Source: Methanoculleus taiwanensis (GTDB taxonomy: Archaea; Halobacteriota; Methanomicrobia; Methanomicrobiales; Methanoculleaceae). Taken from it: a stretch of DNA of 64,000 nucleotides. The DNA is taken from positions 1 to 64,000 of the forward strand of contig NZ_LHQS01000004.1 of assembly GCF_004102725.1 (NCBI RefSeq), given 5' to 3'. Position 1 is the stretch's first letter. Each line of letters starts with the position of its first letter. Shown here piece by piece: positions 1 to 64,000 of this stretch. Position numbers and translations under genes: made by a program. The notes beneath the pieces are model-generated. The model did no database searches. It was not told the origin of the DNA and was given only the letters and a program-made list of their open reading frames with translations.

Positions 1-49
1 CGAGTTCAAGGCATGTGCCGTTAAGGTCGAGAAGATTACGGAGGCCTGA
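1..49 (+). CDS. fdhA: Formate dehydrogenase alpha subunit, 3' end only
   Basis: This is the last 15 codons of a gene cut by the window edge, read from base 2 and ending in TGA at 47-49. The encoded tail EFKACAVKVEKITEA is identical to the tail of the complete FdhA at 1478-3535, so it is a second copy of the same subunit. The following fdhB starts two bases after the stop, and its GGAGG ribosome site (40-44) lies inside this coding end. That arrangement is repeated at the downstream pair. Only the tail is visible, so activity cannot be judged. Confidence 0.9.
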   Translation, partial: EFKACAVKVEKITEA

Positions 50-51
50 AT

Positions 52-1290
52 ATGGCAGCACAAGGCGACAAGATCTACGCATGGGCAGCCGACGCCGCCT
101 GCCAGGAGAAGGGCGAGTGCGGAGGCGCAGTCTCCGCTCTCCTGAAGTACGCCCTCGAGAGCGGCACCGTCGACGCCGTCCTTGCCATCAAGAAGGGACA
201 GGACATCTACGATGCCGTCCCCACGCTCATCACCGACCCCGCACAGATTGCAGAGACTTCCGGATCGCTCCACTGCGGAACGCTCCTGCTCTCAAAGCTC
301 TTCAAGAAATACTTTGACGGAGCAAAGAACATGAAGATCGCCGTCCCGGTGAAGGGCTGCGATGCAATGGGTCTCTACGAGCTTGCAAAGCGCAACCAGG
401 TCAACCTCGACAACGTCTACATGATCGGTCTCAACTGCGGCGGGTCGGTAAGCCCGGTCTCCGCCCGCAAGATGATCACCGAGAAGTTCGGCATCAGCCC
501 CGACGACGTCGTCAAGGAAGAGATCGACAAGGGTCAGTTCATCGTCATCACCAAGGATGGCCAGCACAAGGGCATCTCGATCGACGAACTCGAAGAGGAA
601 GGCTACGGCCGCCGTTCCAACTGCCGCCGCTGCAAGATGAAAGTCCCCCGCCAGGCAGATCTTGCCGCAGGCAACTGGGGTGTCATCGGCGACAAGGCCG
701 GCAAGGCAACCTTCATCGAGGTCTGCTCCGAGAAGGGTGCGAACCTCCTCTCCGGCGCAGAGAAAGCAGGCGCTGTCAAGACCGAAGCGGCACCCGCAAA
801 GGGTATCGAGATCCGCGGCAAGGTCGAGAACGCGATGCTCAAACTCGGCGACAAGTGGCGTGCACACGACTTTGGCGCCCTCGGCGAGGGACGCGACCGT
901 CTCCAGACAATCATGGAGGCAACGAGCCGCTGCATCAAGTGCTACGCCTGTATCGAGAACTGCCCGATCTGCTACTGTGTGGAGTGCAGCACCAAGAAGG
1001 CCGACATGGTCGAGCCCGGCAAGGTGCCCCCGGACTTCATGTTCCACCTGATCCGGTTCGCTCACATCTCCGACTCCTGCGTCAACTGCGGCCAGTGCGA
1101 AGAACTCTGTGCGATGGACATCCCGAACGCACTCTTCATGCACGCCCTGCAGGTCGACCTCGAGGAGATGTTCGGCCAGAAGCCCGGTGTTGACATGACC
1201 CTGCCGATTCTGGCACTCGTCGATGAGAAGAGTGAGCGCAAGCGCTTAAACGACACCGGCGACGACCAGATCTTCAACATCTTCAAATAA
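52..1290 (+). CDS. fdhB: Formate dehydrogenase beta subunit (F420-reducing), copy 1
   Basis: The 412-residue product belongs to the FdhB/FrhB family, which passes electrons from the molybdopterin subunit FdhA through Fe-S clusters and FAD to coenzyme F420. The C-terminal third carries two 4Fe-4S motifs, CIKCYACIENCP and CVNCGQCEELC, and the middle carries the family segment GRRSNCRRCK. ATG at 52 is preceded at seven bases by GGAGG, which lies in the end of the upstream fdhA, so the two are probably translationally coupled. It is a close paralog of the beta subunit at 3538-4809 but lacks an insert of about eight residues before GRRSNCRRC. Its second cluster reads CAMDIP where copy 2 reads CPVEIS. 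Confidence 0.95.
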   Translation: MAAQGDKIYAWAADAACQEKGECGGAVSALLKYALESGTVDAVLAIKKGQDIYDAVPTLITDPAQIAETSGSLHCGTLLLSKLFKKYFDGAKNMKIAVPVKGCDAMGLYELAKRNQVNLDNVYMIGLNCGGSVSPVSARKMITEKFGISPDDVVKEEIDKGQFIVITKDGQHKGISIDELEEEGYGRRSNCRRCKMKVPRQADLAAGNWGVIGDKAGKATFIEVCSEKGANLLSGAEKAGAVKTEAAPAKGIEIRGKVENAMLKLGDKWRAHDFGALGEGRDRLQTIMEATSRCIKCYACIENCPICYCVECSTKKADMVEPGKVPPDFMFHLIRFAHISDSCVNCGQCEELCAMDIPNALFMHALQVDLEEMFGQKPGVDMTLPILALVDEKSERKRLNDTGDDQIFNIFK

Positions 1291-1303
1291 ACCAACCCAT
1301 TTT

Positions 1304-1329
1304 CCCATCCTCGCGCTTTCGGGGATGGG
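1304..1329 (+). terminator. Hairpin after fdhB copy 1
   Basis: CCCATCC (1304-1310) and GGATGGG (1323-1329) form a seven-base-pair stem 13 bases after the fdhB stop. No strong T run follows it, so it may be a processing or attenuation structure rather than a complete terminator. Confidence 0.4.
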
Positions 1330-1431
1330 GGCACATGGTATCACCGGCACCAGATCTGGCCGGGACCCCCTCCCGGCTTCCCCCGGTTAGTTTCCACTAT
1401 TATTCATCGGATTTTTTGCAGAAACCACGGG

Positions 1432-1440
1432 TATTAAATA
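1432..1440 (+). promoter_or_regulatory. TATA box for fdhA copy 2
   Basis: The AT-rich octamer around TATTAAATA is centred near 1436 in otherwise GC-rich DNA. Archaeal initiation about 26 bases downstream would fall near 1462, leaving a leader of roughly 16 bases before ATG 1478. The second fdhAB pair therefore probably has its own promoter. Confidence 0.55.
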
Positions 1441-1454
1441 TTACAAGACGGGTA

Positions 1455-1473
1455 GTTCCTCGCGTTGAGGAAC
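1455..1473. promoter_or_regulatory. Perfect inverted repeat at the predicted fdhA start site
   Basis: GTTCCTC (1455-1461), a five-base spacer and GAGGAAC (1467-1473) form a perfect palindrome. The right arm includes the GAGG that serves as the fdhA ribosome site, seven bases before ATG 1478. The repeat straddles the predicted transcription start, so it could be a DNA operator. If transcription starts further upstream it could instead be an RNA hairpin hiding the ribosome site. Confidence 0.45.
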
Positions 1474-1477
1474 AGCC

Positions 1478-3535
1478 ATGGATATCAAGTACGTATCTAC
1501 GACGTGCCCGTACTGCGGCACCGGGTGCGGCTTCAATCTTGTCGTCCGCAACGGCAGGGTCGTCGACACTGCACACTGGCAGCGTGCCCCGGTGAACGGA
1601 GGCAAACTCTGCCCGAAAGGCCGCTACGCCCACGAATTTATCAACAGCCCCGACCGGCTCACCAGGCCCCTCATCAAGAAGGACGGCCAGTTCGTCGAGG
1701 CAACCTGGGACGAGGCCTACGACCTGATCGCCCAGAAGTTCAAGTCCTACAAGCCCGAGGAGATGGCCTGCCTCTCGTCCGCCCGTGTCTCCAACGAAGA
1801 GAACTACCTGATGCAGAAGTTCGCCCGCAGCGTCCTGAAGACCCCGCATATCGACCACTGCGCCCGGCTCTGCCACGCATCCACCGTCGCCGGCCTTGCA
1901 ATCGTCTTCGGTTCCGGTGCGATGACGAACTCGATCGGCGACATCGCCGAATCGAAGTGCCTCTTCATCATCGGCAGCAACACCTTCGAGCAGCACCCCC
2001 TGATCGGACGCAGTATCATCCGTGCGAAAGAGAACGGCGGAAAGGTTATCTATGCAGACCCGCGTGACACGGCGACGGCCAAACAGGCCGATCTCTACAT
2101 GCCGTTCACCTCAGGTACGGACGTCGCTGTCCTGAACGGCCTGATGCAGGAGATCATCAGGAACGGATGGGAAGACAAGGAGTTCATCGAGAAACGGACG
2201 AAAGACTTCGATAAGATGAAAGAAGTCGTCATGAAGGAGGACTACAGCCTCGAGAACGTCTCGAAGATCTCCGGCATCCCGGTCGAGAGCCTCAAGACCG
2301 CTGCCGAGTGGATCGCAAAGGCCGAGGTGGCATCATTGATCTACTCGATGGGCATCACCCAACATACCGTCGGTGTCGACAACGTCAAATCCACCGCGAA
2401 CCTGATGATGCTCACCGGCAACATGGGCAAAGCCGGCGGCGGCGTAAACCCGCTCCGTGGCCAGAACAACGTCCAGGGCGCCTGCGACATGGGCTGCCTC
2501 CCGAATGTCTACACAGGCTACCAGAAGGTCACCGAAGAAGCTGCCCAGAAGAAATTCGCGAGCGCCTGGTGCTGCGGCATCGCGGAGGGTAAAGTCGGCT
2601 ATACCGTCACCGAGATGATAAACGTCCTTGCCGATGAACCCGGCAAACTCAAAGCCATGTACATCATGGGCGAAAACCCCATGCTATCCGACCCCGACCT
2701 TCACCACGTAGAGGAGGCCTTCGGGAACCTCGAGTTCCTCGTCGTCCAGGACATCTTCATGAGCGAGACGGCAGAGCTCGCCGACGTCGTCCTTCCGGCC
2801 TCCTGCTACGCCGAGAAGGACGGCACCCAGACCAACACCGAGCGGCGCGTCCAGCGGCTGCGGAAAGCCCAGGAACCGCCCGGCGAGGCGAAAGAGGACT
2901 GGAAGATCATCTGCGAACTCGCCGGGCGGATGGGCATGGGCGACCAGTTCGCCTTTGCAGATCCGGAAGAGGTCTTCAACGAGATTGCCGCCGTCACGCC
3001 GTCCTACCACGGGATGAACTACGCACGCCTCGACCCGGACGGCCTCCACTGGCCCTGCCCGAGCATTGACCACCCGGGAACCCCGATCCTGCACACCGAG
3101 AAGTTCGCCACCCCCGACGGCCTCGGCATCTTCTCACCCATAGAGTGGAAACCACCGGCGGAGGTTCCGGACGCGGAGTATCCGTTCGTCCTCACCACCG
3201 GCCGCATCATCTGGCAGTGGCACACCGGGACTATGACCCGGAGGTCGTGGAGCCTTGAGAAAGAGGCCCCGACCGGCTGGATCGAGATCAATCCCGAGGA
3301 CGCAGAGCAACTCGGTATCAAGGACGGTGAACTGGTGACGGCGAGCACACGTCGCGGCAGCGTCGATGTGCCTGCGAAAGTGACCGGTGAGATCAAGAAA
3401 GGGGTGATGTTCATGCCGTTCCACTACAAGGAATGCGCGGCGAACGTCCTGACCAACAACGCGCTCGATCCCATCGCCAAGATCCCCGAATTCAAGGCGT
3501 GTGCCGTCAAGGTAGAGAAGATTACGGAGGCCTGA
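1478..3535 (+). CDS. fdhA: Formate dehydrogenase alpha subunit (molybdopterin, cysteine type)
   Basis: This 685-residue molybdopterin oxidoreductase oxidizes formate to CO2 and passes electrons to FdhB. The N-terminal 4Fe-4S site uses Cys10, Cys13, Cys17 and Cys45 (motif CPYCGTGC, then CPKG). The metal-ligand position where E. coli FdhF has selenocysteine is ordinary Cys132, followed by His133 in the segment HCARLCHAS, so this is a cysteine enzyme. The C-terminal molydopterin dinucleotide-binding domain covers about residues 565-680 (TTGRIIWQWHTGTMTRRS). ATG 1478 has GAGG seven bases upstream. The next gene, fdhB, starts two bases after the stop. Confidence 0.97.
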   Translation: MDIKYVSTTCPYCGTGCGFNLVVRNGRVVDTAHWQRAPVNGGKLCPKGRYAHEFINSPDRLTRPLIKKDGQFVEATWDEAYDLIAQKFKSYKPEEMACLSSARVSNEENYLMQKFARSVLKTPHIDHCARLCHASTVAGLAIVFGSGAMTNSIGDIAESKCLFIIGSNTFEQHPLIGRSIIRAKENGGKVIYADPRDTATAKQADLYMPFTSGTDVAVLNGLMQEIIRNGWEDKEFIEKRTKDFDKMKEVVMKEDYSLENVSKISGIPVESLKTAAEWIAKAEVASLIYSMGITQHTVGVDNVKSTANLMMLTGNMGKAGGGVNPLRGQNNVQGACDMGCLPNVYTGYQKVTEEAAQKKFASAWCCGIAEGKVGYTVTEMINVLADEPGKLKAMYIMGENPMLSDPDLHHVEEAFGNLEFLVVQDIFMSETAELADVVLPASCYAEKDGTQTNTERRVQRLRKAQEPPGEAKEDWKIICELAGRMGMGDQFAFADPEEVFNEIAAVTPSYHGMNYARLDPDGLHWPCPSIDHPGTPILHTEKFATPDGLGIFSPIEWKPPAEVPDAEYPFVLTTGRIIWQWHTGTMTRRSWSLEKEAPTGWIEINPEDAEQLGIKDGELVTASTRRGSVDVPAKVTGEIKKGVMFMPFHYKECAANVLTNNALDPIAKIPEFKACAVKVEKITEA

Positions 3536-3537
3536 AG

Positions 3538-4809
3538 ATGACGGCAAAAGGCGATTTACTCTATGCGTGGACGACCGACGACACCCTTCGGGAGAAGGCC
3601 GAGACCGGCGGCGCCGTCTCTGCTCTCCTGAAGTACGCCCTCGAAAGCGGCACCGTCGATGCGGTCTTCGCCGTCCGGAAAGGTGCCGACGTCTATGACG
3701 CGGTACCGACGCTCATCACCGATCCGGCGGAGATAGGGGGGGCGGCAGGATCGCTCCACTGCGGGACCCTCCTCCTCCCGAAACAGATGAGACGGTGTCT
3801 GCTCGCAGTCGAGCCCGATATGAAAGTGGCTGCGGTGCTGAAAGGCTGCGATGTAAAGGCGATGTACGAGATGGCCAAGCGCAACCAGATTAACCTCGAC
3901 AACGTCATCATGATCGGTCTCAACTGCGGCGGGACAATCAGACCGGAAACGGCCAGAATCATCGTTCGGGAGAAACTCGGACTCGATCCCGACGACGTCG
4001 TCAAGGAGGAGATCGACAAAGGAAAGTTCATCGTCATCACGAAAGACGGCGAACACAAGGGCATCTCCATCGACGAACTCGAAGAGGGAGCCGAGAACCT
4101 GCTCGGTGACGAGGGGCTCGGCCGCCGTTCCAACTGCCGCCGCTGCAAGATCAAGATACCCCGGCAGGCCGATCTTGCCTGCGGAAACTGGGGTGTCATC
4201 GGCGACAAGGCAGGAAACGCTACGTTCGTCGAGATAGGCTCGGAAAAAGGTGCAAACCTCGTGAACGGAGCAGTGAACGCCGGTGCTCTTGCGACCGAAG
4301 CCCCACCTGAGAAAGGGATCGCGATCCGCGGCAAGGTCGAGAACGCAATGCTCAAACTCGGTGATGCGTGGCGTGAGCGCTACTTTGGTGCACTTGGGGA
4401 AGGGAAAGAGCGCCTCCAGACGATTATGGAGGAGACGAGCCGCTGCATCAAGTGTTACTCCTGCATTGAGAACTGTCCGGTCTGCTACTGCCAGGACTGC
4501 AGCACAAAGCAAGACTACTTTGTCGAACCAGGGAAGGTGCCGCCGCCGTTTATGTTCCACCTGATCCGGTTCACCCACATCTCCGACTCCTGCGTCAACT
4601 GCGGCCAGTGCGAGGAACTCTGCCCGGTGGAGATCTCAAACTCGGTCTTTATGCATGCCCTGCAGGTCGACCTCGAGGAACTCTTCGGGTTCCACCCCGG
4701 CGAAGATATGACGCCGCCTGTCCTCGCACTCGTTGACGAAAAAGCGGAAAGGAAGCGCCTTGACGCAACCGGCAGCGACCAGATCTTCGATATCTTCACC
4801 AAATCCTGA
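3538..4809 (+). CDS. fdhB: Formate dehydrogenase beta subunit (F420-reducing), copy 2
   Basis: The 423-residue product is the partner of the FdhA just upstream. It has the same domain plan as copy 1, with GRRSNCRRCK in the middle and two 4Fe-4S motifs near the C terminus (CIKCYSCIENCP and CVNCGQCEELCP). An extra stretch around AENLLGDEG separates it from copy 1. The reading frame runs on upstream into fdhA, but ATG 3538 is the start: it follows GGAGG in the fdhA tail, exactly as in the first pair. It ends six bases before the convergent chloride channel gene, with no clear terminator between them. Confidence 0.95.
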   Translation: MTAKGDLLYAWTTDDTLREKAETGGAVSALLKYALESGTVDAVFAVRKGADVYDAVPTLITDPAEIGGAAGSLHCGTLLLPKQMRRCLLAVEPDMKVAAVLKGCDVKAMYEMAKRNQINLDNVIMIGLNCGGTIRPETARIIVREKLGLDPDDVVKEEIDKGKFIVITKDGEHKGISIDELEEGAENLLGDEGLGRRSNCRRCKIKIPRQADLACGNWGVIGDKAGNATFVEIGSEKGANLVNGAVNAGALATEAPPEKGIAIRGKVENAMLKLGDAWRERYFGALGEGKERLQTIMEETSRCIKCYSCIENCPVCYCQDCSTKQDYFVEPGKVPPPFMFHLIRFTHISDSCVNCGQCEELCPVEISNSVFMHALQVDLEELFGFHPGEDMTPPVLALVDEKAERKRLDATGSDQIFDIFTKS

Positions 4810-4815
4810 CACTTT

Positions 4816-6696
4816 TTAGAGGCCGATCCGGCTGTGCCCGCCTCCATCCTCACGGGTGAACCGGCCGCCGGTCTGCTCCGGAAGATACTCCTGCCCGGCT
4901 ATCTGCGCAGAACGCCTGACGTACGCCTTCATGATATCGGTTCTCGTGAGAAAGCCGACGAGTACCCGGCCGTCATCGGGAGAAACGACGGGGAGATGGT
5001 GGATCTCATGCCGAATCATCGTGCTCAGTGCCTCTTCAAGGGTAGCCGTCGGCTGTACGGCTACGACCGGCGACGTCATTATCTCCTCAACGCAAACAGC
5101 AGTGAGACCGTCCACCCCCCTGACATCCCGAGTAGCCACGATGCCGATGAGCGATCCTTCCTGATTCAGCACGGGAAAACCGGTGTGCAGGGTCTCATCG
5201 ATCAGCCGGAGCACCCGTCCCACAGGATCGGCTGGTGAGACCGCCACAATCCGGTCACGCGCCACCATAACCTCCCCCACCCGGATATCACCGAGGATCT
5301 CTATCGTATACTCGTCCCGGTGCGCTGCAGACTCTGCCCGGGTTAAGACCTGTTCGCGGAAGATCGTTGATTCACCGATCAGGAGATGTGCAATCGAAAC
5401 CGCCCCCATCGCAGGTACGAGCAGGGAGAAGTCGCCGGTCATCTCTACGACCATTATCATAACGGCAATCGGGGCATGTGAGATCGCACCGAAGAGAGCG
5501 ATCATCCCGACGACGACGAATGCCGGTACCGATTCGAGTGGGACGAGGCCGGGGAGGAGAAGGTGGAGCAGCGAACCAAGAGCACCCCCGGTCGCTCCCC
5601 CGATCATCAGACCCGGGGCGAAGACACCACCACTCCCCCCGGAGCCGATGGTGAATGATGTCGTCAGGATCTTCGTGAACGGGAGGAAAAGGAGCACACT
5701 GAGCGGGAGCATATTGTAGAGCGCGAGCTGTGCAAAGCCATACCCGGTTCCAAGGCTGGCAAACCCGATGATCGCCGCATCCGGCGAGAGAGACGCAAGA
5801 CCGATAACGAGTATGCCGGTCAGAAACGCCCCGATCAGGGGCTTTATGTGGTTCGGCAGGTTGTAGCGGGAGAAAACGTCTTTGAATACCCGCTGTGTGC
5901 CGTAGAAGAGAAAGATATACAGGAGGCCGACTGCGGTCGAGACCACGCCCAGGAGGAGGAAGAGGGGTATCTGGTAAACATTCCAGGTGATCGTCGCTGC
6001 ACCGAATACCGGCTCAAACCCCTCCACAAGACCAAATATGGCATACCCGATGACGGAAGCGAGGAATGCAGGGATAATGGCCTCGGTCTCGAAATCCTGC
6101 TTATACAGAATTTCAGCGGCGAGGATTGCTCCGCCGAGGGGAGCCATGAAGATCGTGCCGATCCCGGCGCCGACACCGGTCGCGATGGCTATTCGCCGCT
6201 CCTGCGCCGAGAGCCCCAGGAGGTCGGCGGCGATTGAGCCAAAACCCGCGGAGATCTGGGCGGTGGGGCCTTCACGCCCGGCACTTCCGCCCGTGGAGAT
6301 GGTCAGGATGGCAGTAACCGCCTTGAGGAGAGGAACGCGCCACCGCATTCTGCCTTTCCCATGGAATGCCCTGATGGCCGCATCGGTCCCATGTCCTTCA
6401 GCCTCCGGTGCCAGGGTATAGACAAGCAGACCGGAAACAAGGCCTCCGAAGCAGATGACGGGAAGAATCATCCAGAGATGATCCGGAGGCGCCCACTGCG
6501 CTATATCCGCAACGGTCTGCCCTTCTTCAGGCAGGTGGAACCCCACCACATCTCCCATAAAAAAAGCGGTTCCGATCTTTAGCCCCTCAAAAAAGAAGAG
6601 AGCCCCGATGCCGGATATAACACCAATGAGAACGGCAATGAGGATGATCTTCTTATACGGGGTGACGACGGTCTCAATCAGCATGCCTATGTACAC
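4816..6696 (-). CDS. CLC-family chloride channel or Cl-/H+ antiporter with CBS domains
   Basis: The product is a large membrane protein of the voltage-gated chloride channel family. The selectivity motifs are present: GGSAGREGPTAQ, including the gating Glu of GREGP, and GSGGSGGVFAPG. About ten to twelve hydrophobic segments are followed by two C-terminal CBS repeats starting near VGEVMVARDRIV and VEEIMTSPVVAV, which bind adenine nucleotides in related proteins. The frame stays open to a GTG at 6765. I choose GTG 6696 (626 residues) because GGAGGAGGGG sits just upstream of it, and ATG 6684 is a further option. Its role next to formate genes is unknown; ion balance is a guess. Confidence 0.9.
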   Translation of the reverse strand: MYIGMLIETVVTPYKKIILIAVLIGVISGIGALFFFEGLKIGTAFFMGDVVGFHLPEEGQTVADIAQWAPPDHLWMILPVICFGGLVSGLLVYTLAPEAEGHGTDAAIRAFHGKGRMRWRVPLLKAVTAILTISTGGSAGREGPTAQISAGFGSIAADLLGLSAQERRIAIATGVGAGIGTIFMAPLGGAILAAEILYKQDFETEAIIPAFLASVIGYAIFGLVEGFEPVFGAATITWNVYQIPLFLLLGVVSTAVGLLYIFLFYGTQRVFKDVFSRYNLPNHIKPLIGAFLTGILVIGLASLSPDAAIIGFASLGTGYGFAQLALYNMLPLSVLLFLPFTKILTTSFTIGSGGSGGVFAPGLMIGGATGGALGSLLHLLLPGLVPLESVPAFVVVGMIALFGAISHAPIAVMIMVVEMTGDFSLLVPAMGAVSIAHLLIGESTIFREQVLTRAESAAHRDEYTIEILGDIRVGEVMVARDRIVAVSPADPVGRVLRLIDETLHTGFPVLNQEGSLIGIVATRDVRGVDGLTAVCVEEIMTSPVVAVQPTATLEEALSTMIRHEIHHLPVVSPDDGRVLVGFLTRTDIMKAYVRRSAQIAGQEYLPEQTGGRFTREDGGGHSRIGL

Positions 6697-7058
6697 ATTT
6701 GCCCCTCCTCCACTTATGAACAGCGATTCCAGCCACGTTGCAGATGCAGAATACCCGCGTATCACCGCGAGAAAATACGGGCGCGCCTATCGATTCGTAC
6801 GCATCAAACATCTTCAGAAATGAGCCGAATCTGCGTGTAGGAGAATACGCACCCAGGAACGTAATTAACCTTTCGATACTATTTATGAAAATAGGTTTAC
6901 CACAAGTATACCGGGGGGCGGGAAACGGGGAAAATTCACGTTTCTGATGTGCACGATTCGAAAGATATTAATAGCATTCTCCATTTACTCTAATTTGAAC
7001 CTATACAGATAAAATTACTCGCTGGTATAGGTAGGACGTTTAGAGAGGTGTAAAGAAA
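6697..7058. other. Divergent intergenic region between clc and fdhC-like gene
   Basis: This 362-base stretch is markedly more AT-rich than its surroundings and contains no convincing gene. It should hold the promoters for both flanking genes. A TATA-like box for the rightward gene is listed separately. A second AT-rich patch around 6872-6890 could serve the leftward gene, but I cannot assign it firmly. Confidence 0.6.
6957..6972 (+). promoter_or_regulatory. BRE/TATA element upstream of the formate transporter
   Basis: CGAAAGATATTAATAG resembles an archaeal purine-rich BRE followed by a TATA box. Initiation about 25 bases on would give a leader of roughly 65 bases before ATG 7059, which has GAGAGGTG as its ribosome site. 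Confidence 0.5.
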
Positions 7059-7928
7059 ATGGTGTTCCATCCTCCAGTTGCTATTGTGGCAAAAGCCGCA
7101 GATGCCGGTAAGTACAAGACCGGTCTGCCGGCATGGAATATGCTCCTCCGTGGACTCATGGCAGGATCATACATCGCCATGGGCGGTGCTCTTGCAACGG
7201 TCTGTAGTACCGGTGTAGCGGCATTCCTTGGTGCAGGTTTCGCAAAGCTGATTCTCGGTGCGGTCTTCCCTGTTGGGCTTATTATGATCGTCCTGACCGG
7301 TGCGGAGCTCTTCACCGGTGACGCGATGCTCGCCCCGATGGCTGCATTTATTCACAAGATCAGCTGGGTAAGCGTGCTTAACCTGTGGGTCTGGGTATAC
7401 ATCGGAAACCTTATCGGTTCCCTCCTGTTCGCATACATCATGGCCTACGGCCCGCTCGTAGGCTTCGATGCAGCAGGCGCAGCAACCGTCAATGCCTTCG
7501 GCCTCGCCGCCGTGAACATCGCCATCGGCAAGGTCTCCTACGTAGGCTTAGTCGCACAGTGGTCGCTCTTCCTGAAGGCTATCGCCTGTAACTGGCTCGT
7601 CAACCTGGCAGTGCTGCTGGGTATCTGTGCCGACGACCTGATCGGCAAGTTCTTCGGAATCTGGTTCCCCATCATGGCCTTCGTTTCCACCGGATTCGAG
7701 CACTGTGTCGCCAACATGTACTTCATCCCCACCGGCATCATGGTCAGCGGAATGTTAAGCCCTGAGCAGATCGCCGACATCGGTGCCAAGCTTGCAAACC
7801 TGTCCTGGGTGACCATGTGGACGAACAACGTCATCATGGCAACCATCGGCAACATCGTCGGCGGTCTCTTCTTCGTCGGTGTCGTCTACTGGGTCGCCTT
7901 CCGGAAGGAGATTGCAGCACTGAAGTAA
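7059..7928 (+). CDS. fdhC: Formate/nitrite family transporter (FdhC-like)
   Basis: The 289-residue protein has about six membrane helices and the feel of the FNT channel family, with a conserved glycine-rich first helix (RGLMAGSYIAMGG), the central TGAELFTGD segment and CNWLVNLA before helix five. FNT channels move formate, and in methanogens FdhC usually lies next to fdhAB. Here the two fdhAB pairs are within 2.3 kb, on the same strand, separated only by the clc gene. Formate uptake for the dehydrogenases is the natural reading. A nitrite role is unlikely in a methanogen. Confidence 0.92.
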   Translation: MVFHPPVAIVAKAADAGKYKTGLPAWNMLLRGLMAGSYIAMGGALATVCSTGVAAFLGAGFAKLILGAVFPVGLIMIVLTGAELFTGDAMLAPMAAFIHKISWVSVLNLWVWVYIGNLIGSLLFAYIMAYGPLVGFDAAGAATVNAFGLAAVNIAIGKVSYVGLVAQWSLFLKAIACNWLVNLAVLLGICADDLIGKFFGIWFPIMAFVSTGFEHCVANMYFIPTGIMVSGMLSPEQIADIGAKLANLSWVTMWTNNVIMATIGNIVGGLFFVGVVYWVAFRKEIAALK

Positions 7929-7940
7929 AAGAGATACCAG

Positions 7941-8465
7941 ATGAAAATCGGAAACATCAATGTGAAGATATCGGTCATATCACTGGCCGTTTTTGGTATC
8001 TTCACCATTATTTTACTCGGTACGGTCATCACCACGGGAGAGACATCGCTCCTGATCTGGGGAGTCCCGATTCTCGCAATGCTTCTGATCATTCCCGCAG
8101 TACTCAACTACATGAGCCAGCAGCAGTATGCGTCGCTGGTTCCGATGTACGAACAGGAGGCGAGAGATGTCCGGATTAGGGAGATAAACCTGAACATGCT
8201 CAGCGAACCGGTTCGGATCGTCGGCATCGTGGAGCGGGTGCATTTCCAGTTCCTCAACCGGCCGCAGTACCTCGTTGCCGATCGTACCGGCGAGATATCG
8301 GTGAAGATGTTCACCAATCCGCAGGAAGACGTACAGGTGAACGATAAGGTCGAGGTGCTCGGAACAGTCGTGAAGCGATACCTCCTGAGCGGAGATGCGG
8401 TCATAAACTGCGTCTCGATACGGAAGACCACCGAAGTGACAGCTCCCGAAAAGAAAAAGAAATAA
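7941..8465 (+). CDS. Membrane-anchored OB-fold protein
   Basis: This 174-residue protein starts 12 bases after the fdhC-like gene and is probably cotranscribed. Residues 10-30 and 38-58 are two strongly hydrophobic segments. The cytoplasmic part (about 75-165) looks like an OB-fold of the nucleic-acid-binding tRNA/replication type: EPVRIVGIVERV, YLVADRTGEISVKMF, VNDKVEVLGTVV. It ends in a lysine tail (EKKKK). I do not know a function. A membrane-tethered OB domain next to a formate channel may instead bind protein or lipid, and the link to formate transport is only positional. Confidence 0.75.
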   Translation: MKIGNINVKISVISLAVFGIFTIILLGTVITTGETSLLIWGVPILAMLLIIPAVLNYMSQQQYASLVPMYEQEARDVRIREINLNMLSEPVRIVGIVERVHFQFLNRPQYLVADRTGEISVKMFTNPQEDVQVNDKVEVLGTVVKRYLLSGDAVINCVSIRKTTEVTAPEKKKK

Positions 8466-8483
8466 TCCTGATCAGAATCAGGA
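8466..8483. terminator. Bidirectional hairpin between convergent genes
   Basis: TCCTGAT, a four-base loop and ATCAGGA form a perfect seven-base-pair stem right after the stop of the OB-fold gene. It lies between that gene and the convergent herA, so it could serve either strand. Confidence 0.55.
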
Positions 8484-8561
8484 TCTCCGTGTTATCCGGG
8501 GAATGACCAGCGCGGATCAACCCGATCCCGACAGATTATCCCCCCTTCTACTGCCGACATC

Positions 8562-10175
8562 TCAGAAGCTGGTGTCGAGCCCGTCATCTATCGGCCTTCT
8601 GACCGGTTTTCTGCCAAGTTCGTCAATATACTCCTCGAAGAGATGGATGCGTGTACTCACCGGGAAGGGAATACGCAGCGTGCTGATAACCGCTTCACCG
8701 GGTTCGAGCGTCTGAATCTCCGTATCGAGGCGTGAGAGATCCTGTTTTGCGCTGCTGGCGATGGTATCGCGGTCGCCCCTGTCCGAGAGCCCCATAACGA
8801 CGAATGTGTTCAGCTGGGCAAGCACACGGGCATCGATATTCTTCGGCTGCTGGGTCACGACGCAGATGCCGACACCAAACTTTCTCCCTTCCATCGCACA
8901 TTCACGGAAGATACGGGTGCTCTGACCACCGGAACCGAGTACCCGCTGTGCCTCCTCGATCGCTATCAGCACCTGCTTCTGCTCGCCTGACCCGCCGCCG
9001 CTCCCGCACATTGCGTCTTCCCCCTGGTGGCGGCGCATAATCTCACGGGTGAGTATCGAGAGAACGAAGAGTTCGCTCTGTTCGCTCATCCGGGGGATAT
9101 CAATCAGCACAACCTTGTTTTCATGGAGCGCTTTGATGATCTCGGGTATCGACGAACCCTTCGAACGGAGAAACGACCGGTTCCGGGAGACCATACTCTC
9201 GACATGCCGCTGCACCACCGGGAGCGTCTTCGTTGAAAAATTTCGAAGATCCCACGCAATATCCCGATACTCCCCCGTATAGGCGTTGGCATCGAAGTCG
9301 GAGAGATCCTCGTTCTCCTCAAAAAAGCCGATAACATCGGAGCCCGGATACTTCTCCAGTTTCTCGATGACGTCACGTTGGGCATCCGAGTGTTCGTACA
9401 GGAGCAGAAGATCCGGCGACCTGAAGTCATCGTACTCGAGCCAGAGGCGGTTGAGGCCGTACTTCTTCCGTCTCGATTCGTCTATCGTGAAGACCGCGAG
9501 ACCCTCGCGCCCGGCCTGGTAGTGGACAAGACCCTTGGTGGGTAGTCCGCTCGACGACCGACCGCCCGCAACGTACTCGCCGTGGGGATCGACGATCAGG
9601 AGGCCGAACTGTCTGGCAGCCATACAGGATGCACAGAAGACTTTCATGAAATTACTCTTCCCCATACCGGTCGTTGCAAAAACGCCCATGTGCTGGCGCA
9701 TGACGGCTGCGTGGAGAGAGACCTTCACATCCTGCAGGACACCCTGGCCGCTCTTCATCACGCCGACCTCGATCTCTCCCATCACCTGCCGCAGGAAGTG
9801 GAAGTCCTCTGCGCTCGGCCGTTCGACCCGCGCAAACTTCGCCGGGATCGTCCGGGGCTTTCGAAAGCGCTCGTCGTCTCCCACATAGCCAAGCGGCAGC
9901 GCCTCGACGAGAATGTAGACGTCCTCTCCAAGACCGTAGAAGTGTTCGGTATGGGGGCGTGTATCCCACCGCGGGTCGGAGAAGTTGCTGTCGTGAATGA
10001 GATCGCTCACTTTCGCAAAGAAGACCAGTCCCTTGACCGTATCGGTGATCTTCAGGATGTCCCCGATGTAGAACTCCTCATCGTGAGGAACTGCGAAGCG
10101 GTAGCTGAGCACCCGATCCCCGATCAGGCGGTACTTCGAGGTATCGTTCAGGTTAATATCGATCAAACTCGTCAT
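8562..10175 (-). CDS. herA: HerA bipolar DNA helicase/translocase
   Basis: The 537-residue HerA/FtsK-superfamily ATPase pumps DNA into the NurA nuclease during end resection with Mre11-Rad50. The N-terminal HAS barrel is followed by Walker A at residues 167-175 (ATTGMGKSN), which has Ala where a canonical P-loop has Gly. Walker B is at about 402-409 (VLIAIEEA), with an arginine-rich region after it. The frame runs to 10199, but ATG 10175 is chosen because it begins inside the last codons of nurA, overlapping by 23 bases, as is usual for this operon. It is the last gene of mre11-rad50-nurA-herA. Confidence 0.95.
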   Translation of the reverse strand: MTSLIDINLNDTSKYRLIGDRVLSYRFAVPHDEEFYIGDILKITDTVKGLVFFAKVSDLIHDSNFSDPRWDTRPHTEHFYGLGEDVYILVEALPLGYVGDDERFRKPRTIPAKFARVERPSAEDFHFLRQVMGEIEVGVMKSGQGVLQDVKVSLHAAVMRQHMGVFATTGMGKSNFMKVFCASCMAARQFGLLIVDPHGEYVAGGRSSSGLPTKGLVHYQAGREGLAVFTIDESRRKKYGLNRLWLEYDDFRSPDLLLLYEHSDAQRDVIEKLEKYPGSDVIGFFEENEDLSDFDANAYTGEYRDIAWDLRNFSTKTLPVVQRHVESMVSRNRSFLRSKGSSIPEIIKALHENKVVLIDIPRMSEQSELFVLSILTREIMRRHQGEDAMCGSGGGSGEQKQVLIAIEEAQRVLGSGGQSTRIFRECAMEGRKFGVGICVVTQQPKNIDARVLAQLNTFVVMGLSDRGDRDTIASSAKQDLSRLDTEIQTLEPGEAVISTLRIPFPVSTRIHLFEEYIDELGRKPVRRPIDDGLDTSF

Positions 10176-11190
10176 GGTAATCTCCAAAGAGGCGTACATA
10201 CTCGCGGTGGCTCATGCCCTGCTCGGCCATCCCCCGCATGAGATCCTGGCGTATCTGATCGACGGCATCCTTCCCTATCTTCGTCGTCAGATGTGCATCC
10301 AGGAGGGGGTAGGGGTATCCGGTGATCCTCCCGTCATCGGCATAGGCGGCAAGGCCCGAGAATACCGTCGCCACCGTCTCACAGCTGTCGTAGCGGGGGA
10401 GTTCGACCTTGAACGCTCTCTGGGAACGGTGATGGAGTCGTGCAATATACTGGTCGCCACGCTGCTTCCAGGGACGTGACTGCTGGCGGTCGAGGATGGC
10501 CTCGAGCCCCGATACACGGACGAACCATGGTTCGGGAACTCCATACTTCTTCGCCAGCCCCTCGGCCGCAGGGACGATCGGGTACCCGCCTCCCCAGGTA
10601 AGCGAGGTACGTTTCGTGACCGCAGCCAGGAGAATACCGCGGAGGTTGCAGAGGTTCATCAGCCGGACCAGGATCTCATCGTGGCTGGCATGGCTGACCC
10701 GCAAGGTACCGTCGATCAGAATCAGATCACCGGCATCGAGTGTCCCGGCCATCTCCAGCGCTACCCAGTACTCGAGGGTATCGCGCATCACGGCGGCGTT
10801 CTGGAGCGGGTCGTCGTGGTAAAGCAGCGCTTTCGGCGAAGATGCGAAACAGTCCGAGAAGAGCGCTTCAAACTCGTCGTTGCACCCATCCGGGTGTACG
10901 GCGACGAGGTGCATGGGTGTTGTCGCCCTCCCGTGCCGCACCCCGCCGCGGTACGAACTTGCCGATGCCCGAACCACCGCCGCCGAAAAACTTCCTGCGT
11001 CGAGGAGAAGGGCGTTGCTCCCGTCGACCGCGCAGACAGTTCCCTCAAACCCGGATGGGCAGGTCAGGAACGATGAAGGATCGAATCGGCTGACTCTCGC
11101 GAACCGGTCAATGATATCCGCCGGTGCATACTCCCTGATCCGTCCGGCGAGCCTCGCCACCGACTCCCGGTACTCCCCGTGCAGGTCCAT
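10153..11190 (-). CDS. nurA: NurA 5'-3' nuclease
   Basis: The 345-residue NurA-family nuclease is the partner of HerA. The family's metal-binding start is visible in VCAVDGSNALLLDAGS, and a second acidic motif in LILIDGTLRVSH. ATG 11190 overlaps the rad50 stop as TGATG, with a TTG one codon earlier as an alternative. The gene lies between rad50 and herA, the classical archaeal arrangement, and products of the four genes act together to make 3' single-stranded tails at double-strand breaks. Confidence 0.92.
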   Translation of the reverse strand: MDLHGEYRESVARLAGRIREYAPADIIDRFARVSRFDPSSFLTCPSGFEGTVCAVDGSNALLLDAGSFSAAVVRASASSYRGGVRHGRATTPMHLVAVHPDGCNDEFEALFSDCFASSPKALLYHDDPLQNAAVMRDTLEYWVALEMAGTLDAGDLILIDGTLRVSHASHDEILVRLMNLCNLRGILLAAVTKRTSLTWGGGYPIVPAAEGLAKKYGVPEPWFVRVSGLEAILDRQQSRPWKQRGDQYIARLHHRSQRAFKVELPRYDSCETVATVFSGLAAYADDGRITGYPYPLLDAHLTTKIGKDAVDQIRQDLMRGMAEQGMSHREYVRLFGDYHDEFDRY

Positions 11191-14100
11191 CAACGTATCT
11201 CCCGGATACGGCTCGTCCTGTCGGCGCCCATCTCCACCATCAGCGTCGACGAGAACTCGTCCTGCACCTCGGTGATATGCGAGATGAGAAAGATCTGCGG
11301 GAAGTAGCTCTCCTGCGTCCTGAGAGCCCGCACCAGATTGCTCCGCCGCCCCTCGTCCTGGCTTGCAAAGATCTCGTCGAAGATCAGGAACGTACTGTCG
11401 TGCATCTCGTTGACCTCCGCAAGAAATCGTGAGAGAGCGATGCGGAGGGATATGGCGATATCGTCCTGCTCTCCTCCGCTGAACCTGTCGGCAGGGTAGT
11501 CCTCGCCCATATCATGCACCAGAACGGCAAAGTCATCGTCGAGCATCACCGTATCGTAGCGGCCGTCCGTGATCTCCCCGAGAATACGACCGGCCTCGTC
11601 CTCGATCCGATCCCTGACAACCTGCAGGAGATAGACGATGTAGTCGCCGATGACCTTGCGGGTCAGGCGCAAGAGCTCGATCTCCTCCCGGAGCCCCTGG
11701 CTTGACCGGACAAGTTCACCGATCCGGGAGAGAACCTGGCGGAACCGTTCGATATCCCGCTCGGTCTGCTGCATCCCGATTGCTATCCGGTTCTGCTCTT
11801 CGATGCAGGTCTGCAGCTCCTGCTCTGCCCTGGCAAGGGCTTCTTCAGCAGCCGCGACCTGCCGGTCGTCAAACCCGAGCAGAGCACGTTCCTGCCGGAT
11901 CCGGAGGATTTCGGCTTCGCACTGGCGTGCTTCGGCCAGTCTCTTCTCGAGCCTGCTCCGGAGGCGGGGAATCTCCTCCATCCGCACCTCGAGCTCGAGC
12001 ACCCGCCGGCGTGCATCCCCGGCACGGCGGTACAGCTCCAGCAAGAACTGGTGCCGGGCGGGATCATACGCCAGCTGCACTCGTTCCTCCTCGCGATCCC
12101 GTATCGCCCGCTTCAGGCTCTCGATCCGTGCGTCGAGCTCCTCACATTCCTCACAGTACTTCGGTTTCCGGGAAAGGAGTGCCTGATTGTGGGTATACTC
12201 CCGATGCAGCCCTTCGAGCTTCTCCCGTTCCTCCTCAAGCCGCTTCTTTTCGACCGGGTCGAAACCGAGTGACCGGAGTGCGGCTTCGAGCACTTCCTTT
12301 CGGGCAAGGTGCCCTTCAACCTCGGTGATCAATTCTTTGCGCTCTTTTCGGAGTGCCGGAAGAGAACTGCAGATACCCCGGAGCGTATCTGCACGCGACC
12401 GTTGCTGTTCGAGTGCTGCCCTTCGCTGCTTTACGATCTCGTGTTCATCGGCATCATACCGCAAAAGACCGAGTTCGCGAATGGCGGCATCGTGAATCGC
12501 ATACTCACTCTGCCACTTCAGAAGGCGGCTCATCAGATCCTGCCGGCGAGAACTCTCGAGTGCCAGCGCGCTCAAGATCTCCTCATGCTGCCGGCGCTGC
12601 TCGTCGAGGTCTGCGAGATCCCTCTGTATGCACAACTGCTCGGCGGCAGCACCGGCACGGCTCTCTTCCACTGCCGCCAGAGAGGCCTTGAGCGACGTAG
12701 CAGTCTCTGCGAGCTCGCCGAGGAGATCCTCATACCGATCCCCGAGATGCTGGTAGCATGTCGGGCATCTCCCTTCCCTTCCGGCGAGGGTGAGTTCGTC
12801 ACGGTTACGGGCAATCTTCTCAATTTCCCGACAGATAGCCTCTTTACGTGCAATGCACGACGAAACGACGGACAACAGTTCTTCCTTTCGACACGTGAGG
12901 GCGGAAACCTGACCTTCCAGGTCATCCAGAGCGGCACGACTGCCCGATAGCGCCCCAATCCGCTCATCGATCTCGCTCACCTGCGCCGCAAGGTCGTCCA
13001 TCTCCCGCCGGCAAAGCATCTGCTGTCGGGCGAAGACGGCGGCCCGCGCGAGGAGATCATCGCGACTGCAGCAGTCGCCGTACTCCTCAAGTGCCGCTTC
13101 GAGTTCCTCGAGGCGCCGCTGCTGCTCCTCAACCACTTCGATCTCGCCCCTGATCTCGACGACACGCCGTTCCACCACGCAAAACCGCTCGTCCAGACGT
13201 GAAAGATCGTCCTGAAGGCGCACATACTCCGGCTCGATCGCCTTCAGATCGTCAAGGCGGTCAAGGAGAACCCGCCTTCTTGCGATCTCCTGCTCAAGGC
13301 TGTTCTGCCGCTCTTCACACTGCCGGAGCGATTCGAGATCCGAGACGATTCGTTGCCGCCGTGCCTCGTGCTGTCCGATAAGATCATGCCATTGTGCGCA
13401 TTCGAGTTCGATCCGCTCTACGCATGCCTTCTTCTCCGCATATCCGGCAACACCCGCCTCCGCCTCCTCATAGCGGCCGGCGGTTTCGGCAAGACGGGCA
13501 ATCTCCTCGCGGTGTGCTTCGTTTTCCGCGATCTCCTCTTCAATCTCACGGCACTCCAGAAGGATCCGCTCGAGCTCCCCTGCCTGCCGCGACTCTTCGG
13601 CACCGAACTGGAGATACTGCTCACGGACTTTGAGCAGGCGGCCCAGTTCTTCCCGCACCTCGTCCCGCCGCTCTCCTGCCGCTGTCCGCTCTTCACCGGC
13701 TCTCCGGATCGCACGCTCAGCCGCTTCGTAGTCGCTCTGCAACGAGAGCAATCTGTCCCGGACAGCCTCAGCATCGAGTTCTTCAAGCCTTCCGGTCAGA
13801 TTGGAGAGCTTCTTTTCGCACCCGTCGATGAGCCTCCTGAGTTCTTCCATGCTGTCCCGTTTGAGGTACTCGATGCCGAGCACCTGCATGAACCAGTCCT
13901 TTCTCGACCCCGGGCGGCTCTCGAGGAGCGAGAGGAGATCCTTCTGGCCTGCATAGATAGTGTTCTTGAAGTCGGCAGGCCCCATGCCGATCACGCGCTG
14001 GACTCCGAGCAGAACATTCTGCACGCCGTCGGCGTACTCACCGAACGGTCTCCCATTCAGAAAAAGGCGCGCTTCATGCAACGTCGAAGACGGACGCTTC

Positions 14101-14372
14101 CGAAATCTGCGGACAACGCTATACTCATTCCCGGCTACGGAAAAGTCGAGCCTGACCTCGCATGGCTCCTGCCGGTCGACAAATGCGCTGACGATGTAAC
14201 TCCCATCGAGACCCGTTCCCTGCAGCCCGTAGAGTGCGAAGAGGATAGCCTCTATGATGCTGCTCTTCCCGGCACCGTTATTCCCGACGATACCGGTTAT
14301 CCCGTCGCAGAAGGTGATCTCCTGATCGCAATAGCGTTTGAAGTTGCGCATGACAAGCCTATGAAGAAGCAT
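11190..14372 (-). CDS. rad50: Rad50 double-strand break repair ATPase
   Basis: This 1060-residue SMC-like ATPase has Walker A at residues 30-38 (GNNGAGKSS), long coiled coils, and the zinc hook CPTC at 536-539, placed centrally as expected for dimerization. The ABC signature FSGGEQDD and Walker B FLIFDEIF sit near the C terminus. Length is a little above that of well known archaeal Rad50 proteins (about 880-1000 residues), consistent with slightly longer coils. The start overlaps the end of mre11 by 14 bases, and the end overlaps nurA by one base, so translation of the operon is probably coupled. Confidence 0.97.
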   Translation of the reverse strand: MLLHRLVMRNFKRYCDQEITFCDGITGIVGNNGAGKSSIIEAILFALYGLQGTGLDGSYIVSAFVDRQEPCEVRLDFSVAGNEYSVVRRFRKRPSSTLHEARLFLNGRPFGEYADGVQNVLLGVQRVIGMGPADFKNTIYAGQKDLLSLLESRPGSRKDWFMQVLGIEYLKRDSMEELRRLIDGCEKKLSNLTGRLEELDAEAVRDRLLSLQSDYEAAERAIRRAGEERTAAGERRDEVREELGRLLKVREQYLQFGAEESRQAGELERILLECREIEEEIAENEAHREEIARLAETAGRYEEAEAGVAGYAEKKACVERIELECAQWHDLIGQHEARRQRIVSDLESLRQCEERQNSLEQEIARRRVLLDRLDDLKAIEPEYVRLQDDLSRLDERFCVVERRVVEIRGEIEVVEEQQRRLEELEAALEEYGDCCSRDDLLARAAVFARQQMLCRREMDDLAAQVSEIDERIGALSGSRAALDDLEGQVSALTCRKEELLSVVSSCIARKEAICREIEKIARNRDELTLAGREGRCPTCYQHLGDRYEDLLGELAETATSLKASLAAVEESRAGAAAEQLCIQRDLADLDEQRRQHEEILSALALESSRRQDLMSRLLKWQSEYAIHDAAIRELGLLRYDADEHEIVKQRRAALEQQRSRADTLRGICSSLPALRKERKELITEVEGHLARKEVLEAALRSLGFDPVEKKRLEEEREKLEGLHREYTHNQALLSRKPKYCEECEELDARIESLKRAIRDREEERVQLAYDPARHQFLLELYRRAGDARRRVLELEVRMEEIPRLRSRLEKRLAEARQCEAEILRIRQERALLGFDDRQVAAAEEALARAEQELQTCIEEQNRIAIGMQQTERDIERFRQVLSRIGELVRSSQGLREEIELLRLTRKVIGDYIVYLLQVVRDRIEDEAGRILGEITDGRYDTVMLDDDFAVLVHDMGEDYPADRFSGGEQDDIAISLRIALSRFLAEVNEMHDSTFLIFDEIFASQDEGRRSNLVRALRTQESYFPQIFLISHITEVQDEFSSTLMVEMGADRTSRIREIR

Positions 14373-15507
14373 CGTTCGCCTCCCTCTGCCGGGCGATCAC
14401 CGACCGCAGGATCCCGCCGCCCTTCTCTTTCACATACGCCTCCTGGGTCTCATTCAGGTGCTGCATCTCCACAAACCGCTGAAACTCCTCCACGTAGTCC
14501 ACACCCGCGAGGCTCTGCTCACGAAAGACCGGTGAAGGATCTTCGGCAGCAATGGTCCGAAACTTCAGATCCAGAAGGCCGCTGCGCAGATCATTGAGTG
14601 CCCGCTGATCGAGTCCCCGCAACGTCTCCCGGAGCACCCCGTCGAGAGTGATCTGGCACATGCCCCCGTTCGGCATATGGCTCTTCGAGATGAGATCGAC
14701 GATCTCCTCGAGGATATCCTTTGCAGCAAGCCCGTCGCAGTTTATCCTGCCGAGATCGACCATCGGGGTGCGTGCAAGATCAATATGCTGCACACTCCGA
14801 TCATCAAGATCGACGAGCAGCCCACCTTTCGTATCCCGGATCTCACCGTAGGTGCAGTACTCGAGAGAGCCGCTGTACCAGGCGTTGTCGGCAACCTGGC
14901 TCTGGGCGTGGTAATGGCCGAGCGCTATGTAGTCGAACCGGTCAGAGAGGATCGTGGCATCGATCTCATGTTCCGCCACCGTCTGCAGCCGCCGGTCCTT
15001 GATAGCGCTTGCAAGGCCGTGCGTAACGAGGACGTTCTTTCCGGTTCCAAACTCAATCGCGTCGAACGCCTCCCGGTACCCGCTCGTCTGCAGCATATTG
15101 GGGATCAGGTGAAAGACCGTATCACCGATCTCGACCCGGTGGTACTGATGCCGGTACGCGGCATGGACCTCGGCGGTATGGTACTCCAGCACCTCGAGCG
15201 GGGATGTCGTGTGGCGGGTCTTCGCCATGCTGTGGTTCCCGGCGATGACGACAAAGGGAATTCCCGCCTCTTCGAGCCTCCTGAGCGCTTCAAGGACGGT
15301 CGTGTAGGCACGGGTCTTGGGCTTGACCTGGTGAAAGAGGTCGCCCGCATGCACGATTACGTCCGGCCGCTGCCGGACAATCTGATCGACCGAAGCAAGA
15401 AAATTATCGTATATCAGCTGTTCCCGTAAATTCATCCCGGTTTCAGGGTTTATCTTATTGAACGCCGAGAGCCCGAGGTGCGTATCCGCAATATGAACGA
15501 TTCTCAT
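14359..15507 (-). CDS. mre11: Mre11 double-strand break repair nuclease
   Basis: The 382-residue metallophosphoesterase is the nuclease of the Mre11-Rad50 complex. All phosphoesterase motifs are present in order: IADTHLG (residues 6-12), HAGDLFH, IAGNHS, VTHGLAS and GHYHAQS. The capping domain and the C-terminal Rad50-binding helices follow. ATG 15507 has AGGTGAT about nine bases upstream. It is the first gene of the leftward operon with rad50, nurA and herA. Confidence 0.96.
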   Translation of the reverse strand: MRIVHIADTHLGLSAFNKINPETGMNLREQLIYDNFLASVDQIVRQRPDVIVHAGDLFHQVKPKTRAYTTVLEALRRLEEAGIPFVVIAGNHSMAKTRHTTSPLEVLEYHTAEVHAAYRHQYHRVEIGDTVFHLIPNMLQTSGYREAFDAIEFGTGKNVLVTHGLASAIKDRRLQTVAEHEIDATILSDRFDYIALGHYHAQSQVADNAWYSGSLEYCTYGEIRDTKGGLLVDLDDRSVQHIDLARTPMVDLGRINCDGLAAKDILEEIVDLISKSHMPNGGMCQITLDGVLRETLRGLDQRALNDLRSGLLDLKFRTIAAEDPSPVFREQSLAGVDYVEEFQRFVEMQHLNETQEAYVKEKGGGILRSVIARQREANDASS

Positions 15508-15598
15508 GCCCGATCTATCACCTGTCTCCTGCAGTTAAAACCCTGACGACCGGAGGGCGAATGTATTGAGGTTTCGGCCGAGGTTCTGTCAGATCTAT

Positions 15599-15610
15599 CT
15601 ATATATCATA
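15599..15610 (+). promoter_or_regulatory. TATA box for the SepCysS operon
   Basis: CTATATATCATA is a strong TATA box in the short region between mre11 and the rightward operon. Initiation about 26 bases on would fall near 15630, leaving only a few bases before the TTG start at 15634. Confidence 0.6.
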
Positions 15611-15633
15611 GCTGATATTAGTATGGTGATATT

Positions 15634-15816
15634 TTGTCCAGACGGGCCGTAGATGCAATTTTTCAGGCGCTGTTCAACCTATCGGATCTCCGGGCGCTCA
15701 TGCGTGAGACCGCTCCGGATCACGCTATGGACGACGAGCAGAGACAGCGGGCCGCTACGTATATCGAAAAGACAAAGCGGCAGATCGCGATCGTCGAGGA
15801 GGAGTTGATCCGATGA
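15634..15816 (+). CDS. Small helical protein coupled to SepCysS
   Basis: This 60-residue ORF starts at TTG 15634, with GGTGAT just upstream as a possible ribosome site. Its stop overlaps the start of SepCysS (ATGA at 15813-15816), so the two are translated from one message and probably coupled. The sequence is almost wholly helical and charged: a first helix about 5-22 and a long second helix about 32-58 (KTKRQIAIVEEELI). I do not recognise a family. Methanogens of other groups have an adaptor, SepCysE, whose N-terminal helices tether SepRS and SepCysS. A reduced adaptor of that kind, or a detached N-terminal extension of SepCysS, is a guess from position only. Confidence 0.7.
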   Translation: MSRRAVDAIFQALFNLSDLRALMRETAPDHAMDDEQRQRAATYIEKTKRQIAIVEEELIR

Positions 15817-16991
15817 AGTGCGCAATCGATATCGACGTACGCGACGTCGAAGAGCTGTTCATCAACATCGACCCGATCCAGGCAGGGGGCAGACTTACTC
15901 CCGATGCCATGAAGGCGGCGATCGCCTACGGAGACGGATATTCGGTCTGTGACGCCTGCCAGAAACCGTTCAGGTTGGACTATATCAAAAAACCCCCGAT
16001 TGCACAGTTCCATACCGACCTTGCAGAATGGCTGAATATGGATCAGGTGCGCGTCGTGCCGGGAGCCCGTCGGGGATTCCAGGCGGTTGCAAGTACGTAT
16101 GTCGAGAAAGGCGACCCCGTTCTCCTCACGTCTCTCGCCCACTATACGGAGTTTATAGCCGTAGAACAGGCCGGGGGCATTCCACGGGAGATCCCGAAGG
16201 ACGAGAAGAACCACATCACCCCGGATGCCGTTGCAGCAAGAATCGAAGATGTGATCGACGAGTTCAAACGCGCACCCCCGCTCATGTTCCTCGACCACGT
16301 CGACTACCAGTACGGCAACGTCCACGATGCAAAAGCAATCGCGAAAGTCGCCCATCAGTACGACATCCCTATCCTTCTCAACGGGGCATACTCGGTCGGG
16401 ATCATGCCGATCGACGGCAAAGACCTCGGTGTCGACTTCGTGATCGGCTCCGGGCACAAGAGCATGGCCGCACCCGCCCCGTCGGGTCTCGTCGCGACGA
16501 CCGCCGAGCATGCAGAACGGGTCTTTCGGACTACCCGGTCAAAAGGCGACATCACCGCCAGAACGTTCGGGATAAAAGAGGTCGAGATGATGGGATGCAC
16601 CCTCATGGGAGTCACCGTCATCGGGATGATGGCATCCTTCCCCCACGTCAGGGAACGGGTGAAACACTGGGATACGGAAGTAGCACGCTCCCGCCGCATC
16701 GTCGATGCGCTCCTCTCCATCGAGGGGACACGGGTCCTCTCCGACTATCCGCGCACCCACACGCTGACCCGTATCGATACCCGCAACTCCTTTGACAAAG
16801 TTGCAGAGGTGCATAAAAAACGGGGTTTCTTCCTCTCGAACGACTTAAAGAAGCGGGGAATCACCGGGGTCATACCCGGCTCGACCAAGGTCTGGAAGTT
16901 CAACACCTACGGGCTTACGGAGAAACAGGCAGACCACGTTGCGAACGCGTTCGTGGAGGTTGCCCGGGAGAACAACCTCTCCGTCAGCTGA
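15813..16991 (+). CDS. pscS: Sep-tRNA:Cys-tRNA synthase (SepCysS)
   Basis: The 392-residue PLP enzyme converts O-phosphoseryl-tRNA(Cys) to cysteinyl-tRNA(Cys), the second step of the indirect cysteine pathway of methanogens. The PLP lysine is Lys216 in GSGHKSM. Cysteines that carry the sulfur are in place: Cys46 and Cys49 (CDAC) and Cys262 (MMGCTLMG), matching the three essential cysteines known from the Archaeoglobus enzyme. Its start overlaps the small upstream ORF by four bases. Its end overlaps the end of convergent thiI by eight bases. SepRS is not in the window. Confidence 0.95.
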   Translation: MKCAIDIDVRDVEELFINIDPIQAGGRLTPDAMKAAIAYGDGYSVCDACQKPFRLDYIKKPPIAQFHTDLAEWLNMDQVRVVPGARRGFQAVASTYVEKGDPVLLTSLAHYTEFIAVEQAGGIPREIPKDEKNHITPDAVAARIEDVIDEFKRAPPLMFLDHVDYQYGNVHDAKAIAKVAHQYDIPILLNGAYSVGIMPIDGKDLGVDFVIGSGHKSMAAPAPSGLVATTAEHAERVFRTTRSKGDITARTFGIKEVEMMGCTLMGVTVIGMMASFPHVRERVKHWDTEVARSRRIVDALLSIEGTRVLSDYPRTHTLTRIDTRNSFDKVAEVHKKRGFFLSNDLKKRGITGVIPGSTKVWKFNTYGLTEKQADHVANAFVEVARENNLSVS

Positions 16992-18162
16992 GCTCCACGA
17001 GTTCGCCGTTCAGAGCACGCCTGCACCGAACCGTTTCGACGGCTCTTGCAACGTGCTCATCCATCCGAATCTCTTTTTCAATCCTTTCGATGATCTCAAT
17101 CCGCGCCGCGGTCGACGGGTGTTTCGGAGCGAGACTGCACCCGAGATCTCCCTGGACGGAATCGAATGTCCCGATCATCTTTGCACGATCGACAATCTCC
17201 TCCTTGTCGAACCCAAGCAGCGGGCGGAGCACCGGTATCGTAGCGGCAGGCGCAACCACCGCCATGTTCGCAAGGGTCTGGGAGGCCACCTGCCCGAGGT
17301 TGTCACCGTTGACGATCGCATAGATTCCCCGCCTCTCCGCCACCTCGCTTGCTGCCTTCAGCATGAACCGCTTGCAGAGGATGCACCGGTACCGTGGCTC
17401 CTTCAGCTGCACGAGCGCCTCAAAGAACGGTTCCATATCAACGGTAAGAAGGTCGAGAGGGTGCCCCGGAGTCCATCGGGAGAGCTCCGCATGATGCCGG
17501 AAGACCGTCTCCTCCACGTCGCTGCCGCCGAACCGTCCGCTCCGCATATGGAGATGCACCATCGCACACCCTCTCCTCATCATCAGCCAGGACGCGACCG
17601 GCGAGTCGATCCCTTCGGAGAGCAGCGTCATGACCGTCCCCTGTGTTCCGAGAGGGAGTCCTCCCGGCCCATCCTGCCTTGAATCGTATACGAGCCCGCC
17701 GAACTCTTTCGCCTCTACAAAGATCTCGTAATCGGGGTCGGAGAGGTTCACCGACGCTTCGGGAAACCGCTGCCCGACGGCATAGCCGACCGCTCCTGCC
17801 AGTTCCTGGCTGGTGAATCCCTCCACGCCCGAGCGCCGGGCTCTGACGGCAAACGTCATACCGGGTTTGAGGCGCCCCTCCGCACGCTCGATTGCTGCAC
17901 GCGAAATCCCTTCGATATCGGGGGTCGTCACCGAACAGATGCTGACGCCCACAACGCCGAAGATCCTGCTTGTGATGTCGGCAATGGCTCTCGCATCCTC
18001 CCCGAAGATCAGAACCCTGCCCCGGGGCGTCTCGATCCGGTGGGAGATCGACGCGGCCTCAAGGGCAAGGCGGATATTCTTCGCAAGAGCTGCAATAAAC
18101 CGCCTTTTAACCGGTTCGCTCTTGAGAAAGAGCTCGCCGTAACGCACCATCACCGCTTCCAT
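16984..18162 (-). CDS. thiI: tRNA 4-thiouridine sulfurtransferase ThiI
   Basis: The 392-residue product has an N-terminal ferredoxin-like and THUMP region (about 1-160) and a PP-loop domain with LSEGIDSP at 181-188 in place of SGGxDS. It lacks the rhodanese domain of E. coli ThiI. Instead it has CxxC at Cys260 and Cys263 (RCILCKRF), the pair that is essential in methanococcal ThiI and can hold an Fe-S cluster. The frame is open further upstream, but ATG 18162 is chosen: it has GGAGGTG seven bases before it and overlaps the end of larE by 13 bases. The enzyme adenylates uridine 8 of tRNA and thiolates it. Confidence 0.93.
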   Translation of the reverse strand: MEAVMVRYGELFLKSEPVKRRFIAALAKNIRLALEAASISHRIETPRGRVLIFGEDARAIADITSRIFGVVGVSICSVTTPDIEGISRAAIERAEGRLKPGMTFAVRARRSGVEGFTSQELAGAVGYAVGQRFPEASVNLSDPDYEIFVEAKEFGGLVYDSRQDGPGGLPLGTQGTVMTLLSEGIDSPVASWLMMRRGCAMVHLHMRSGRFGGSDVEETVFRHHAELSRWTPGHPLDLLTVDMEPFFEALVQLKEPRYRCILCKRFMLKAASEVAERRGIYAIVNGDNLGQVASQTLANMAVVAPAATIPVLRPLLGFDKEEIVDRAKMIGTFDSVQGDLGCSLAPKHPSTAARIEIIERIEKEIRMDEHVARAVETVRCRRALNGELVELS

Positions 18163-18920
18163 GCGTCGGCACCTCCCTGCCGGTAACCGCCGGGAACAAG
18201 GACGGCATCCGTAAAGCCGAGGCGCTTGATCTCCGGGAGAAGCGGCAGTATGAGCGGATGCTCCGCGGGGTCGGCCTCGATGAACGCCCGCCTGCCGACG
18301 CACCGCACCCGGAGCATGCCGGCCACCACGCCGCGGAGCAGTGTTTCAGCCCGTCCCACCATCTCGAGGCACTCCCGGGTGAGGGGACTGCCTGCCGGTA
18401 TGCGGGTGGCGAGGCAGGACGAGGGTGGGTGTACCGGGATCTTGAGAACTGCAGCAAGAGTGACGATATCGTCCTTATCCATACCCACTTCCGCAAAGGG
18501 ACTGACGATGCCGAGCTCCCGGAGCGCCGCCATACCCGGCCTATCTCCGGGGAGGTCGCCTGCATGGGTTCCGTCGGCGACGACCATATAGCCATAGCGT
18601 TTCGCTTCACGGATGATCGCCCGCATCATCTCCCGCTTGCATACGTAACAGCGGTTCGGGAGATTCTCCTGCACCTCCGGGATGCTCAGCATCTCCTGCC
18701 GGACGAGAGTGTACGGCACGCCGAGTCCGGCGGCGAGCCTCTCTGCGGCTTCAAGCTCTCCGGGTGGGCTCATTCCGGTATCGACGCTGATCCCCATGAC
18801 CCGGAGCCCGAGGCCGTGTGCATACGCGAGGAGCACCGAACTATCGGTTCCGCCGGAGAGCGCGACCGCAAAGGGTCCGTAGGATTTCAGCACCTCATCA
18901 AGCCGTTCAAGCATCGCCAT
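18150..18920 (-). CDS. larE: LarE-type ATP-dependent sulfur transferase
   Basis: This 256-residue PP-loop enzyme has SGGTDSS at residues 22-28. LarE inserts sulfur into the nickel-pincer nucleotide cofactor. Three cysteines are placed as in the Fe-S-cluster form of LarE: Cys91 and Cys94 (RCYVCK) and Cys169 (SSCLATRIP). The single-cysteine form sacrifices only the last one. It is cotranscribed with thiI, with which it shares 13 bases. A LarB gene lies at 53775-54554 in the same window; LarC was not seen. The family also contains proteins of unknown sulfur-transfer targets, so a different acceptor is possible. Confidence 0.87.
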   Translation of the reverse strand: MAMLERLDEVLKSYGPFAVALSGGTDSSVLLAYAHGLGLRVMGISVDTGMSPPGELEAAERLAAGLGVPYTLVRQEMLSIPEVQENLPNRCYVCKREMMRAIIREAKRYGYMVVADGTHAGDLPGDRPGMAALRELGIVSPFAEVGMDKDDIVTLAAVLKIPVHPPSSCLATRIPAGSPLTRECLEMVGRAETLLRGVVAGMLRVRCVGRRAFIEADPAEHPLILPLLPEIKRLGFTDAVLVPGGYRQGGADAWKR

Positions 18921-18990
18921 CTGCTCTCTGTATGCTCGCTCGATCTACATGAATGTTGGGAAAAATGCGGAAAACTCCCCGAACCGGTGC

Positions 18991-19007
18991 TATAGAAAAT
19001 AATTTTA
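18991..19007 (+). promoter_or_regulatory. Promoter of the DUF2150-like gene
   Basis: TATAGAAAATAATTTTA is the only AT-rich block in the 103-base divergent gap after larE. Initiation about 25 bases from its centre would fall close to ATG 19024, so the message may have little or no leader. Confidence 0.45.
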
Positions 19008-19023
19008 ACAGAGGCAGACCGAA

Positions 19024-19662
19024 ATGTGTACTAACATGGCTAGGAAGAAGAGCACCACTGAAGCAGAGCCGATGAAGCTCTTTTATATTTTTTACAATCA
19101 GGAACGCTGGAATAACTGGATACAATCACTCGAGCAGGCGAGCTTCGAGGCGCAGGAGGACGAAGACGTCTCCGAAGGGCTCCAGGTACTCTATAGTTTC
19201 ACCGAAGATATCACCATCTCGGTGCTGAAGATCATCCGCCTCTACCAAAACGGGCGGTTCACGGCGGAGGAAGCGAAGGAGAAACTCGATGATGTAGAAC
19301 TGATCGTCATGACCGGTCTTCCCGAAGGAGAACTCGAGGAGATCGTCGGCTCACTGCAGCTCACGCTGCTCGTGCTCTTCACCTCCTGCCGGAAATACCT
19401 CGATGGCGGCTACGAGACCGACATCAAGTCACTGGTCAAGAAAGGCAAGGCGCTCGGTGAGGATGACCTCGAGGAGGGGCTTGAGATCGCCGCCCAGATC
19501 GGAGCAAGCGTCATCGACGGGGCAACCTGCTGTGCACGCTACATCAAGGACGACATGGAGAACCCGACACTCTTTGAGGAATGGCTCATCGAGATCGACA
19601 CGATGGCCAACGCTGTAAAATCGTTAAGCAAGTTCGACGAGGAGCCCGGAGAAGCGTCGTGA
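19024..19662 (+). CDS. DUF2150-like archaeal protein
   Basis: The 212-residue acidic, helical protein has an N-terminal segment LFYIFYNQERWNNWIQSLE typical, to my recollection, of the archaeal family DUF2150, whose role is unknown. The middle is rich in Asp and Glu and has a hydrophobic helix around QLTLLVLFTSC. There are no membrane segments. Two starts are possible, ATG 19024 and ATG 19036 (MARKKSTTE). The next gene begins with a GTG overlapping its stop, so the two form an operon. Family assignment is from memory of the pattern and moderately certain. Confidence 0.8.
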   Translation: MCTNMARKKSTTEAEPMKLFYIFYNQERWNNWIQSLEQASFEAQEDEDVSEGLQVLYSFTEDITISVLKIIRLYQNGRFTAEEAKEKLDDVELIVMTGLPEGELEEIVGSLQLTLLVLFTSCRKYLDGGYETDIKSLVKKGKALGEDDLEEGLEIAAQIGASVIDGATCCARYIKDDMENPTLFEEWLIEIDTMANAVKSLSKFDEEPGEAS

Positions 19663-20111
19663 TATCGGACAAAGCCAGATTTCGCGCCGCACGAAGGCTT
19701 GAGAGGGCAGCAGGGTTTCGCCTCCCGGACAAAGCCTTCTCCGGAGGCTTCCTCGAGGCGGTGGGGACGGCAATCAACTACGAGCATCTCGATCGGGCGC
19801 TCCGTACACAACTCCTCGCATTCTTCGAGGAGTTCCTCGGCTGCACCTGCAAAGGTTCGCCCCTCTGCGGCTGTCCTGAACGAAAGTTTGCCGAACATAT
19901 CATCGAGCTTCGTGAGCTCGGCCTCGATCACCGGCAGATCAGCGCACACTTACTCGATGAGTACGGGATCGATCTCTATCCGGCGGACATCTTAAGTTAC
20001 CTCGAGGACTCCGTCCACATGCTCGAAGCCATACGGGATATCGCCGAGCTGCAGGGCAGGGAGAAACTCGCAGAGAACGCATACGATCATATCCGCAAGA
20101 TCGAACACTGA
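19659..20111 (+). CDS. Uncharacterized archaeal protein with Cys-rich motif
   Basis: The frame is open further upstream, but GTG 19659 overlaps the TGA of the preceding gene (GTGA) and is the likely start, giving 150 residues. The centre has a compact cysteine motif GCTCKGSPLCGCP that probably binds zinc. It is followed by a helical domain (HIIELRELGLDHRQISAHL, YGIDLYPADILSYL) that looks like a winged-helix or recognition module. I recall similar C-terminal domains on archaeal superfamily II helicases, but cannot confirm it. Function is unknown. Confidence 0.78.
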   Translation: MISDKARFRAARRLERAAGFRLPDKAFSGGFLEAVGTAINYEHLDRALRTQLLAFFEEFLGCTCKGSPLCGCPERKFAEHIIELRELGLDHRQISAHLLDEYGIDLYPADILSYLEDSVHMLEAIRDIAELQGREKLAENAYDHIRKIEH

Positions 20112-20117
20112 TATACC

Positions 20118-20124
20118 TTTTTTT
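20118..20124 (+). terminator. Oligo-T terminator after the Cys-motif gene
   Basis: A run of Ts at 20118-20124, just after the stop at 20111, is the kind of U-rich end at which archaeal polymerase stops. Confidence 0.45.
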
Positions 20125-20233
20125 CAGGTCTTTCATCCCTCTCACCGCCAATCCCGAGCTGCAGCCCCTCTATCAAACCTTTATCATACACAAGTGCCGC
20201 CTGCCAAGGTAATGCTCGCCAGGGGAGAGCACC

Positions 20234-20752
20234 ATGCCGGGGTACGAACTGATAGGAGAAGAAGAACTCGGCGCGGTTCGCGACGTCTTCGAACGGGGGA
20301 GTGTACTCGCCTGTTTCGGAGACGACGAGCAACGGAGGGGCATTTACCGTGTTGAGGAGTTCGAACAGGCATTTTCCCGAAAGATGGGCGTCCGCCATGC
20401 ACTTGCAGTCACCTCGGGCACAGCGGCGCTCGCGGTCGCCCTCAAGGCGTTCGGCGTCGGAAGCGGGGACGAGGTGATCACGCAGAGCTACACGTTTGTT
20501 GCCACGGTCGAAGCGATCGTAGCCTGCGGGGCTGTTCCCGTCGTCACCGGGATCGATGAGACGCTGACGATGAGTCCGGACGACCTCGCAGCAAGGATCA
20601 CCAAAAAGACAAAAGCAATCATCCCGGTGCGCGTCATGATGAACCAGGGGGAGATTGACGGAATCATTGCCGCCGTCCATGCGTGTCTCGAGGAGGACGG
20701 CATCAGAGCGAAGCCGGCCAGGGGAGGCCGAGTTTCAGCGTCAGATCTTTAA
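20234..20752 (+). pseudogene. Truncated DegT/DnrJ/EryC1-type sugar aminotransferase
   Basis: The first 150 or so residues match the start of sugar-nucleotide aminotransferases of the DegT family: YELIGEEELGAV, AVTSGTAALAVALKAFG, GDEVITQSYTFVATVEAI, KAIIPV. Family members are about 370-400 residues; this frame ends after 172. The PLP lysine and all of the C-terminal half are missing. Similarity fades after IIPV, and the last codons run into the 3' end of the flippase gene on the other strand (overlap 20703-20752). A GGGGAGA ribosome site before ATG 20234 is still intact. It looks like a gene cut by the rearrangement that brought in the flippase. Confidence 0.82.
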
Positions 20753-22181
20753 GTTCGTCGTGAATACTCCGATCCATGCGGAGCAGCACGACACTGTAGA
20801 CCCCTCCGCCGAGGAGTACGGCTCCGAGGACAGTCAAGACGTTCGTCAGCGGGACGAACAGGGTATACAGGCCGATAACCCCGGCCATGACGAGGGTAGC
20901 CGCAACGATGTTTCCGACGGGGCGGCGTTCAACCCCGACCGGCATGACCCGTGAGAGGGCACGGTAGGCGAGACCTGCATTCAACACCATCGTGACGAGC
21001 GTGGCGACGGCAGCCCCGACGATCCCGAGCAGCGGTATGAAGGCGATATTTAAGCCGATGTTGACGACCGCAGCGACGGCCGTCACCCGGAAGGAGTCCT
21101 TCGGTCGGTCGAGGGCGTTCAGGGTCATCGTCTGGAGGAACATAAAGACGTTCGCCACCTGAACGACGAGCAGGATGGCGAGCGCCGGTGTCCCGGCGGC
21201 GAAGGATGCTCCGTAGAAGAAGTAGAGGAGCCGTTCGCCGAGCAGCCACCCCCCGGCGAGCACCGGGACGGCGAGGAGGAGCGAGTACGTGAACGCCCGG
21301 GTGAGCGAAGCGGCGATGGAGTCATGCTCTCCGTGCGACGCCCAGTGGCTCATCCGCGGAAAGAGCGTGATACGGAGCGCCATCGTGATGAAGGTTGCGA
21401 TAGTGGTGAGCTGGAGAGCGACGCGGTAGATACCGACATCTGCGTCAGCCATGAAGTAGCCGATCAGGACGGTGTCAGCATAAGTGAAGACGAGATACCC
21501 GCTCGAGCTCAGAAATGTCCAGACTGAGAAGGAGAGAAGGCTTGAGAGGTGCCGCCACTCGAAGAGCGCCGGACGGAGATCGAGGAAGCGCAGGTTGAAG
21601 AGACCGGCCGCGAGCAGGCCGGCGACAAACCCGCCGACCAGCCCTGCAACCCCGAAACCGATGAAGACCGCGAGGACCTGCAGACCGATCCGGAGTACAT
21701 TGTTGAAAAGCCCACTGAGCTGGTAGACCCCGACCTTTCCGCTCCCATAGACGCTGTAGGAGACCGTGCTCGTAAAGACACTGACAAAGAGAGCTGCAAT
21801 CAGCCAGGAGAAGACTCCCGCCGAGGTGAGATCGACGAGAAACGGTTCGAGAAGCAGGAGCACTGCTACGGAGACGACAAGGAGAAGGATTCGCAGGACT
21901 CCGAAGGCCGAGAAGTACTCGTTCTGCTCCTTGCCCTCGCTGATCCGTTTTATGACGGCGCCGCCGAACCCTCCGTCCCCGACAAGGTCGAAGATGCCGA
22001 AGAAGGCGACGAAGATGAAGTACGCGCCGAGCACCGCCGGGCCGACCGCATGGGCAAAGTACATTGTCGAGAGGAAGCCCACAGCAGTGACTCCTATCGT
22101 CGAGCTGAAACTGATGAGGCTCTGCCGCTGGACGGTATCGATGCCCATGATCCGGGCGAGGTAGCGGGAGGGCTTGAACAC
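20703..22181 (-). CDS. Polysaccharide flippase (Wzx-like, MOP superfamily), copy 1
   Basis: The 492-residue protein is hydrophobic throughout, with about 12-14 membrane helices and no cleavable signal, and starts with RQSLISFSSTIGVTAVGFL. It is of the type that moves lipid-linked glycans across the membrane. It is a paralog of the flippase at 34526-35998, which has the same length, orientation and many identical segments such as YADTVLIGYFM, ADVGIYRVA and GGWLLGERLLYF. Its 3' end overlaps the aminotransferase remnant. The 301 bases before its start are shared with a divergent glycosyltransferase gene. Confidence 0.9.
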   Translation of the reverse strand: MFKPSRYLARIMGIDTVQRQSLISFSSTIGVTAVGFLSTMYFAHAVGPAVLGAYFIFVAFFGIFDLVGDGGFGGAVIKRISEGKEQNEYFSAFGVLRILLLVVSVAVLLLLEPFLVDLTSAGVFSWLIAALFVSVFTSTVSYSVYGSGKVGVYQLSGLFNNVLRIGLQVLAVFIGFGVAGLVGGFVAGLLAAGLFNLRFLDLRPALFEWRHLSSLLSFSVWTFLSSSGYLVFTYADTVLIGYFMADADVGIYRVALQLTTIATFITMALRITLFPRMSHWASHGEHDSIAASLTRAFTYSLLLAVPVLAGGWLLGERLLYFFYGASFAAGTPALAILLVVQVANVFMFLQTMTLNALDRPKDSFRVTAVAAVVNIGLNIAFIPLLGIVGAAVATLVTMVLNAGLAYRALSRVMPVGVERRPVGNIVAATLVMAGVIGLYTLFVPLTNVLTVLGAVLLGGGVYSVVLLRMDRSIHDELKDLTLKLGLPWPASL

Positions 22182-22482
22182 AGATACAGGAGATGGACGC
22201 AGAACTGATAACTATTTCTAACGTCTGCAATTTCTACGGCACAGAAAGGGGAGGTATTCTGGTGCCGGGATAGCAGCGCCGCTGAAGGACGAGTTACCGT
22301 CCGTTCCGGCCGCACCCATCTCGGAAGATGGATATAATCGGCAACAGAATGAAACTGAGTTGCCCGGTTACATGATTTAGCCCCGCACCGAGAGAAAACT
22401 ATATTTTTCAAAAGAGTGAGGAAGGCATCGGAGCAGAGCCAGGTCGCACCCCACGAATACGGGCGGAGGCGCCGGGATAACG
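22182..22482. other. Divergent intergenic region, flippase and glycosyltransferase
   Basis: I see no gene in these 301 bases. The AT-rich block ACTATATTTTT at 22398-22408 is a plausible TATA box for the rightward glycosyltransferase operon. Another AT-rich patch near 22210-22230 is the likely place for the flippase promoter. Confidence 0.55.
22398..22408 (+). promoter_or_regulatory. TATA box for the first glycosyltransferase operon
   Basis: ACTATATTTTT preceded by the purine-rich GAGAGAAA resembles BRE plus TATA. The predicted leader before ATG 22483 is about 55 bases. Confidence 0.45.
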
Positions 22483-23481
22483 ATGATGACCAGAGTATGC
22501 CTCATATCCCCGTCGAGGTCTACATTTACCACGAGGGATCGCGACATTCTGCAAAGGCACTATCAGGTCAGAGAGATCGTTCTCGATGCCGAAACCGGTT
22601 CGCGGCAGGGCAACGCCGGATCTGCATTCTTGAAGATTGTCGGAGGTGCCCTCTGGGCCGATGTCGTCTTCTGCTGGTTCGCCCACAACCATGCCTATCT
22701 CGCGGTTCTTGCCTCACAGCTCCTCGGGAGGCGCTCGATCGTCGTCATCGGGGGGTACGAAGTGGCACGAGAACCCAAGATCGGATACGGTTCCCTCCTC
22801 GACCCGGTGCTCTCACGGAGAATCAGGTACATTCTCAACCACGCCGATAGCATCCTTGCCGTATCGGAGTTCAACCGCGTCGAGATCGAGCAGATAGCCC
22901 GCCCCCGTGCGCTTGAGACCGTCTACAACGGGATTGACTGCTCTGTTTTTTCCCCGAACGGAGGAAAAGAGGATCTGGTGCTGACAGTCTGCCTGGTCAA
23001 CAGAGCCAATATCGCTATAAAGGGACTCGATACATTCGTCCGGGTCGCCCGATACTTTCCAGAAATCCGTTTCGTCGTCGCAGGCAGCATACAGGACGAT
23101 TCCCTTAAGGTACTCGGTGAAGCCGTCCCCGGAAACGTCGAGTTTACGGGCGCGCTGTCCCAGGAAGAACTGCTCTCCTGGTACCGCAGAGCCAGAGTCT
23201 ACTGCCAGCTCTCCTATCGTGAATCGTTCGGTGTCGCTCTCGCAGAGGCGATGGCATGCGAGTGTGTACCAGTGGCGACCGACAGGGGTGCGCTTCCTGA
23301 AGTGGTCGGAGATACAGGATTCATAGTGCCCTACGGCGACGTCGAAGCAACGGCAGATGCCGTCGCATGTGCACTCAATGCTGATACGGGCAGGATGGCC
23401 CGGGAGAGAGTGCAGCACCGGTTTTCACTCGAGTCGCGGGAAGAGAGACTGGTGCAGGCGATCGAGGGGCAGGCCGTATGA
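22483..23481 (+). CDS. Glycosyltransferase, family 4 type
   Basis: The 332-residue GT-B enzyme has an N-terminal acceptor domain and a C-terminal nucleotide-sugar domain containing VCLVNRANIAIKGLDTFV, FTGALSQEELLSWYRRA and the family Glu motif ESFGVALAEAMACECVPVA. ATG 22483 or ATG 22486 could start it. Its stop overlaps the start of the next glycosyltransferase (ATGA), so the two form an operon. It probably adds one sugar of the surface glycan; donor and acceptor cannot be told from sequence. Confidence 0.88.
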   Translation: MMTRVCLISPSRSTFTTRDRDILQRHYQVREIVLDAETGSRQGNAGSAFLKIVGGALWADVVFCWFAHNHAYLAVLASQLLGRRSIVVIGGYEVAREPKIGYGSLLDPVLSRRIRYILNHADSILAVSEFNRVEIEQIARPRALETVYNGIDCSVFSPNGGKEDLVLTVCLVNRANIAIKGLDTFVRVARYFPEIRFVVAGSIQDDSLKVLGEAVPGNVEFTGALSQEELLSWYRRARVYCQLSYRESFGVALAEAMACECVPVATDRGALPEVVGDTGFIVPYGDVEATADAVACALNADTGRMARERVQHRFSLESREERLVQAIEGQAV

Positions 23482-24647
23482 TCCGGATATTCGCCGTATG
23501 CAACGGCACACTCCTCGAGAAGCTCGGAACCGGCGTATCGCCTACATATACCCGAATCCATTTTCTACTGAAGGAACTTGCGGAATATACGGATGTGACG
23601 ATCGATGCCGTTTCTTACGATATTTCACCGGGCGGGGGCATACCCCGGAGGGTGGCAGACAATGTACGAAAAACCCTTGCCGCTCTCCGGTCGGCATACC
23701 GCATCCGCCGCGACCGCCCATGGGTATATTTTGCTTACCCGCACTCGATGACGACGGTGCAGAACCGACTCCTCTTCTCATTCTGTTCGTTTATCGGTGC
23801 CCGGACGATCCTTGACCTGCACGACACCCTGGAGCAGACCGGAGCGGTCGGAGACGGAAAAGAGCAGTTAAGCCGGCGGTTCGAGGCACACAGTCTCAAG
23901 AGCGCCTCGATGATCGTCGCATTAAATCAACCCATGTGGGACCACGTCAGCAGGATCTACGGCCTGAACGGAACACCGGTCGTCATCGCCCCGAATGCAT
24001 TCGAGGACATCTTCATGCACCTGTATCCTGAGCCGTATCGTGCCGTCAACGGCAGGTGTAACGTCTGCTACATCGGTGCCCTGACGAGAAACCGGGGAAT
24101 CGATCTTCTGGTCGAGGCCTGCACGGCTCTGCATGCAGCAAATCCCGACATTATGCTTCATCTCTACGGCCCTTACGGACCCGGGTTAGGACAGGAACTC
24201 CGGGATCGGATCGAGCATTCAGACTGTATCGTCCGGCGTGAACTACCACGGGAGAGTATTCCTGCCACCCTGAAGAGCATGGATCTGCTCGTCATGCCTT
24301 ACAACCCGGAGGAGCCGTACCTGAACCTCTCATCCCCAACAAAACTCTACGAGTACATCGGAACGACCATCCCGATACTCTGCACGAAATGCGAGTCACT
24401 CATGGAGATCGGAAGCAACGGCGGGATCGTCTACGTCGACTATTCGACCGAGGCCTTCGTTGCAGCGATCGAGGATCTACTGAAAAACCCCGGGAAGCGG
24501 GAAGACCTGTCGCAGAGACTCTTTGCCGTGAGAGAGAACCACACCTGGAGAGAGCAGGCGGCACGGGTGCGCCGCGGGCTACTGGAGTACCAATCGGGGA
24601 GAGACGGCGAGAGATCAGAGGAAGAGCCGGGGAGTACAATCCGGTGA
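23478..24647 (+). CDS. Glycosyltransferase, family 4 type
   Basis: This 389-residue GT-B enzyme shows the C-terminal donor domain with CYIGALTRNRGIDLLVEA, LHLYGPYGPGL and LSSPTKLYEYIGTTIPIL. The ExxxxxE region is less standard (SSPTKLYEY), as in glycosyltransferases near family 4. An internal segment YFAYPHSMTTVQNRLLFSF is partly hydrophobic and may rest on the membrane. The start overlaps the upstream gene by four bases. A T-rich stretch follows its end. Confidence 0.86.
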   Translation: MIRIFAVCNGTLLEKLGTGVSPTYTRIHFLLKELAEYTDVTIDAVSYDISPGGGIPRRVADNVRKTLAALRSAYRIRRDRPWVYFAYPHSMTTVQNRLLFSFCSFIGARTILDLHDTLEQTGAVGDGKEQLSRRFEAHSLKSASMIVALNQPMWDHVSRIYGLNGTPVVIAPNAFEDIFMHLYPEPYRAVNGRCNVCYIGALTRNRGIDLLVEACTALHAANPDIMLHLYGPYGPGLGQELRDRIEHSDCIVRRELPRESIPATLKSMDLLVMPYNPEEPYLNLSSPTKLYEYIGTTIPILCTKCESLMEIGSNGGIVYVDYSTEAFVAAIEDLLKNPGKREDLSQRLFAVRENHTWREQAARVRRGLLEYQSGRDGERSEEEPGSTIR

Positions 24648-24791
24648 AAAATTCGAATAAATCTTCCTTTTTTTAAAATTTCCGTGATGAGGAGACTTTA
24701 ATCAACGATACGAGACCCCATACTTGAGATGTATGCCCGGAGACTCGGACGGCCGAGTGCAGATAGAGTGGAACAGGGGCTGTTCACCATA

Positions 24792-24819
24792 AGAATTATA
24801 TAATGAATATTATATTATT
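24792..24819 (+). promoter_or_regulatory. AT-rich promoter block before the third glycosyltransferase
   Basis: The 224-base gap after 24647 has a T run (24668-24674) that may end the upstream operon. It also has a very AT-rich, partly palindromic block with two overlapping TATA-like boxes at 24792-24805 and 24803-24819. This would start a separate transcript for the gene that follows. Confidence 0.5.
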
Positions 24820-24871
24820 GCGTGCTGCCGGAGAGTCGCGAATCCGTGTCTGCGGATAGGAAGGGGGAAGG

Positions 24872-26035
24872 ATGCAGGCGCGGATCTCCGGTCAGTCTCC
24901 GCGATTTATGAAAATATGCATGCTCACTACAACCCATCCGCCACATGACGGAAGGATCTTCCAGAAAGAGGCAAAAAGTCTCGTCAAAGAGCACGAGGTC
25001 ACGCTTGTCGCACCATCGGGAGAGGAGGGCGTCGGTCAGATCGACGGTGTCCATGTCGTCACTATCAGGAGACAGAGATCACTCCTGCTCCACCCGATAA
25101 CACTCCTGAGTATATTCAGAGCATCCCTCCGTCAGGATGCAGACGTCTACCACTGCCATGAGCCGGATGCGCTCCTGCTGGGAGTTTTTTTAAAAGCCCT
25201 GAAGGGGAAGAAACTGATCTACGACATCCACGAGCACTGGCCGAGCGAGATACCGTTCGATATGGGGCTTGCCGACAACACGCTATTCCACGCGGCGCTG
25301 CGAAGGCTCATCGAACCCCTCGAGATGATCCTCTCGCGGTGTTCCGACGGCACCATTGCGGTCAGCGAGAGCGTTGCTGCACGGTTCAACGCAATGAAGC
25401 ACCGTCCGACTATTCTGCCGAATTTTTCACTGCAGAACGCTGACATTAACCGGCCAGCAGAGAGGGATCTGCATAAGCTCGTCTATATGGCAGGGAATAT
25501 GCATGCATTCCACGGAATTAACGAGTGTATCCGTGCTCTTGAGATTCTCAGCGAACGCTACCCGGAGATCTCCCTCACCCTCATCGGAAATATCCGCGAA
25601 GATATCGCGGAGATGCCGGGCAGCCAGGATGTCCGAAAGCGGATCACCGCAACGGGTTACCTCCCCCCCGGCGAGATGTATGCAAAGATGACCGAGGGGG
25701 GCATCGGGCTTCTTGTCTTCCAGCCCCACTACTACAATGTCTATATCGGGCTACCAAACAAACTCTTCGATTACATGCACCTCGGTCTTCCCATCATCGC
25801 AAGTGACTTTCCGGAGATTCGAAAGATCGTCAACGAAGCGGACTGCGGGATTCTCGTCGATCCGACGGACGTCAGTGCCATTACTGCGAGCATGGCCTAC
25901 CTGATCGACAATCCCGACGAAGCGCAGAGGCTGGGGGAGAACGGAAGGCGGGCGGTTGAAGAGCAGTATAACTGGAAGCGGGTGGAGGGTGAACTGCTCG
26001 GAGTCTACAGTGCCATAGCTGCCGATTGCAGATGA
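24872..26035 (+). CDS. Glycosyltransferase, family 4 type
   Basis: The product is a 387-residue GT-B glycosyltransferase with ICMLTTTHPPHDGRIFQKEA at the N terminus, the acceptor-domain signature YHCHEPDALLLGVFLKALK, and IYDIHEHWPSE. In the donor domain are YMAGNMHAFHGINE and GLPNKLFDYMHLGLPIIAS. The start may be ATG 24872, which has GGGGGAAG immediately before it, or ATG 24908, where the family homology begins. It is transcribed on its own from the AT-rich block upstream. Confidence 0.87.
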   Translation: MQARISGQSPRFMKICMLTTTHPPHDGRIFQKEAKSLVKEHEVTLVAPSGEEGVGQIDGVHVVTIRRQRSLLLHPITLLSIFRASLRQDADVYHCHEPDALLLGVFLKALKGKKLIYDIHEHWPSEIPFDMGLADNTLFHAALRRLIEPLEMILSRCSDGTIAVSESVAARFNAMKHRPTILPNFSLQNADINRPAERDLHKLVYMAGNMHAFHGINECIRALEILSERYPEISLTLIGNIREDIAEMPGSQDVRKRITATGYLPPGEMYAKMTEGGIGLLVFQPHYYNVYIGLPNKLFDYMHLGLPIIASDFPEIRKIVNEADCGILVDPTDVSAITASMAYLIDNPDEAQRLGENGRRAVEEQYNWKRVEGELLGVYSAIAADCR

Positions 26036-28632
<2,597 letters not shown>

Positions 28633-28640
<8 letters not shown>

Positions 28641-29508
28641 ATCCCGCATAGCTCTCGGGACGGTGCAGTTCGGCCTGCCGTACGGCGTGGCCAATACCTC
28701 CGGGCAGGTCAACCCGGGCGAGGCGGCGGCCATCCTTCAGCAGGCCCGGGCGGCAGGGATTGACACCCTTGATACGGCCATTGCCTACGGAGAGAGCGAA
28801 CAGCGGCTCGGGGAGATTGGTGTCGAAGCGTGGCATGTCGTCTCCAAGCTGCCGGCGATGCCCGAGAGATGCACCAATGTGAACACGTGGGTACAGGAGG
28901 CCGTGGCGTGCTCACTGGAGCGGCTGAAGATCGATAGCCTGTACGGTCTGCTGCTGCATCGCTCAGAGCAGTTGCTGGAACCGTCGGGTGAAGAACTGTA
29001 TTCTGCCCTCGTAGACCTCAAGGAGCAGGGCATGGTCAAAAAGATCGGTGTTTCCATCTACAACCCGGAAGAACTGGATCTCCTCTGGCCGGATTTCCGG
29101 TTGGATCTGGTGCAGGCACCGTTCAACATCCTGGACCGCCGCATACAGACCTCCGGCTGGCTGACCAGGATGCACCGGGCAGGCACGGAAGTGCACGCCC
29201 GGTCAGCCTTCCTGCAGGGACTCTTGCTGATGGAAACAGACCGCCGGCCGGAAAAGTTCAATCGCTGGAAACTTCTATGGGAGCAATGGGATAACTGGCT
29301 GAGCAGACAGGGGCTGACACCGGTTCAGGCATGCCTCGGATTCGTACTTTCGCAGCCTGAGATCGACCGTGTCGTTGTCGGCGTCGATAACCGCAGGCAA
29401 TTGCAGGAGATTCTCGCCGCTACCGAAGCGGATCTGCCCGCACCGCCTGCCACACTTATGATCGAAGATACAGATCTCATCAATCCGTCCCGATGGGGAA
29501 GTCTATGA
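28633..29508 (+). CDS. Aldo/keto reductase of the pseudaminic block
   Basis: The 291-residue NADPH-dependent reductase of the AKR barrel family starts with RIALGTVQFGLPYGVAN. The catalytic Asp and Tyr appear as DTAIAYGESEQRLG, with Lys in VVSKLPA and His in LLLHRSEQ. GTG 28633 overlaps the end of pseC by eight bases. Such reductases are not part of the standard six-step route to CMP-pseudaminic acid, so this one may reduce a keto intermediate for a modified sugar or act in a side branch. It is embedded in the operon and shares its codon style. Confidence 0.9.
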
Positions 29509-31538
29509 CCATGAAAACCGTCGCTATTGTTCAGGCCCGCATGGGCTCGACCCGATTCCCGAACAAGGTGTTGCGACCGATCTGCGGCACGCCGATGATC
29601 GGGCTTCTCTTAGAGAGACTATCGAAAGCCAGGCATATCGACCAGATCGCTCTTGCCACCTCAAAGGATCCTCGAAATGAACCGCTTGCAGAGTACGTGC
29701 GGGCGTTGGGCTATGAGGTCTATCAGGGCAGTGAGGACGACGTGCTCGATCGCTACCACCAGGCAGCAAAGGCTGCAGAAGCCGACGTGGTGGTGCGCAT
29801 CACCGGCGATTGTCCGCTGATTGATCCGGAGATCATCGATGCCGTCGTTGCCCGGTTCCGCGAGACAGGCGTGGATTACGCGACGAACACGATGCCCCCG
29901 ACCTACCCCGACGGGCTCGACATTGAGGTCTTCACGTTCGAAGCGCTCGAAACCGCCTGGAGTCAGGCGAAAGATACCCGCCACCGGGAGCATGTCACGC
30001 CGTACATCCGCGAATCCGAGCAGTTTACCCGGGCTAACGTTGCCAACGAAACCGATCTCTCGGGCGAGCGCTGGACCGTCGACGAGCCGGAAGACTTTGA
30101 CGTCGTCCGCATGGTATTCGACCACTTCCACCCCCGTCGGGACTTCTCTTGGCACAATGTACTTACCCTATGCCGGGAGCACCCGGAGCGGTTCACCGCC
30201 AACCGGCACCTGATCCGAAACGAGGGCACACACCTTGGAACCGGCCAGAAGCTCTGGAAACGTGCTAAACGGGTCATCCCTGGCGGCAACATGCTGCTCT
30301 CCAAACGTGCGGAGATGTTCCTGCCCGAGCGGTGGCCGGCCTATTTCAGCAAAGCAAAAGGCTGCCGGGTCTGGGACCTCGACGGAAATGGGTACATCGA
30401 CACGTCCCTCATGGGCATCGGCACCAATATCCTGGGATACGGCCACCCGGAGGTGGATGAAGCGGTCTGCCGCACCGTGGCCGCAGGCAATATGTCCACC
30501 TTCAACTGCCCGGAGGAGGTCTACCTGGCAGAGCGGCTGGTCGATCTCCACCCCTGGGCCGACATGGTGCGGCTGGCACGCTCCGGCGGCGAAGCCAATG
30601 CCATAGCCATCCGGATTGCCCGCGCGGCTGCCGGCCGTGACAAGGTCGCCTTCTGCGGCTACCACGGCTGGCACGACTGGTATCTGTCTGCCAACTTAAG
30701 CGATGAGCAGAGCCTGGATGGCCACCTCCTGCCCGGCCTTGAGCCGAAGGGCGTGCCGCGGAACCTGAAAGGCAGTGTCCTGCCGTTCACCTACAACAAC
30801 TTTGCAGAACTGGAGGCACTGGTGCAGAAGCACGAGATCGGCGTCATCAAGATGGAGGTCTCGCGCAACATGGGGCCGGAGAAAGGTTTTCTCGAGGCGG
30901 TGCGCGAGCTCGCAACGGACCGCGATATCGTGCTCATCTTTGACGAATGCACCTCCGGCTTCCGCCAGACCTTCGGCGGCCTGCACAAATACTACGGGGT
31001 CGAGCCGGATATGGCCGTCTTCGGCAAGGCGCTCGGTAACGGTTATGCCATCTCCGCGGTGGTCGGCCGGAAGGAGGTTATGGAGGCGGCTCAGAGCACG
31101 TTCATCAGCAGCACCTTCTGGACCGAACGTATCGGCCCCTCCGCCGCACTCAAGACCCTGGAAGTGATGGAGCGGGAGAGGTCCTGGGAGCGGATCACCG
31201 ATACCGGGCGCGATATCAGCAGGCGATGGCAGAAACTTGCCAAAAAACATGATCTGCCAATCCGGATCACCGGCCTGCCGGCGCTGATCGGTTTTAGTTT
31301 CCCGGTGCCGGATATGCTCAAGTACAAGACCCTGATCACACAGGAGATGCTCAAGAAAGGGTTTCTGGCCGCCACTTCGATCTATGTCTGCATCGAACAC
31401 ACCCGGGAAGTGGTCGACGCATACTTTGAGGAACTGGATCCGATCTTTGCATTGATCAAAGAATGCGAGTCCGGGCGATCGGTAGACGACCTGCTCGAGG
31501 GACCGGTCTGTCATGCCGGATTCAAACGACTGAACTGA
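29505..31538 (+). CDS. SpsF-like cytidylyltransferase fused to class III aminotransferase
   Basis: The product has two enzymes in one chain of 677 residues. Residues 1-240 are a nucleotidyltransferase of the SpsF type (VAIVQARMGSTRFPNK, DVVVRITGDCPLIDPE, GLDIEVFTFEAL). Next to pseI this would make CMP-pseudaminic acid, although the usual PseF is of a different subfamily. Residues 245-677 resemble glutamate-1-semialdehyde-type class III aminotransferases (RVIPGGNMLLSKRA, GIGTNILGYGHPEVDEAV, LIFDECTSGF), with the PLP lysine in FGKALGNGYAIS. Both halves keep their motifs and seem active. ATG 29505 overlaps the reductase stop (ATGA); 29493 and 29511 are other possible starts. Confidence 0.9.
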   Translation: MTMKTVAIVQARMGSTRFPNKVLRPICGTPMIGLLLERLSKARHIDQIALATSKDPRNEPLAEYVRALGYEVYQGSEDDVLDRYHQAAKAAEADVVVRITGDCPLIDPEIIDAVVARFRETGVDYATNTMPPTYPDGLDIEVFTFEALETAWSQAKDTRHREHVTPYIRESEQFTRANVANETDLSGERWTVDEPEDFDVVRMVFDHFHPRRDFSWHNVLTLCREHPERFTANRHLIRNEGTHLGTGQKLWKRAKRVIPGGNMLLSKRAEMFLPERWPAYFSKAKGCRVWDLDGNGYIDTSLMGIGTNILGYGHPEVDEAVCRTVAAGNMSTFNCPEEVYLAERLVDLHPWADMVRLARSGGEANAIAIRIARAAAGRDKVAFCGYHGWHDWYLSANLSDEQSLDGHLLPGLEPKGVPRNLKGSVLPFTYNNFAELEALVQKHEIGVIKMEVSRNMGPEKGFLEAVRELATDRDIVLIFDECTSGFRQTFGGLHKYYGVEPDMAVFGKALGNGYAISAVVGRKEVMEAAQSTFISSTFWTERIGPSAALKTLEVMERERSWERITDTGRDISRRWQKLAKKHDLPIRITGLPALIGFSFPVPDMLKYKTLITQEMLKKGFLAATSIYVCIEHTREVVDAYFEELDPIFALIKECESGRSVDDLLEGPVCHAGFKRLN

Positions 31539-31553
31539 GGTGAGCGCACAGTC

Positions 31554-33104
31554 ATGGTTTTAAGGGTCGTCTTTCGGGCAGATGCCTCACAGACCATCGG
31601 TACCGGCCACGTCATACGCTGCCTGACGCTGGCCGGGGCTCTGAGCGCGAAAGGTGCTGAGATTTTGTTCATCTGCCGCGAGCACGAAGGCCATCTCTGC
31701 GACCTGATTGAAGAACGGGGTTTTGCAGTCTACCGGCTCCCGGCACCGGCAGACGGGTTTACAGTTGAAGCAACACCAGCCCACGCGCCCTTGCTTGGTG
31801 CGACATGGCAGGAGGATGCCGGGGAGACCAGTGCCGCGATCACAACCTTGGGGACCGAACCCGACTGGCTGGTTGTGGATCACTATGCCCTCGACCATCG
31901 GTGGGAACGTGCGCTGCGTCCCCTGGTGGGACGCATCTTCGTGATCGACGACCTTGCCGACCGGACGCACGACTGTGACCTGCTGCTCGACCAGAACCTC
32001 GTCGCGGATCTGCACACCCGCTATACAGGCAGGGTGCCAGCAGACTGCAGCCTGTTGCTCGGACCTGAGTACGCCATGCTGCAGCCGATGTACGCAGAAC
32101 TGCACGAGCGCGTCCCTCCACGGGAAGGCTTTATCCGGCGCATCCTCATCTCGTTTGGCGGGGCTGATTCCGACAACCTGACCGGCGTTGCGCTCGCGGC
32201 TTTCAGCAGCCTGAACCGACCGGATATCGAGGTCGATGTCGTCATCTCTGATGCCAGTCCTCATGCTCCGGCAATTCAAAATCACGTAGCGGGACATGCC
32301 AACATTCACGTGCACGGGAGTCTGCCGACCCTTGCACCGCTAATGGTAAAGGCAGATCTCGCCATCGGTGCGGCCGGAGCAACGACCTGGGAGCGGTTGT
32401 GTCTCGGGCTCCCGGCAGTCGTCGTAACGCTGGCTGAAAATCAGCGGCCAATTGCCGAGAAGCTGCACAAAGAGGGACTGGTACGCTGGCTCGGCCATAC
32501 AGATACGGTTTCAGAACAGAGCATCAGGGACGTACTGGCCGAGCTAGTCGAGAGTGATTCAGATGGATCATGGTCTCTGCGGTGTCACAGAATAGTTGAT
32601 GGGAAAGGAGCGGATCGTATCGCCACCGTGGTGACCATAACTCCGCGTACGCCGCTCAAGGTGCGCCATGCCCGCCTCTCCGATGAAGCGTTGATTCTGG
32701 CCTGGGCGAACGACCCGGAGACACGACGCTGTTCATTCTCACCTGATCCAATCACTGCAGAGACGCACCGAAGATGGTTCCACAGTCGGCTCAGAAATCC
32801 AGACGAGTGCCGCTTCTACATCGTGGAGACACAAGAAGGTATTCCCATAGGGCAGGTGCGGTTTGAGCGACACGATCATACCTGGGAAACGCACTACCTC
32901 CTTGCACCTCAGTTTCGCAGGCGGAGCCTGGGCCGGTCGCTGCTCAAGGCTGCTCTGGAAAAGCTGCAAACCGAATTCGGTAAAACACAGGTTTTCGGCA
33001 GGGTGAAGGAGAGCAATCTGCCTTCCTGCAAGGTGTTCGCATCCCTCGGCTTCGAGATCCTATCTTCCGAAAAAGGCGAGGTGATGTATCAGCGCCTTTT
33101 CTGA
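31554..33104 (+). CDS. pseG: PseG-PseH fusion: UDP-sugar hydrolase plus N-acetyltransferase
   Basis: Residues 1-350 of this 516-residue protein are PseG, a GT-B-like hydrolase that cuts UDP from UDP-2,4-diacetamido-2,4,6-trideoxy-altrose: FRADASQTIGTGHVIRCL, LVVDHYALDHRWE, LISFGGADSDNLT, AIGAAGATTWERLCLGLP. Residues 365-516 are a GNAT acetyltransferase of the PseH type (LKVRHARLSDEALILAWAND, QFRRRSLGRSLLKAAL), which acetylates the 4-amino group before that cut. In many bacteria these are separate genes. Here the order in the chain is the reverse of the order of reactions. It lies 15 bases after the cytidylyltransferase fusion. Confidence 0.92.
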   Translation: MVLRVVFRADASQTIGTGHVIRCLTLAGALSAKGAEILFICREHEGHLCDLIEERGFAVYRLPAPADGFTVEATPAHAPLLGATWQEDAGETSAAITTLGTEPDWLVVDHYALDHRWERALRPLVGRIFVIDDLADRTHDCDLLLDQNLVADLHTRYTGRVPADCSLLLGPEYAMLQPMYAELHERVPPREGFIRRILISFGGADSDNLTGVALAAFSSLNRPDIEVDVVISDASPHAPAIQNHVAGHANIHVHGSLPTLAPLMVKADLAIGAAGATTWERLCLGLPAVVVTLAENQRPIAEKLHKEGLVRWLGHTDTVSEQSIRDVLAELVESDSDGSWSLRCHRIVDGKGADRIATVVTITPRTPLKVRHARLSDEALILAWANDPETRRCSFSPDPITAETHRRWFHSRLRNPDECRFYIVETQEGIPIGQVRFERHDHTWETHYLLAPQFRRRSLGRSLLKAALEKLQTEFGKTQVFGRVKESNLPSCKVFASLGFEILSSEKGEVMYQRLF

Positions 33105-33172
33105 TAGGTGCTTTCACCAGCTTTGAGAGCATGAAGACAAATCAAACAGAAATAAAGGCATAAACGGACAGA

Positions 33173-34222
33173 ATGACCATGCAGATCGCACACCATACAA
33201 TCAGTCGGGATGCACCGCCTTTCATTATCGCCGAGATGTCAGGCAATCATAACCAGTCGCTTGAGCGGGCGCTCGAGATTGTCGAGGCCGCTGCGAAGGC
33301 AGGTGCCCACGCTCTCAAACTCCAGACGTACACCGCCGACACCATCACGCTTGACGTGAGTGAGGGCGAGTTCTTCATCAGGGACGATCAGAACCTCTGG
33401 AAGGGAAACAGCCTTTACGACCTCTACAAACTCGCTTCAACGCCGTGGGAGTGGCATGCACCGATTATGGAGAGGGCACGGGAACTCGGGATGATCTGCT
33501 TCTCCACACCCTTCGACGAAACCGCTGTTGACTTCCTCGAAGGTCTGAACGTGCCGGCCTATAAGATCGCCTCCTTCGAGAATGTGCACCTTCCCCTGAT
33601 CCGAAAAGTAGCGGCCACCGGCAAACCGATGATCATCTCCACCGGCATGGCCACACTCGCCGAACTCGATGAGGCGGTGCGCACCGCTCGCGAGGCCGGG
33701 TGCCGTGATCTGATACTGCTCAAGTGCACCAGCACCTATCCGGCCACGCCGAAGAACAGCAATGTGGCCACCATCCCCCACATGCGCACGCTCTTTAACT
33801 GCGAAGTAGGCCTCTCTGATCACACCATGGGTGTGGGGGCAGCGGTCGCGGCGGTAGCTCACGGCGCAACGGTGATCGAGAAGCACTTCACGCTTTGCCG
33901 GGCCGACGGCGGGGTGGACAGCGCATTCTCACTGGAACCGGAGGAACTGCGCACTCTTGTCGTGGAGACAGAACGTGCGTGGCAGTCGCTCGGAGAGGTG
34001 CGGTACGGACCGGGTGATGCGGAGAAGCGATCCCTGGTCTTCCGCAGGTCGTTGTATATTGCAGAGGATCTCGCAGCGGGAGATCTGCTCACCCGTGAGA
34101 ACCTCCGCTGCGTACGCCCCGGCCTCGGCCTCGCACCAAAATATTACGATATGCTGCTTGGCCGGCGGGTGAACCGTGATGTCAAGAAGGGCACCCCGAT
34201 GGCATGGGAACTGATCGGTTGA
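33173..34222 (+). CDS. pseI: Pseudaminic acid synthase, PseI
   Basis: The 349-residue NeuB-family enzyme condenses 2,4-diacetamido-2,4,6-trideoxy-L-altrose with phosphoenolpyruvate. The barrel domain starts with FIIAEMSGNHNQSLERAL and contains ALKLQTYTADTITLD, KIASFE, ISTGMATLAELDEAV and LLKCTSTYPA. A C-terminal SAF (antifreeze-like) domain covers about residues 285-345. The pattern favours pseudaminic over sialic or legionaminic synthase, in keeping with pseB and pseC upstream. It is the last gene of the block, 68 bases after the PseG-PseH fusion. ATG 33173 or 33179 may be the start. Confidence 0.94.
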   Translation: MTMQIAHHTISRDAPPFIIAEMSGNHNQSLERALEIVEAAAKAGAHALKLQTYTADTITLDVSEGEFFIRDDQNLWKGNSLYDLYKLASTPWEWHAPIMERARELGMICFSTPFDETAVDFLEGLNVPAYKIASFENVHLPLIRKVAATGKPMIISTGMATLAELDEAVRTAREAGCRDLILLKCTSTYPATPKNSNVATIPHMRTLFNCEVGLSDHTMGVGAAVAAVAHGATVIEKHFTLCRADGGVDSAFSLEPEELRTLVVETERAWQSLGEVRYGPGDAEKRSLVFRRSLYIAEDLAAGDLLTRENLRCVRPGLGLAPKYYDMLLGRRVNRDVKKGTPMAWELIG

Positions 34223-34525
34223 TTGAAGGGATCTCGATATTGCTCCCGAAACCACCGATAAAACCATGATTGCCGCAGGCTCAACCGGTGAAAAACAATA
34301 AACGATCCCCACTCGATCACTACCTTTATGCGAATCCAATAGGCGCTGAGGTATGGATGCAGGCGCGGTGAGCGAAGGATGCTTCAACCAGAATCAAACG
34401 CTAACTCCAAACACTCGTAAGGCCCTCTCAAACAGAAGACGGCAATAATATCGCTTTGAGAGGTTCCAGCGCCATCATAACACCTATAAAGAGAGGATTA
34501 ACCCTCTGTTTCCCAACAGAACTTT
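34223..34525. other. Intergenic region between convergent pseI and flippase copy 2
   Basis: No gene is visible in these 303 bases. The main structure is the inverted repeat listed at 34424-34463. The stretch is more AT-rich than the genes on either side and separates the pse block from the second flippase operon. Confidence 0.6.
34424..34463. repeat. Nine-base inverted repeat between convergent operons
   Basis: CCTCTCAAA (34424-34432) and TTTGAGAGG (34455-34463) are perfect complements with a 22-base loop. It lies between the ends of pseI and the flippase gene and may be a terminator or processing hairpin usable on both strands. Confidence 0.5.
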
Positions 34526-35998
34526 TTACAGGCATGAAGGCCAGGGAACCCCCATCTTCACGGCAATTCCCTGCAGTTCATCGTGGATCGTTCGATCGAG
34601 TCTCATCAGCACGATTGCATAGACCGCTGCCCCAAGAACCACTGCCGTCATGACCGATGCAATATGCATAAGGGGAAAGAAAAGACCGAAGAGCCCGGTT
34701 ACGCCTGCCATTGCTCCGGTTGCTACAAGAATATTACGGACAGAGCCGGTCTCGAGCTTCACGCACATCACGTTGCTGAGTACGCGGCGTGCAAGCACCG
34801 CATTAAGGAGCATAGTCACAAAAGTCGCCAGCGCAGCGCCGATCAACCCGATAACGGGAATGAGCAGCAGGTTAAGAGCGATGTTAACCACGACAGCGAC
34901 AGCGGTAACCCGGAACGAATCGCGCGGCCGATCCATTGCATTCAGGCTCATGGTCTGCAGATCCGTGAAGACAAAAGCCACCTGAACGGCAAGGAGAATG
35001 ACGAGTGCCGAAGCACCCGCAGCAAAGGGAGCTCCATAGAGGAAGTACAAAAGCCTTTCGCCAAGTAGCCATCCACCGACACACACCGGGAGTGCGAGAA
35101 GCAGTGAATAGGTGAACGCCCGGGAAAGTGCGGATTCAATGAGTGAGATCTCATTATGTGCGCTCCAGTTGCTCACTCTCGGAAAGAGGGAACTGTGGAG
35201 CGCCAGCGAAACGAACGTCGCAAGCGAGGTCAGTTGAAAAGCTACCCGGTAGATACCCACGTCCGCCTCGGTCATGAAGTAGCCGATCAGGACGGTATCA
35301 GCGTAATTGAATACAAGTATTCCTCCGGAACTCAGGAATATCCAGAACGAAAAAGTAGATAGGCTTGAGATATGCTTCCGATTAAAGCGGACGAGGCGAA
35401 GATCCAGGTACCGCAGATTTACAAACATCCCGACAGCCATACCAGCGACGAACCCACCGATCAACCCTCCAGCACCAAAACCCAGAAAGACGGCTATAAT
35501 CTGCATGACAATTTTTGAGACGTTGTTGATAAGGTTCGTGATCTGACTGATACCCACTTTACCGGATCCTGCCGTACCCGAGTTGACTGCTGTGTAGAGC
35601 GCGCCGACAAAGAGTGCAACGAGCAGCCACAGAGTAAGATCCGGTGAGAAGAGATCAGCGCCGAAATGATACACCACGACGAGGGCTACTGCAGTGACCA
35701 GGAACAGACCTACTTTGAGTGCAATGAGTGCGGTGAAGAATGCATTCTGATCCGTCCCTTCGGATATTCTCTTCACCGCAGCGGTTCCGAAACCTGCATC
35801 ACCGATGAGCGTAAAGATCCCGAAATATGCAAGGAAGAGGAAGTAGGCACCGAGAGGAGCAGGGCCGACCGTATGCGAGAAGTACATTGTAGAAAGAAGA
35901 CCGAACGCCGTCAGGCCAACCGTGGAGACAAGAGAGATGATACTCTGGCGCTGAATCGGGCTGACATCCATAACCTTTGAAAGCAGAAGACCGAACAT
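34526..35998 (-). CDS. Polysaccharide flippase (Wzx-like, MOP superfamily), copy 2
   Basis: The 490-residue, 12-14-helix membrane protein is paralogous to the flippase at 20703-22181. Both start with a version of RQSIISLVSTVGLTAFGLL and both end in a short WPxxL tail. It is the last gene of the long leftward operon that begins with rfbF at 44183, so it probably exports the glycan built by that operon. The two flippases have the same orientation and bracket the glycosyltransferase and pse genes. Confidence 0.9.
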   Translation of the reverse strand: MFGLLLSKVMDVSPIQRQSIISLVSTVGLTAFGLLSTMYFSHTVGPAPLGAYFLFLAYFGIFTLIGDAGFGTAAVKRISEGTDQNAFFTALIALKVGLFLVTAVALVVVYHFGADLFSPDLTLWLLVALFVGALYTAVNSGTAGSGKVGISQITNLINNVSKIVMQIIAVFLGFGAGGLIGGFVAGMAVGMFVNLRYLDLRLVRFNRKHISSLSTFSFWIFLSSGGILVFNYADTVLIGYFMTEADVGIYRVAFQLTSLATFVSLALHSSLFPRVSNWSAHNEISLIESALSRAFTYSLLLALPVCVGGWLLGERLLYFLYGAPFAAGASALVILLAVQVAFVFTDLQTMSLNAMDRPRDSFRVTAVAVVVNIALNLLLIPVIGLIGAALATFVTMLLNAVLARRVLSNVMCVKLETGSVRNILVATGAMAGVTGLFGLFFPLMHIASVMTAVVLGAAVYAIVLMRLDRTIHDELQGIAVKMGVPWPSCL

Positions 35999-36028
35999 TG
36001 TGAATACCCCGATAGAATGCGTAAATAC

Positions 36029-37324
36029 CTAAATACCTCTCGAGAGCCTATCTTCCAATATACGGCCTCTTTTCTGAAGAATAACCTCTTCGAACAATTC
36101 CAGGAGTTGCTCAAAAACGACGTCGGGTTCGAACCGATCCGCATAAAGGCGCCGGCTATTCTCGGACATGGCCAGATAGCATTCCTTATCCGCCATTATC
36201 TCAACTAAGTGCTCTACAATCCCGGTCATGTCCGCCTTATCCACGAGATAGCCATTGTACCGATCGATGACCATATCCGGTATCGAACCGACTGCCGTGG
36301 CGAGTATCGGTTTGCCGTAACAGAGCGCTTCGAGGAGAGTCAGCGGCATGCCCTCCACGTCCGAAAGCAGAGTGACGATATCGATGCGATCAATGACCTC
36401 GTCAATCCGGTCGAACCGGGGGATAAACTCAATTGCATCAGATACACCGAGCTCTGCTGCAAGTGCTCGAAGCATACCTTCAGTCGGCCCCGCACCAACA
36501 AGAACGAGGCGTGCATCCGGAACCTTCCTCATCAATTCGGGGAGAAGACGGATGAGAACATCCTGATTCTTCTCCGGTGAGAGACGAGCAATGATGCCGA
36601 ACGTTCGTGCAGGGCGATCCGGCGGGGAATACAATCGTGCCGGAAGATCCACAATAAACGGCACGACCCTCGCCGGGGAGGCGAGATGCTCATAGTAATG
36701 AAGTTCGTTCCCGATCGCGGAGGACGGGACAAAAATCCCGTCAAGTGCGTTGAGGTAAACACCCATACTGTCGTCCGGATCCATCTTCTGTCGCCATAAC
36801 GGCGATGAGATCTCGGTGTAGCAGACGGGAACCCGCAACCAGCGCTTGATCAGGAAGAGTGCACGACAGATAGCACCGTGATACCCGGATACGAGGGAGT
36901 ATGGCCTGGAACGGTGATCGATAGCGATTCTGACCGCTAAAAGGTACTGATACACTTGATCTACCCGCTTTCCGATAATCCGGTGATAAACCCGCCGGTA
37001 GAACGCCATGACCCGGTCGCGCCGGAATCCCACCATACATGGATACGCAACAAGCGCCGGAGCGCAGATGGCAAGCCCCACCGCTGTCAGCACGGGCTTA
37101 ATCCAGATAGGACTCGTAATAACCGCAATCCCCCGCTCCTCAAAGGCAGGTTGAAGAGTGCCGTACCGCCCGTACCCAGGAGGCGGATAGGCTGCATAGA
37201 GAGTAATTCGGTATCCCGCATCTACCAGACGTGAACAGATAGACAGGAGAAGGTTATCAGACCCGCCGGTGAGGAGAAGAGCTGTGACGATGCATATTCG
37301 CTTTCCCTCCGGCGAGACACTCAT
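36029..37324 (-). CDS. Glycosyltransferase, family 4 type
   Basis: The 431-residue GT-B enzyme has ICIVTALLLTGGSDNLLLS at the N terminus and the donor domain FGIIARLSPEKNQDVLIRLLPEL, LVLVGAGPTEGML and VEGMPLTLLEALCYGKPILA, with the family Glu pair. The frame opens earlier, but ATG 37324 overlaps the stop of the methyltransferase (ATGA) and fits the family start. A hydrophobic stretch near residues 75-95 (LTAVGLAICAPALVAYPC) may attach it to the membrane. It lies 30 bases before the flippase. Confidence 0.88.
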   Translation of the reverse strand: MSVSPEGKRICIVTALLLTGGSDNLLLSICSRLVDAGYRITLYAAYPPPGYGRYGTLQPAFEERGIAVITSPIWIKPVLTAVGLAICAPALVAYPCMVGFRRDRVMAFYRRVYHRIIGKRVDQVYQYLLAVRIAIDHRSRPYSLVSGYHGAICRALFLIKRWLRVPVCYTEISSPLWRQKMDPDDSMGVYLNALDGIFVPSSAIGNELHYYEHLASPARVVPFIVDLPARLYSPPDRPARTFGIIARLSPEKNQDVLIRLLPELMRKVPDARLVLVGAGPTEGMLRALAAELGVSDAIEFIPRFDRIDEVIDRIDIVTLLSDVEGMPLTLLEALCYGKPILATAVGSIPDMVIDRYNGYLVDKADMTGIVEHLVEIMADKECYLAMSENSRRLYADRFEPDVVFEQLLELFEEVILQKRGRILEDRLSRGI

Positions 37325-38103
37325 GGCAGGGCTCCGTCTTTCCGGTAGATTGCCATAATGTAGCCTGAGCACCAGCCCAGATTCAGACATCGGACGATGG
37401 GATTTGCGAGACCCGCACTGAAAGCGTGGAATACGCCTTTGAACCAGAGAGGCGTTCGGGAGATGTCGAAGAGAGCCGGTTCGAATCCTCCGATGGTATC
37501 GATGAATACCGGTGCGAGAGGAAGAGTCCGGGGCAGACTGCAGAAGTAGTCCCGATCCATAATCGCGAGGTTATGGGCAGGAAGGAGCTTCCGGTCGAGT
37601 GTTTCATCGACAATCCTCGCTAAATGGTAGTTAAGGCCGGTGAACTTCGGAATCCCTATGGCCAGGTATCCCCCATCATTCAGAAGCGATAGTTTTCTCC
37701 GGATGACGTCTTCCGGATTGGAGAAGTGCTCTATAAAGCCCAGTGAGAGGATAAGATCGAACGTTCGCCCCTCAAAATCCATCGTAAGAAAATCTCCGTG
37801 ATAGACCCGTGCATTCGGGATACAGCAGAGTTCCAGATTTTTCTCTGTGGTTCGAACTGCGGATTCGACATACTCGCATCCCGCAGGAACATACCCGAGA
37901 TCCTCAGCGAGATAAACCATCCACTTTCCGGGAGCGCAGCCCACCTCAAGAGCGACCCTCTCTCCATCACCTGCAGGAATCCATCGCTTCAGAGTCTCGG
38001 CGATGACCCGATCGTTGGAAAACGACGGATTGATACGGCACGGAAGTGCTGTATTCTTCCAGAAGTGCTCCCAGAACTCCTTCTCCGTTTTTGCTTCAGT
38101 CAT
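37321..38103 (-). CDS. SAM-dependent methyltransferase
   Basis: The 260-residue class I methyltransferase shows the SAM-binding motif VALEVGCAPGKWMVYLAEDLG, followed by YVESAVRTTEKNLEL, DFEGRTFDLILSLGFIEHF and GYLAIGIPKF. ATG 38103 is preferred over earlier starts in the same frame because it has CAGGTGA upstream and lies seven bases after the preceding gene. In this operon it would methylate a sugar or a lipid-linked glycan, though the acceptor is not known. Confidence 0.85.
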   Translation of the reverse strand: MTEAKTEKEFWEHFWKNTALPCRINPSFSNDRVIAETLKRWIPAGDGERVALEVGCAPGKWMVYLAEDLGYVPAGCEYVESAVRTTEKNLELCCIPNARVYHGDFLTMDFEGRTFDLILSLGFIEHFSNPEDVIRRKLSLLNDGGYLAIGIPKFTGLNYHLARIVDETLDRKLLPAHNLAIMDRDYFCSLPRTLPLAPVFIDTIGGFEPALFDISRTPLWFKGVFHAFSAGLANPIVRCLNLGWCSGYIMAIYRKDGALP

Positions 38104-38110
38104 AGATACG

Positions 38111-39997
38111 TCACCTGCCCTGCCTGGCAGCAATGGCCTCCCGGATGATCGCAGCAGCACGCTCCGCACTCCGGCCATCCCCTCTGCAGGTTCCAAACCC
38201 GATCATGAACGTCTCATCAAGGACGTTCACGCTCGGATCATCCGGTTCTCCCGATAGATAGCGATTGATGGCACCCGAATACTCTTTAACGGTCTCATAG
38301 ATAGAGACACGCTGTTTGAGTGGGAGCAGAGTATCCTCATCGACGCAGCTCAGGCCAGAATACAGAAATACCGGCAGGTCAGTTTGCAGCGCTTGAAGGA
38401 TTCCCGTGCTGATGAGATCAAAGAGGAGGAGATCGGTCTCCTTGAGAAGAACGGGAAGAGATGGTGACCGGACGACGAGACGGACATTTCGTATCCGGTG
38501 GTGTTCGATGTACCGTTTCAACGGCTCCCGGGATGTGTGGCCGGGATGAAGTTTCACGATAAAGGCATGATCAGGATGCGCTCGTGCAAGATCGATGACC
38601 GCCTTCTGGACAGACCAGAGCTCTTCGTCGAATACGGTCGGGTCACGCACTGCCGAGATGGTATATTGATTGTGGAGGTACGCCGTGGTGACGTACAGTA
38701 TTGTCTTGCATCCCGATGATCTCCGGGAGCGAAGGGCAGGCCTCGGATCCAGTCGATCAAGCGAGCTCGAACCGACTGCGACGATCTCTGGCGGCCGGGA
38801 TATCTTCAGCCTTCTGTCAGTCTCACGGTATGCTTTGGCCACACTATCGCCGAAGACGAGGTGAATATCGGAATCAACAGACTCAATGAAAGGCATCAGA
38901 GGATGATAGCAGTACCCCGCCCCCCCGTGCTGCCAGGAGATAACAGGGATCTCACAGTCGTGCGCAGCACGAACAAGAGCATGACCGACTGCAGACTCCC
39001 GAACCGAGAGCAGAACCGCTCCGACACGACAATCCCTGATTATCCTGACCATCTTGGGATAAGTGGCAAGAGCCTCTGCCGTAGCCCGGGCGACGATCCA
39101 GGCAACCTTTTCGAAGAGAAGCGGAGACGTATCAATGCCTCCCCGCCTGCCGAGCTCACGGCATGCAGGGGCATTCAGGCAGGTATCGAGAATGGTCTCT
39201 CTGTATCGCTCCATATCGGAAAGTCGGATTTCGACCGAGGAGTCCCGGACTCGTGTGATCCGGGAAAAACCGTTCTGATAGAGCTCAAGCAACGCATCAT
39301 CCCAGTTGTACCCGCTTTCGTACAGGAGCAGTGGAGTGTCTGCAATCCCGGTTAAACTCCGGAGAGCGGCAGGCAGCAGTGCACACACCCCTCTCCTTCG
39401 GACGATCGTGCCGAGGTTAAAGAGAGAGGAGTAATCTCCGAGCACACCCTGAAGAGACACGGCAAGGCCGCGAACAGGTCCGGCAGTTGAGATCGGCGTA
39501 TCCTCGCCCACTGCTGTTTCAACCACCTCAACCTCAACCGGCCATCCTTCGAGCCGGAGGACGGCAGCGTAGACCGACTCATCGTTGCTGAAAGCATACG
39601 GGGAAGAGCCAATGTCCGCCGGGGCGTACACCCGGATCAGGTCAGGACACTCTTTCAGGAGGATCCCCTGAAGAACGGAGACGGTCGTAAAGAGTACATC
39701 CCAGAGAATCTTGAGATGGTAGAAAGCATAGGCTGCCGGCCGCAGCTGCTGCACGCCGTGGACGACAGCAAGCCGCTCGTCGAGATACGCACACAGTCTA
39801 TGAATCTCATCGAAGGAAGCGAGCCCGTGCCGGTAAATCCGCTCTCCTTCGGTATATTCACCAGGTCTGCCATACTCGACCCCTGCCAGATCAAGGATCT
39901 GGGAGACCTCCGGACGTAGTGCAATATATCGCACATCTCCGGTTACGGTCTCTGACCAGGACAGTGCGTCCGGGACATCCCGGGCTCGCTCAAGCAA
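38111..39997 (-). CDS. Large uncharacterized surface-glycan protein, GT-B-like C-terminal half
   Basis: Of 628 residues, the N-terminal 300 are of no family I know. The C-terminal half resembles capsule GT-B proteins and CDP-glycerol transferases: ISWQHGGAGYCYHPL, LVFGDSVAKAY, AFIVKLHPGHTSREPL and DLLLFDLISTGILQALQ. No membrane segments are evident. The only common start is TTG 39997. The frame is open back to a stop at 40037-40039 and reads like protein (IKAVVLLERARD), and an ATT codon at 40012 stands nine bases after GGAGG. The true start may therefore be that rare codon. Confidence 0.75.
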   Translation of the reverse strand: MLERARDVPDALSWSETVTGDVRYIALRPEVSQILDLAGVEYGRPGEYTEGERIYRHGLASFDEIHRLCAYLDERLAVVHGVQQLRPAAYAFYHLKILWDVLFTTVSVLQGILLKECPDLIRVYAPADIGSSPYAFSNDESVYAAVLRLEGWPVEVEVVETAVGEDTPISTAGPVRGLAVSLQGVLGDYSSLFNLGTIVRRRGVCALLPAALRSLTGIADTPLLLYESGYNWDDALLELYQNGFSRITRVRDSSVEIRLSDMERYRETILDTCLNAPACRELGRRGGIDTSPLLFEKVAWIVARATAEALATYPKMVRIIRDCRVGAVLLSVRESAVGHALVRAAHDCEIPVISWQHGGAGYCYHPLMPFIESVDSDIHLVFGDSVAKAYRETDRRLKISRPPEIVAVGSSSLDRLDPRPALRSRRSSGCKTILYVTTAYLHNQYTISAVRDPTVFDEELWSVQKAVIDLARAHPDHAFIVKLHPGHTSREPLKRYIEHHRIRNVRLVVRSPSLPVLLKETDLLLFDLISTGILQALQTDLPVFLYSGLSCVDEDTLLPLKQRVSIYETVKEYSGAINRYLSGEPDDPSVNVLDETFMIGFGTCRGDGRSAERAAAIIREAIAARQGR

Positions 39998-40045
39998 GAC
40001 GACAGCCTTAATCGACTCATTCCTCCAAAGTCGGTCTCATCACGA

Positions 40046-41062
40046 TCAGTACATCTCCGTCCGCGAGGCGAGTGCCCTCGCCGCCATCCTGCGCAGGAAC
40101 GGCAGATGGATTACCACACCTGCCCCAAGAATTCCGAGGAAACCTCCTGCTTTCTTCAAAGAGCTGCCAAAAGACTTCGGAACTGCCAACCCCCATGAAC
40201 TCAGTGCAACCCCGAGAAGAACGCTTGGAGAAAATCCCTCCATGCTCTCTGTCCGGGTGGCACCGGCAAAGAGGCAGTCTCTGGCGAAACGGGTAACCGC
40301 AGCATTGTACCCGTCGGTATAATCCGAAAGTTCGCCGGAAAGATCCCGTGCGAGCTGCACATATATCTTCAGCGTGTCGAGGTATCCGAGCGGACTTGCA
40401 AAGAGCAGGCGGTACGATTCCGAGTGTTCACCCTGCCTGTAGTGCACAGTCGCGTCATGCACATAGGCAATATCATACTGTCGGGAGACCTTCAGCCACT
40501 GATAGTAATCCGAGGAATAGGGGTACTCAAGCGAGTACTTCCCGATCGCATCGTAGACGCTCCGTCGGATCATCACCGACGGGCAGGTGATGAAGCATCG
40601 CTCAGAGAGGATCCGCCGAAACCCTTCAGGTGCGGGCATAATCACATCTGTCTCTGCATAACGCACCGTATGCGTACGAGACGGAGTATGCATCTCTGCT
40701 GAAGTGAACGTAAGAGAAACGGACGGATGCTCCTCAAAGAATCGAACGCATGCTTCCGTAAATTCGGGATCGATATAGTCGTCGGAGTGGAGGATGTGTA
40801 CAAACTCCCCGCGCGAGAGCTCGACACACCGGTTAAAGTTCCCAAAGAGCCCGAGATTTACGGGATTTTTAATAAATTTCAGCCGTGGATCGGTGTAAGA
40901 CGCCACGACATCCTCAATATTATCGTCCGAAGCATTATCGACGACGAGCACCTCGATGTTCCGGTAGGTCTGGCCGAGCGCGCTCTCGATGGCGCGTCCG
41001 ACCATAGCCGCCCGGTTAAAAGTCGGAATGCAGATTGATACGGTTGGGCACTCTTCAATCAT
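40046..41062 (-). CDS. Glycosyltransferase, family 2
   Basis: The 338-residue GT-A enzyme starts with VSICIPTFNRAAMVGRAIES, followed by VLVVDNASDDNIEDVV and the metal-binding ILHSDDYIDP (DDD-type). The C-terminal part has a hydrophobic segment (LGVALSSWGL) and a Gly-rich hydrophobic stretch (GGFLGILGAGVVIHLPFL), which suggests membrane contact. It starts two bases after the end of the upstream reductase gene. Confidence 0.92.
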   Translation of the reverse strand: MIEECPTVSICIPTFNRAAMVGRAIESALGQTYRNIEVLVVDNASDDNIEDVVASYTDPRLKFIKNPVNLGLFGNFNRCVELSRGEFVHILHSDDYIDPEFTEACVRFFEEHPSVSLTFTSAEMHTPSRTHTVRYAETDVIMPAPEGFRRILSERCFITCPSVMIRRSVYDAIGKYSLEYPYSSDYYQWLKVSRQYDIAYVHDATVHYRQGEHSESYRLLFASPLGYLDTLKIYVQLARDLSGELSDYTDGYNAAVTRFARDCLFAGATRTESMEGFSPSVLLGVALSSWGLAVPKSFGSSLKKAGGFLGILGAGVVIHLPFLRRMAARALASRTEMY

Positions 41063-41064
41063 AG

Positions 41065-41973
41065 TTACTCTTGAGAGAGATATCGGGCAATGCTTCCCGC
41101 AGAGGCTGCATGAAGAGCGTTTATCATCCCGGCAAGCGGGGGAATCCGGTGCCCGAGTTCATCCTGAACTTTCGCCGATGAGATCGTTCCCATCGTCGGC
41201 CTCCTGACGTCAAGGGATGCGGAGTCAATTCCTTCAAGGAACCCGGAATCAAGCCCGAGACAATCCATGACCAGGCGGTTGAAGGCATACTTGCTGATAT
41301 CTTCATTCGATCCGATGTTGTAGACGCCCCGGAGATCGGCATCGATAATACGGCAAAGGATCTCCACGACCACATCCACCCAGATTGGATTGAAGTATTG
41401 ATCGCGGGGGGAACGAGTCACCTTCCCCTGTCTGATATTGTCAAGGAGCTGCATCACATAGTTCTTGCTTGCCTGCTCGTGTTCCAGGAAGCCAAATATT
41501 ACGGAGGGACGCAGAATAACCGAATTCTTGAGCCGTCGAACACAGTCCTCACCCAGAAGTTTCGTCTGGATGTAGTAGTTTGCCGCCCGCGTCTCGCACC
41601 CCTCGCCGCACCCCCCATCGGGAGTGTCGTAGACCGCATAGGTGGAAAAGTACACGAATTTTGCATCGGAAAATACCTCTGCAAGGTTCCGGGTTGCGGC
41701 AACATTTGTCGCGTAGCAGAGATCCCGGTTCTTCTCGCAGACATCCGTCCGTGATACGGCCGCGGTGTGGATGACGACGTCAGGACTGTAGAGAGAGGCG
41801 AGCTCATCGACGGCAGCTCTGTCGGTGAGATCGACAGCAGCATCCACACAGGCACCGCTACTCCGACTTGTCCCGAGGACTGTCCACGGTGTCCCGGCGC
41901 GGAGGTACTCATACGCGCGAGAGCCCACAAGCCCCGTCGTTCCGGTAATGAGAACGGTCTTCTCCTCATCCAT
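41065..41973 (-). CDS. NAD-dependent sugar epimerase/reductase, RmlD-like
   Basis: The 302-residue extended short-chain dehydrogenase has VLITGTTGLVGSRAYEYL at the N terminus, VVIHTAAVSRTDVCEKNRDLCYATNV as in RmlD-type reductases, and the catalytic Tyr-Lys in NYYIQTKLLGED. It is likely the 4-keto reductase that completes a 6-deoxyhexose made by RfbF and RfbG. Its ATG overlaps the stop of the cupin gene by eight bases. Confidence 0.85.
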   Translation of the reverse strand: MDEEKTVLITGTTGLVGSRAYEYLRAGTPWTVLGTSRSSGACVDAAVDLTDRAAVDELASLYSPDVVIHTAAVSRTDVCEKNRDLCYATNVAATRNLAEVFSDAKFVYFSTYAVYDTPDGGCGEGCETRAANYYIQTKLLGEDCVRRLKNSVILRPSVIFGFLEHEQASKNYVMQLLDNIRQGKVTRSPRDQYFNPIWVDVVVEILCRIIDADLRGVYNIGSNEDISKYAFNRLVMDCLGLDSGFLEGIDSASLDVRRPTMGTISSAKVQDELGHRIPPLAGMINALHAASAGSIARYLSQE

Positions 41974-42415
41974 GCCGGATGCCCCAATCGTAACCTATGG
42001 CAGGATCGAACGGATCGAATCGCTCAATCTCCTCGGGATCGTGCGGTATTGTGGCGCAGTTCGCCACAATTGCCTTTTCATTGCCGATGGCCTTAAACCC
42101 GTTCACAACGTGCGGCGGCACCTTTGCAAGAATATAATTATCCTCGCCCATGAAGATCTCCTGCAGCTCTCCAAAGGTAGGAGAGTCTTTCCTGGCATCG
42201 TACAGAACCAGCTTGATGTTTCCGGAAACGACGGCATAGTTCAGTTCCATCTTCCGGTGGACGTGCCAACCTTTGATCGCCTCCGGGAAGATAACCGAGA
42301 AGTAGATCTCACCGAACCGGTCGAAGTGGGGATCCGTCGACCGCAGCATGTGCCGGACCAGGCCGCGTTCATCAAGGAATGTTTTGAGGGGAATTATCTG
42401 TACTCCTTCTATCAC
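41966..42415 (-). CDS. Cupin-fold sugar epimerase, RmlC-like
   Basis: The 149-residue protein is a cupin of the dTDP-4-dehydrorhamnose 3,5-epimerase group: KTFLDERGLVRHMLRS, GEIYFSVIFPEAIKGWHVHRKM (the His pair of the active site), NIKLVLYDARKDSPTFG and YILAKVPPHVVNGFKA. It is shorter than RmlC (about 180 residues). In this operon it would act on a CDP-linked 4-keto-6-deoxyhexose. The start overlaps the rfbG stop (ATGA). Confidence 0.85.
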   Translation of the reverse strand: MIEGVQIIPLKTFLDERGLVRHMLRSTDPHFDRFGEIYFSVIFPEAIKGWHVHRKMELNYAVVSGNIKLVLYDARKDSPTFGELQEIFMGEDNYILAKVPPHVVNGFKAIGNEKAIVANCATIPHDPEEIERFDPFDPAIGYDWGIRHG

Positions 42416-43413
42416 TGCAACACCTCCGTATACCAGCGGATAGTCGGCTTGAGGCCTTCCTCAAACGAATACCGGGGAGTCCAGCCCAGTGCCTGCCGTG
42501 CCTTCTCAATCGAGAGATACTGATCCTGGATCTCGTTTCTGCTTCTGTTGTGGATGATGGGTTCCATATCCGATCCCATGACTCCGATGATTGTCCTGAT
42601 GGCGTCAATTACGGAGTACTTCTCACCGCTGCTGAAGTTGAACGCCTCTCCGGCCATATGCTTCGAACCCGCCTGCTCCGCCATCGTCAGGTACGCATCG
42701 ACGGCATCCTCAACGTAGAAATACTCGCGAATAGGGGTGCCGTCGCTCCTTACTTCCGGCCTGCGCCCATCAAGGACACTCCGGATGGTTCCCGGAACAA
42801 TACGGTTGAAATTGAGATCACCGGGTCCGTAAATGTTTCCCATCCGGGCAATGCCAACCGAAAGCCCGTAGGTCTTCCCGTAGCTCTGGGCGAGCAGATC
42901 CGTGCAGCTCTTTGAGACATCATAGGGGTGCTCTCCCCGAAGCGGCATATCCTCAACATATGGAAGGCATGGACTCGATCCGTATGCCTTATCCGATGAG
43001 GCAACACAAACAGCCTTCACGTCGGAGGAGTAGCCATTGAGGACCCTGACCGCCTCAAGAAGGTTCCATGTCCCCTCAATATTTGCGCGGAACGTCGTGA
43101 GCGGGGAGCGATTCCCGACATCGACGATCGTCTGTGCTCCAAGATGGAAGACGTACTCCACCTCATACTCGGCAAGTGTCCGCTCGAGGAGGGAGTAGTC
43201 TTCAAGCTCACCCCGGACAAGATTTACGGAGGAGTCGCCCTGCAGCCAGTCACCAAGCTTCCGGGTTCTCGGAACCCAGTCCCGGACTACGGCAACGACT
43301 TCAGCCTTGTACTGCTCAAGTCTGTTTACAAGGTTTAACCCGACCACACCGGTAGCCCCGGTGACGAGAACCCTTCTTCCATTCCAGAAGTTCAGTCTGT
43401 CCAGATCTTCCAT
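42412..43413 (-). CDS. rfbG: CDP-glucose 4,6-dehydratase
   Basis: The 333-residue short-chain dehydrogenase of the RfbG type converts CDP-glucose to CDP-4-keto-6-deoxyglucose. It has NFWNGRRVLVTGATGVVG, YVFHLGAQTIVDVGNRSPL, VASSDKAYG and the Tyr-Lys motif YDVSKSCTD. ATG 43413 is chosen over a GTG at 43431 because AAGGAGA stands seven bases upstream. It overlaps the end of rfbF by 22 bases. Confidence 0.92.
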   Translation of the reverse strand: MEDLDRLNFWNGRRVLVTGATGVVGLNLVNRLEQYKAEVVAVVRDWVPRTRKLGDWLQGDSSVNLVRGELEDYSLLERTLAEYEVEYVFHLGAQTIVDVGNRSPLTTFRANIEGTWNLLEAVRVLNGYSSDVKAVCVASSDKAYGSSPCLPYVEDMPLRGEHPYDVSKSCTDLLAQSYGKTYGLSVGIARMGNIYGPGDLNFNRIVPGTIRSVLDGRRPEVRSDGTPIREYFYVEDAVDAYLTMAEQAGSKHMAGEAFNFSSGEKYSVIDAIRTIIGVMGSDMEPIIHNRSRNEIQDQYLSIEKARQALGWTPRYSFEEGLKPTIRWYTEVLQ

Positions 43414-44183
43414 CTCGGATTCTCCTTCCACATAGTATTGAGATCGGCGTAATCCTTGTACGTATCCATAGCATGCCAGAAACCGGGGTGGATGTAGAAT
43501 CCAAGTTTCCCGTCGTTTGCCACATCCTGAAGGGTATCTTCGAACATAACATCCTCGTCCGGGCGGATATAGTCAAAGATCTCCGGTTCCAGCACCATGA
43601 ATCCGACGTTGATGTACTCACTCATCTGCGGTTTCTCACTGAAACTTTCGACGATATCCCCCTCCATTCTGACGATCCCGTACTTCGAGTACGGGCGGGA
43701 GACGGTGATCGTAGCGATAATCCCATGTTTTTCCCGGAGATGCTGATGCCGCTCGAGGAGTTTCGTGATATCTATATCGGCAACACCGTCGCCGTAGGTG
43801 ACCATAAACCGCCCCGAGGTGATATGGTCTCGGCAGAGGAGCAACCTCCGTGCTGTCCTGGATTCAAGGCCGGTCTGCACAAAGCAGAGTTCCCAGTCGT
43901 CTTTCGGAACGGGCATCCGGGGCTCTGCAAGGGTTACTGAGAAATTTTGCATCAGGGGATGCTGGTAGAGAAAATAGTTTGTTATCATCTCCCCTTTATA
44001 CCCTAATGTCAGAATAAACCGATTACAGTCAAAATGCGAGTACAATTTCATGATATGCCAGAGAATAGGATACTGCCCGAGTTCGACGAGGGGTTTTGGG
44101 ACCTCTTTTGTCTTTTCACTCAAGCGAGTGCCTCTACCGCCGCAAAAGATTATTACATCAAGTGGCTTTTCTGGCAATTGCAT
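43392..44183 (-). CDS. rfbF: Glucose-1-phosphate cytidylyltransferase
   Basis: The 263-residue nucleotidyltransferase makes CDP-glucose from CTP and glucose-1-phosphate. Signature parts are VIIFCGGRGTRLSEKTKEVPKPL, YKGEMITNYFL, FMVTYGDGVADID and VGFMVLEPEIFDYI. It is the first gene of the nine-gene leftward operon. No ribosome site precedes ATG 44183. A TATA box at the right distance suggests that the message begins at or next to this ATG. Confidence 0.93.
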   Translation of the reverse strand: MQLPEKPLDVIIFCGGRGTRLSEKTKEVPKPLVELGQYPILWHIMKLYSHFDCNRFILTLGYKGEMITNYFLYQHPLMQNFSVTLAEPRMPVPKDDWELCFVQTGLESRTARRLLLCRDHITSGRFMVTYGDGVADIDITKLLERHQHLREKHGIIATITVSRPYSKYGIVRMEGDIVESFSEKPQMSEYINVGFMVLEPEIFDYIRPDEDVMFEDTLQDVANDGKLGFYIHPGFWHAMDTYKDYADLNTMWKENPRWKIWTD

Positions 44184-44204
44184 TATTTGCTATTTGAACA
44201 TAAT

Positions 44205-44212
44205 GGTATAAA
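44205..44212 (-). promoter_or_regulatory. TATA box for the rfbF operon
   Basis: On the minus strand this reads TTTATACC, centred about 26 bases before ATG 44183. That is the normal distance from an archaeal TATA box to the transcription start, and no Shine-Dalgarno sequence lies between. Confidence 0.6.
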
Positions 44213-44481
44213 ACCATAGTTTCCTTCCGCATTCCGTCGCTTCCTTCCGGAGGATCACAAGGGTACGGCAGTAGGCGACTAAACTGCAGCATGCACAAAG
44301 CTTCATCTCCGGAATGGACATCTCACCATAGCGTGCAGAATCCTTTTCTGAAGAAATGGAGGGCGGGAGCCAGAGACAATCAAATATAACCACAGATCCG
44401 GAATAATCCGAATACCAGAACGTTATTGATTAGCGAGCCCACACACTAGAAGTACACAAAGAACAGAAGGAAGCGTCACCC

Positions 44482-45636
44482 GTGAAAATCTGCTTTATCG
44501 CCGACGGCAGGAGCATTCATACCCAGCGCTGGGTTGAATACTTCGCAAAACACCACGAAGTCCACCTGATCACCTACGATGCCATGAACACTACCATCGA
44601 AGGCGTCACGGAGCATGTGGTCGGGTCGTCGGTGCAGAGTCTCTATCTATCATTCTGGCCGAGGCACCTGGCGATCATGAGACTGATCCGGCAGATTGAC
44701 CCTGACCTCATCCATGCCCACTTCATTGCGAAGTACGGCTTTCACCTTCCCTTCCTGACCGGGAAGCCCGCGATCGTCTCGGCATGGGGAGACGACATCC
44801 TCATCCTCCCGAAGAAAAGCAGACTGATCCGTGCATTCACACAACGCGTTCTCGACCATGCCGATCTCATCTATGCGGTCTCGCGGGATATCCAACACCA
44901 CATCATCGACGACTTCAGAATTCCTCCGGAAAAGACCGCGTATATGCCCTTTGGGATCGACACCGGGATGTTTTCACCGGTACCACGGGCCGAAGGCAAA
45001 GCAGGAGATATCGTTCTCTTCTCAAACAGGGGGTTCTACCCGGTCTACAACACGGAGACGCTCATCCGGGGATTTTCCATTGCATATACAAACGATAAGA
45101 GGTTGCGGCTCATCCTGAAGGGCGAAGGACCCGAGAAAGAAAAGATGCAGGGACTCGTCCGCTCCCTCGGGCTTGACGGAGCGGTGGAATTCATGGGGAA
45201 GACCACGTATGCCGATGTCCCGCAGGACTACCGCTCTGCCGACATCTTCATCACGGCATCCGTCTCGGACGGAACGCCGGTCTCGCTCCTCGAGGCGATG
45301 GCATCGGGTCTTCCCTGCATCGCAACGGCCGTCGGCGGGATACCGGAGTGGATAACCGACGGTGAGAACGGCGTCCTGATCCCGCCGCAGAACCCGGAGG
45401 CTCTCGCCGGCAGCATTGCCAGGCTCGCGACATCGCCGGAACTCCGGAGTGCCCTTGGCGCCCGTGCACGAAAGACGGTTGTCGAGGCCGCCGACTGGCA
45501 GGCATACATGGCAAAAGCAGAACACGATTATACGACACTTGCGAATACTACTACCAGGTTCAAGCATGACGTGGCAGGGGAAACAGGTACTGGTGACCGG
45601 AGCGGGTGGCTTTATCGGAAGCCATCTCGTCGATGA
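44482..45636 (+). CDS. Glycosyltransferase, family 4 type
   Basis: The 384-residue GT-B enzyme has KICFIADGRSIHTQRWVEYF, LIHAHFIAKYGFHLPFLTG, YAVSRDIQHHIIDDF and the donor Glu motif GTPVSLLEAMASGLPCIATAVGG. It starts at GTG 44482 and is the first gene of a rightward operon. Its C-terminal end overlaps the next gene by 71 bases, far more than other joints here. The last 24 residues (after TTTRFKHD) do not look like family sequence. Confidence 0.88.
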   Translation: MKICFIADGRSIHTQRWVEYFAKHHEVHLITYDAMNTTIEGVTEHVVGSSVQSLYLSFWPRHLAIMRLIRQIDPDLIHAHFIAKYGFHLPFLTGKPAIVSAWGDDILILPKKSRLIRAFTQRVLDHADLIYAVSRDIQHHIIDDFRIPPEKTAYMPFGIDTGMFSPVPRAEGKAGDIVLFSNRGFYPVYNTETLIRGFSIAYTNDKRLRLILKGEGPEKEKMQGLVRSLGLDGAVEFMGKTTYADVPQDYRSADIFITASVSDGTPVSLLEAMASGLPCIATAVGGIPEWITDGENGVLIPPQNPEALAGSIARLATSPELRSALGARARKTVVEAADWQAYMAKAEHDYTTLANTTTRFKHDVAGETGTGDRSGWLYRKPSRR

Positions 45637-46555
45637 ACTGATCCGTCGCGGAGCAGAGGTTACGGCCTTCGTTCACTACAACGCGCGGAACGACTGGGGG
45701 ATGCTCGAAGGCCGCTACGAGGCGGGCAGTCCAAACCTGACCGTGCTCGCCGGCGACATTACCGACGGGTTCGCCGTTCGGGAGGCCGTCCGGGGAAAAG
45801 AGGTCGTCTTTCACCTTGCGGCGCTCATCGGCATCCCGTATTCGTACCTCGCTCCGGAGTCGTACGTCAATACCAACGTGAAGGGCACCCTGAACGTCAT
45901 GGAGGCCTGCCGCAGAGGCGATGTCGACCGGGTCGTACATACCTCGACGAGCGAGGTCTACGGAACGGCACAGTATACCCCCATCGATGAGACGCACCCC
46001 TTGCAGGGTCAATCACCCTACTCTGCGAGCAAGATCGGCGGGGATAAGATTGCCGAATCCTACTTCTGCTCCTTCGGGCTGCCGGTGGCGACCCTGCGCC
46101 CATTCAATACGTTCGGCCCCAGGCAGTCGACGAGAGCCGTCATCCCGACCATCATCACGCAGGCGCTGACGTCCGATACGGTTCGCCTCGGTTCGCTCAC
46201 GCCAGTGCGCGACCTCACCTACGTCGGCGACACGGTGCGCGCCTTCATACGGATGGCGGAGTGCGAGGAGGCGATCGGCCGGACGATCAATGCCGGCAGA
46301 GGGAGCGGCGTCACGATAGGCGAGCTTGCGGAGATCATTCTCGGGAAGATCAACCCCGACGCCCGGATCGTCTGCGAAGACCTCCGGGTCAGGCCGGAGA
46401 AGAGCGAAGTAATGAAGCTCATCTGCGACAACTCCCTCGCCCGCGAGGTGCTCGGGTGGAAGCCGTCGGTGACGCTCGAAGACGGCCTCGATCTGACGAT
46501 CGCGTGGATGCGGGAGCAGATTGATGCATACAAACCGGGGATCTATACCGTATAG
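45566..46555 (+). CDS. NAD-dependent 4,6-dehydratase, LegB-like
   Basis: The 329-residue short-chain dehydrogenase closely follows the LegB pattern: VLVTGAGGFIGSHLVDEL, VHYNARNDWG, LAALIGIPYSYLAPESYV, HTSTSEVYGTA, the catalytic Tyr-Lys in SPYSASKIGGDK, and RPFNTFGPRQS. LegB acts on GDP-GlcNAc in the legionaminic route. The frame opens earlier, but ATG 45566 fits the family start. A LegC aminotransferase is not present next to it, so the 4-keto product is more likely reduced by the enzyme at 47269 than aminated. Confidence 0.87.
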   Translation: MTWQGKQVLVTGAGGFIGSHLVDELIRRGAEVTAFVHYNARNDWGMLEGRYEAGSPNLTVLAGDITDGFAVREAVRGKEVVFHLAALIGIPYSYLAPESYVNTNVKGTLNVMEACRRGDVDRVVHTSTSEVYGTAQYTPIDETHPLQGQSPYSASKIGGDKIAESYFCSFGLPVATLRPFNTFGPRQSTRAVIPTIITQALTSDTVRLGSLTPVRDLTYVGDTVRAFIRMAECEEAIGRTINAGRGSGVTIGELAEIILGKINPDARIVCEDLRVRPEKSEVMKLICDNSLAREVLGWKPSVTLEDGLDLTIAWMREQIDAYKPGIYTV

Positions 46556-46567
46556 GAGGAATGAACA

Positions 46568-47272
46568 ATGCAGGCAATTATTCTCGCAGGGGGAAAAGGG
46601 CGGCGGCTCCACCCCTATACAACCGTTCTCCCAAAGCCCCTGATGCCCATCGGCGACTACCCGATCCTCGAGGTGATCCTCCGCCAGCTTGGAAAGTGCG
46701 GCTTTGACGATATCATCATCAGCACCGGCTACCTCGGAGAACTCATCCACGCATACCTGCAGGGCCGAAATCGCCCCGAGACCCCCGTCCGGTTCAGCCA
46801 CGAGAGCGAACCGCTCGGCACCATCGGCCCGCTTCACCTTATCCCCGATCTTGAGGATACGTTCCTCGTGATGAACGGGGATATCCTGACCGATCTCAAC
46901 TACAGAAAGCTCCTCGACTACCACTGGGAGCGGAAAGCGCTTGCCACCATCGCCACCTACCAGCGGGATACAAAGATCGATTTCGGGGTGCTCGAACGTG
47001 ACGGCCAGAATAAGATCTGCGGCTTTCGGGAAAAGCCGGTCTACCACTTCGACGTTAGCATGGGGATTTATGTCTTCCAGAGGGAGATGCTGGAGTTTGT
47101 CCCGAAGGATACGCCCTTTGGATTCGACGATCTGATGTACGCACTGACCGCGCGCGGCGAACCGGTCTACAGTTACCCTCACGACGGCTACTGGCTCGAT
47201 GTCGGCAGGCCGGATGACTACGAGCGGGCGGTGGAGGAGTTCGAGAAAAACCCGGGCAAATTCCTGGAATGA
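46568..47272 (+). CDS. Sugar-1-phosphate nucleotidyltransferase
   Basis: The 234-residue GT-A-fold nucleotidyltransferase has AIILAGGKGRRLHPYTTVLPKP, PIGDYPILEVIL, MNGDILTDL and DFGVLE. It lacks the CBS domains found in PtmE. AGGAGG stands nine bases before ATG 46568. By context it charges the sugar used by the LegB-like enzyme, perhaps with GDP, though the nucleotide cannot be read from the motif. The reductase gene starts inside its stop (ATGA). Confidence 0.88.
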   Translation: MQAIILAGGKGRRLHPYTTVLPKPLMPIGDYPILEVILRQLGKCGFDDIIISTGYLGELIHAYLQGRNRPETPVRFSHESEPLGTIGPLHLIPDLEDTFLVMNGDILTDLNYRKLLDYHWERKALATIATYQRDTKIDFGVLERDGQNKICGFREKPVYHFDVSMGIYVFQREMLEFVPKDTPFGFDDLMYALTARGEPVYSYPHDGYWLDVGRPDDYERAVEEFEKNPGKFLE

Positions 47273-48219
47273 AGATCCTGGTAACCGGTGCCTCGGGCTT
47301 TACCGGACACCACATGATCAGCCATCTCCTCTCCCTGCCGGGAACGCGAGCAGAGGTCTTCGGACTCTACAATGCAACTGCTCCGCACCCTCTTACCGGG
47401 TGCACGTATCTGCAGGGCGATCTCCGTAACCGTGACGAAACGAGAGCGCTTGTCAGATCCATCTCGCCGGATGCAGTTATCCATCTTGCCGGACTGAATA
47501 AGGGCACGCTCGACGATCTCCTGCAGGTCAACGTCGTCGCCACGCAGAACCTCCTCGATGCGGTAGTACAGGAGAGGCCTGACTCCCGGGTACTTGTTAC
47601 CGGGTCGTCGGCGGAGTACGGCTATGCCGGCACGGCTCCAATCCGGGAGGACGCACCGCTTCGGCCGGTCGGTTCGTATGGCATCAGCAAGGTAGCCGAA
47701 GATCTCCTGGCACGGAGCTTCGCATTCACGCACAGCCTCGCTGTGGCCGTCGTCAGGCCGTTTAATCTCATCGGCCCCGGACAGCCGCCGTCGTTCGTCT
47801 GTGGCCGGATCGTCGCACAGGCGCTTGAGATCGAGGCGGGCATCCGGGATACGATGCTCCTTGGCAATACCGATTCCCGACGGGACTTTCTCGACGTCCG
47901 CGATACCGTCTCCGGATACCGGCAGATACTCTTCCACGAACGATTCGAGGAGCACTTTTCAGGGAAGGCCGTCAACATCGGCTCCGGAACCGCCACGTCG
48001 ATACGTGAGGTTCTCACGTGCGTCGAGAGAGTTACAAAGAGAAACTACACGGTCGAAACCCCGGACAATCCGGGAACGGATCTCATCCCGACGCAGAGAA
48101 GCGACAACACCCGGATCACGACCGCCACCGGGTGGAGACCGTCTATCCCGATATGCCGCTCCATAGAGGATATGCTGGATCACGGAAGAGCAGCGGGCAC
48201 CGGGGGCATACGATACTGA
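47269..48219 (+). CDS. NAD-dependent epimerase/reductase, GDP-6-deoxymannose reductase-like
   Basis: The 316-residue extended short-chain dehydrogenase has ILVTGASGFTGHHMISHL, VIHLAGLNKGTLDD, VTGSSAEYG, the active-site Tyr-Lys in GSYGISKVAED, and RPFNLIGPGQPPSFV, which recalls the Rmd reductases that act on GDP-4-keto-6-deoxymannose. With the nucleotidyltransferase and 4,6-dehydratase just before it, it would finish a nucleotide 6-deoxysugar. Start is an ATGA overlap. Confidence 0.87.
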   Translation: MKILVTGASGFTGHHMISHLLSLPGTRAEVFGLYNATAPHPLTGCTYLQGDLRNRDETRALVRSISPDAVIHLAGLNKGTLDDLLQVNVVATQNLLDAVVQERPDSRVLVTGSSAEYGYAGTAPIREDAPLRPVGSYGISKVAEDLLARSFAFTHSLAVAVVRPFNLIGPGQPPSFVCGRIVAQALEIEAGIRDTMLLGNTDSRRDFLDVRDTVSGYRQILFHERFEEHFSGKAVNIGSGTATSIREVLTCVERVTKRNYTVETPDNPGTDLIPTQRSDNTRITTATGWRPSIPICRSIEDMLDHGRAAGTGGIRY

Positions 48220-48244
48220 TAAGTGAGTATATGCCGGTCTGGAT

Positions 48245-48934
48245 ATGATGAAGGATCGACCTATCCGCCTGCTTATCCTCGACTTCGACGGCGTCGTCGC
48301 AGAATCCATCGCCATGAAGGCGGAGGCATTCCGAAAGACCTTCTCGTTCGTCCCCGAGCACCTCGAGGAGATCGTCGCATACCACCTCGAGAACGGCGGC
48401 ATGTCCCGCTACAAGAAGTTCCGGTACATCTACGAGAAGATCCTGCACGAAGAACTGACTCCCGAGCAGGAAGAGCGGCTTGCAGGCCGGTACGCCGGGC
48501 TGATATTCGATAAGATGCTCACCGTCCCCCTCGTTCCCGGCGCGGAGGAGCTCCTCCAGGAATGCTCGCGGGTGCTCCCGCTCTACATCGTCTCCGCAAC
48601 CCCGGAAGAAGAGATGCAGGAGATCGCCCGCCGCCGGGACCTTGCGAAGTATTTCGTCCGGGTATACGGCTCGCCGAGGACGAAAGGCGAGTGCATCAGG
48701 GAGATCCTCGCCGCGACAGAAAGCTCTCCGGGAGAGACCCTCTTCGTCGGCGATGCCCCGCAGGACTGGGAGGCGGCAGGGGAGACCGGCGTCCGGTTCG
48801 TTGCCCGGGTCAAACCGGGCGACCCCGACCGATTCTCAGGGAGATCCGGAGTAGAGGCGGTCGTCGGCAACCTTCATGAGCTCCGGTCGTATATACGGGA
48901 CGACATATGCTCATCCCGATCGCATACCCCCTGA
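48245..48934 (+). CDS. HAD-family phosphatase
   Basis: The 229-residue protein has all HAD motifs: DFDGVVAES (motif I, nucleophile Asp), VSATPEEE (motif II), a Lys in SPRTKGEC (motif III) and FVGDAPQDWEAA (motif IV). The helical cap between motif I and II is that of the phosphoglycolate phosphatase class. In this operon it may remove phosphate from a sugar-phosphate precursor. It starts 25 bases after the reductase gene, at ATG 48245 or 48248. Confidence 0.88.
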   Translation: MMKDRPIRLLILDFDGVVAESIAMKAEAFRKTFSFVPEHLEEIVAYHLENGGMSRYKKFRYIYEKILHEELTPEQEERLAGRYAGLIFDKMLTVPLVPGAEELLQECSRVLPLYIVSATPEEEMQEIARRRDLAKYFVRVYGSPRTKGECIREILAATESSPGETLFVGDAPQDWEAAGETGVRFVARVKPGDPDRFSGRSGVEAVVGNLHELRSYIRDDICSSRSHTP

Positions 48935-48958
48935 ACCAGCATCTCCCGGTTCCGGGGC

Positions 48959-49276
48959 GTGAGTCCGGAAGTCTACGCATCGGCACATCCCTGGGTTCAC
49001 CCCAATCTCTCGAAGCTCCTCCGGCAGGAATGCCCGTGCCTCCACCTCTTCGGGGTCGACACCATCTCGATCGCCTCGACCGCATACGGTGCCGAGGCGG
49101 CGGCAGCACACCGGCTCTTTCTCTGCGAATCACCGCCGATCTTCGTCATGAAGGATGTCGACCTCTCATACGGGAGGCTCACCGAATGTTCCTGGGTCCT
49201 TCGCCTCTACCCGATCCTCTTCGACGACCTCGACGGTGTCCCGGTCATCGCGCTCGCCGAGATACGCGAACCATGA
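48959..49276 (+). CDS. Small uncharacterized protein
   Basis: This 105-residue frame with GTG start lies 24 bases after the HAD gene and in the same reading frame. The sequence looks like a real folded protein (NLSKLLRQECPCLHLFGVD, ESPPIFVMKDVDLSYG, WVLRLYPILFDDLDGVPVIAL). I recognise no family, and no ribosome site is obvious, so the start is uncertain. An overlapping frame from ATG 48907 is Arg- and Pro-rich and unlikely. It ends seven bases before the convergent top6A. Confidence 0.6.
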   Translation: MSPEVYASAHPWVHPNLSKLLRQECPCLHLFGVDTISIASTAYGAEAAAAHRLFLCESPPIFVMKDVDLSYGRLTECSWVLRLYPILFDDLDGVPVIALAEIREP

Positions 49277-49283
49277 AAAAAGG

Positions 49284-50372
49284 TCAGATGATACCCATCT
49301 CTGATAGGCGGTTTGGGAGGTACTCCTTCGTCACGAAGTCAAGCCCGCGGCTTGCGAATGCCTGCTGTTCAGACTTTAGCTTCATCTCGAGCTGCAGGTT
49401 GATCTGCTCGCGCCAGTAGTCGGTCGCAAACCGGGGATCGGTCAGCTCCGATTTCAGCGCGGCCACGTCCTGCTCGGTGAGCTTGTCGGAGGGAAGGTTG
49501 TAATCCGAGATATCGCTCGGCTGCACACCGATGAACTGCGCCTGCGGCGTGGCCAGGCGTTCGGACATATGGGCGCTCTTGATCGAACCGTAGGCGACGC
49601 TGGCATATATCCGGTACGACCAGGGGTCACCATCGGTGAAGACCACGACCGGCAGGTCCATCGCCTCATTGAGCCGTCGGAGAACCCGCCGGGTCGACCG
49701 GGCAGGCTGCCCCTTGAGGTTCACCAGAATAGCACCGTATTCCTCGTCGAATCCGTTCTCCATGAGACGGGCATACATACCACCCGTCTCGATCGCGATG
49801 ACGAACTTCGCATCGTGGTCGATGAAGTCGAGCGTGTCCACGTTATTCGGGATGGGGTAGCCCGCCTCGCCGACATTCTCCTGACAGTGGATCTCGCGAA
49901 CACCCCGCTGAGTAGACTCACGGATCTGCAAGGGTCCGAAGATCGCCGCGCCGTCCTCTTCCGGCCGGAGGTGGAAGGCCTCCCGCTGCAGGTCGGTGAG
50001 GATCTCGAGGTCTTCGATAAGGCGGTTGCTCTCGTCCTGCGCCCCGAACTTCGCCCGCTTCCAGCCTTCAGAGATGTAATAGAGTTCTCTCAAGGTCGAC
50101 GAGCGGCCTTCGGCGAGCTGCTGCTTTAAAAAGCCGATGACGTATGCCATCTTCAGGAGGTGGATAGCGCTTTTTTCGGAGTTCGCCGAGCGCATGCTCT
50201 CCTTCTCGCCATAGGTCCAGACCTCGCTTTCGTCGTTGTATTCGATATTCTGCTTCGTCCGCGTCGGCAGCCGGATGAACGGCACGAGACCGTCACGCAT
50301 CTGGTCGTACCAGCCGTGGGCGATATGCACCAGTTGCTCTCGTGCACGAGCATCCATCTCTTTCCTAGACAT
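49284..50372 (-). CDS. top6A: DNA topoisomerase VI subunit A
   Basis: This 362-residue Spo11-like subunit cuts both DNA strands. The catalytic tyrosine is Tyr99 in TLRELYYIS. The Toprim domain has the metal Glu in FVIAIETGG and Asp residues in [15 protein letters not shown]. The frame opens earlier, but ATG 50372 overlaps the top6B stop by eight bases and starts the family sequence. It is the last gene of hisS-top6B-top6A. Confidence 0.96.
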
Positions 50373-52167
50373 CGAGATCCACCACCACTTTGACGTTGTC
50401 TTCCACACCGCGGAGATCGATGCTCCCGTCCCCGGTGCCGGAGTAGGTCACCTGCCAGACCGTCCCAGGTTCGAGACGGCACTTCCAGACCTTGTTGTAC
50501 TCACCGTCGAAATCATCGACGAAATCGGGTTTTGGAACGGCGTCGCTTGCACTGTCCCGCGAGAGGTTGTAGAGGGTGAAGACGAGCTCGCGCGCCGTAT
50601 AATTATGCACGTCGATACTGACCTTCCCATCGCACGTCCGTTTTTTGGCGACGAGCTTACGCATGATCTTTCCCTCGATCGGGGAGGTGTCGACAAGCGG
50701 CAGCTCCACGATATCGCTCACCTTCCGGGCGATCTCAGGGATGATCGAGCAGATCGCCCGGGCGCGATCATCCTGCAGTTTATTCCGGTCACGCCGGTTG
50801 ATGTATGCCTTCAGCTCGCGCCCGAGTTCCTGGAGGACAAGGATGATCTCACGCTCGATCTCGGGGATCGATGCTATCGCATCCTTGCTCTCACTCGTGA
50901 AGGGGACGTTCGTCGAGGCCACATGCACCATGATGAGCGCCGGGCCGACGGGAAGACCCTGTTGCGAGAGCCCGTAGGACTTCCAGTTCACCTGCGAGAT
51001 GCAGTTCGTGATCGCGCAGGCGCCCTGCTGGTAGAGCAGGGGGACACGGTTTGCGAACCGGAGGATCTGGGCGCTGCCCTCGGCCGGGAGTTTGCCGCCG
51101 TAGCCGATCGCCGCCTCGATGATGAACGAGTGGCCGGAGAAGACCGCGCTCGGGCGGGTGCGGGCCTTGATGAAATCGAGCTGGACTTCTTTCTCGAGGC
51201 CCTTCCTGATCAGGTCTTCACTGATCGGCGAGAGGCACTGCTGTGCGGGCGGAGCCGGGATCTTCACCTGCTGCATCGCCTCGAGGAGCCGCTTGAGCTC
51301 GTCGGAGTCGAGTGTCTTTGCCTTCCGCCTCGGCTTTATCTGTGCGAGTCCGAGTATCTCGTCTGCGGTCTTCCTGCCGACACGGGAGAAACAGTTCACC
51401 AGAAACTCATCGAGAGTATCGCTGTTCGTCGCCGCGATCCGCTTGAGCGCACCGAACTCGATCCCGTGGGGGTGCGGGAGAATCGCCTTCGGGCAGGGCG
51501 GAACCTCGCTGCTCACCCGCTCAAAGACAGTGATCTCGCCGTCGATATCGGCGGTGATGCGTGCGTGCGGGTTGACGACGGCGGTATAGCGGAGGTACTC
51601 GAGGAGCTTTTTCTTCGCCGCGAGCGTGCTCTTAAACTCGATCTCGATACGTGTACCGTGCGTCCTGTCCCAGTCGATCTCCTCGTCGACAAGGATGTCC
51701 GGCTCATTCGTCTCGGTCTTGATCATCAGCTCGAACCGGTGCGCCCGCACATCTGCTCCCGTCCGGGAGATGACGAGCGCCGGAACACCGGTCGTGAGCT
51801 GTGCGTAGAGCACCGCCGCGCTTATCCCGATACCCTGCTGCCCCCGACTCTGCCTTATCTGGTGGAACCGGGAACCGTAGAGGAGCTTGCCGAAGACGTA
51901 GGGGACGTTCTTCGGAACGATCCCGGGTCCGTTATCCTCGACGGTTATCCGGTAGACATCGCTATTGGTCTTCCTGATGGCGACAAAGATGTCGGGAAGG
52001 ACTTCGGCCTCTTCACAGGCATCGAGCGCGTTGTCGACCGCTTCCTTGACGGTGGTGATGATTCCGCGCGTCGGGGAGTCAAACCCGAGGAGGTGTTTGT
52101 TCTTCTCGAAGAACTCCGCAACGCTGATGCTCCGCTGCTGCTTGGCGAGATCTTCAGCGATGACCAA
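50365..52167 (-). CDS. top6B: DNA topoisomerase VI subunit B
   Basis: This 600-residue GHKL ATPase subunit clamps and passes DNA through the cut made by subunit A. ATP motifs are [11 protein letters not shown] (N-box), [11 protein letters not shown] (G1) and [17 protein letters not shown] (G2). The helix-two-turn-helix and transducer regions follow, with the switch lysine probably in [11 protein letters not shown]. It overlaps hisS by 14 bases upstream and top6A by eight bases downstream. Confidence 0.97.
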
Positions 52168-53386
52168 GCCGGTTCACCTCGGAGACGGCATCCGCAAGCG
52201 TCATCTCCTGCTGCTCCCCGGAGTGGAGATTCTTGAGCGTGACGGTTCCCGACTCGGCCTCGCGCTTCCCGAGGACCACGGCATAGTCCGCAACCTTCGC
52301 CACGTGGGAGAGCTGAGCCCCAAGCCCCCGCTGCATCAGGTCGACCTCGGTTCTGATGCCGGCGTCCCGGAAGGCGGCGGCAACCTCGAACGCCCGGATG
52401 CGGGCTTCCGGGGTGCAGACAACGCCGACAACAGGCTCGTGCTCTACCGGGAACTCGCCGAGCGAGACCATGACGCGATCGAATCCTATGGCAAAGCCGC
52501 AGGAGGCCGCATCGTCGCCGCCGAAGAGGTGGGCGAGCCGATAGGTGCCTCCGCCGAGGATCTGGTTTTCGGCGCCGAGATTCGGCGCGAAAGCCTCAAA
52601 GACCATGCCGGTGTAGTAGTCAAGACCCCGCGCAATCCCGAAGTCGGGCGTGTAGGCAATATGCTGGGCATCGAGGATGGCAAACGTCTCCTCGATCCGC
52701 GCCCGCTCGGGGAGGTCGCCCGTCACGGCAAAGACCTCCGCCGGCGTTCTGCACGACGTCAGCGCGACGAGCGACTCGAGGAGATCGTGCTGCCCCTTCT
52801 CGGTGAGCCGCTCTTCAAGCCCGGCAATATTGTGCTTATCGAGGAATGCCATGATCGCCCGCTGCTCTTCCGCGGGGAGATCTCTGACAAGGTGTTTCAT
52901 CGGTGCGAGGTGGCCGACATGGAGGTCGAACCGGACACCCGCGGCACGGAGGACAGCATCGGAGAGCATGATCGCTTCGGCATCGGCGGCCGCCGTATCG
53001 GCACCGATCAGCTCCACACCGAACTGCCAGAACTGGCGATACCGACCCTTCTGGGGGCGCTCGTAGCGGAAACAGTCGGCAAAGTAACACCACCGGAGGG
53101 GTTTTGGAAGCACCTTTGCCTCGTTCACGTACATCCGCAGTACCGCTGCCGTGATCTCGGGTCTGAGCGTCAGCTCCCGGCCGCCTTTGTCCTCGAAGAC
53201 GTACATCTCCTGGATGATACCCTCGCCCGATTTCATCGTGAAGAGCTCGAGATGCTCGAATATCGGTGTGCAGACCTCACGGTACCCCCAGGCACGCGCC
53301 GTGCTGCGCATCCGCCCCTCGATCAGTCTGCGGCGTTCCATCTCTTCGGGTAAAAAGTCCCGTGTACCCCGTGGTTTCTGAAGCAT
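52154..53386 (-). CDS. hisS: Histidyl-tRNA synthetase
   Basis: The 410-residue class II synthetase charges tRNA(His). Motif 1 lies in the first 60 residues ([12 protein letters not shown] and [11 protein letters not shown]), motif 2 in [21 protein letters not shown], and the histidine-specific segment is [15 protein letters not shown]. The anticodon-binding domain is at the C terminus ([19 protein letters not shown]). AGGAG stands eight bases before ATG 53386. It lies in an operon with top6B and top6A, with a small membrane protein upstream. Confidence 0.97.
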
Positions 53387-53408
53387 TCCCTAAACTCCTG
53401 AATAATCT

Positions 53409-53726
53409 CTATTTCGAACCCTTATCTTTTCTGTGCTCCGCCTCTCCGAGGAATCGCTGCATCGTGCTTTCGCTCCGCCACACCCGTTCCCGCGAGGCGC
53501 GCCCCTGCAGAAAGAGAGCGGCGAGAACGAGACCGAGGCCCAGGATCTCCGCCCCATACAACGTCACGAAGAAGCCGGCAAGGCCAAGAGCGGAGAAAAG
53601 GACCCCCTGGTAAGCCGCGGTACGGTATCCGGCAAGTCCTGTGCGGGAATAGATCCGGAGATCGCGCAGCCACAGGAAAAAAACAACGGCAACACCGAAT
53701 CCGGCGACATAAACAAGATAGGACAT
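53409..53726 (-). CDS. Small membrane protein upstream of hisS
   Basis: The 105-residue protein has three likely membrane helices (about 4-20, 38-56, 60-76) and a charged C-terminal tail (ERVWRSESTMQRFLGEAEHRKDK). It ends 22 bases before hisS on the same strand and may be cotranscribed. I know no family. Its divergent neighbour is larB. Confidence 0.75.
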   Translation of the reverse strand: MSYLVYVAGFGVAVVFFLWLRDLRIYSRTGLAGYRTAAYQGVLFSALGLAGFFVTLYGAEILGLGLVLAALFLQGRASRERVWRSESTMQRFLGEAEHRKDKGSK

Positions 53727-53774
53727 ACGATGAAGTAATTATTATACCCGAACCCCTATTTTTGTTACTGACTC

Positions 53775-55056
<1,282 letters not shown>

Positions 55057-55131
55057 ACGTATACGATAAAGGATATGGACGATGAGAACAACGCAACACT
55101 ACCAGAATGAGTAACCTACACTGAGGATACG

Positions 55132-56433
55132 ATGTTTCGGACACTACGCGATCTCTTCAGACGAGAAGAGGCGCCTTTGGAAGCTATCGAGATACGGCTC
55201 GAGGATATCCCGGCATGGCTCGATGCACGGGAAGCGACGCTCGATGAGGAACTCACCGGGAAGGTCGCCCCGAACCGGCAACGGATCGAGGCAGCCCTCT
55301 CGAGCATCAGGACGGCGATCGAGCCGCTCAGGACGGCAGGCGAGACCGCTGTGCCGCACCAGCGCCTCAAAGCGATATCCCGATCAGCGCTTCCGGAGTT
55401 TGTGAAGTCCGTCGACCAGATGCTCGAAAAACAACCTGCCGGCGATACGGAGGCATTCTACGCAGCGGCGGCCGGAGTCCTGAAGGGCTGCCTGCGGGCA
55501 CTCAAGGGACAGGGAAAGTACATCGCCGCAGCGTATCCCGAAGAGATGCGCGACTTTCGTGCCGCCGTAAAAGATCTCGGCACCGAGATCAACCTCATGA
55601 CGCAGGCGATCGCCGATTTTCGCGCACGGCATGCCGGAGTTGACGAAGCGCGCAAGAGCTATGAGCAGCTGATCCGGGTGCGAAGCGAGTACGCATCGGT
55701 TCGCGAAGAGTCGATCACGCACGCAGAAGAGACCCGGAGGGATGCCGCCCGGATCCGGCAGCTGGAGGATGCGCTCCGGGAGCTTGAGGGGAGCCCCCAT
55801 CATGCCGCGGCACGGGAACTCGATCTTCGAATCCGTGCGGTTGGCGAGCGAAAAGAAGAGGTCGCACGAGAGTACGCCTCTATCAGGACACACGCCCTGC
55901 ATGTATTCCGAAAGGCGGAGAAGGTTCTCGAGAAGCACCTCGACCACGACACGGCGGAGGAACTGCGCCGGGCGGAAGACGCACTCTCGGTCGCCCCCCC
56001 GGAGCATCCCGATGCCATCATCGGGTTGCTCACGCGGGTGATGCCGACAGTGATGGATCTCATAGGCCGGGGTGAGGTGGCACTGAAGAACCGGGAGGAG
56101 CAGCACCTCTTCTCGGATGCCGCCATCCTCCGAATAGAGCTCGTCCGCACAATTGCAGAGCATCGAAACCTCGATGCAGACATCGGGACTGCCGAGGCAG
56201 AGCAAAGAGCGCTCGCCGGTTACGCCGAAGAGCAGGCGGTTTCGGAAGACCTCGAGTACCTGCGCCGCCAGGCAGCAGAGAGAGAGGCCGGTGCCGCCAC
56301 CCGGAAGGAACATCTTGCGGTGCTGCGTGCGTCCGCAGGAACACTCCTGGAGGATCTGAAGAGCAGGATGGCGACCATTGCAGGGAGGAACGTGACCGTC
56401 CGTGCAGGCGAGCTCCCGCGGATACCGGAGTGA
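55132..56433 (+). CDS. Uncharacterized long coiled-coil protein
   Basis: The 433-residue protein is almost all helix, with heptad patterns between about 170 and 430 and a compact helical N-terminal part (FRTLRDLFRREEAPLEAIEI, PAWLDAREATL). It has no membrane segment, no ATPase motif and no cysteine motif. GAGG precedes ATG 55132 by eight bases. A membrane protein gene follows after 56 bases on the same strand, and the two may work together. I do not know the family. Confidence 0.8.
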   Translation: MFRTLRDLFRREEAPLEAIEIRLEDIPAWLDAREATLDEELTGKVAPNRQRIEAALSSIRTAIEPLRTAGETAVPHQRLKAISRSALPEFVKSVDQMLEKQPAGDTEAFYAAAAGVLKGCLRALKGQGKYIAAAYPEEMRDFRAAVKDLGTEINLMTQAIADFRARHAGVDEARKSYEQLIRVRSEYASVREESITHAEETRRDAARIRQLEDALRELEGSPHHAAARELDLRIRAVGERKEEVAREYASIRTHALHVFRKAEKVLEKHLDHDTAEELRRAEDALSVAPPEHPDAIIGLLTRVMPTVMDLIGRGEVALKNREEQHLFSDAAILRIELVRTIAEHRNLDADIGTAEAEQRALAGYAEEQAVSEDLEYLRRQAAEREAGAATRKEHLAVLRASAGTLLEDLKSRMATIAGRNVTVRAGELPRIPE

Positions 56434-56489
56434 AGAGAAAGGGAACCTTGTTTACGGTTTCCGCTCCATAGGGAATATGGGAAGGGTCA

Positions 56490-57329
56490 ATGATCACAGA
56501 GAATACTCTACCGCGCTCGCCACCCGGGCCTCATGCATGGCTTACAGTCCCCGCCGTCTCCATCGGCGGAGTCCTGATCGGCATCCTGCTCACCTATCTT
56601 CAGGTGCCCTCTGCGATACTCATCGGGGTCGCCGGGTGCGTGATCGCATCGTTCATACTCGGCTATATAGCCTACTCGAAACCGAAAAGGGATATCGTCT
56701 CACTGTTCGCCCCGCTCTACGCGGTGATCATATTCCTTATCCCGAACGACTTTTCAAACGGTCCGGTTATGCAGACACTCTATGCCGTGAGTATCAGCAT
56801 CCTTGCACTCCGGGTTGAGAAAAGGTTTAGTAAACCAATGCATCAGGAGAAGACGATGAAGCAGTTCTTGAATGAGTATATCGCACGTATCGAACCGATC
56901 ACGAAGAGCATCGACGAGGAGACCGGGCACCGTTTGGCATCCTCGCTTCTGACGTTCAAGTTCGGCCTCTATAAAAACGCGATTGTGAGATGCGACGAGG
57001 CGCTCGGGCGACTGCGCGAGACCGGTACGATGCCGGGAGCCCTTGAGGCGGCACTGATGATCGTGCGCGAGCGTTCGGAAGACCTGGCCGAGTCGCGGGT
57101 AACTCCGGCACCGCACTATACCTTTGCCGAGTCCGACGCAGAAGCGCTCGCCATCAGGCTTCGACCGGAGGATATGCAGGACAAGGCGGCACTCGACCTT
57201 GATAACGCCCTAGTTCTCCTGTATGCCGTGAGCATCGAGACCTCTCCGGAGGATGAGCAGGCGCTCGAAGAGCACCAGCGATTCGTTATCCAGATACTGG
57301 AAGCCTACAAAGAGCAGCTTGCCGAATAA
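56490..57329 (+). CDS. Uncharacterized membrane protein with helical cytoplasmic domain
   Basis: This 279-residue protein has three to four membrane helices in the first 115 residues (VPAVSIGGVLIGILLTYL, ILIGVAGCVIASFILGYI, LFAPLYAVIIFLIP). A soluble helical domain of about 160 residues follows (FLNEYIARIEPITKSIDEE). No family is recognised. It probably forms a pair with the coiled-coil gene upstream. A short T run at 57360-57365 may end the transcript. Confidence 0.75.
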   Translation: MITENTLPRSPPGPHAWLTVPAVSIGGVLIGILLTYLQVPSAILIGVAGCVIASFILGYIAYSKPKRDIVSLFAPLYAVIIFLIPNDFSNGPVMQTLYAVSISILALRVEKRFSKPMHQEKTMKQFLNEYIARIEPITKSIDEETGHRLASSLLTFKFGLYKNAIVRCDEALGRLRETGTMPGALEAALMIVRERSEDLAESRVTPAPHYTFAESDAEALAIRLRPEDMQDKAALDLDNALVLLYAVSIETSPEDEQALEEHQRFVIQILEAYKEQLAE

Positions 57330-57420
57330 CCCTCCGGCAGAGAAACCCTGCGCACCACCTTTTTTCAGGGAACGATCGGGAGAGCAGAGGCCGGGACACA
57401 AAAAGGGAAGAGCGGGATCG

Positions 57421-57741
57421 TCAGAGCGAGTCGTAACTGACCGAACCGAACTCGTCGGCAAGCGCGCTGATCTCCTTGACGCCGAACGCGGTCTGGACGG
57501 TCGTCATGTCGAGGTCACGGGCCGCATCGCAGACATAGTCAAGGATATCGATGGAAAGTTCCCGCTTCTGCTTGCTCTTTCTCATCTGGTCGAGCAGGAA
57601 CGTCATCTGTTCGGGAGGCTCCATCCTGAGTTTGGCGAGGCTAATGACGCACATATAGATGCGGGTGAGGTTTCTATCCTGGCCGGTAATCGTCTCGAAG
57701 AAGTTCCGGATCACCTGTGCCTGGAAGACCTCGCCGCTCAT
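57421..57741 (-). CDS. Small uncharacterized helical protein
   Basis: The 106-residue soluble, helical protein (FFETITGQDRNLTRIYMCVI, EQMTFLLDQMRKSKQKRELS, VCDAARDLDMTTVQTAFGV) has no motif I can name. Its single-gene transcript runs toward the membrane protein gene. It looks like a real gene by its amino-acid make-up and clean start, but the function is unknown. Confidence 0.7.
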   Translation of the reverse strand: MSGEVFQAQVIRNFFETITGQDRNLTRIYMCVISLAKLRMEPPEQMTFLLDQMRKSKQKRELSIDILDYVCDAARDLDMTTVQTAFGVKEISALADEFGSVSYDSL

Positions 57742-57814
57742 GCTGATCGATTATTCTCTCAATCAGGTATAAATATCTGCTGATACGCGCCGATCCTGTC
57801 TGACAGAACTCCCT

Positions 57815-58987
57815 TCATTTCCGGACACTGACGATCTTGATGATATCGCCGTGCTGCAGCTCGTGGGTCTCCTTTATCCGCATATTCTTCCGCGCATCGA
57901 TAGCATAGAGAAACCCGTCGCCGATATCGGTATGCACCTGGTACGCGAGATCATGAGGCGTCGAACCGCGCTTCATCAGGAACGCATCAGGGAGTACCCG
58001 TCCCTGTCCGTCGGTGAGCTTGTGTTCGTCTTCGACCGGGTAGACGACGATCATATCCAGAAGATCAAATACCGCTCTATCGAGCGCCTGCTGGACACCG
58101 GTGCCCCCGAACTGTTTCATGAAATCGGCGATCTTCATAATCCCCGCCCGCTGCGCCGCGGTGAACGGTGCATCGGAGTTTATCGTAAACTCGGTATCCC
58201 CGGGGAGATAGTGCAGATACTTCCCCTCTGCAGCCATGCGAAGTGCAAGCTCTCCGGCGGCGCTCGAGAAGATCACGCCGTACTGCTTCAGGTTTTCAAG
58301 AAACTCCGCCGGCGCCAGATCAGCCTTGTTCGCGACAATCTCCATCGGTTTACTGGCGGCGACAAGATGCCCGCAGAACGTAATCAACGCTTCTTCGCTC
58401 GCCTGCCGGAGATCCGTATCGATCGCAGCCTCTGCCGCCTTCACGTCCTCGAGGGTCACCCCAAGTCCTGCAAAGACGTCCACGATAGCGAGCAGGAGTG
58501 AGAAGTCACGCTGCTGCGCCTGCCGCTGCAGCTTCGGCCAGTGCTTTCCGAGAATACCGTAGACCCACATCGTCATCTCATAGCGGAGGAATGCGATATC
58601 TCCTTCCGGGTTGTGAGAGCCGACGTCCACCGGGTTTCCTTCCGCATCCGTACCGCCGCTCGCATCCACGACATGAAGAATGGCGTCCGCCTGCCGGAGG
58701 TTATCGAGGAACTGGTTGCCAAGCCCCCGCCCTTTGTGAGCCTCGGGTACGAGACCGGCAACATCGATAAGGCCGATCGGAATAAACCTGACACCGTTCC
58801 TGCAATGGGGGCACGCAACCTCGAGCTCGCGGCAGGGGCAGGTTGCCCGCACATATGCAACCCCGTGATTCGCATCGATCGTCGTGAACGGATAGTTGGC
58901 AATCTCTACATGTGCCAGTGTCGCTGCCTTGAAAAAGGTCGATTTTCCGCAGTTCGGTTTTCCCGCAATCGCCAGTGTGATCATCAT
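57815..58987 (-). CDS. YchF-type P-loop GTPase/ATPase with TGS domain
   Basis: The 390-residue member of the Obg/YchF translation-factor GTPases has G1 AGKPNCGKSTFF at residues 8-19, G3 IDVAGLV, and G4 NKAD. A cysteine-rich insert (CPCRELEVACPHC) between G1 and G3 is typical of archaeal members, and a C-terminal TGS domain ends in LQHGDIIKIVSV. The frame runs on upstream, but ATG 58987 (or 58984) follows GGGGAG. It is expected to bind ribosomes; the exact role is not known. Confidence 0.93.
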   Translation of the reverse strand: MMITLAIAGKPNCGKSTFFKAATLAHVEIANYPFTTIDANHGVAYVRATCPCRELEVACPHCRNGVRFIPIGLIDVAGLVPEAHKGRGLGNQFLDNLRQADAILHVVDASGGTDAEGNPVDVGSHNPEGDIAFLRYEMTMWVYGILGKHWPKLQRQAQQRDFSLLLAIVDVFAGLGVTLEDVKAAEAAIDTDLRQASEEALITFCGHLVAASKPMEIVANKADLAPAEFLENLKQYGVIFSSAAGELALRMAAEGKYLHYLPGDTEFTINSDAPFTAAQRAGIMKIADFMKQFGGTGVQQALDRAVFDLLDMIVVYPVEDEHKLTDGQGRVLPDAFLMKRGSTPHDLAYQVHTDIGDGFLYAIDARKNMRIKETHELQHGDIIKIVSVRK

Positions 58988-59304
58988 TAGGCTCCCCGCG
59001 GCCGCACCTGCAGGCGAGAACGGTAGAATGTTCATCCCGCAGTGCCGCGTATCGTATATACTGTTTGGCGATACCCCATTTATTTTGCGAGGGTGTCCAG
59101 AGCAGTTCACCTCCGTCTTATACCATGCTTCCCGGTGTCGGTATGACTCATGCGAAAGGGGAACGGTGAAGAGAAGATTCCGAATCAAAACCGGCGGGGC
59201 ACGCTCGCTCCGGGCCTCCGGAGCAGTGGAACTAAAACCACCGGGCGGCCTGGCGTTCATGAAAAGAGGGAGATTCTAGTAGTAGTGCGGACAAATCTGA
59301 TACC
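58988..59304. other. Divergent intergenic region, ychF-like and PK-domain genes
   Basis: I see no gene in these 317 bases. A frame that continues upstream of the GTPase lacks protein-like sequence. The minus-strand TATA box at 59051-59064 serves the GTPase. No clear TATA box for the rightward gene could be assigned. Confidence 0.6.
59051..59064 (-). promoter_or_regulatory. TATA box for the YchF-type GTPase
   Basis: On the minus strand this reads CAGTATATACGATA. Initiation about 26 bases on gives a leader of about 45 bases before ATG 58987. Confidence 0.5.
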
Positions 59305-59895
59305 ATGGGCTTTACAACGAAAAATATCCATTATTTCGATAGCCCGGGCGAGCAGAACACTGAAGATGCAGCCCGGTTCGCCGTGGAGCGAGCCCTGGAA
59401 CTTGGCCTGTCGAGGATTGTCGTCGCCAGTGCCTCGGGAAGGACGGCGCAGGTCTTTCACAAAGCGATCGAAGGCACCGATCTTGAACTGATCGTCGTCA
59501 CCCACGTTGTCGGATTCTCCAGGCCGGGTGAATGGGAGTTCTCATCCGATGCGGCAGAAGACCTTCTCGCAGGCGGCGCGACCATCGTCACCGGCACCCA
59601 CGCGCTGTCGGGTCTCGAGCGGGCGATCTCGCGCTCCCCGAAACTCGGGGGCAGTTCCCGAACCGAAGCGATCGCAGAGACGCTCCGGCGCACGGTCGCC
59701 GTCGGGCTGAAGGTCGCCGTCGAATGCGTGCTCATCGCGGCCGACCAGGGAAAGGTTCGGATCGACGAGGAAGTCGTCGCCGTCGGGGGCACCATGAGCG
59801 GAGCTGATACCGTCTGTGTCATCCGTCCTGCACATACCGCCTCGTTCTTCGACCTGCAGGTTCGTGAGATCGTCGCCATGCCGAGAGATCGCTGA
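59305..59895 (+). CDS. Pyruvate kinase alpha/beta-domain protein
   Basis: The 196-residue protein corresponds to the C-terminal allosteric domain of pyruvate kinase standing alone: SRIVVASASGRTAQVFHKAI, IVVTHVVGFSRPGEWEF and CVIRPAHTASFFDLQVREI. Free-standing copies are common in archaea and their role is not settled. It has no catalytic barrel, so it is not a pyruvate kinase. The next gene starts six bases after its stop. Confidence 0.87.
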   Translation: MGFTTKNIHYFDSPGEQNTEDAARFAVERALELGLSRIVVASASGRTAQVFHKAIEGTDLELIVVTHVVGFSRPGEWEFSSDAAEDLLAGGATIVTGTHALSGLERAISRSPKLGGSSRTEAIAETLRRTVAVGLKVAVECVLIAADQGKVRIDEEVVAVGGTMSGADTVCVIRPAHTASFFDLQVREIVAMPRDR

Positions 59896-59901
59896 TCCGC
59901 C

Positions 59902-60735
59902 ATGGTTCTCGAGTCACTCACCGAGGCTGCCGGGCTTCTGCGCCGGCAGCCGATCCTCTGGTCTATCGGCCTCGTGATGGGAGCGTTCGCTCTTCTCGAC
60001 ATTGTCCTTCCGGTTTACGGCGGCAGTTTCTATGCAGAACCCCTGGCACTCTTCCAGGTCGTCACCCTTCCGTTCCTCGCTGGAGGGGTGTACGGTGCGA
60101 TCAAGACGGGAGACTACACCCCCGGATCGTTCCTCACCGCGGCAAAGACCTACTACTTCCGGATACTCCTTCCGGCGCTGGTCGTCCTCTTTGCAGCACT
60201 CTTCACCGCGCTGCTGCTGGCGGTTCCCATCGCCCTCATCGGTCTTTCCGCAGAGAGCGAACTCGCCGCCTTCATGATCCTCGGGGTCTTCGTGCCGTTC
60301 GTCTTCTTCACATTTTTCTACGATACGGCAGCAGTCTTTGAAGATCGGAAGGTGCTCGACTCTATCCGGAGGAGTGTTGAGTTCGTCATTGGTTCATCAG
60401 GCAGCGTGGTTCTCTTCTACATCATCAACATAGGGATCCTGCTTCTCCTCGGATTCCTCGGCCTCTTTGTCTGGACGCTCCTTCTCGCTCCGGAGCTCGA
60501 ACCGCTGACGCAGCTCAACACCACCGAGATTCAGGCACTGATGCCGCAGGACATCCTCTCCATGATCGGGACGGGCGGCATCTGGATCTCGGCATTCGTC
60601 TACGCCCTGGTGATCACGCTTGCGACAAGCATCCTCTACACGTACAAAGCGTGCCTCTTCCACCGGCGTGCGGCAGGGGTCGTGACTGTAGAACAGGGCG
60701 AGTACGACGAGAAAGGACGCTGGTACAAATATTAA
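59902..60735 (+). CDS. Uncharacterized polytopic membrane protein
   Basis: The 277-residue protein has about six membrane helices, including a repeat-like pair LLPALVVLFAALFTALLLAV and VVLFYIINIGILLLLGFLGL. The pattern LDSIRRSVEFVIG between helices recalls the archaeal glycerophosphoryl-diester-type or DUF4013-like families of unknown function. It is cotranscribed with the pyruvate-kinase-domain gene. The convergent DUF92 gene ends 21 bases away. Confidence 0.75.
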   Translation: MVLESLTEAAGLLRRQPILWSIGLVMGAFALLDIVLPVYGGSFYAEPLALFQVVTLPFLAGGVYGAIKTGDYTPGSFLTAAKTYYFRILLPALVVLFAALFTALLLAVPIALIGLSAESELAAFMILGVFVPFVFFTFFYDTAAVFEDRKVLDSIRRSVEFVIGSSGSVVLFYIINIGILLLLGFLGLFVWTLLLAPELEPLTQLNTTEIQALMPQDILSMIGTGGIWISAFVYALVITLATSILYTYKACLFHRRAAGVVTVEQGEYDEKGRWYKY

Positions 60736-60756
60736 CATCTATTTTTCGCTTTAGAA

Positions 60757-61953
60757 TCAGAAAAGGAGATACAGACCCATCGCCGCAACACCGCCTGAGA
60801 ACGTGGCGGTGAGATTCGTCCCCGAGTTCCCGAACGTCCCCCGGTTCTCGAGCGTGGCGCCGACGAGGCTGTCGACGTTCGTTCCGATAAAGCCGGCGAT
60901 GACCGTGACGATTACGAGCGGGGTATCGGCGACTCCCATGGCATATGCAGCCGCCGCGACGACTGCGGCCGCCGCAACAGAGACAACCTCTCCTCGAACC
61001 GTCACCCCGCCGTTCGTCCCCCGGGGAACCGGTTTGAGCGTTGTGATCAGGTAAGGCACCCTGCCGGTCATGCCGATCTCGCTTGCAGCCGTATCGGCCG
61101 CTGCCGATGCGACGCTCCCGAGGAAGAGAGCGACGAATGCAGGTTCTCCCGTGATGCCGTAGAGGATCGCGGCGCCGGTTGCAACAAGGCCGTTTGCGAA
61201 GACATTGAAGTATCCCCGGACGCCTCCGTGAGATTCGGCAACGCCAATCGATGCCTTATAGTCGTATTTGTAGCGCGTTGCCGCCGCCCCGACGATGAAG
61301 AACGTGAGCATGATCAGGAACCAGCGGACGTCGGCGAAGACGATAAGGATGATGCCGATCAGAGCACCGGAGAAGAGGCCGCTGATGTCGGCGACACGGA
61401 GACGGTAGGAGACGTAGCCGAAACCGAACGCGATGATAACCGCAACCAGAAGAAGCGTAATATCGACCTGAAAACCGATCTCCGCAAAAAGCGACATCGT
61501 CATCGCGACGCCGAGCGCCTCGATCATCAATGCGTCGTCGCGCTCCCGGAGGGCGGATCGAAGGAGCGCCGCGACGACGACGCCCATCAGGACGATTAGC
61601 GGCGTGAGATGGTCGAGATAGAACATGATCGGCAGCGACACCGCCGACGCCGCCACGATATGGTACAGATACGACCGTTTACTCTCACCGCCTGCCCGGA
61701 ACGCGAGCTCGCCGAAGACGACGATCGCAAGAGTAGTTGCAAACACGAAGAGAGAGAGCCACCCGAGCCCGTAGAGAACTGCAAGGGCAATGATCGAGAT
61801 CGAGGCGTATTTCGTCTCGCGAATCAGGAAAAGAACGAACGAGAATGGGATGATAAGCATGGAGAGCAGCCAGTTAGGCTGGAGCAGTGGAGCGAGTGCA
61901 ATAAATGCGAATGTGAGCACCGATGCCAGCACAAGCCCCAGCAGCTTTGTCAT
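60757..61953 (-). CDS. DUF92 family membrane protein (possible isoprenyl-phosphate kinase)
   Basis: The 398-residue protein has about ten to twelve membrane helices. The C-terminal half is DUF92: [46 protein letters not shown] and NSGTNLTAT. The family includes the plant and cyanobacterial phytyl-phosphate kinase VTE6. An archaeal member could act on a polyprenyl phosphate, but that is inferred only. The N-terminal half is a separate hydrophobic region of unknown role. Confidence 0.85.
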
Positions 61954-62101
61954 TCATGTACGTTTGGTGCTTGTACGAAAAAGCCTTTAGCCTCGGCGAC
62001 TTCCGGACGCCGCGTCTTCACCGGAAAATGTACATTCGCTACGCTCGTTTCCGCACCGAATCTGAGAAGACGGCCGTTCCCGAAAGGGCGAGCTTCGATC
62101 A

Positions 62102-62109
62102 CTATATTT
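62102..62109 (+). promoter_or_regulatory. TATA box for valS
   Basis: CTATATTT is the only TATA-like box in the 188-base gap before valS. Its centre is about 36 bases from ATG 62142, so the leader would be short. AGGAG at 62129-62133 is the ribosome site. Confidence 0.45.
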
Positions 62110-62141
62110 CGTTGCAGGAGAGAGAAATAGGAGAGCTGAAT

Positions 62142-64000
62142 ATGTCGCCGTCAGATCAAATACCCAAACAGTACGAATATGGTGAGGTGGAGACCCGCTG
62201 GCAGAGCATCTGGCGGGACGAGGAGAATTATTTCAATCCGGACTCCTTAAAGCCGCGCTTCATCATCGATACGCCCCCGCCTTACCCTACCGGCAATTTC
62301 CACATAGGGAACGCACTCAACTGGTGTTATATCGACTTTATCGCCCGGTACAAGCGGATGCAGGGGTTCAACGTCATGTTCCCCCAGGGCTGGGACTGCC
62401 ACGGCCTGCCGACGGAGGTGAAGGTGGAGGAGACCTTCGGCATCACCAAAAACGACGTTCCCCGGGAAGAGTTCCGCACCATGTGCCGCGACCTGACGCT
62501 CGGCAACATCGCAAAGATGCGCACCACCATGCGCCGGCTCGGGTTCTCCATCGACTGGAGCCACGAATATATCACTATGATGCCGGAGTACTTCGGCAAA
62601 ACGCAGCGCTCTTTTCTCCAGATGCTCAAGGCCGGCGATATCTACCAGAGTGAACACCCGGTAAACTTCTGCACGCGCTGCGAGACGGCCATCGCCTTTG
62701 CAGAGGTCTCGTACGAACCGCGCAGGACGAAACTCAACTACTTCAACCTCGACGGGATCGAGATCGCAACCACCCGTCCGGAACTGCTCGCCGCATGCGT
62801 GGCGGTGGCGGTTCACCCCGAGGATGAGCGGTACCGCGGGCTGAAGGGAAAGCAGCTGAACGTGCCCTTCTTCGGGCATGCCGTTCCGATCATCGAAGAC
62901 GTCGCCGTCGACCCCGGATTCGGGAGCGGGGCTGTGATGATCTGCACCTTCGGCGATAAGACAGACGTGTACTGGTGGAAACAGCACAATCTCGACCTCC
63001 GGAAGGCCATCGACCGCCAGGGGATCATGACCGATGCCGCCGGACCGTATGCAGGCTTAAACGCCGCCGAGTGCAGAGAGCGGATCCTTGCCGACATGAG
63101 AGAGTCGGGCATTCTGATCCGGCAGGAAGATCTCGAACAGCGGGTCGGTACCTGCTGGCGGTGCAAGACACCGATAGAGATCCTCTCCGAACGGCAGTGG
63201 TTCGTGAAGATCCACCAGGACGAGATCCTCGAGTCCGCACGGAAGATCAGCTGGACACCCGAGCATATGTTCACCAGGATGGAAAACTGGGCCGAGCAGA
63301 TGGAGTGGGACTGGTGCATCTCCCGGCAACGGATCTTCGCAACGCCCATCCCGGTCTGGTTCTGCCGCTCCTGCGGCGAGATGATCCTCCCGTCCGAAGA
63401 GGAACTGCCGATCGATCCCACCGTCGACAGACCCGCCGGGCCCTGCCCGCAATGCGGCGGGACGGAATTTGAAGGTGAAGAGGATGTCCTCGACACCTGG
63501 ATGGACTCCTCGATCTCGGTGCTGAACATCACCGGGTGGGACGGAACCGGCGTTCCCGCCCTCTTCCCCGCCCAGATCCGGCCTCAGGGTCACGACATCA
63601 TCAGGACGTGGGCGTTCTATACGATCCTGCGCGCAAAAGCGCTCGTCGGCAGCCACCCCTGGAACGAGATCCTCGTCAACGGCATGGTGCTCGGCGAGGA
63701 CGGGTTCAAGATGAGCAAGAGCAGGAACAATATCATCGCCCCTGAGGAGATCGTAAGCCAGTACGGCGCCGATGCTCTCCGCCAGTGGGGGGCCGGCGGT
63801 GCGGCGACCGGTTCCGATATCATGTTCAACTGGAACGACGTCGTTGCCGCGTCTCGTTTCCAGACGAAACTCTGGAATATCTTCCGGTTTGTCCTCGGAC
63901 ATATCGCCGGAGAGGAGGGAGAGGCGGGACCGGTCACCGAACTCGCCGACCGCTGGCTGCTCGTTCGCCTCTCGGAGACCATTGCCGAGGTTACTGCGGC
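62142..64000 (+). CDS. valS: Valyl-tRNA synthetase, 5' part
   Basis: This is the first 619 codons of a class I synthetase cut by the window edge. It starts [20 protein letters not shown] and contains the HIGH motif as [11 protein letters not shown] (residues about 49-59) and KMSKS as FKMSKSRNN (about 524). The editing domain lies between, around [20 protein letters not shown], and CxxC pairs at CTRCETA, CWRCKTP, CRSCGE and CPQCGG suggest bound zinc as in archaeal ValS. Valine rather than isoleucine specificity is judged from the [13 protein letters not shown] segment. AGGAG lies eight bases before ATG 62142. Confidence 0.95.

Follow-up and report, generated by a model that had tools for sequence, protein, structure and literature searches.

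The window, the whole 64,000-nucleotide stretch analysed here, is part of contig 4 of the 2.75-Mb archaeal genome of Methanoculleus taiwanensis. A small open reading frame (ORF) lies directly in front of the gene for SepCysS on the plus strand, and the following features were located at this site.

15600..15606, plus strand: TATATAT, a TATA-box-like word, its surrounding block being kept in the nearest relative (locus L002)
15625..15630, plus strand: GGTGAT, a Shine-Dalgarno (SD)-like word, 3 nt upstream of the TTG start
15634..15816, plus strand: ORF of 60 aa (SepCysSn, see below), TTG start, TGA stop at 15814-15816
15813..15816, plus strand: ATGA, the stop-start overlap common to the ORF end and the SepCysS start
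15813..16991, plus strand: SepCysS, 392 aa, ATG start, matching TIGR02539, PRK09331, and PDB 3wkr_A

The identity of the downstream gene as SepCysS is secure, as judged from the scores for TIGR02539 (406.8 bits against a cut-off of 365.25) and PRK09331 (605 bits) and from the PDB match to the SepCysS chain 3wkr_A (E 1.6e-87). The TTG start, the GGTGAT ribosome site, and the ATGA overlap described in the first-pass annotation are all in place, and through this overlap the translation of the two genes is probably coupled. The TATA box that was also pointed out is present as TATATAT, but its role beside GGTGAT is doubtful by spacing. The usual distance from an archaeal TATA box to the transcript start is about 25 nt, and transcription would thus begin around 15627-15630, within or beyond GGTGAT, leaving scant leader and possibly a transcript devoid of the SD word. 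One of the two signals may therefore be unused. A CTGATATTAGTATGGTGA-like block at window 15610-15630, directly before the start codon, is near-constant in seven Methanoculleaceae-type loci, a conservation above expectation for a spacer; the 100 bases upstream of the start are 57% identical (ungapped) to those of the nearest relative. Divergently upstream, on the minus strand at window 8562-15507, are four ORFs resembling an archaeal HerA, NurA, Rad50, and Mre11 repair cluster (named by eye). No tRNA gene was found in the window, and thus the tRNA(Cys) linkage reported for some clade VII loci is not apparent here.

The small ORF is widely conserved. Among 150 genomes of the order Methanomicrobiales, 144 gave a match at E<=1, and in 140 the best E value was below 1e-8, a level of recurrence beyond chance; in the 70 loci fetched, which include the window and hold 68 distinct CDS, the ORF stood directly before SepCysS in all 69 with a readable distance, so that the conservation in front of SepCysS proposed as a check on the small gene was indeed observed. 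The 10 genomes with no match better than 1e-8 consisted of six with no match at all (G038, G061, G067, G103, G117, and G123) and four with weak matches only (G056, G057, G069, and G127). SepCysS itself was present in 142 of the 150 genomes, and every one of these 142 carried the N-terminal domain encoded by the ORF, 139 as a split gene and three (G056, G069, and G117) only as a domain fused in front of SepCysS. In one of the 139 split cases (G136) the ORF is broken off after 42 residues by unreadable sequence, and in one genome (G044) the ORF is present without SepCysS. Several copies of SepCysS per genome were also noted within the order: two fused forms and a split one occur in G022 (L087, L088, and L022), while G054 (L042 and L043) and G042 (L044 and L045) have two split pairs each.

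Within the 70 loci, from which L031 (the same place as L001) and the desulfurase-like L032 and L033, lacking SepCysSn, were left out, the ORF has a length of 59-60 codons, and the overlap with SepCysS is 4 nt long in 59 loci. The start codon is GTG in 31, ATG in 30, TTG in eight, and CTG in one, and 60 of the loci have an SD-like word within the 17 nt that precede the start. The nearest named relative in the collection searched, Methanoculleus sp. FWC-SCC1, has a small protein of 83% identity (G116 of the same genus gave a match at this same identity). Against the nearest relative, dN was 0.085 and dS 0.554, and the differences were distributed over codon positions 1, 2, and 3 as 7, 4, and 16 of 60. 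Over 660 pairs with 0.2<dS<1.5, the median dN/dS was 0.27 and the maximum 0.76, none reaching 1. The residues D18, R20, R24, P28, and H30 are invariant in the 40-member alignment. The ORF is thus confirmed as a gene under purifying selection.

When the single window sequence was searched against Pfam, NCBIfam, and PDB, no match was obtained. A profile of 40 ORF-family sequences (A1) was then compared with 177,635 PDB sequences, and the sole match was MJ1481, that is SepCysE (E 0.0059 for the full chain and 0.034 for the N-terminal construct), with residues 11-52 of the profile aligned on SepCysE 54-95; the best single stretch is weak (i-Evalue 0.28 for the full chain and 0.069 for the construct). 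A wider profile including the fused relatives placed SepCysE first and second (E 0.021 and 0.022), with unrelated proteins following from 0.14. The Pfam family matched by most of the 40 members is DUF2100 (six members, best E 0.0029), which is taken as the SepCysE family through the control match in M. jannaschii, and a search of all 40 members against NCBIfam gave just scattered weak matches. The AF2 model of the 60-aa product is a two-helix hairpin (residues 3-25 and 34-59; pLDDT 96.9, pTM 0.79), in agreement with the all-helical product read earlier from the letters. In a Foldseek search with this model, SepCysE chains occupied ranks 1-5 of 192 with probability 1.00 and weak E values of 0.1-0.24. 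By VIA-align, 59 residues were superposed on SepCysE 42-100 at 1.8 A, with a Z score of 8.3 as compared with up to 8.5 for unrelated hairpin chains. Two-helix hairpins are common among proteins, and because of this tie in Z score, the link to SepCysE is carried by the Foldseek rank and the sequence. Each of these lines is modest alone, but the profile match, the Foldseek ranks, the position before SepCysS, and the fused relatives taken together allow a clear reading: the 60-aa ORF is homologous to the SepCysS-binding N-terminal domain of SepCysE. The connection to this adaptor made in the first-pass annotation is thereby borne out at the level of the domain.

A peptide of this kind has been named SepCysSn by Mukai et al. 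2017 (PMC5424206; also PMC8762117), and the ORF is SepCysSn as described in the relevant passages of these papers. Methanomicrobiales is not named in the SepCysSn passages considered here from the two papers, and nothing was found in open-licence literature joining SepCysS with Methanoculleus. As a small gene, often with a non-ATG start and unmatched by any Pfam or NCBIfam model, SepCysSn is easily missed in annotation.

In many methanogens, all Cys-tRNA is made through SepRS and SepCysS. In line with the published description of SepCysSn, the genome of the window has SepRS, while nothing over the cut-off was detected in it for CysRS and no match for SepSecS. Full-length DUF2100 over the curated cut-off was detected in none of 148 genomes of the phylum sample, that of the window included, and the M. 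jannaschii control passed. According to PMC5424206 and PMC8762117, the known occurrences of a full adaptor are limited to class I methanogens and to some members of the TACK and Asgard archaea. At a different locus (L114, minus strand), SepRS of this genome overlaps the end of an upstream ORF resembling 4-demethylwyosine synthase (named by eye), another tRNA enzyme.

Outside the order, the phylum was scanned with the ORF-family profile, and 172 of 392 genomes gave a match at E<=0.1. Split genes were found in one further family (f7), mostly two per genome, and in many other members of the phylum the domain and SepCysS form a single open frame of about 440-500 codons, the type called SepCysSN. 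The 30 SepCysS with the highest scores in the phylum sample are devoid of the domain, as no open frame of theirs matched either profile at the threshold used. The fused proteins were collected as a set of 27 (A2), those with no clear ATG start or longer than 475 aa being omitted, and a mixed set of 16 split and 19 fused rows (A3) was picked by hand; L103, a region of 100 bases, was excluded from all counts. R20 and R24 are the sole residues invariant in all 35 rows of the mixed set. A separate observation was made at L097:1150-7090 (G376; also L096:1208-3355, G245), where a complete fused SepCysSN is preceded at about 4.4 kb by a stand-alone N-domain of 63 aa, and the interval holds ORFs similar to nucleotidyltransferase, HEPN-like, and SIR2-like proteins (named by eye); the arrangement suggests that the 5' end of the SepCysSN gene was duplicated by an insertion.

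In a tree of 99 SepCysS, all 35 split rows form a group (98/93) nested within the 34 fused ones, with the 30 canonical SepCysS on the other side (100/100), the outgroup branch being long. Within these 99 sequences, the SepCysS of the window groups with the fused SepCysSN type at 100/100 against the 30 canonical SepCysS. In 57 of 62 split loci, R24 and the INI motif are 158 nt apart, one frame off; in 33 fused genes the corresponding distance is 153-186 nt (median 162), all in frame; eight of the 70 split and one of the 34 fused loci were left out since the search motifs were unmatched. Because the linker of the split form is about as long as that of the fused form and one frame off, the split form has the appearance of a fused gene that a small frame change has cut in two. 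Fission of a fused gene into two chains is thus favoured by the tree and the linker length but is not proven: when all 34 fused SepCysS were kept as one group, lnL was 6.19 lower and the AU test did not reject this arrangement (p 0.399). The suggestion of the first-pass annotation that an N-terminal piece of SepCysS became a separate chain therefore fits the tree and the kept linker length, and the reverse direction is left unrejected. The opposite direction, a peptide fused onto SepCysS, is suggested in the relevant passage of PMC5424206.

Whether so small a protein could act as a minimal adaptor was judged from the known contacts. According to PMC5688128, the SepCysE N-helix (1-24) of M. jannaschii contacts SepRS at the loops 376-380 (ILDEF), 411-414 (FNGE), and 494-498 (ALVSN), and SepRS binding is abolished when this helix is deleted; SepCysS is bound by the N-terminal domain (35-101) and tRNA by the C-domain. 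Residue 1 of the ORF falls at about SepCysE 42-44, so that both the N-helix 1-24 and the linker are missing, and the ORF ends after the hairpin, with the C-terminal tRNA-binding domain also missing. The fused relatives for which starts were set have their first residue no more than about seven residues from the hairpin and are likewise without the N-helix. On the side of SepRS, the residues of the docking loops kept in 30 SepRSs of the order were 7/150 for ILDEF, 28/150 for ALVSN, and 51/120 for FNGE, as compared with 1901/5362 (35%) over the C-terminal region; the divergence in the order is strong for loops 1 and 3, while loop 2 is partly kept. With the N-helix missing and the loops diverged, both sides of the known contact are mostly absent, and SepCysSn probably does not bridge to SepRS through it, though a contact of another kind is conceivable. 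A minimal adaptor that channels Sep-tRNA(Cys) by holding on to both SepRS and SepCysS, in the manner of SepCysE, as had been considered at first, would agree with the homology to SepCysE and with a genome that has SepRS without full SepCysE; given the lost helix on one side and the altered loops 1 and 3 on the other, we regard it as improbable.

Part of the tRNA-holding of the lost SepCysE C-domain might instead be replaced by an accessory of SepCysS that contacts tRNA(Cys) through R20 and R24. The two arginines are shared by all split and fused rows, and Asp and Tyr are at these places in M. jannaschii SepCysE, but salt bridges to SepCysS are equally possible for arginines, and this role appears rather unlikely. 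The tight stop-start overlap could also be that of a leader ORF, of which the translation sets SepCysS expression and the product has no role; the low median dN/dS, the five invariant residues, and the occurrence of the domain as a fusion with SepCysS in relatives make this explanation hardly credible. Ribosomal frameshifting at the overlap, yielding a single SepCysSN-like protein, would agree with the near-constant R24-to-INI distance, close to that of the fused genes and one frame away, but the junction is unconserved, varying from overlaps (-4 or -1) to gaps (0 to +3) and in some cases with TAA as the stop, and the chance of such a mechanism is minimal.

These observations altogether make it likely that the ORF is SepCysSn, a stand-alone hairpin of the SepCysE type and a putative small subunit of SepCysS, which, for want of the SepRS-binding N-helix, forms no bridge to SepRS of the known kind, and which most likely was split from a fused SepCysSN. 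SepCysSn and SepCysS would be made together through the stop-start overlap, and the hairpin would take the place that the SepCysE domain has on the SepCysS dimer, forming a small fixed subunit that steadies the dimer or aids its hold on Sep-tRNA(Cys). The separate SepCysSn would have originated from a fused SepCysSN gene through a small frame change that divided it. The model of a fused protein was poor (pLDDT 71.8, pTM 0.60) and did not display docking of the hairpin. Since R20 and R24 are invariant and yet absent from SepCysE, the role of the domain may have shifted. In a wider and tentative proposal, to which we give somewhat less than even chances, a single split of SepCysSN, shared by Methanomicrobiales and a neighbouring family and caused by a frame change that left the linker length intact, gave rise to an obligate two-chain SepCysS with a subunit that is without the SepRS-bridging parts and reliant on the new invariant R20 and R24. 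If this is true, the pathway would run without the transsulfursome bridge, and the direction of the event would be opposite to the published proposal. As every SepCysS-bearing genome sampled in the order has SepCysSn, split or fused, the group provides a simple test of the role of the SepCysS-binding domain without a bridge.

Among the known systems, SepCysSn as presented in the cited passages shares with the ORF a separate small gene before SepCysS and the lack of a C-terminal tRNA-binding domain, and no essential difference from these descriptions was seen. SepCysE (MJ1481, DUF2100; PDB 3wkr, 5x6b, and 5x6c) shares the hairpin of the N-terminal domain (residues 42-100), but the ORF is without its N-helix 1-24, linkers, and C-terminal tRNA-binding domain, whereas SepCysE of M. 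jannaschii is without R20 and R24, with Asp and Tyr at the aligned places. The fused form SepCysSN, as outlined in PMC5424206, has the same hairpin with the invariant R20 and R24 before the same type of SepCysS, but as one chain, whereas two chains are encoded here, with a one-base frame offset, a TGA stop, and a new ATG.
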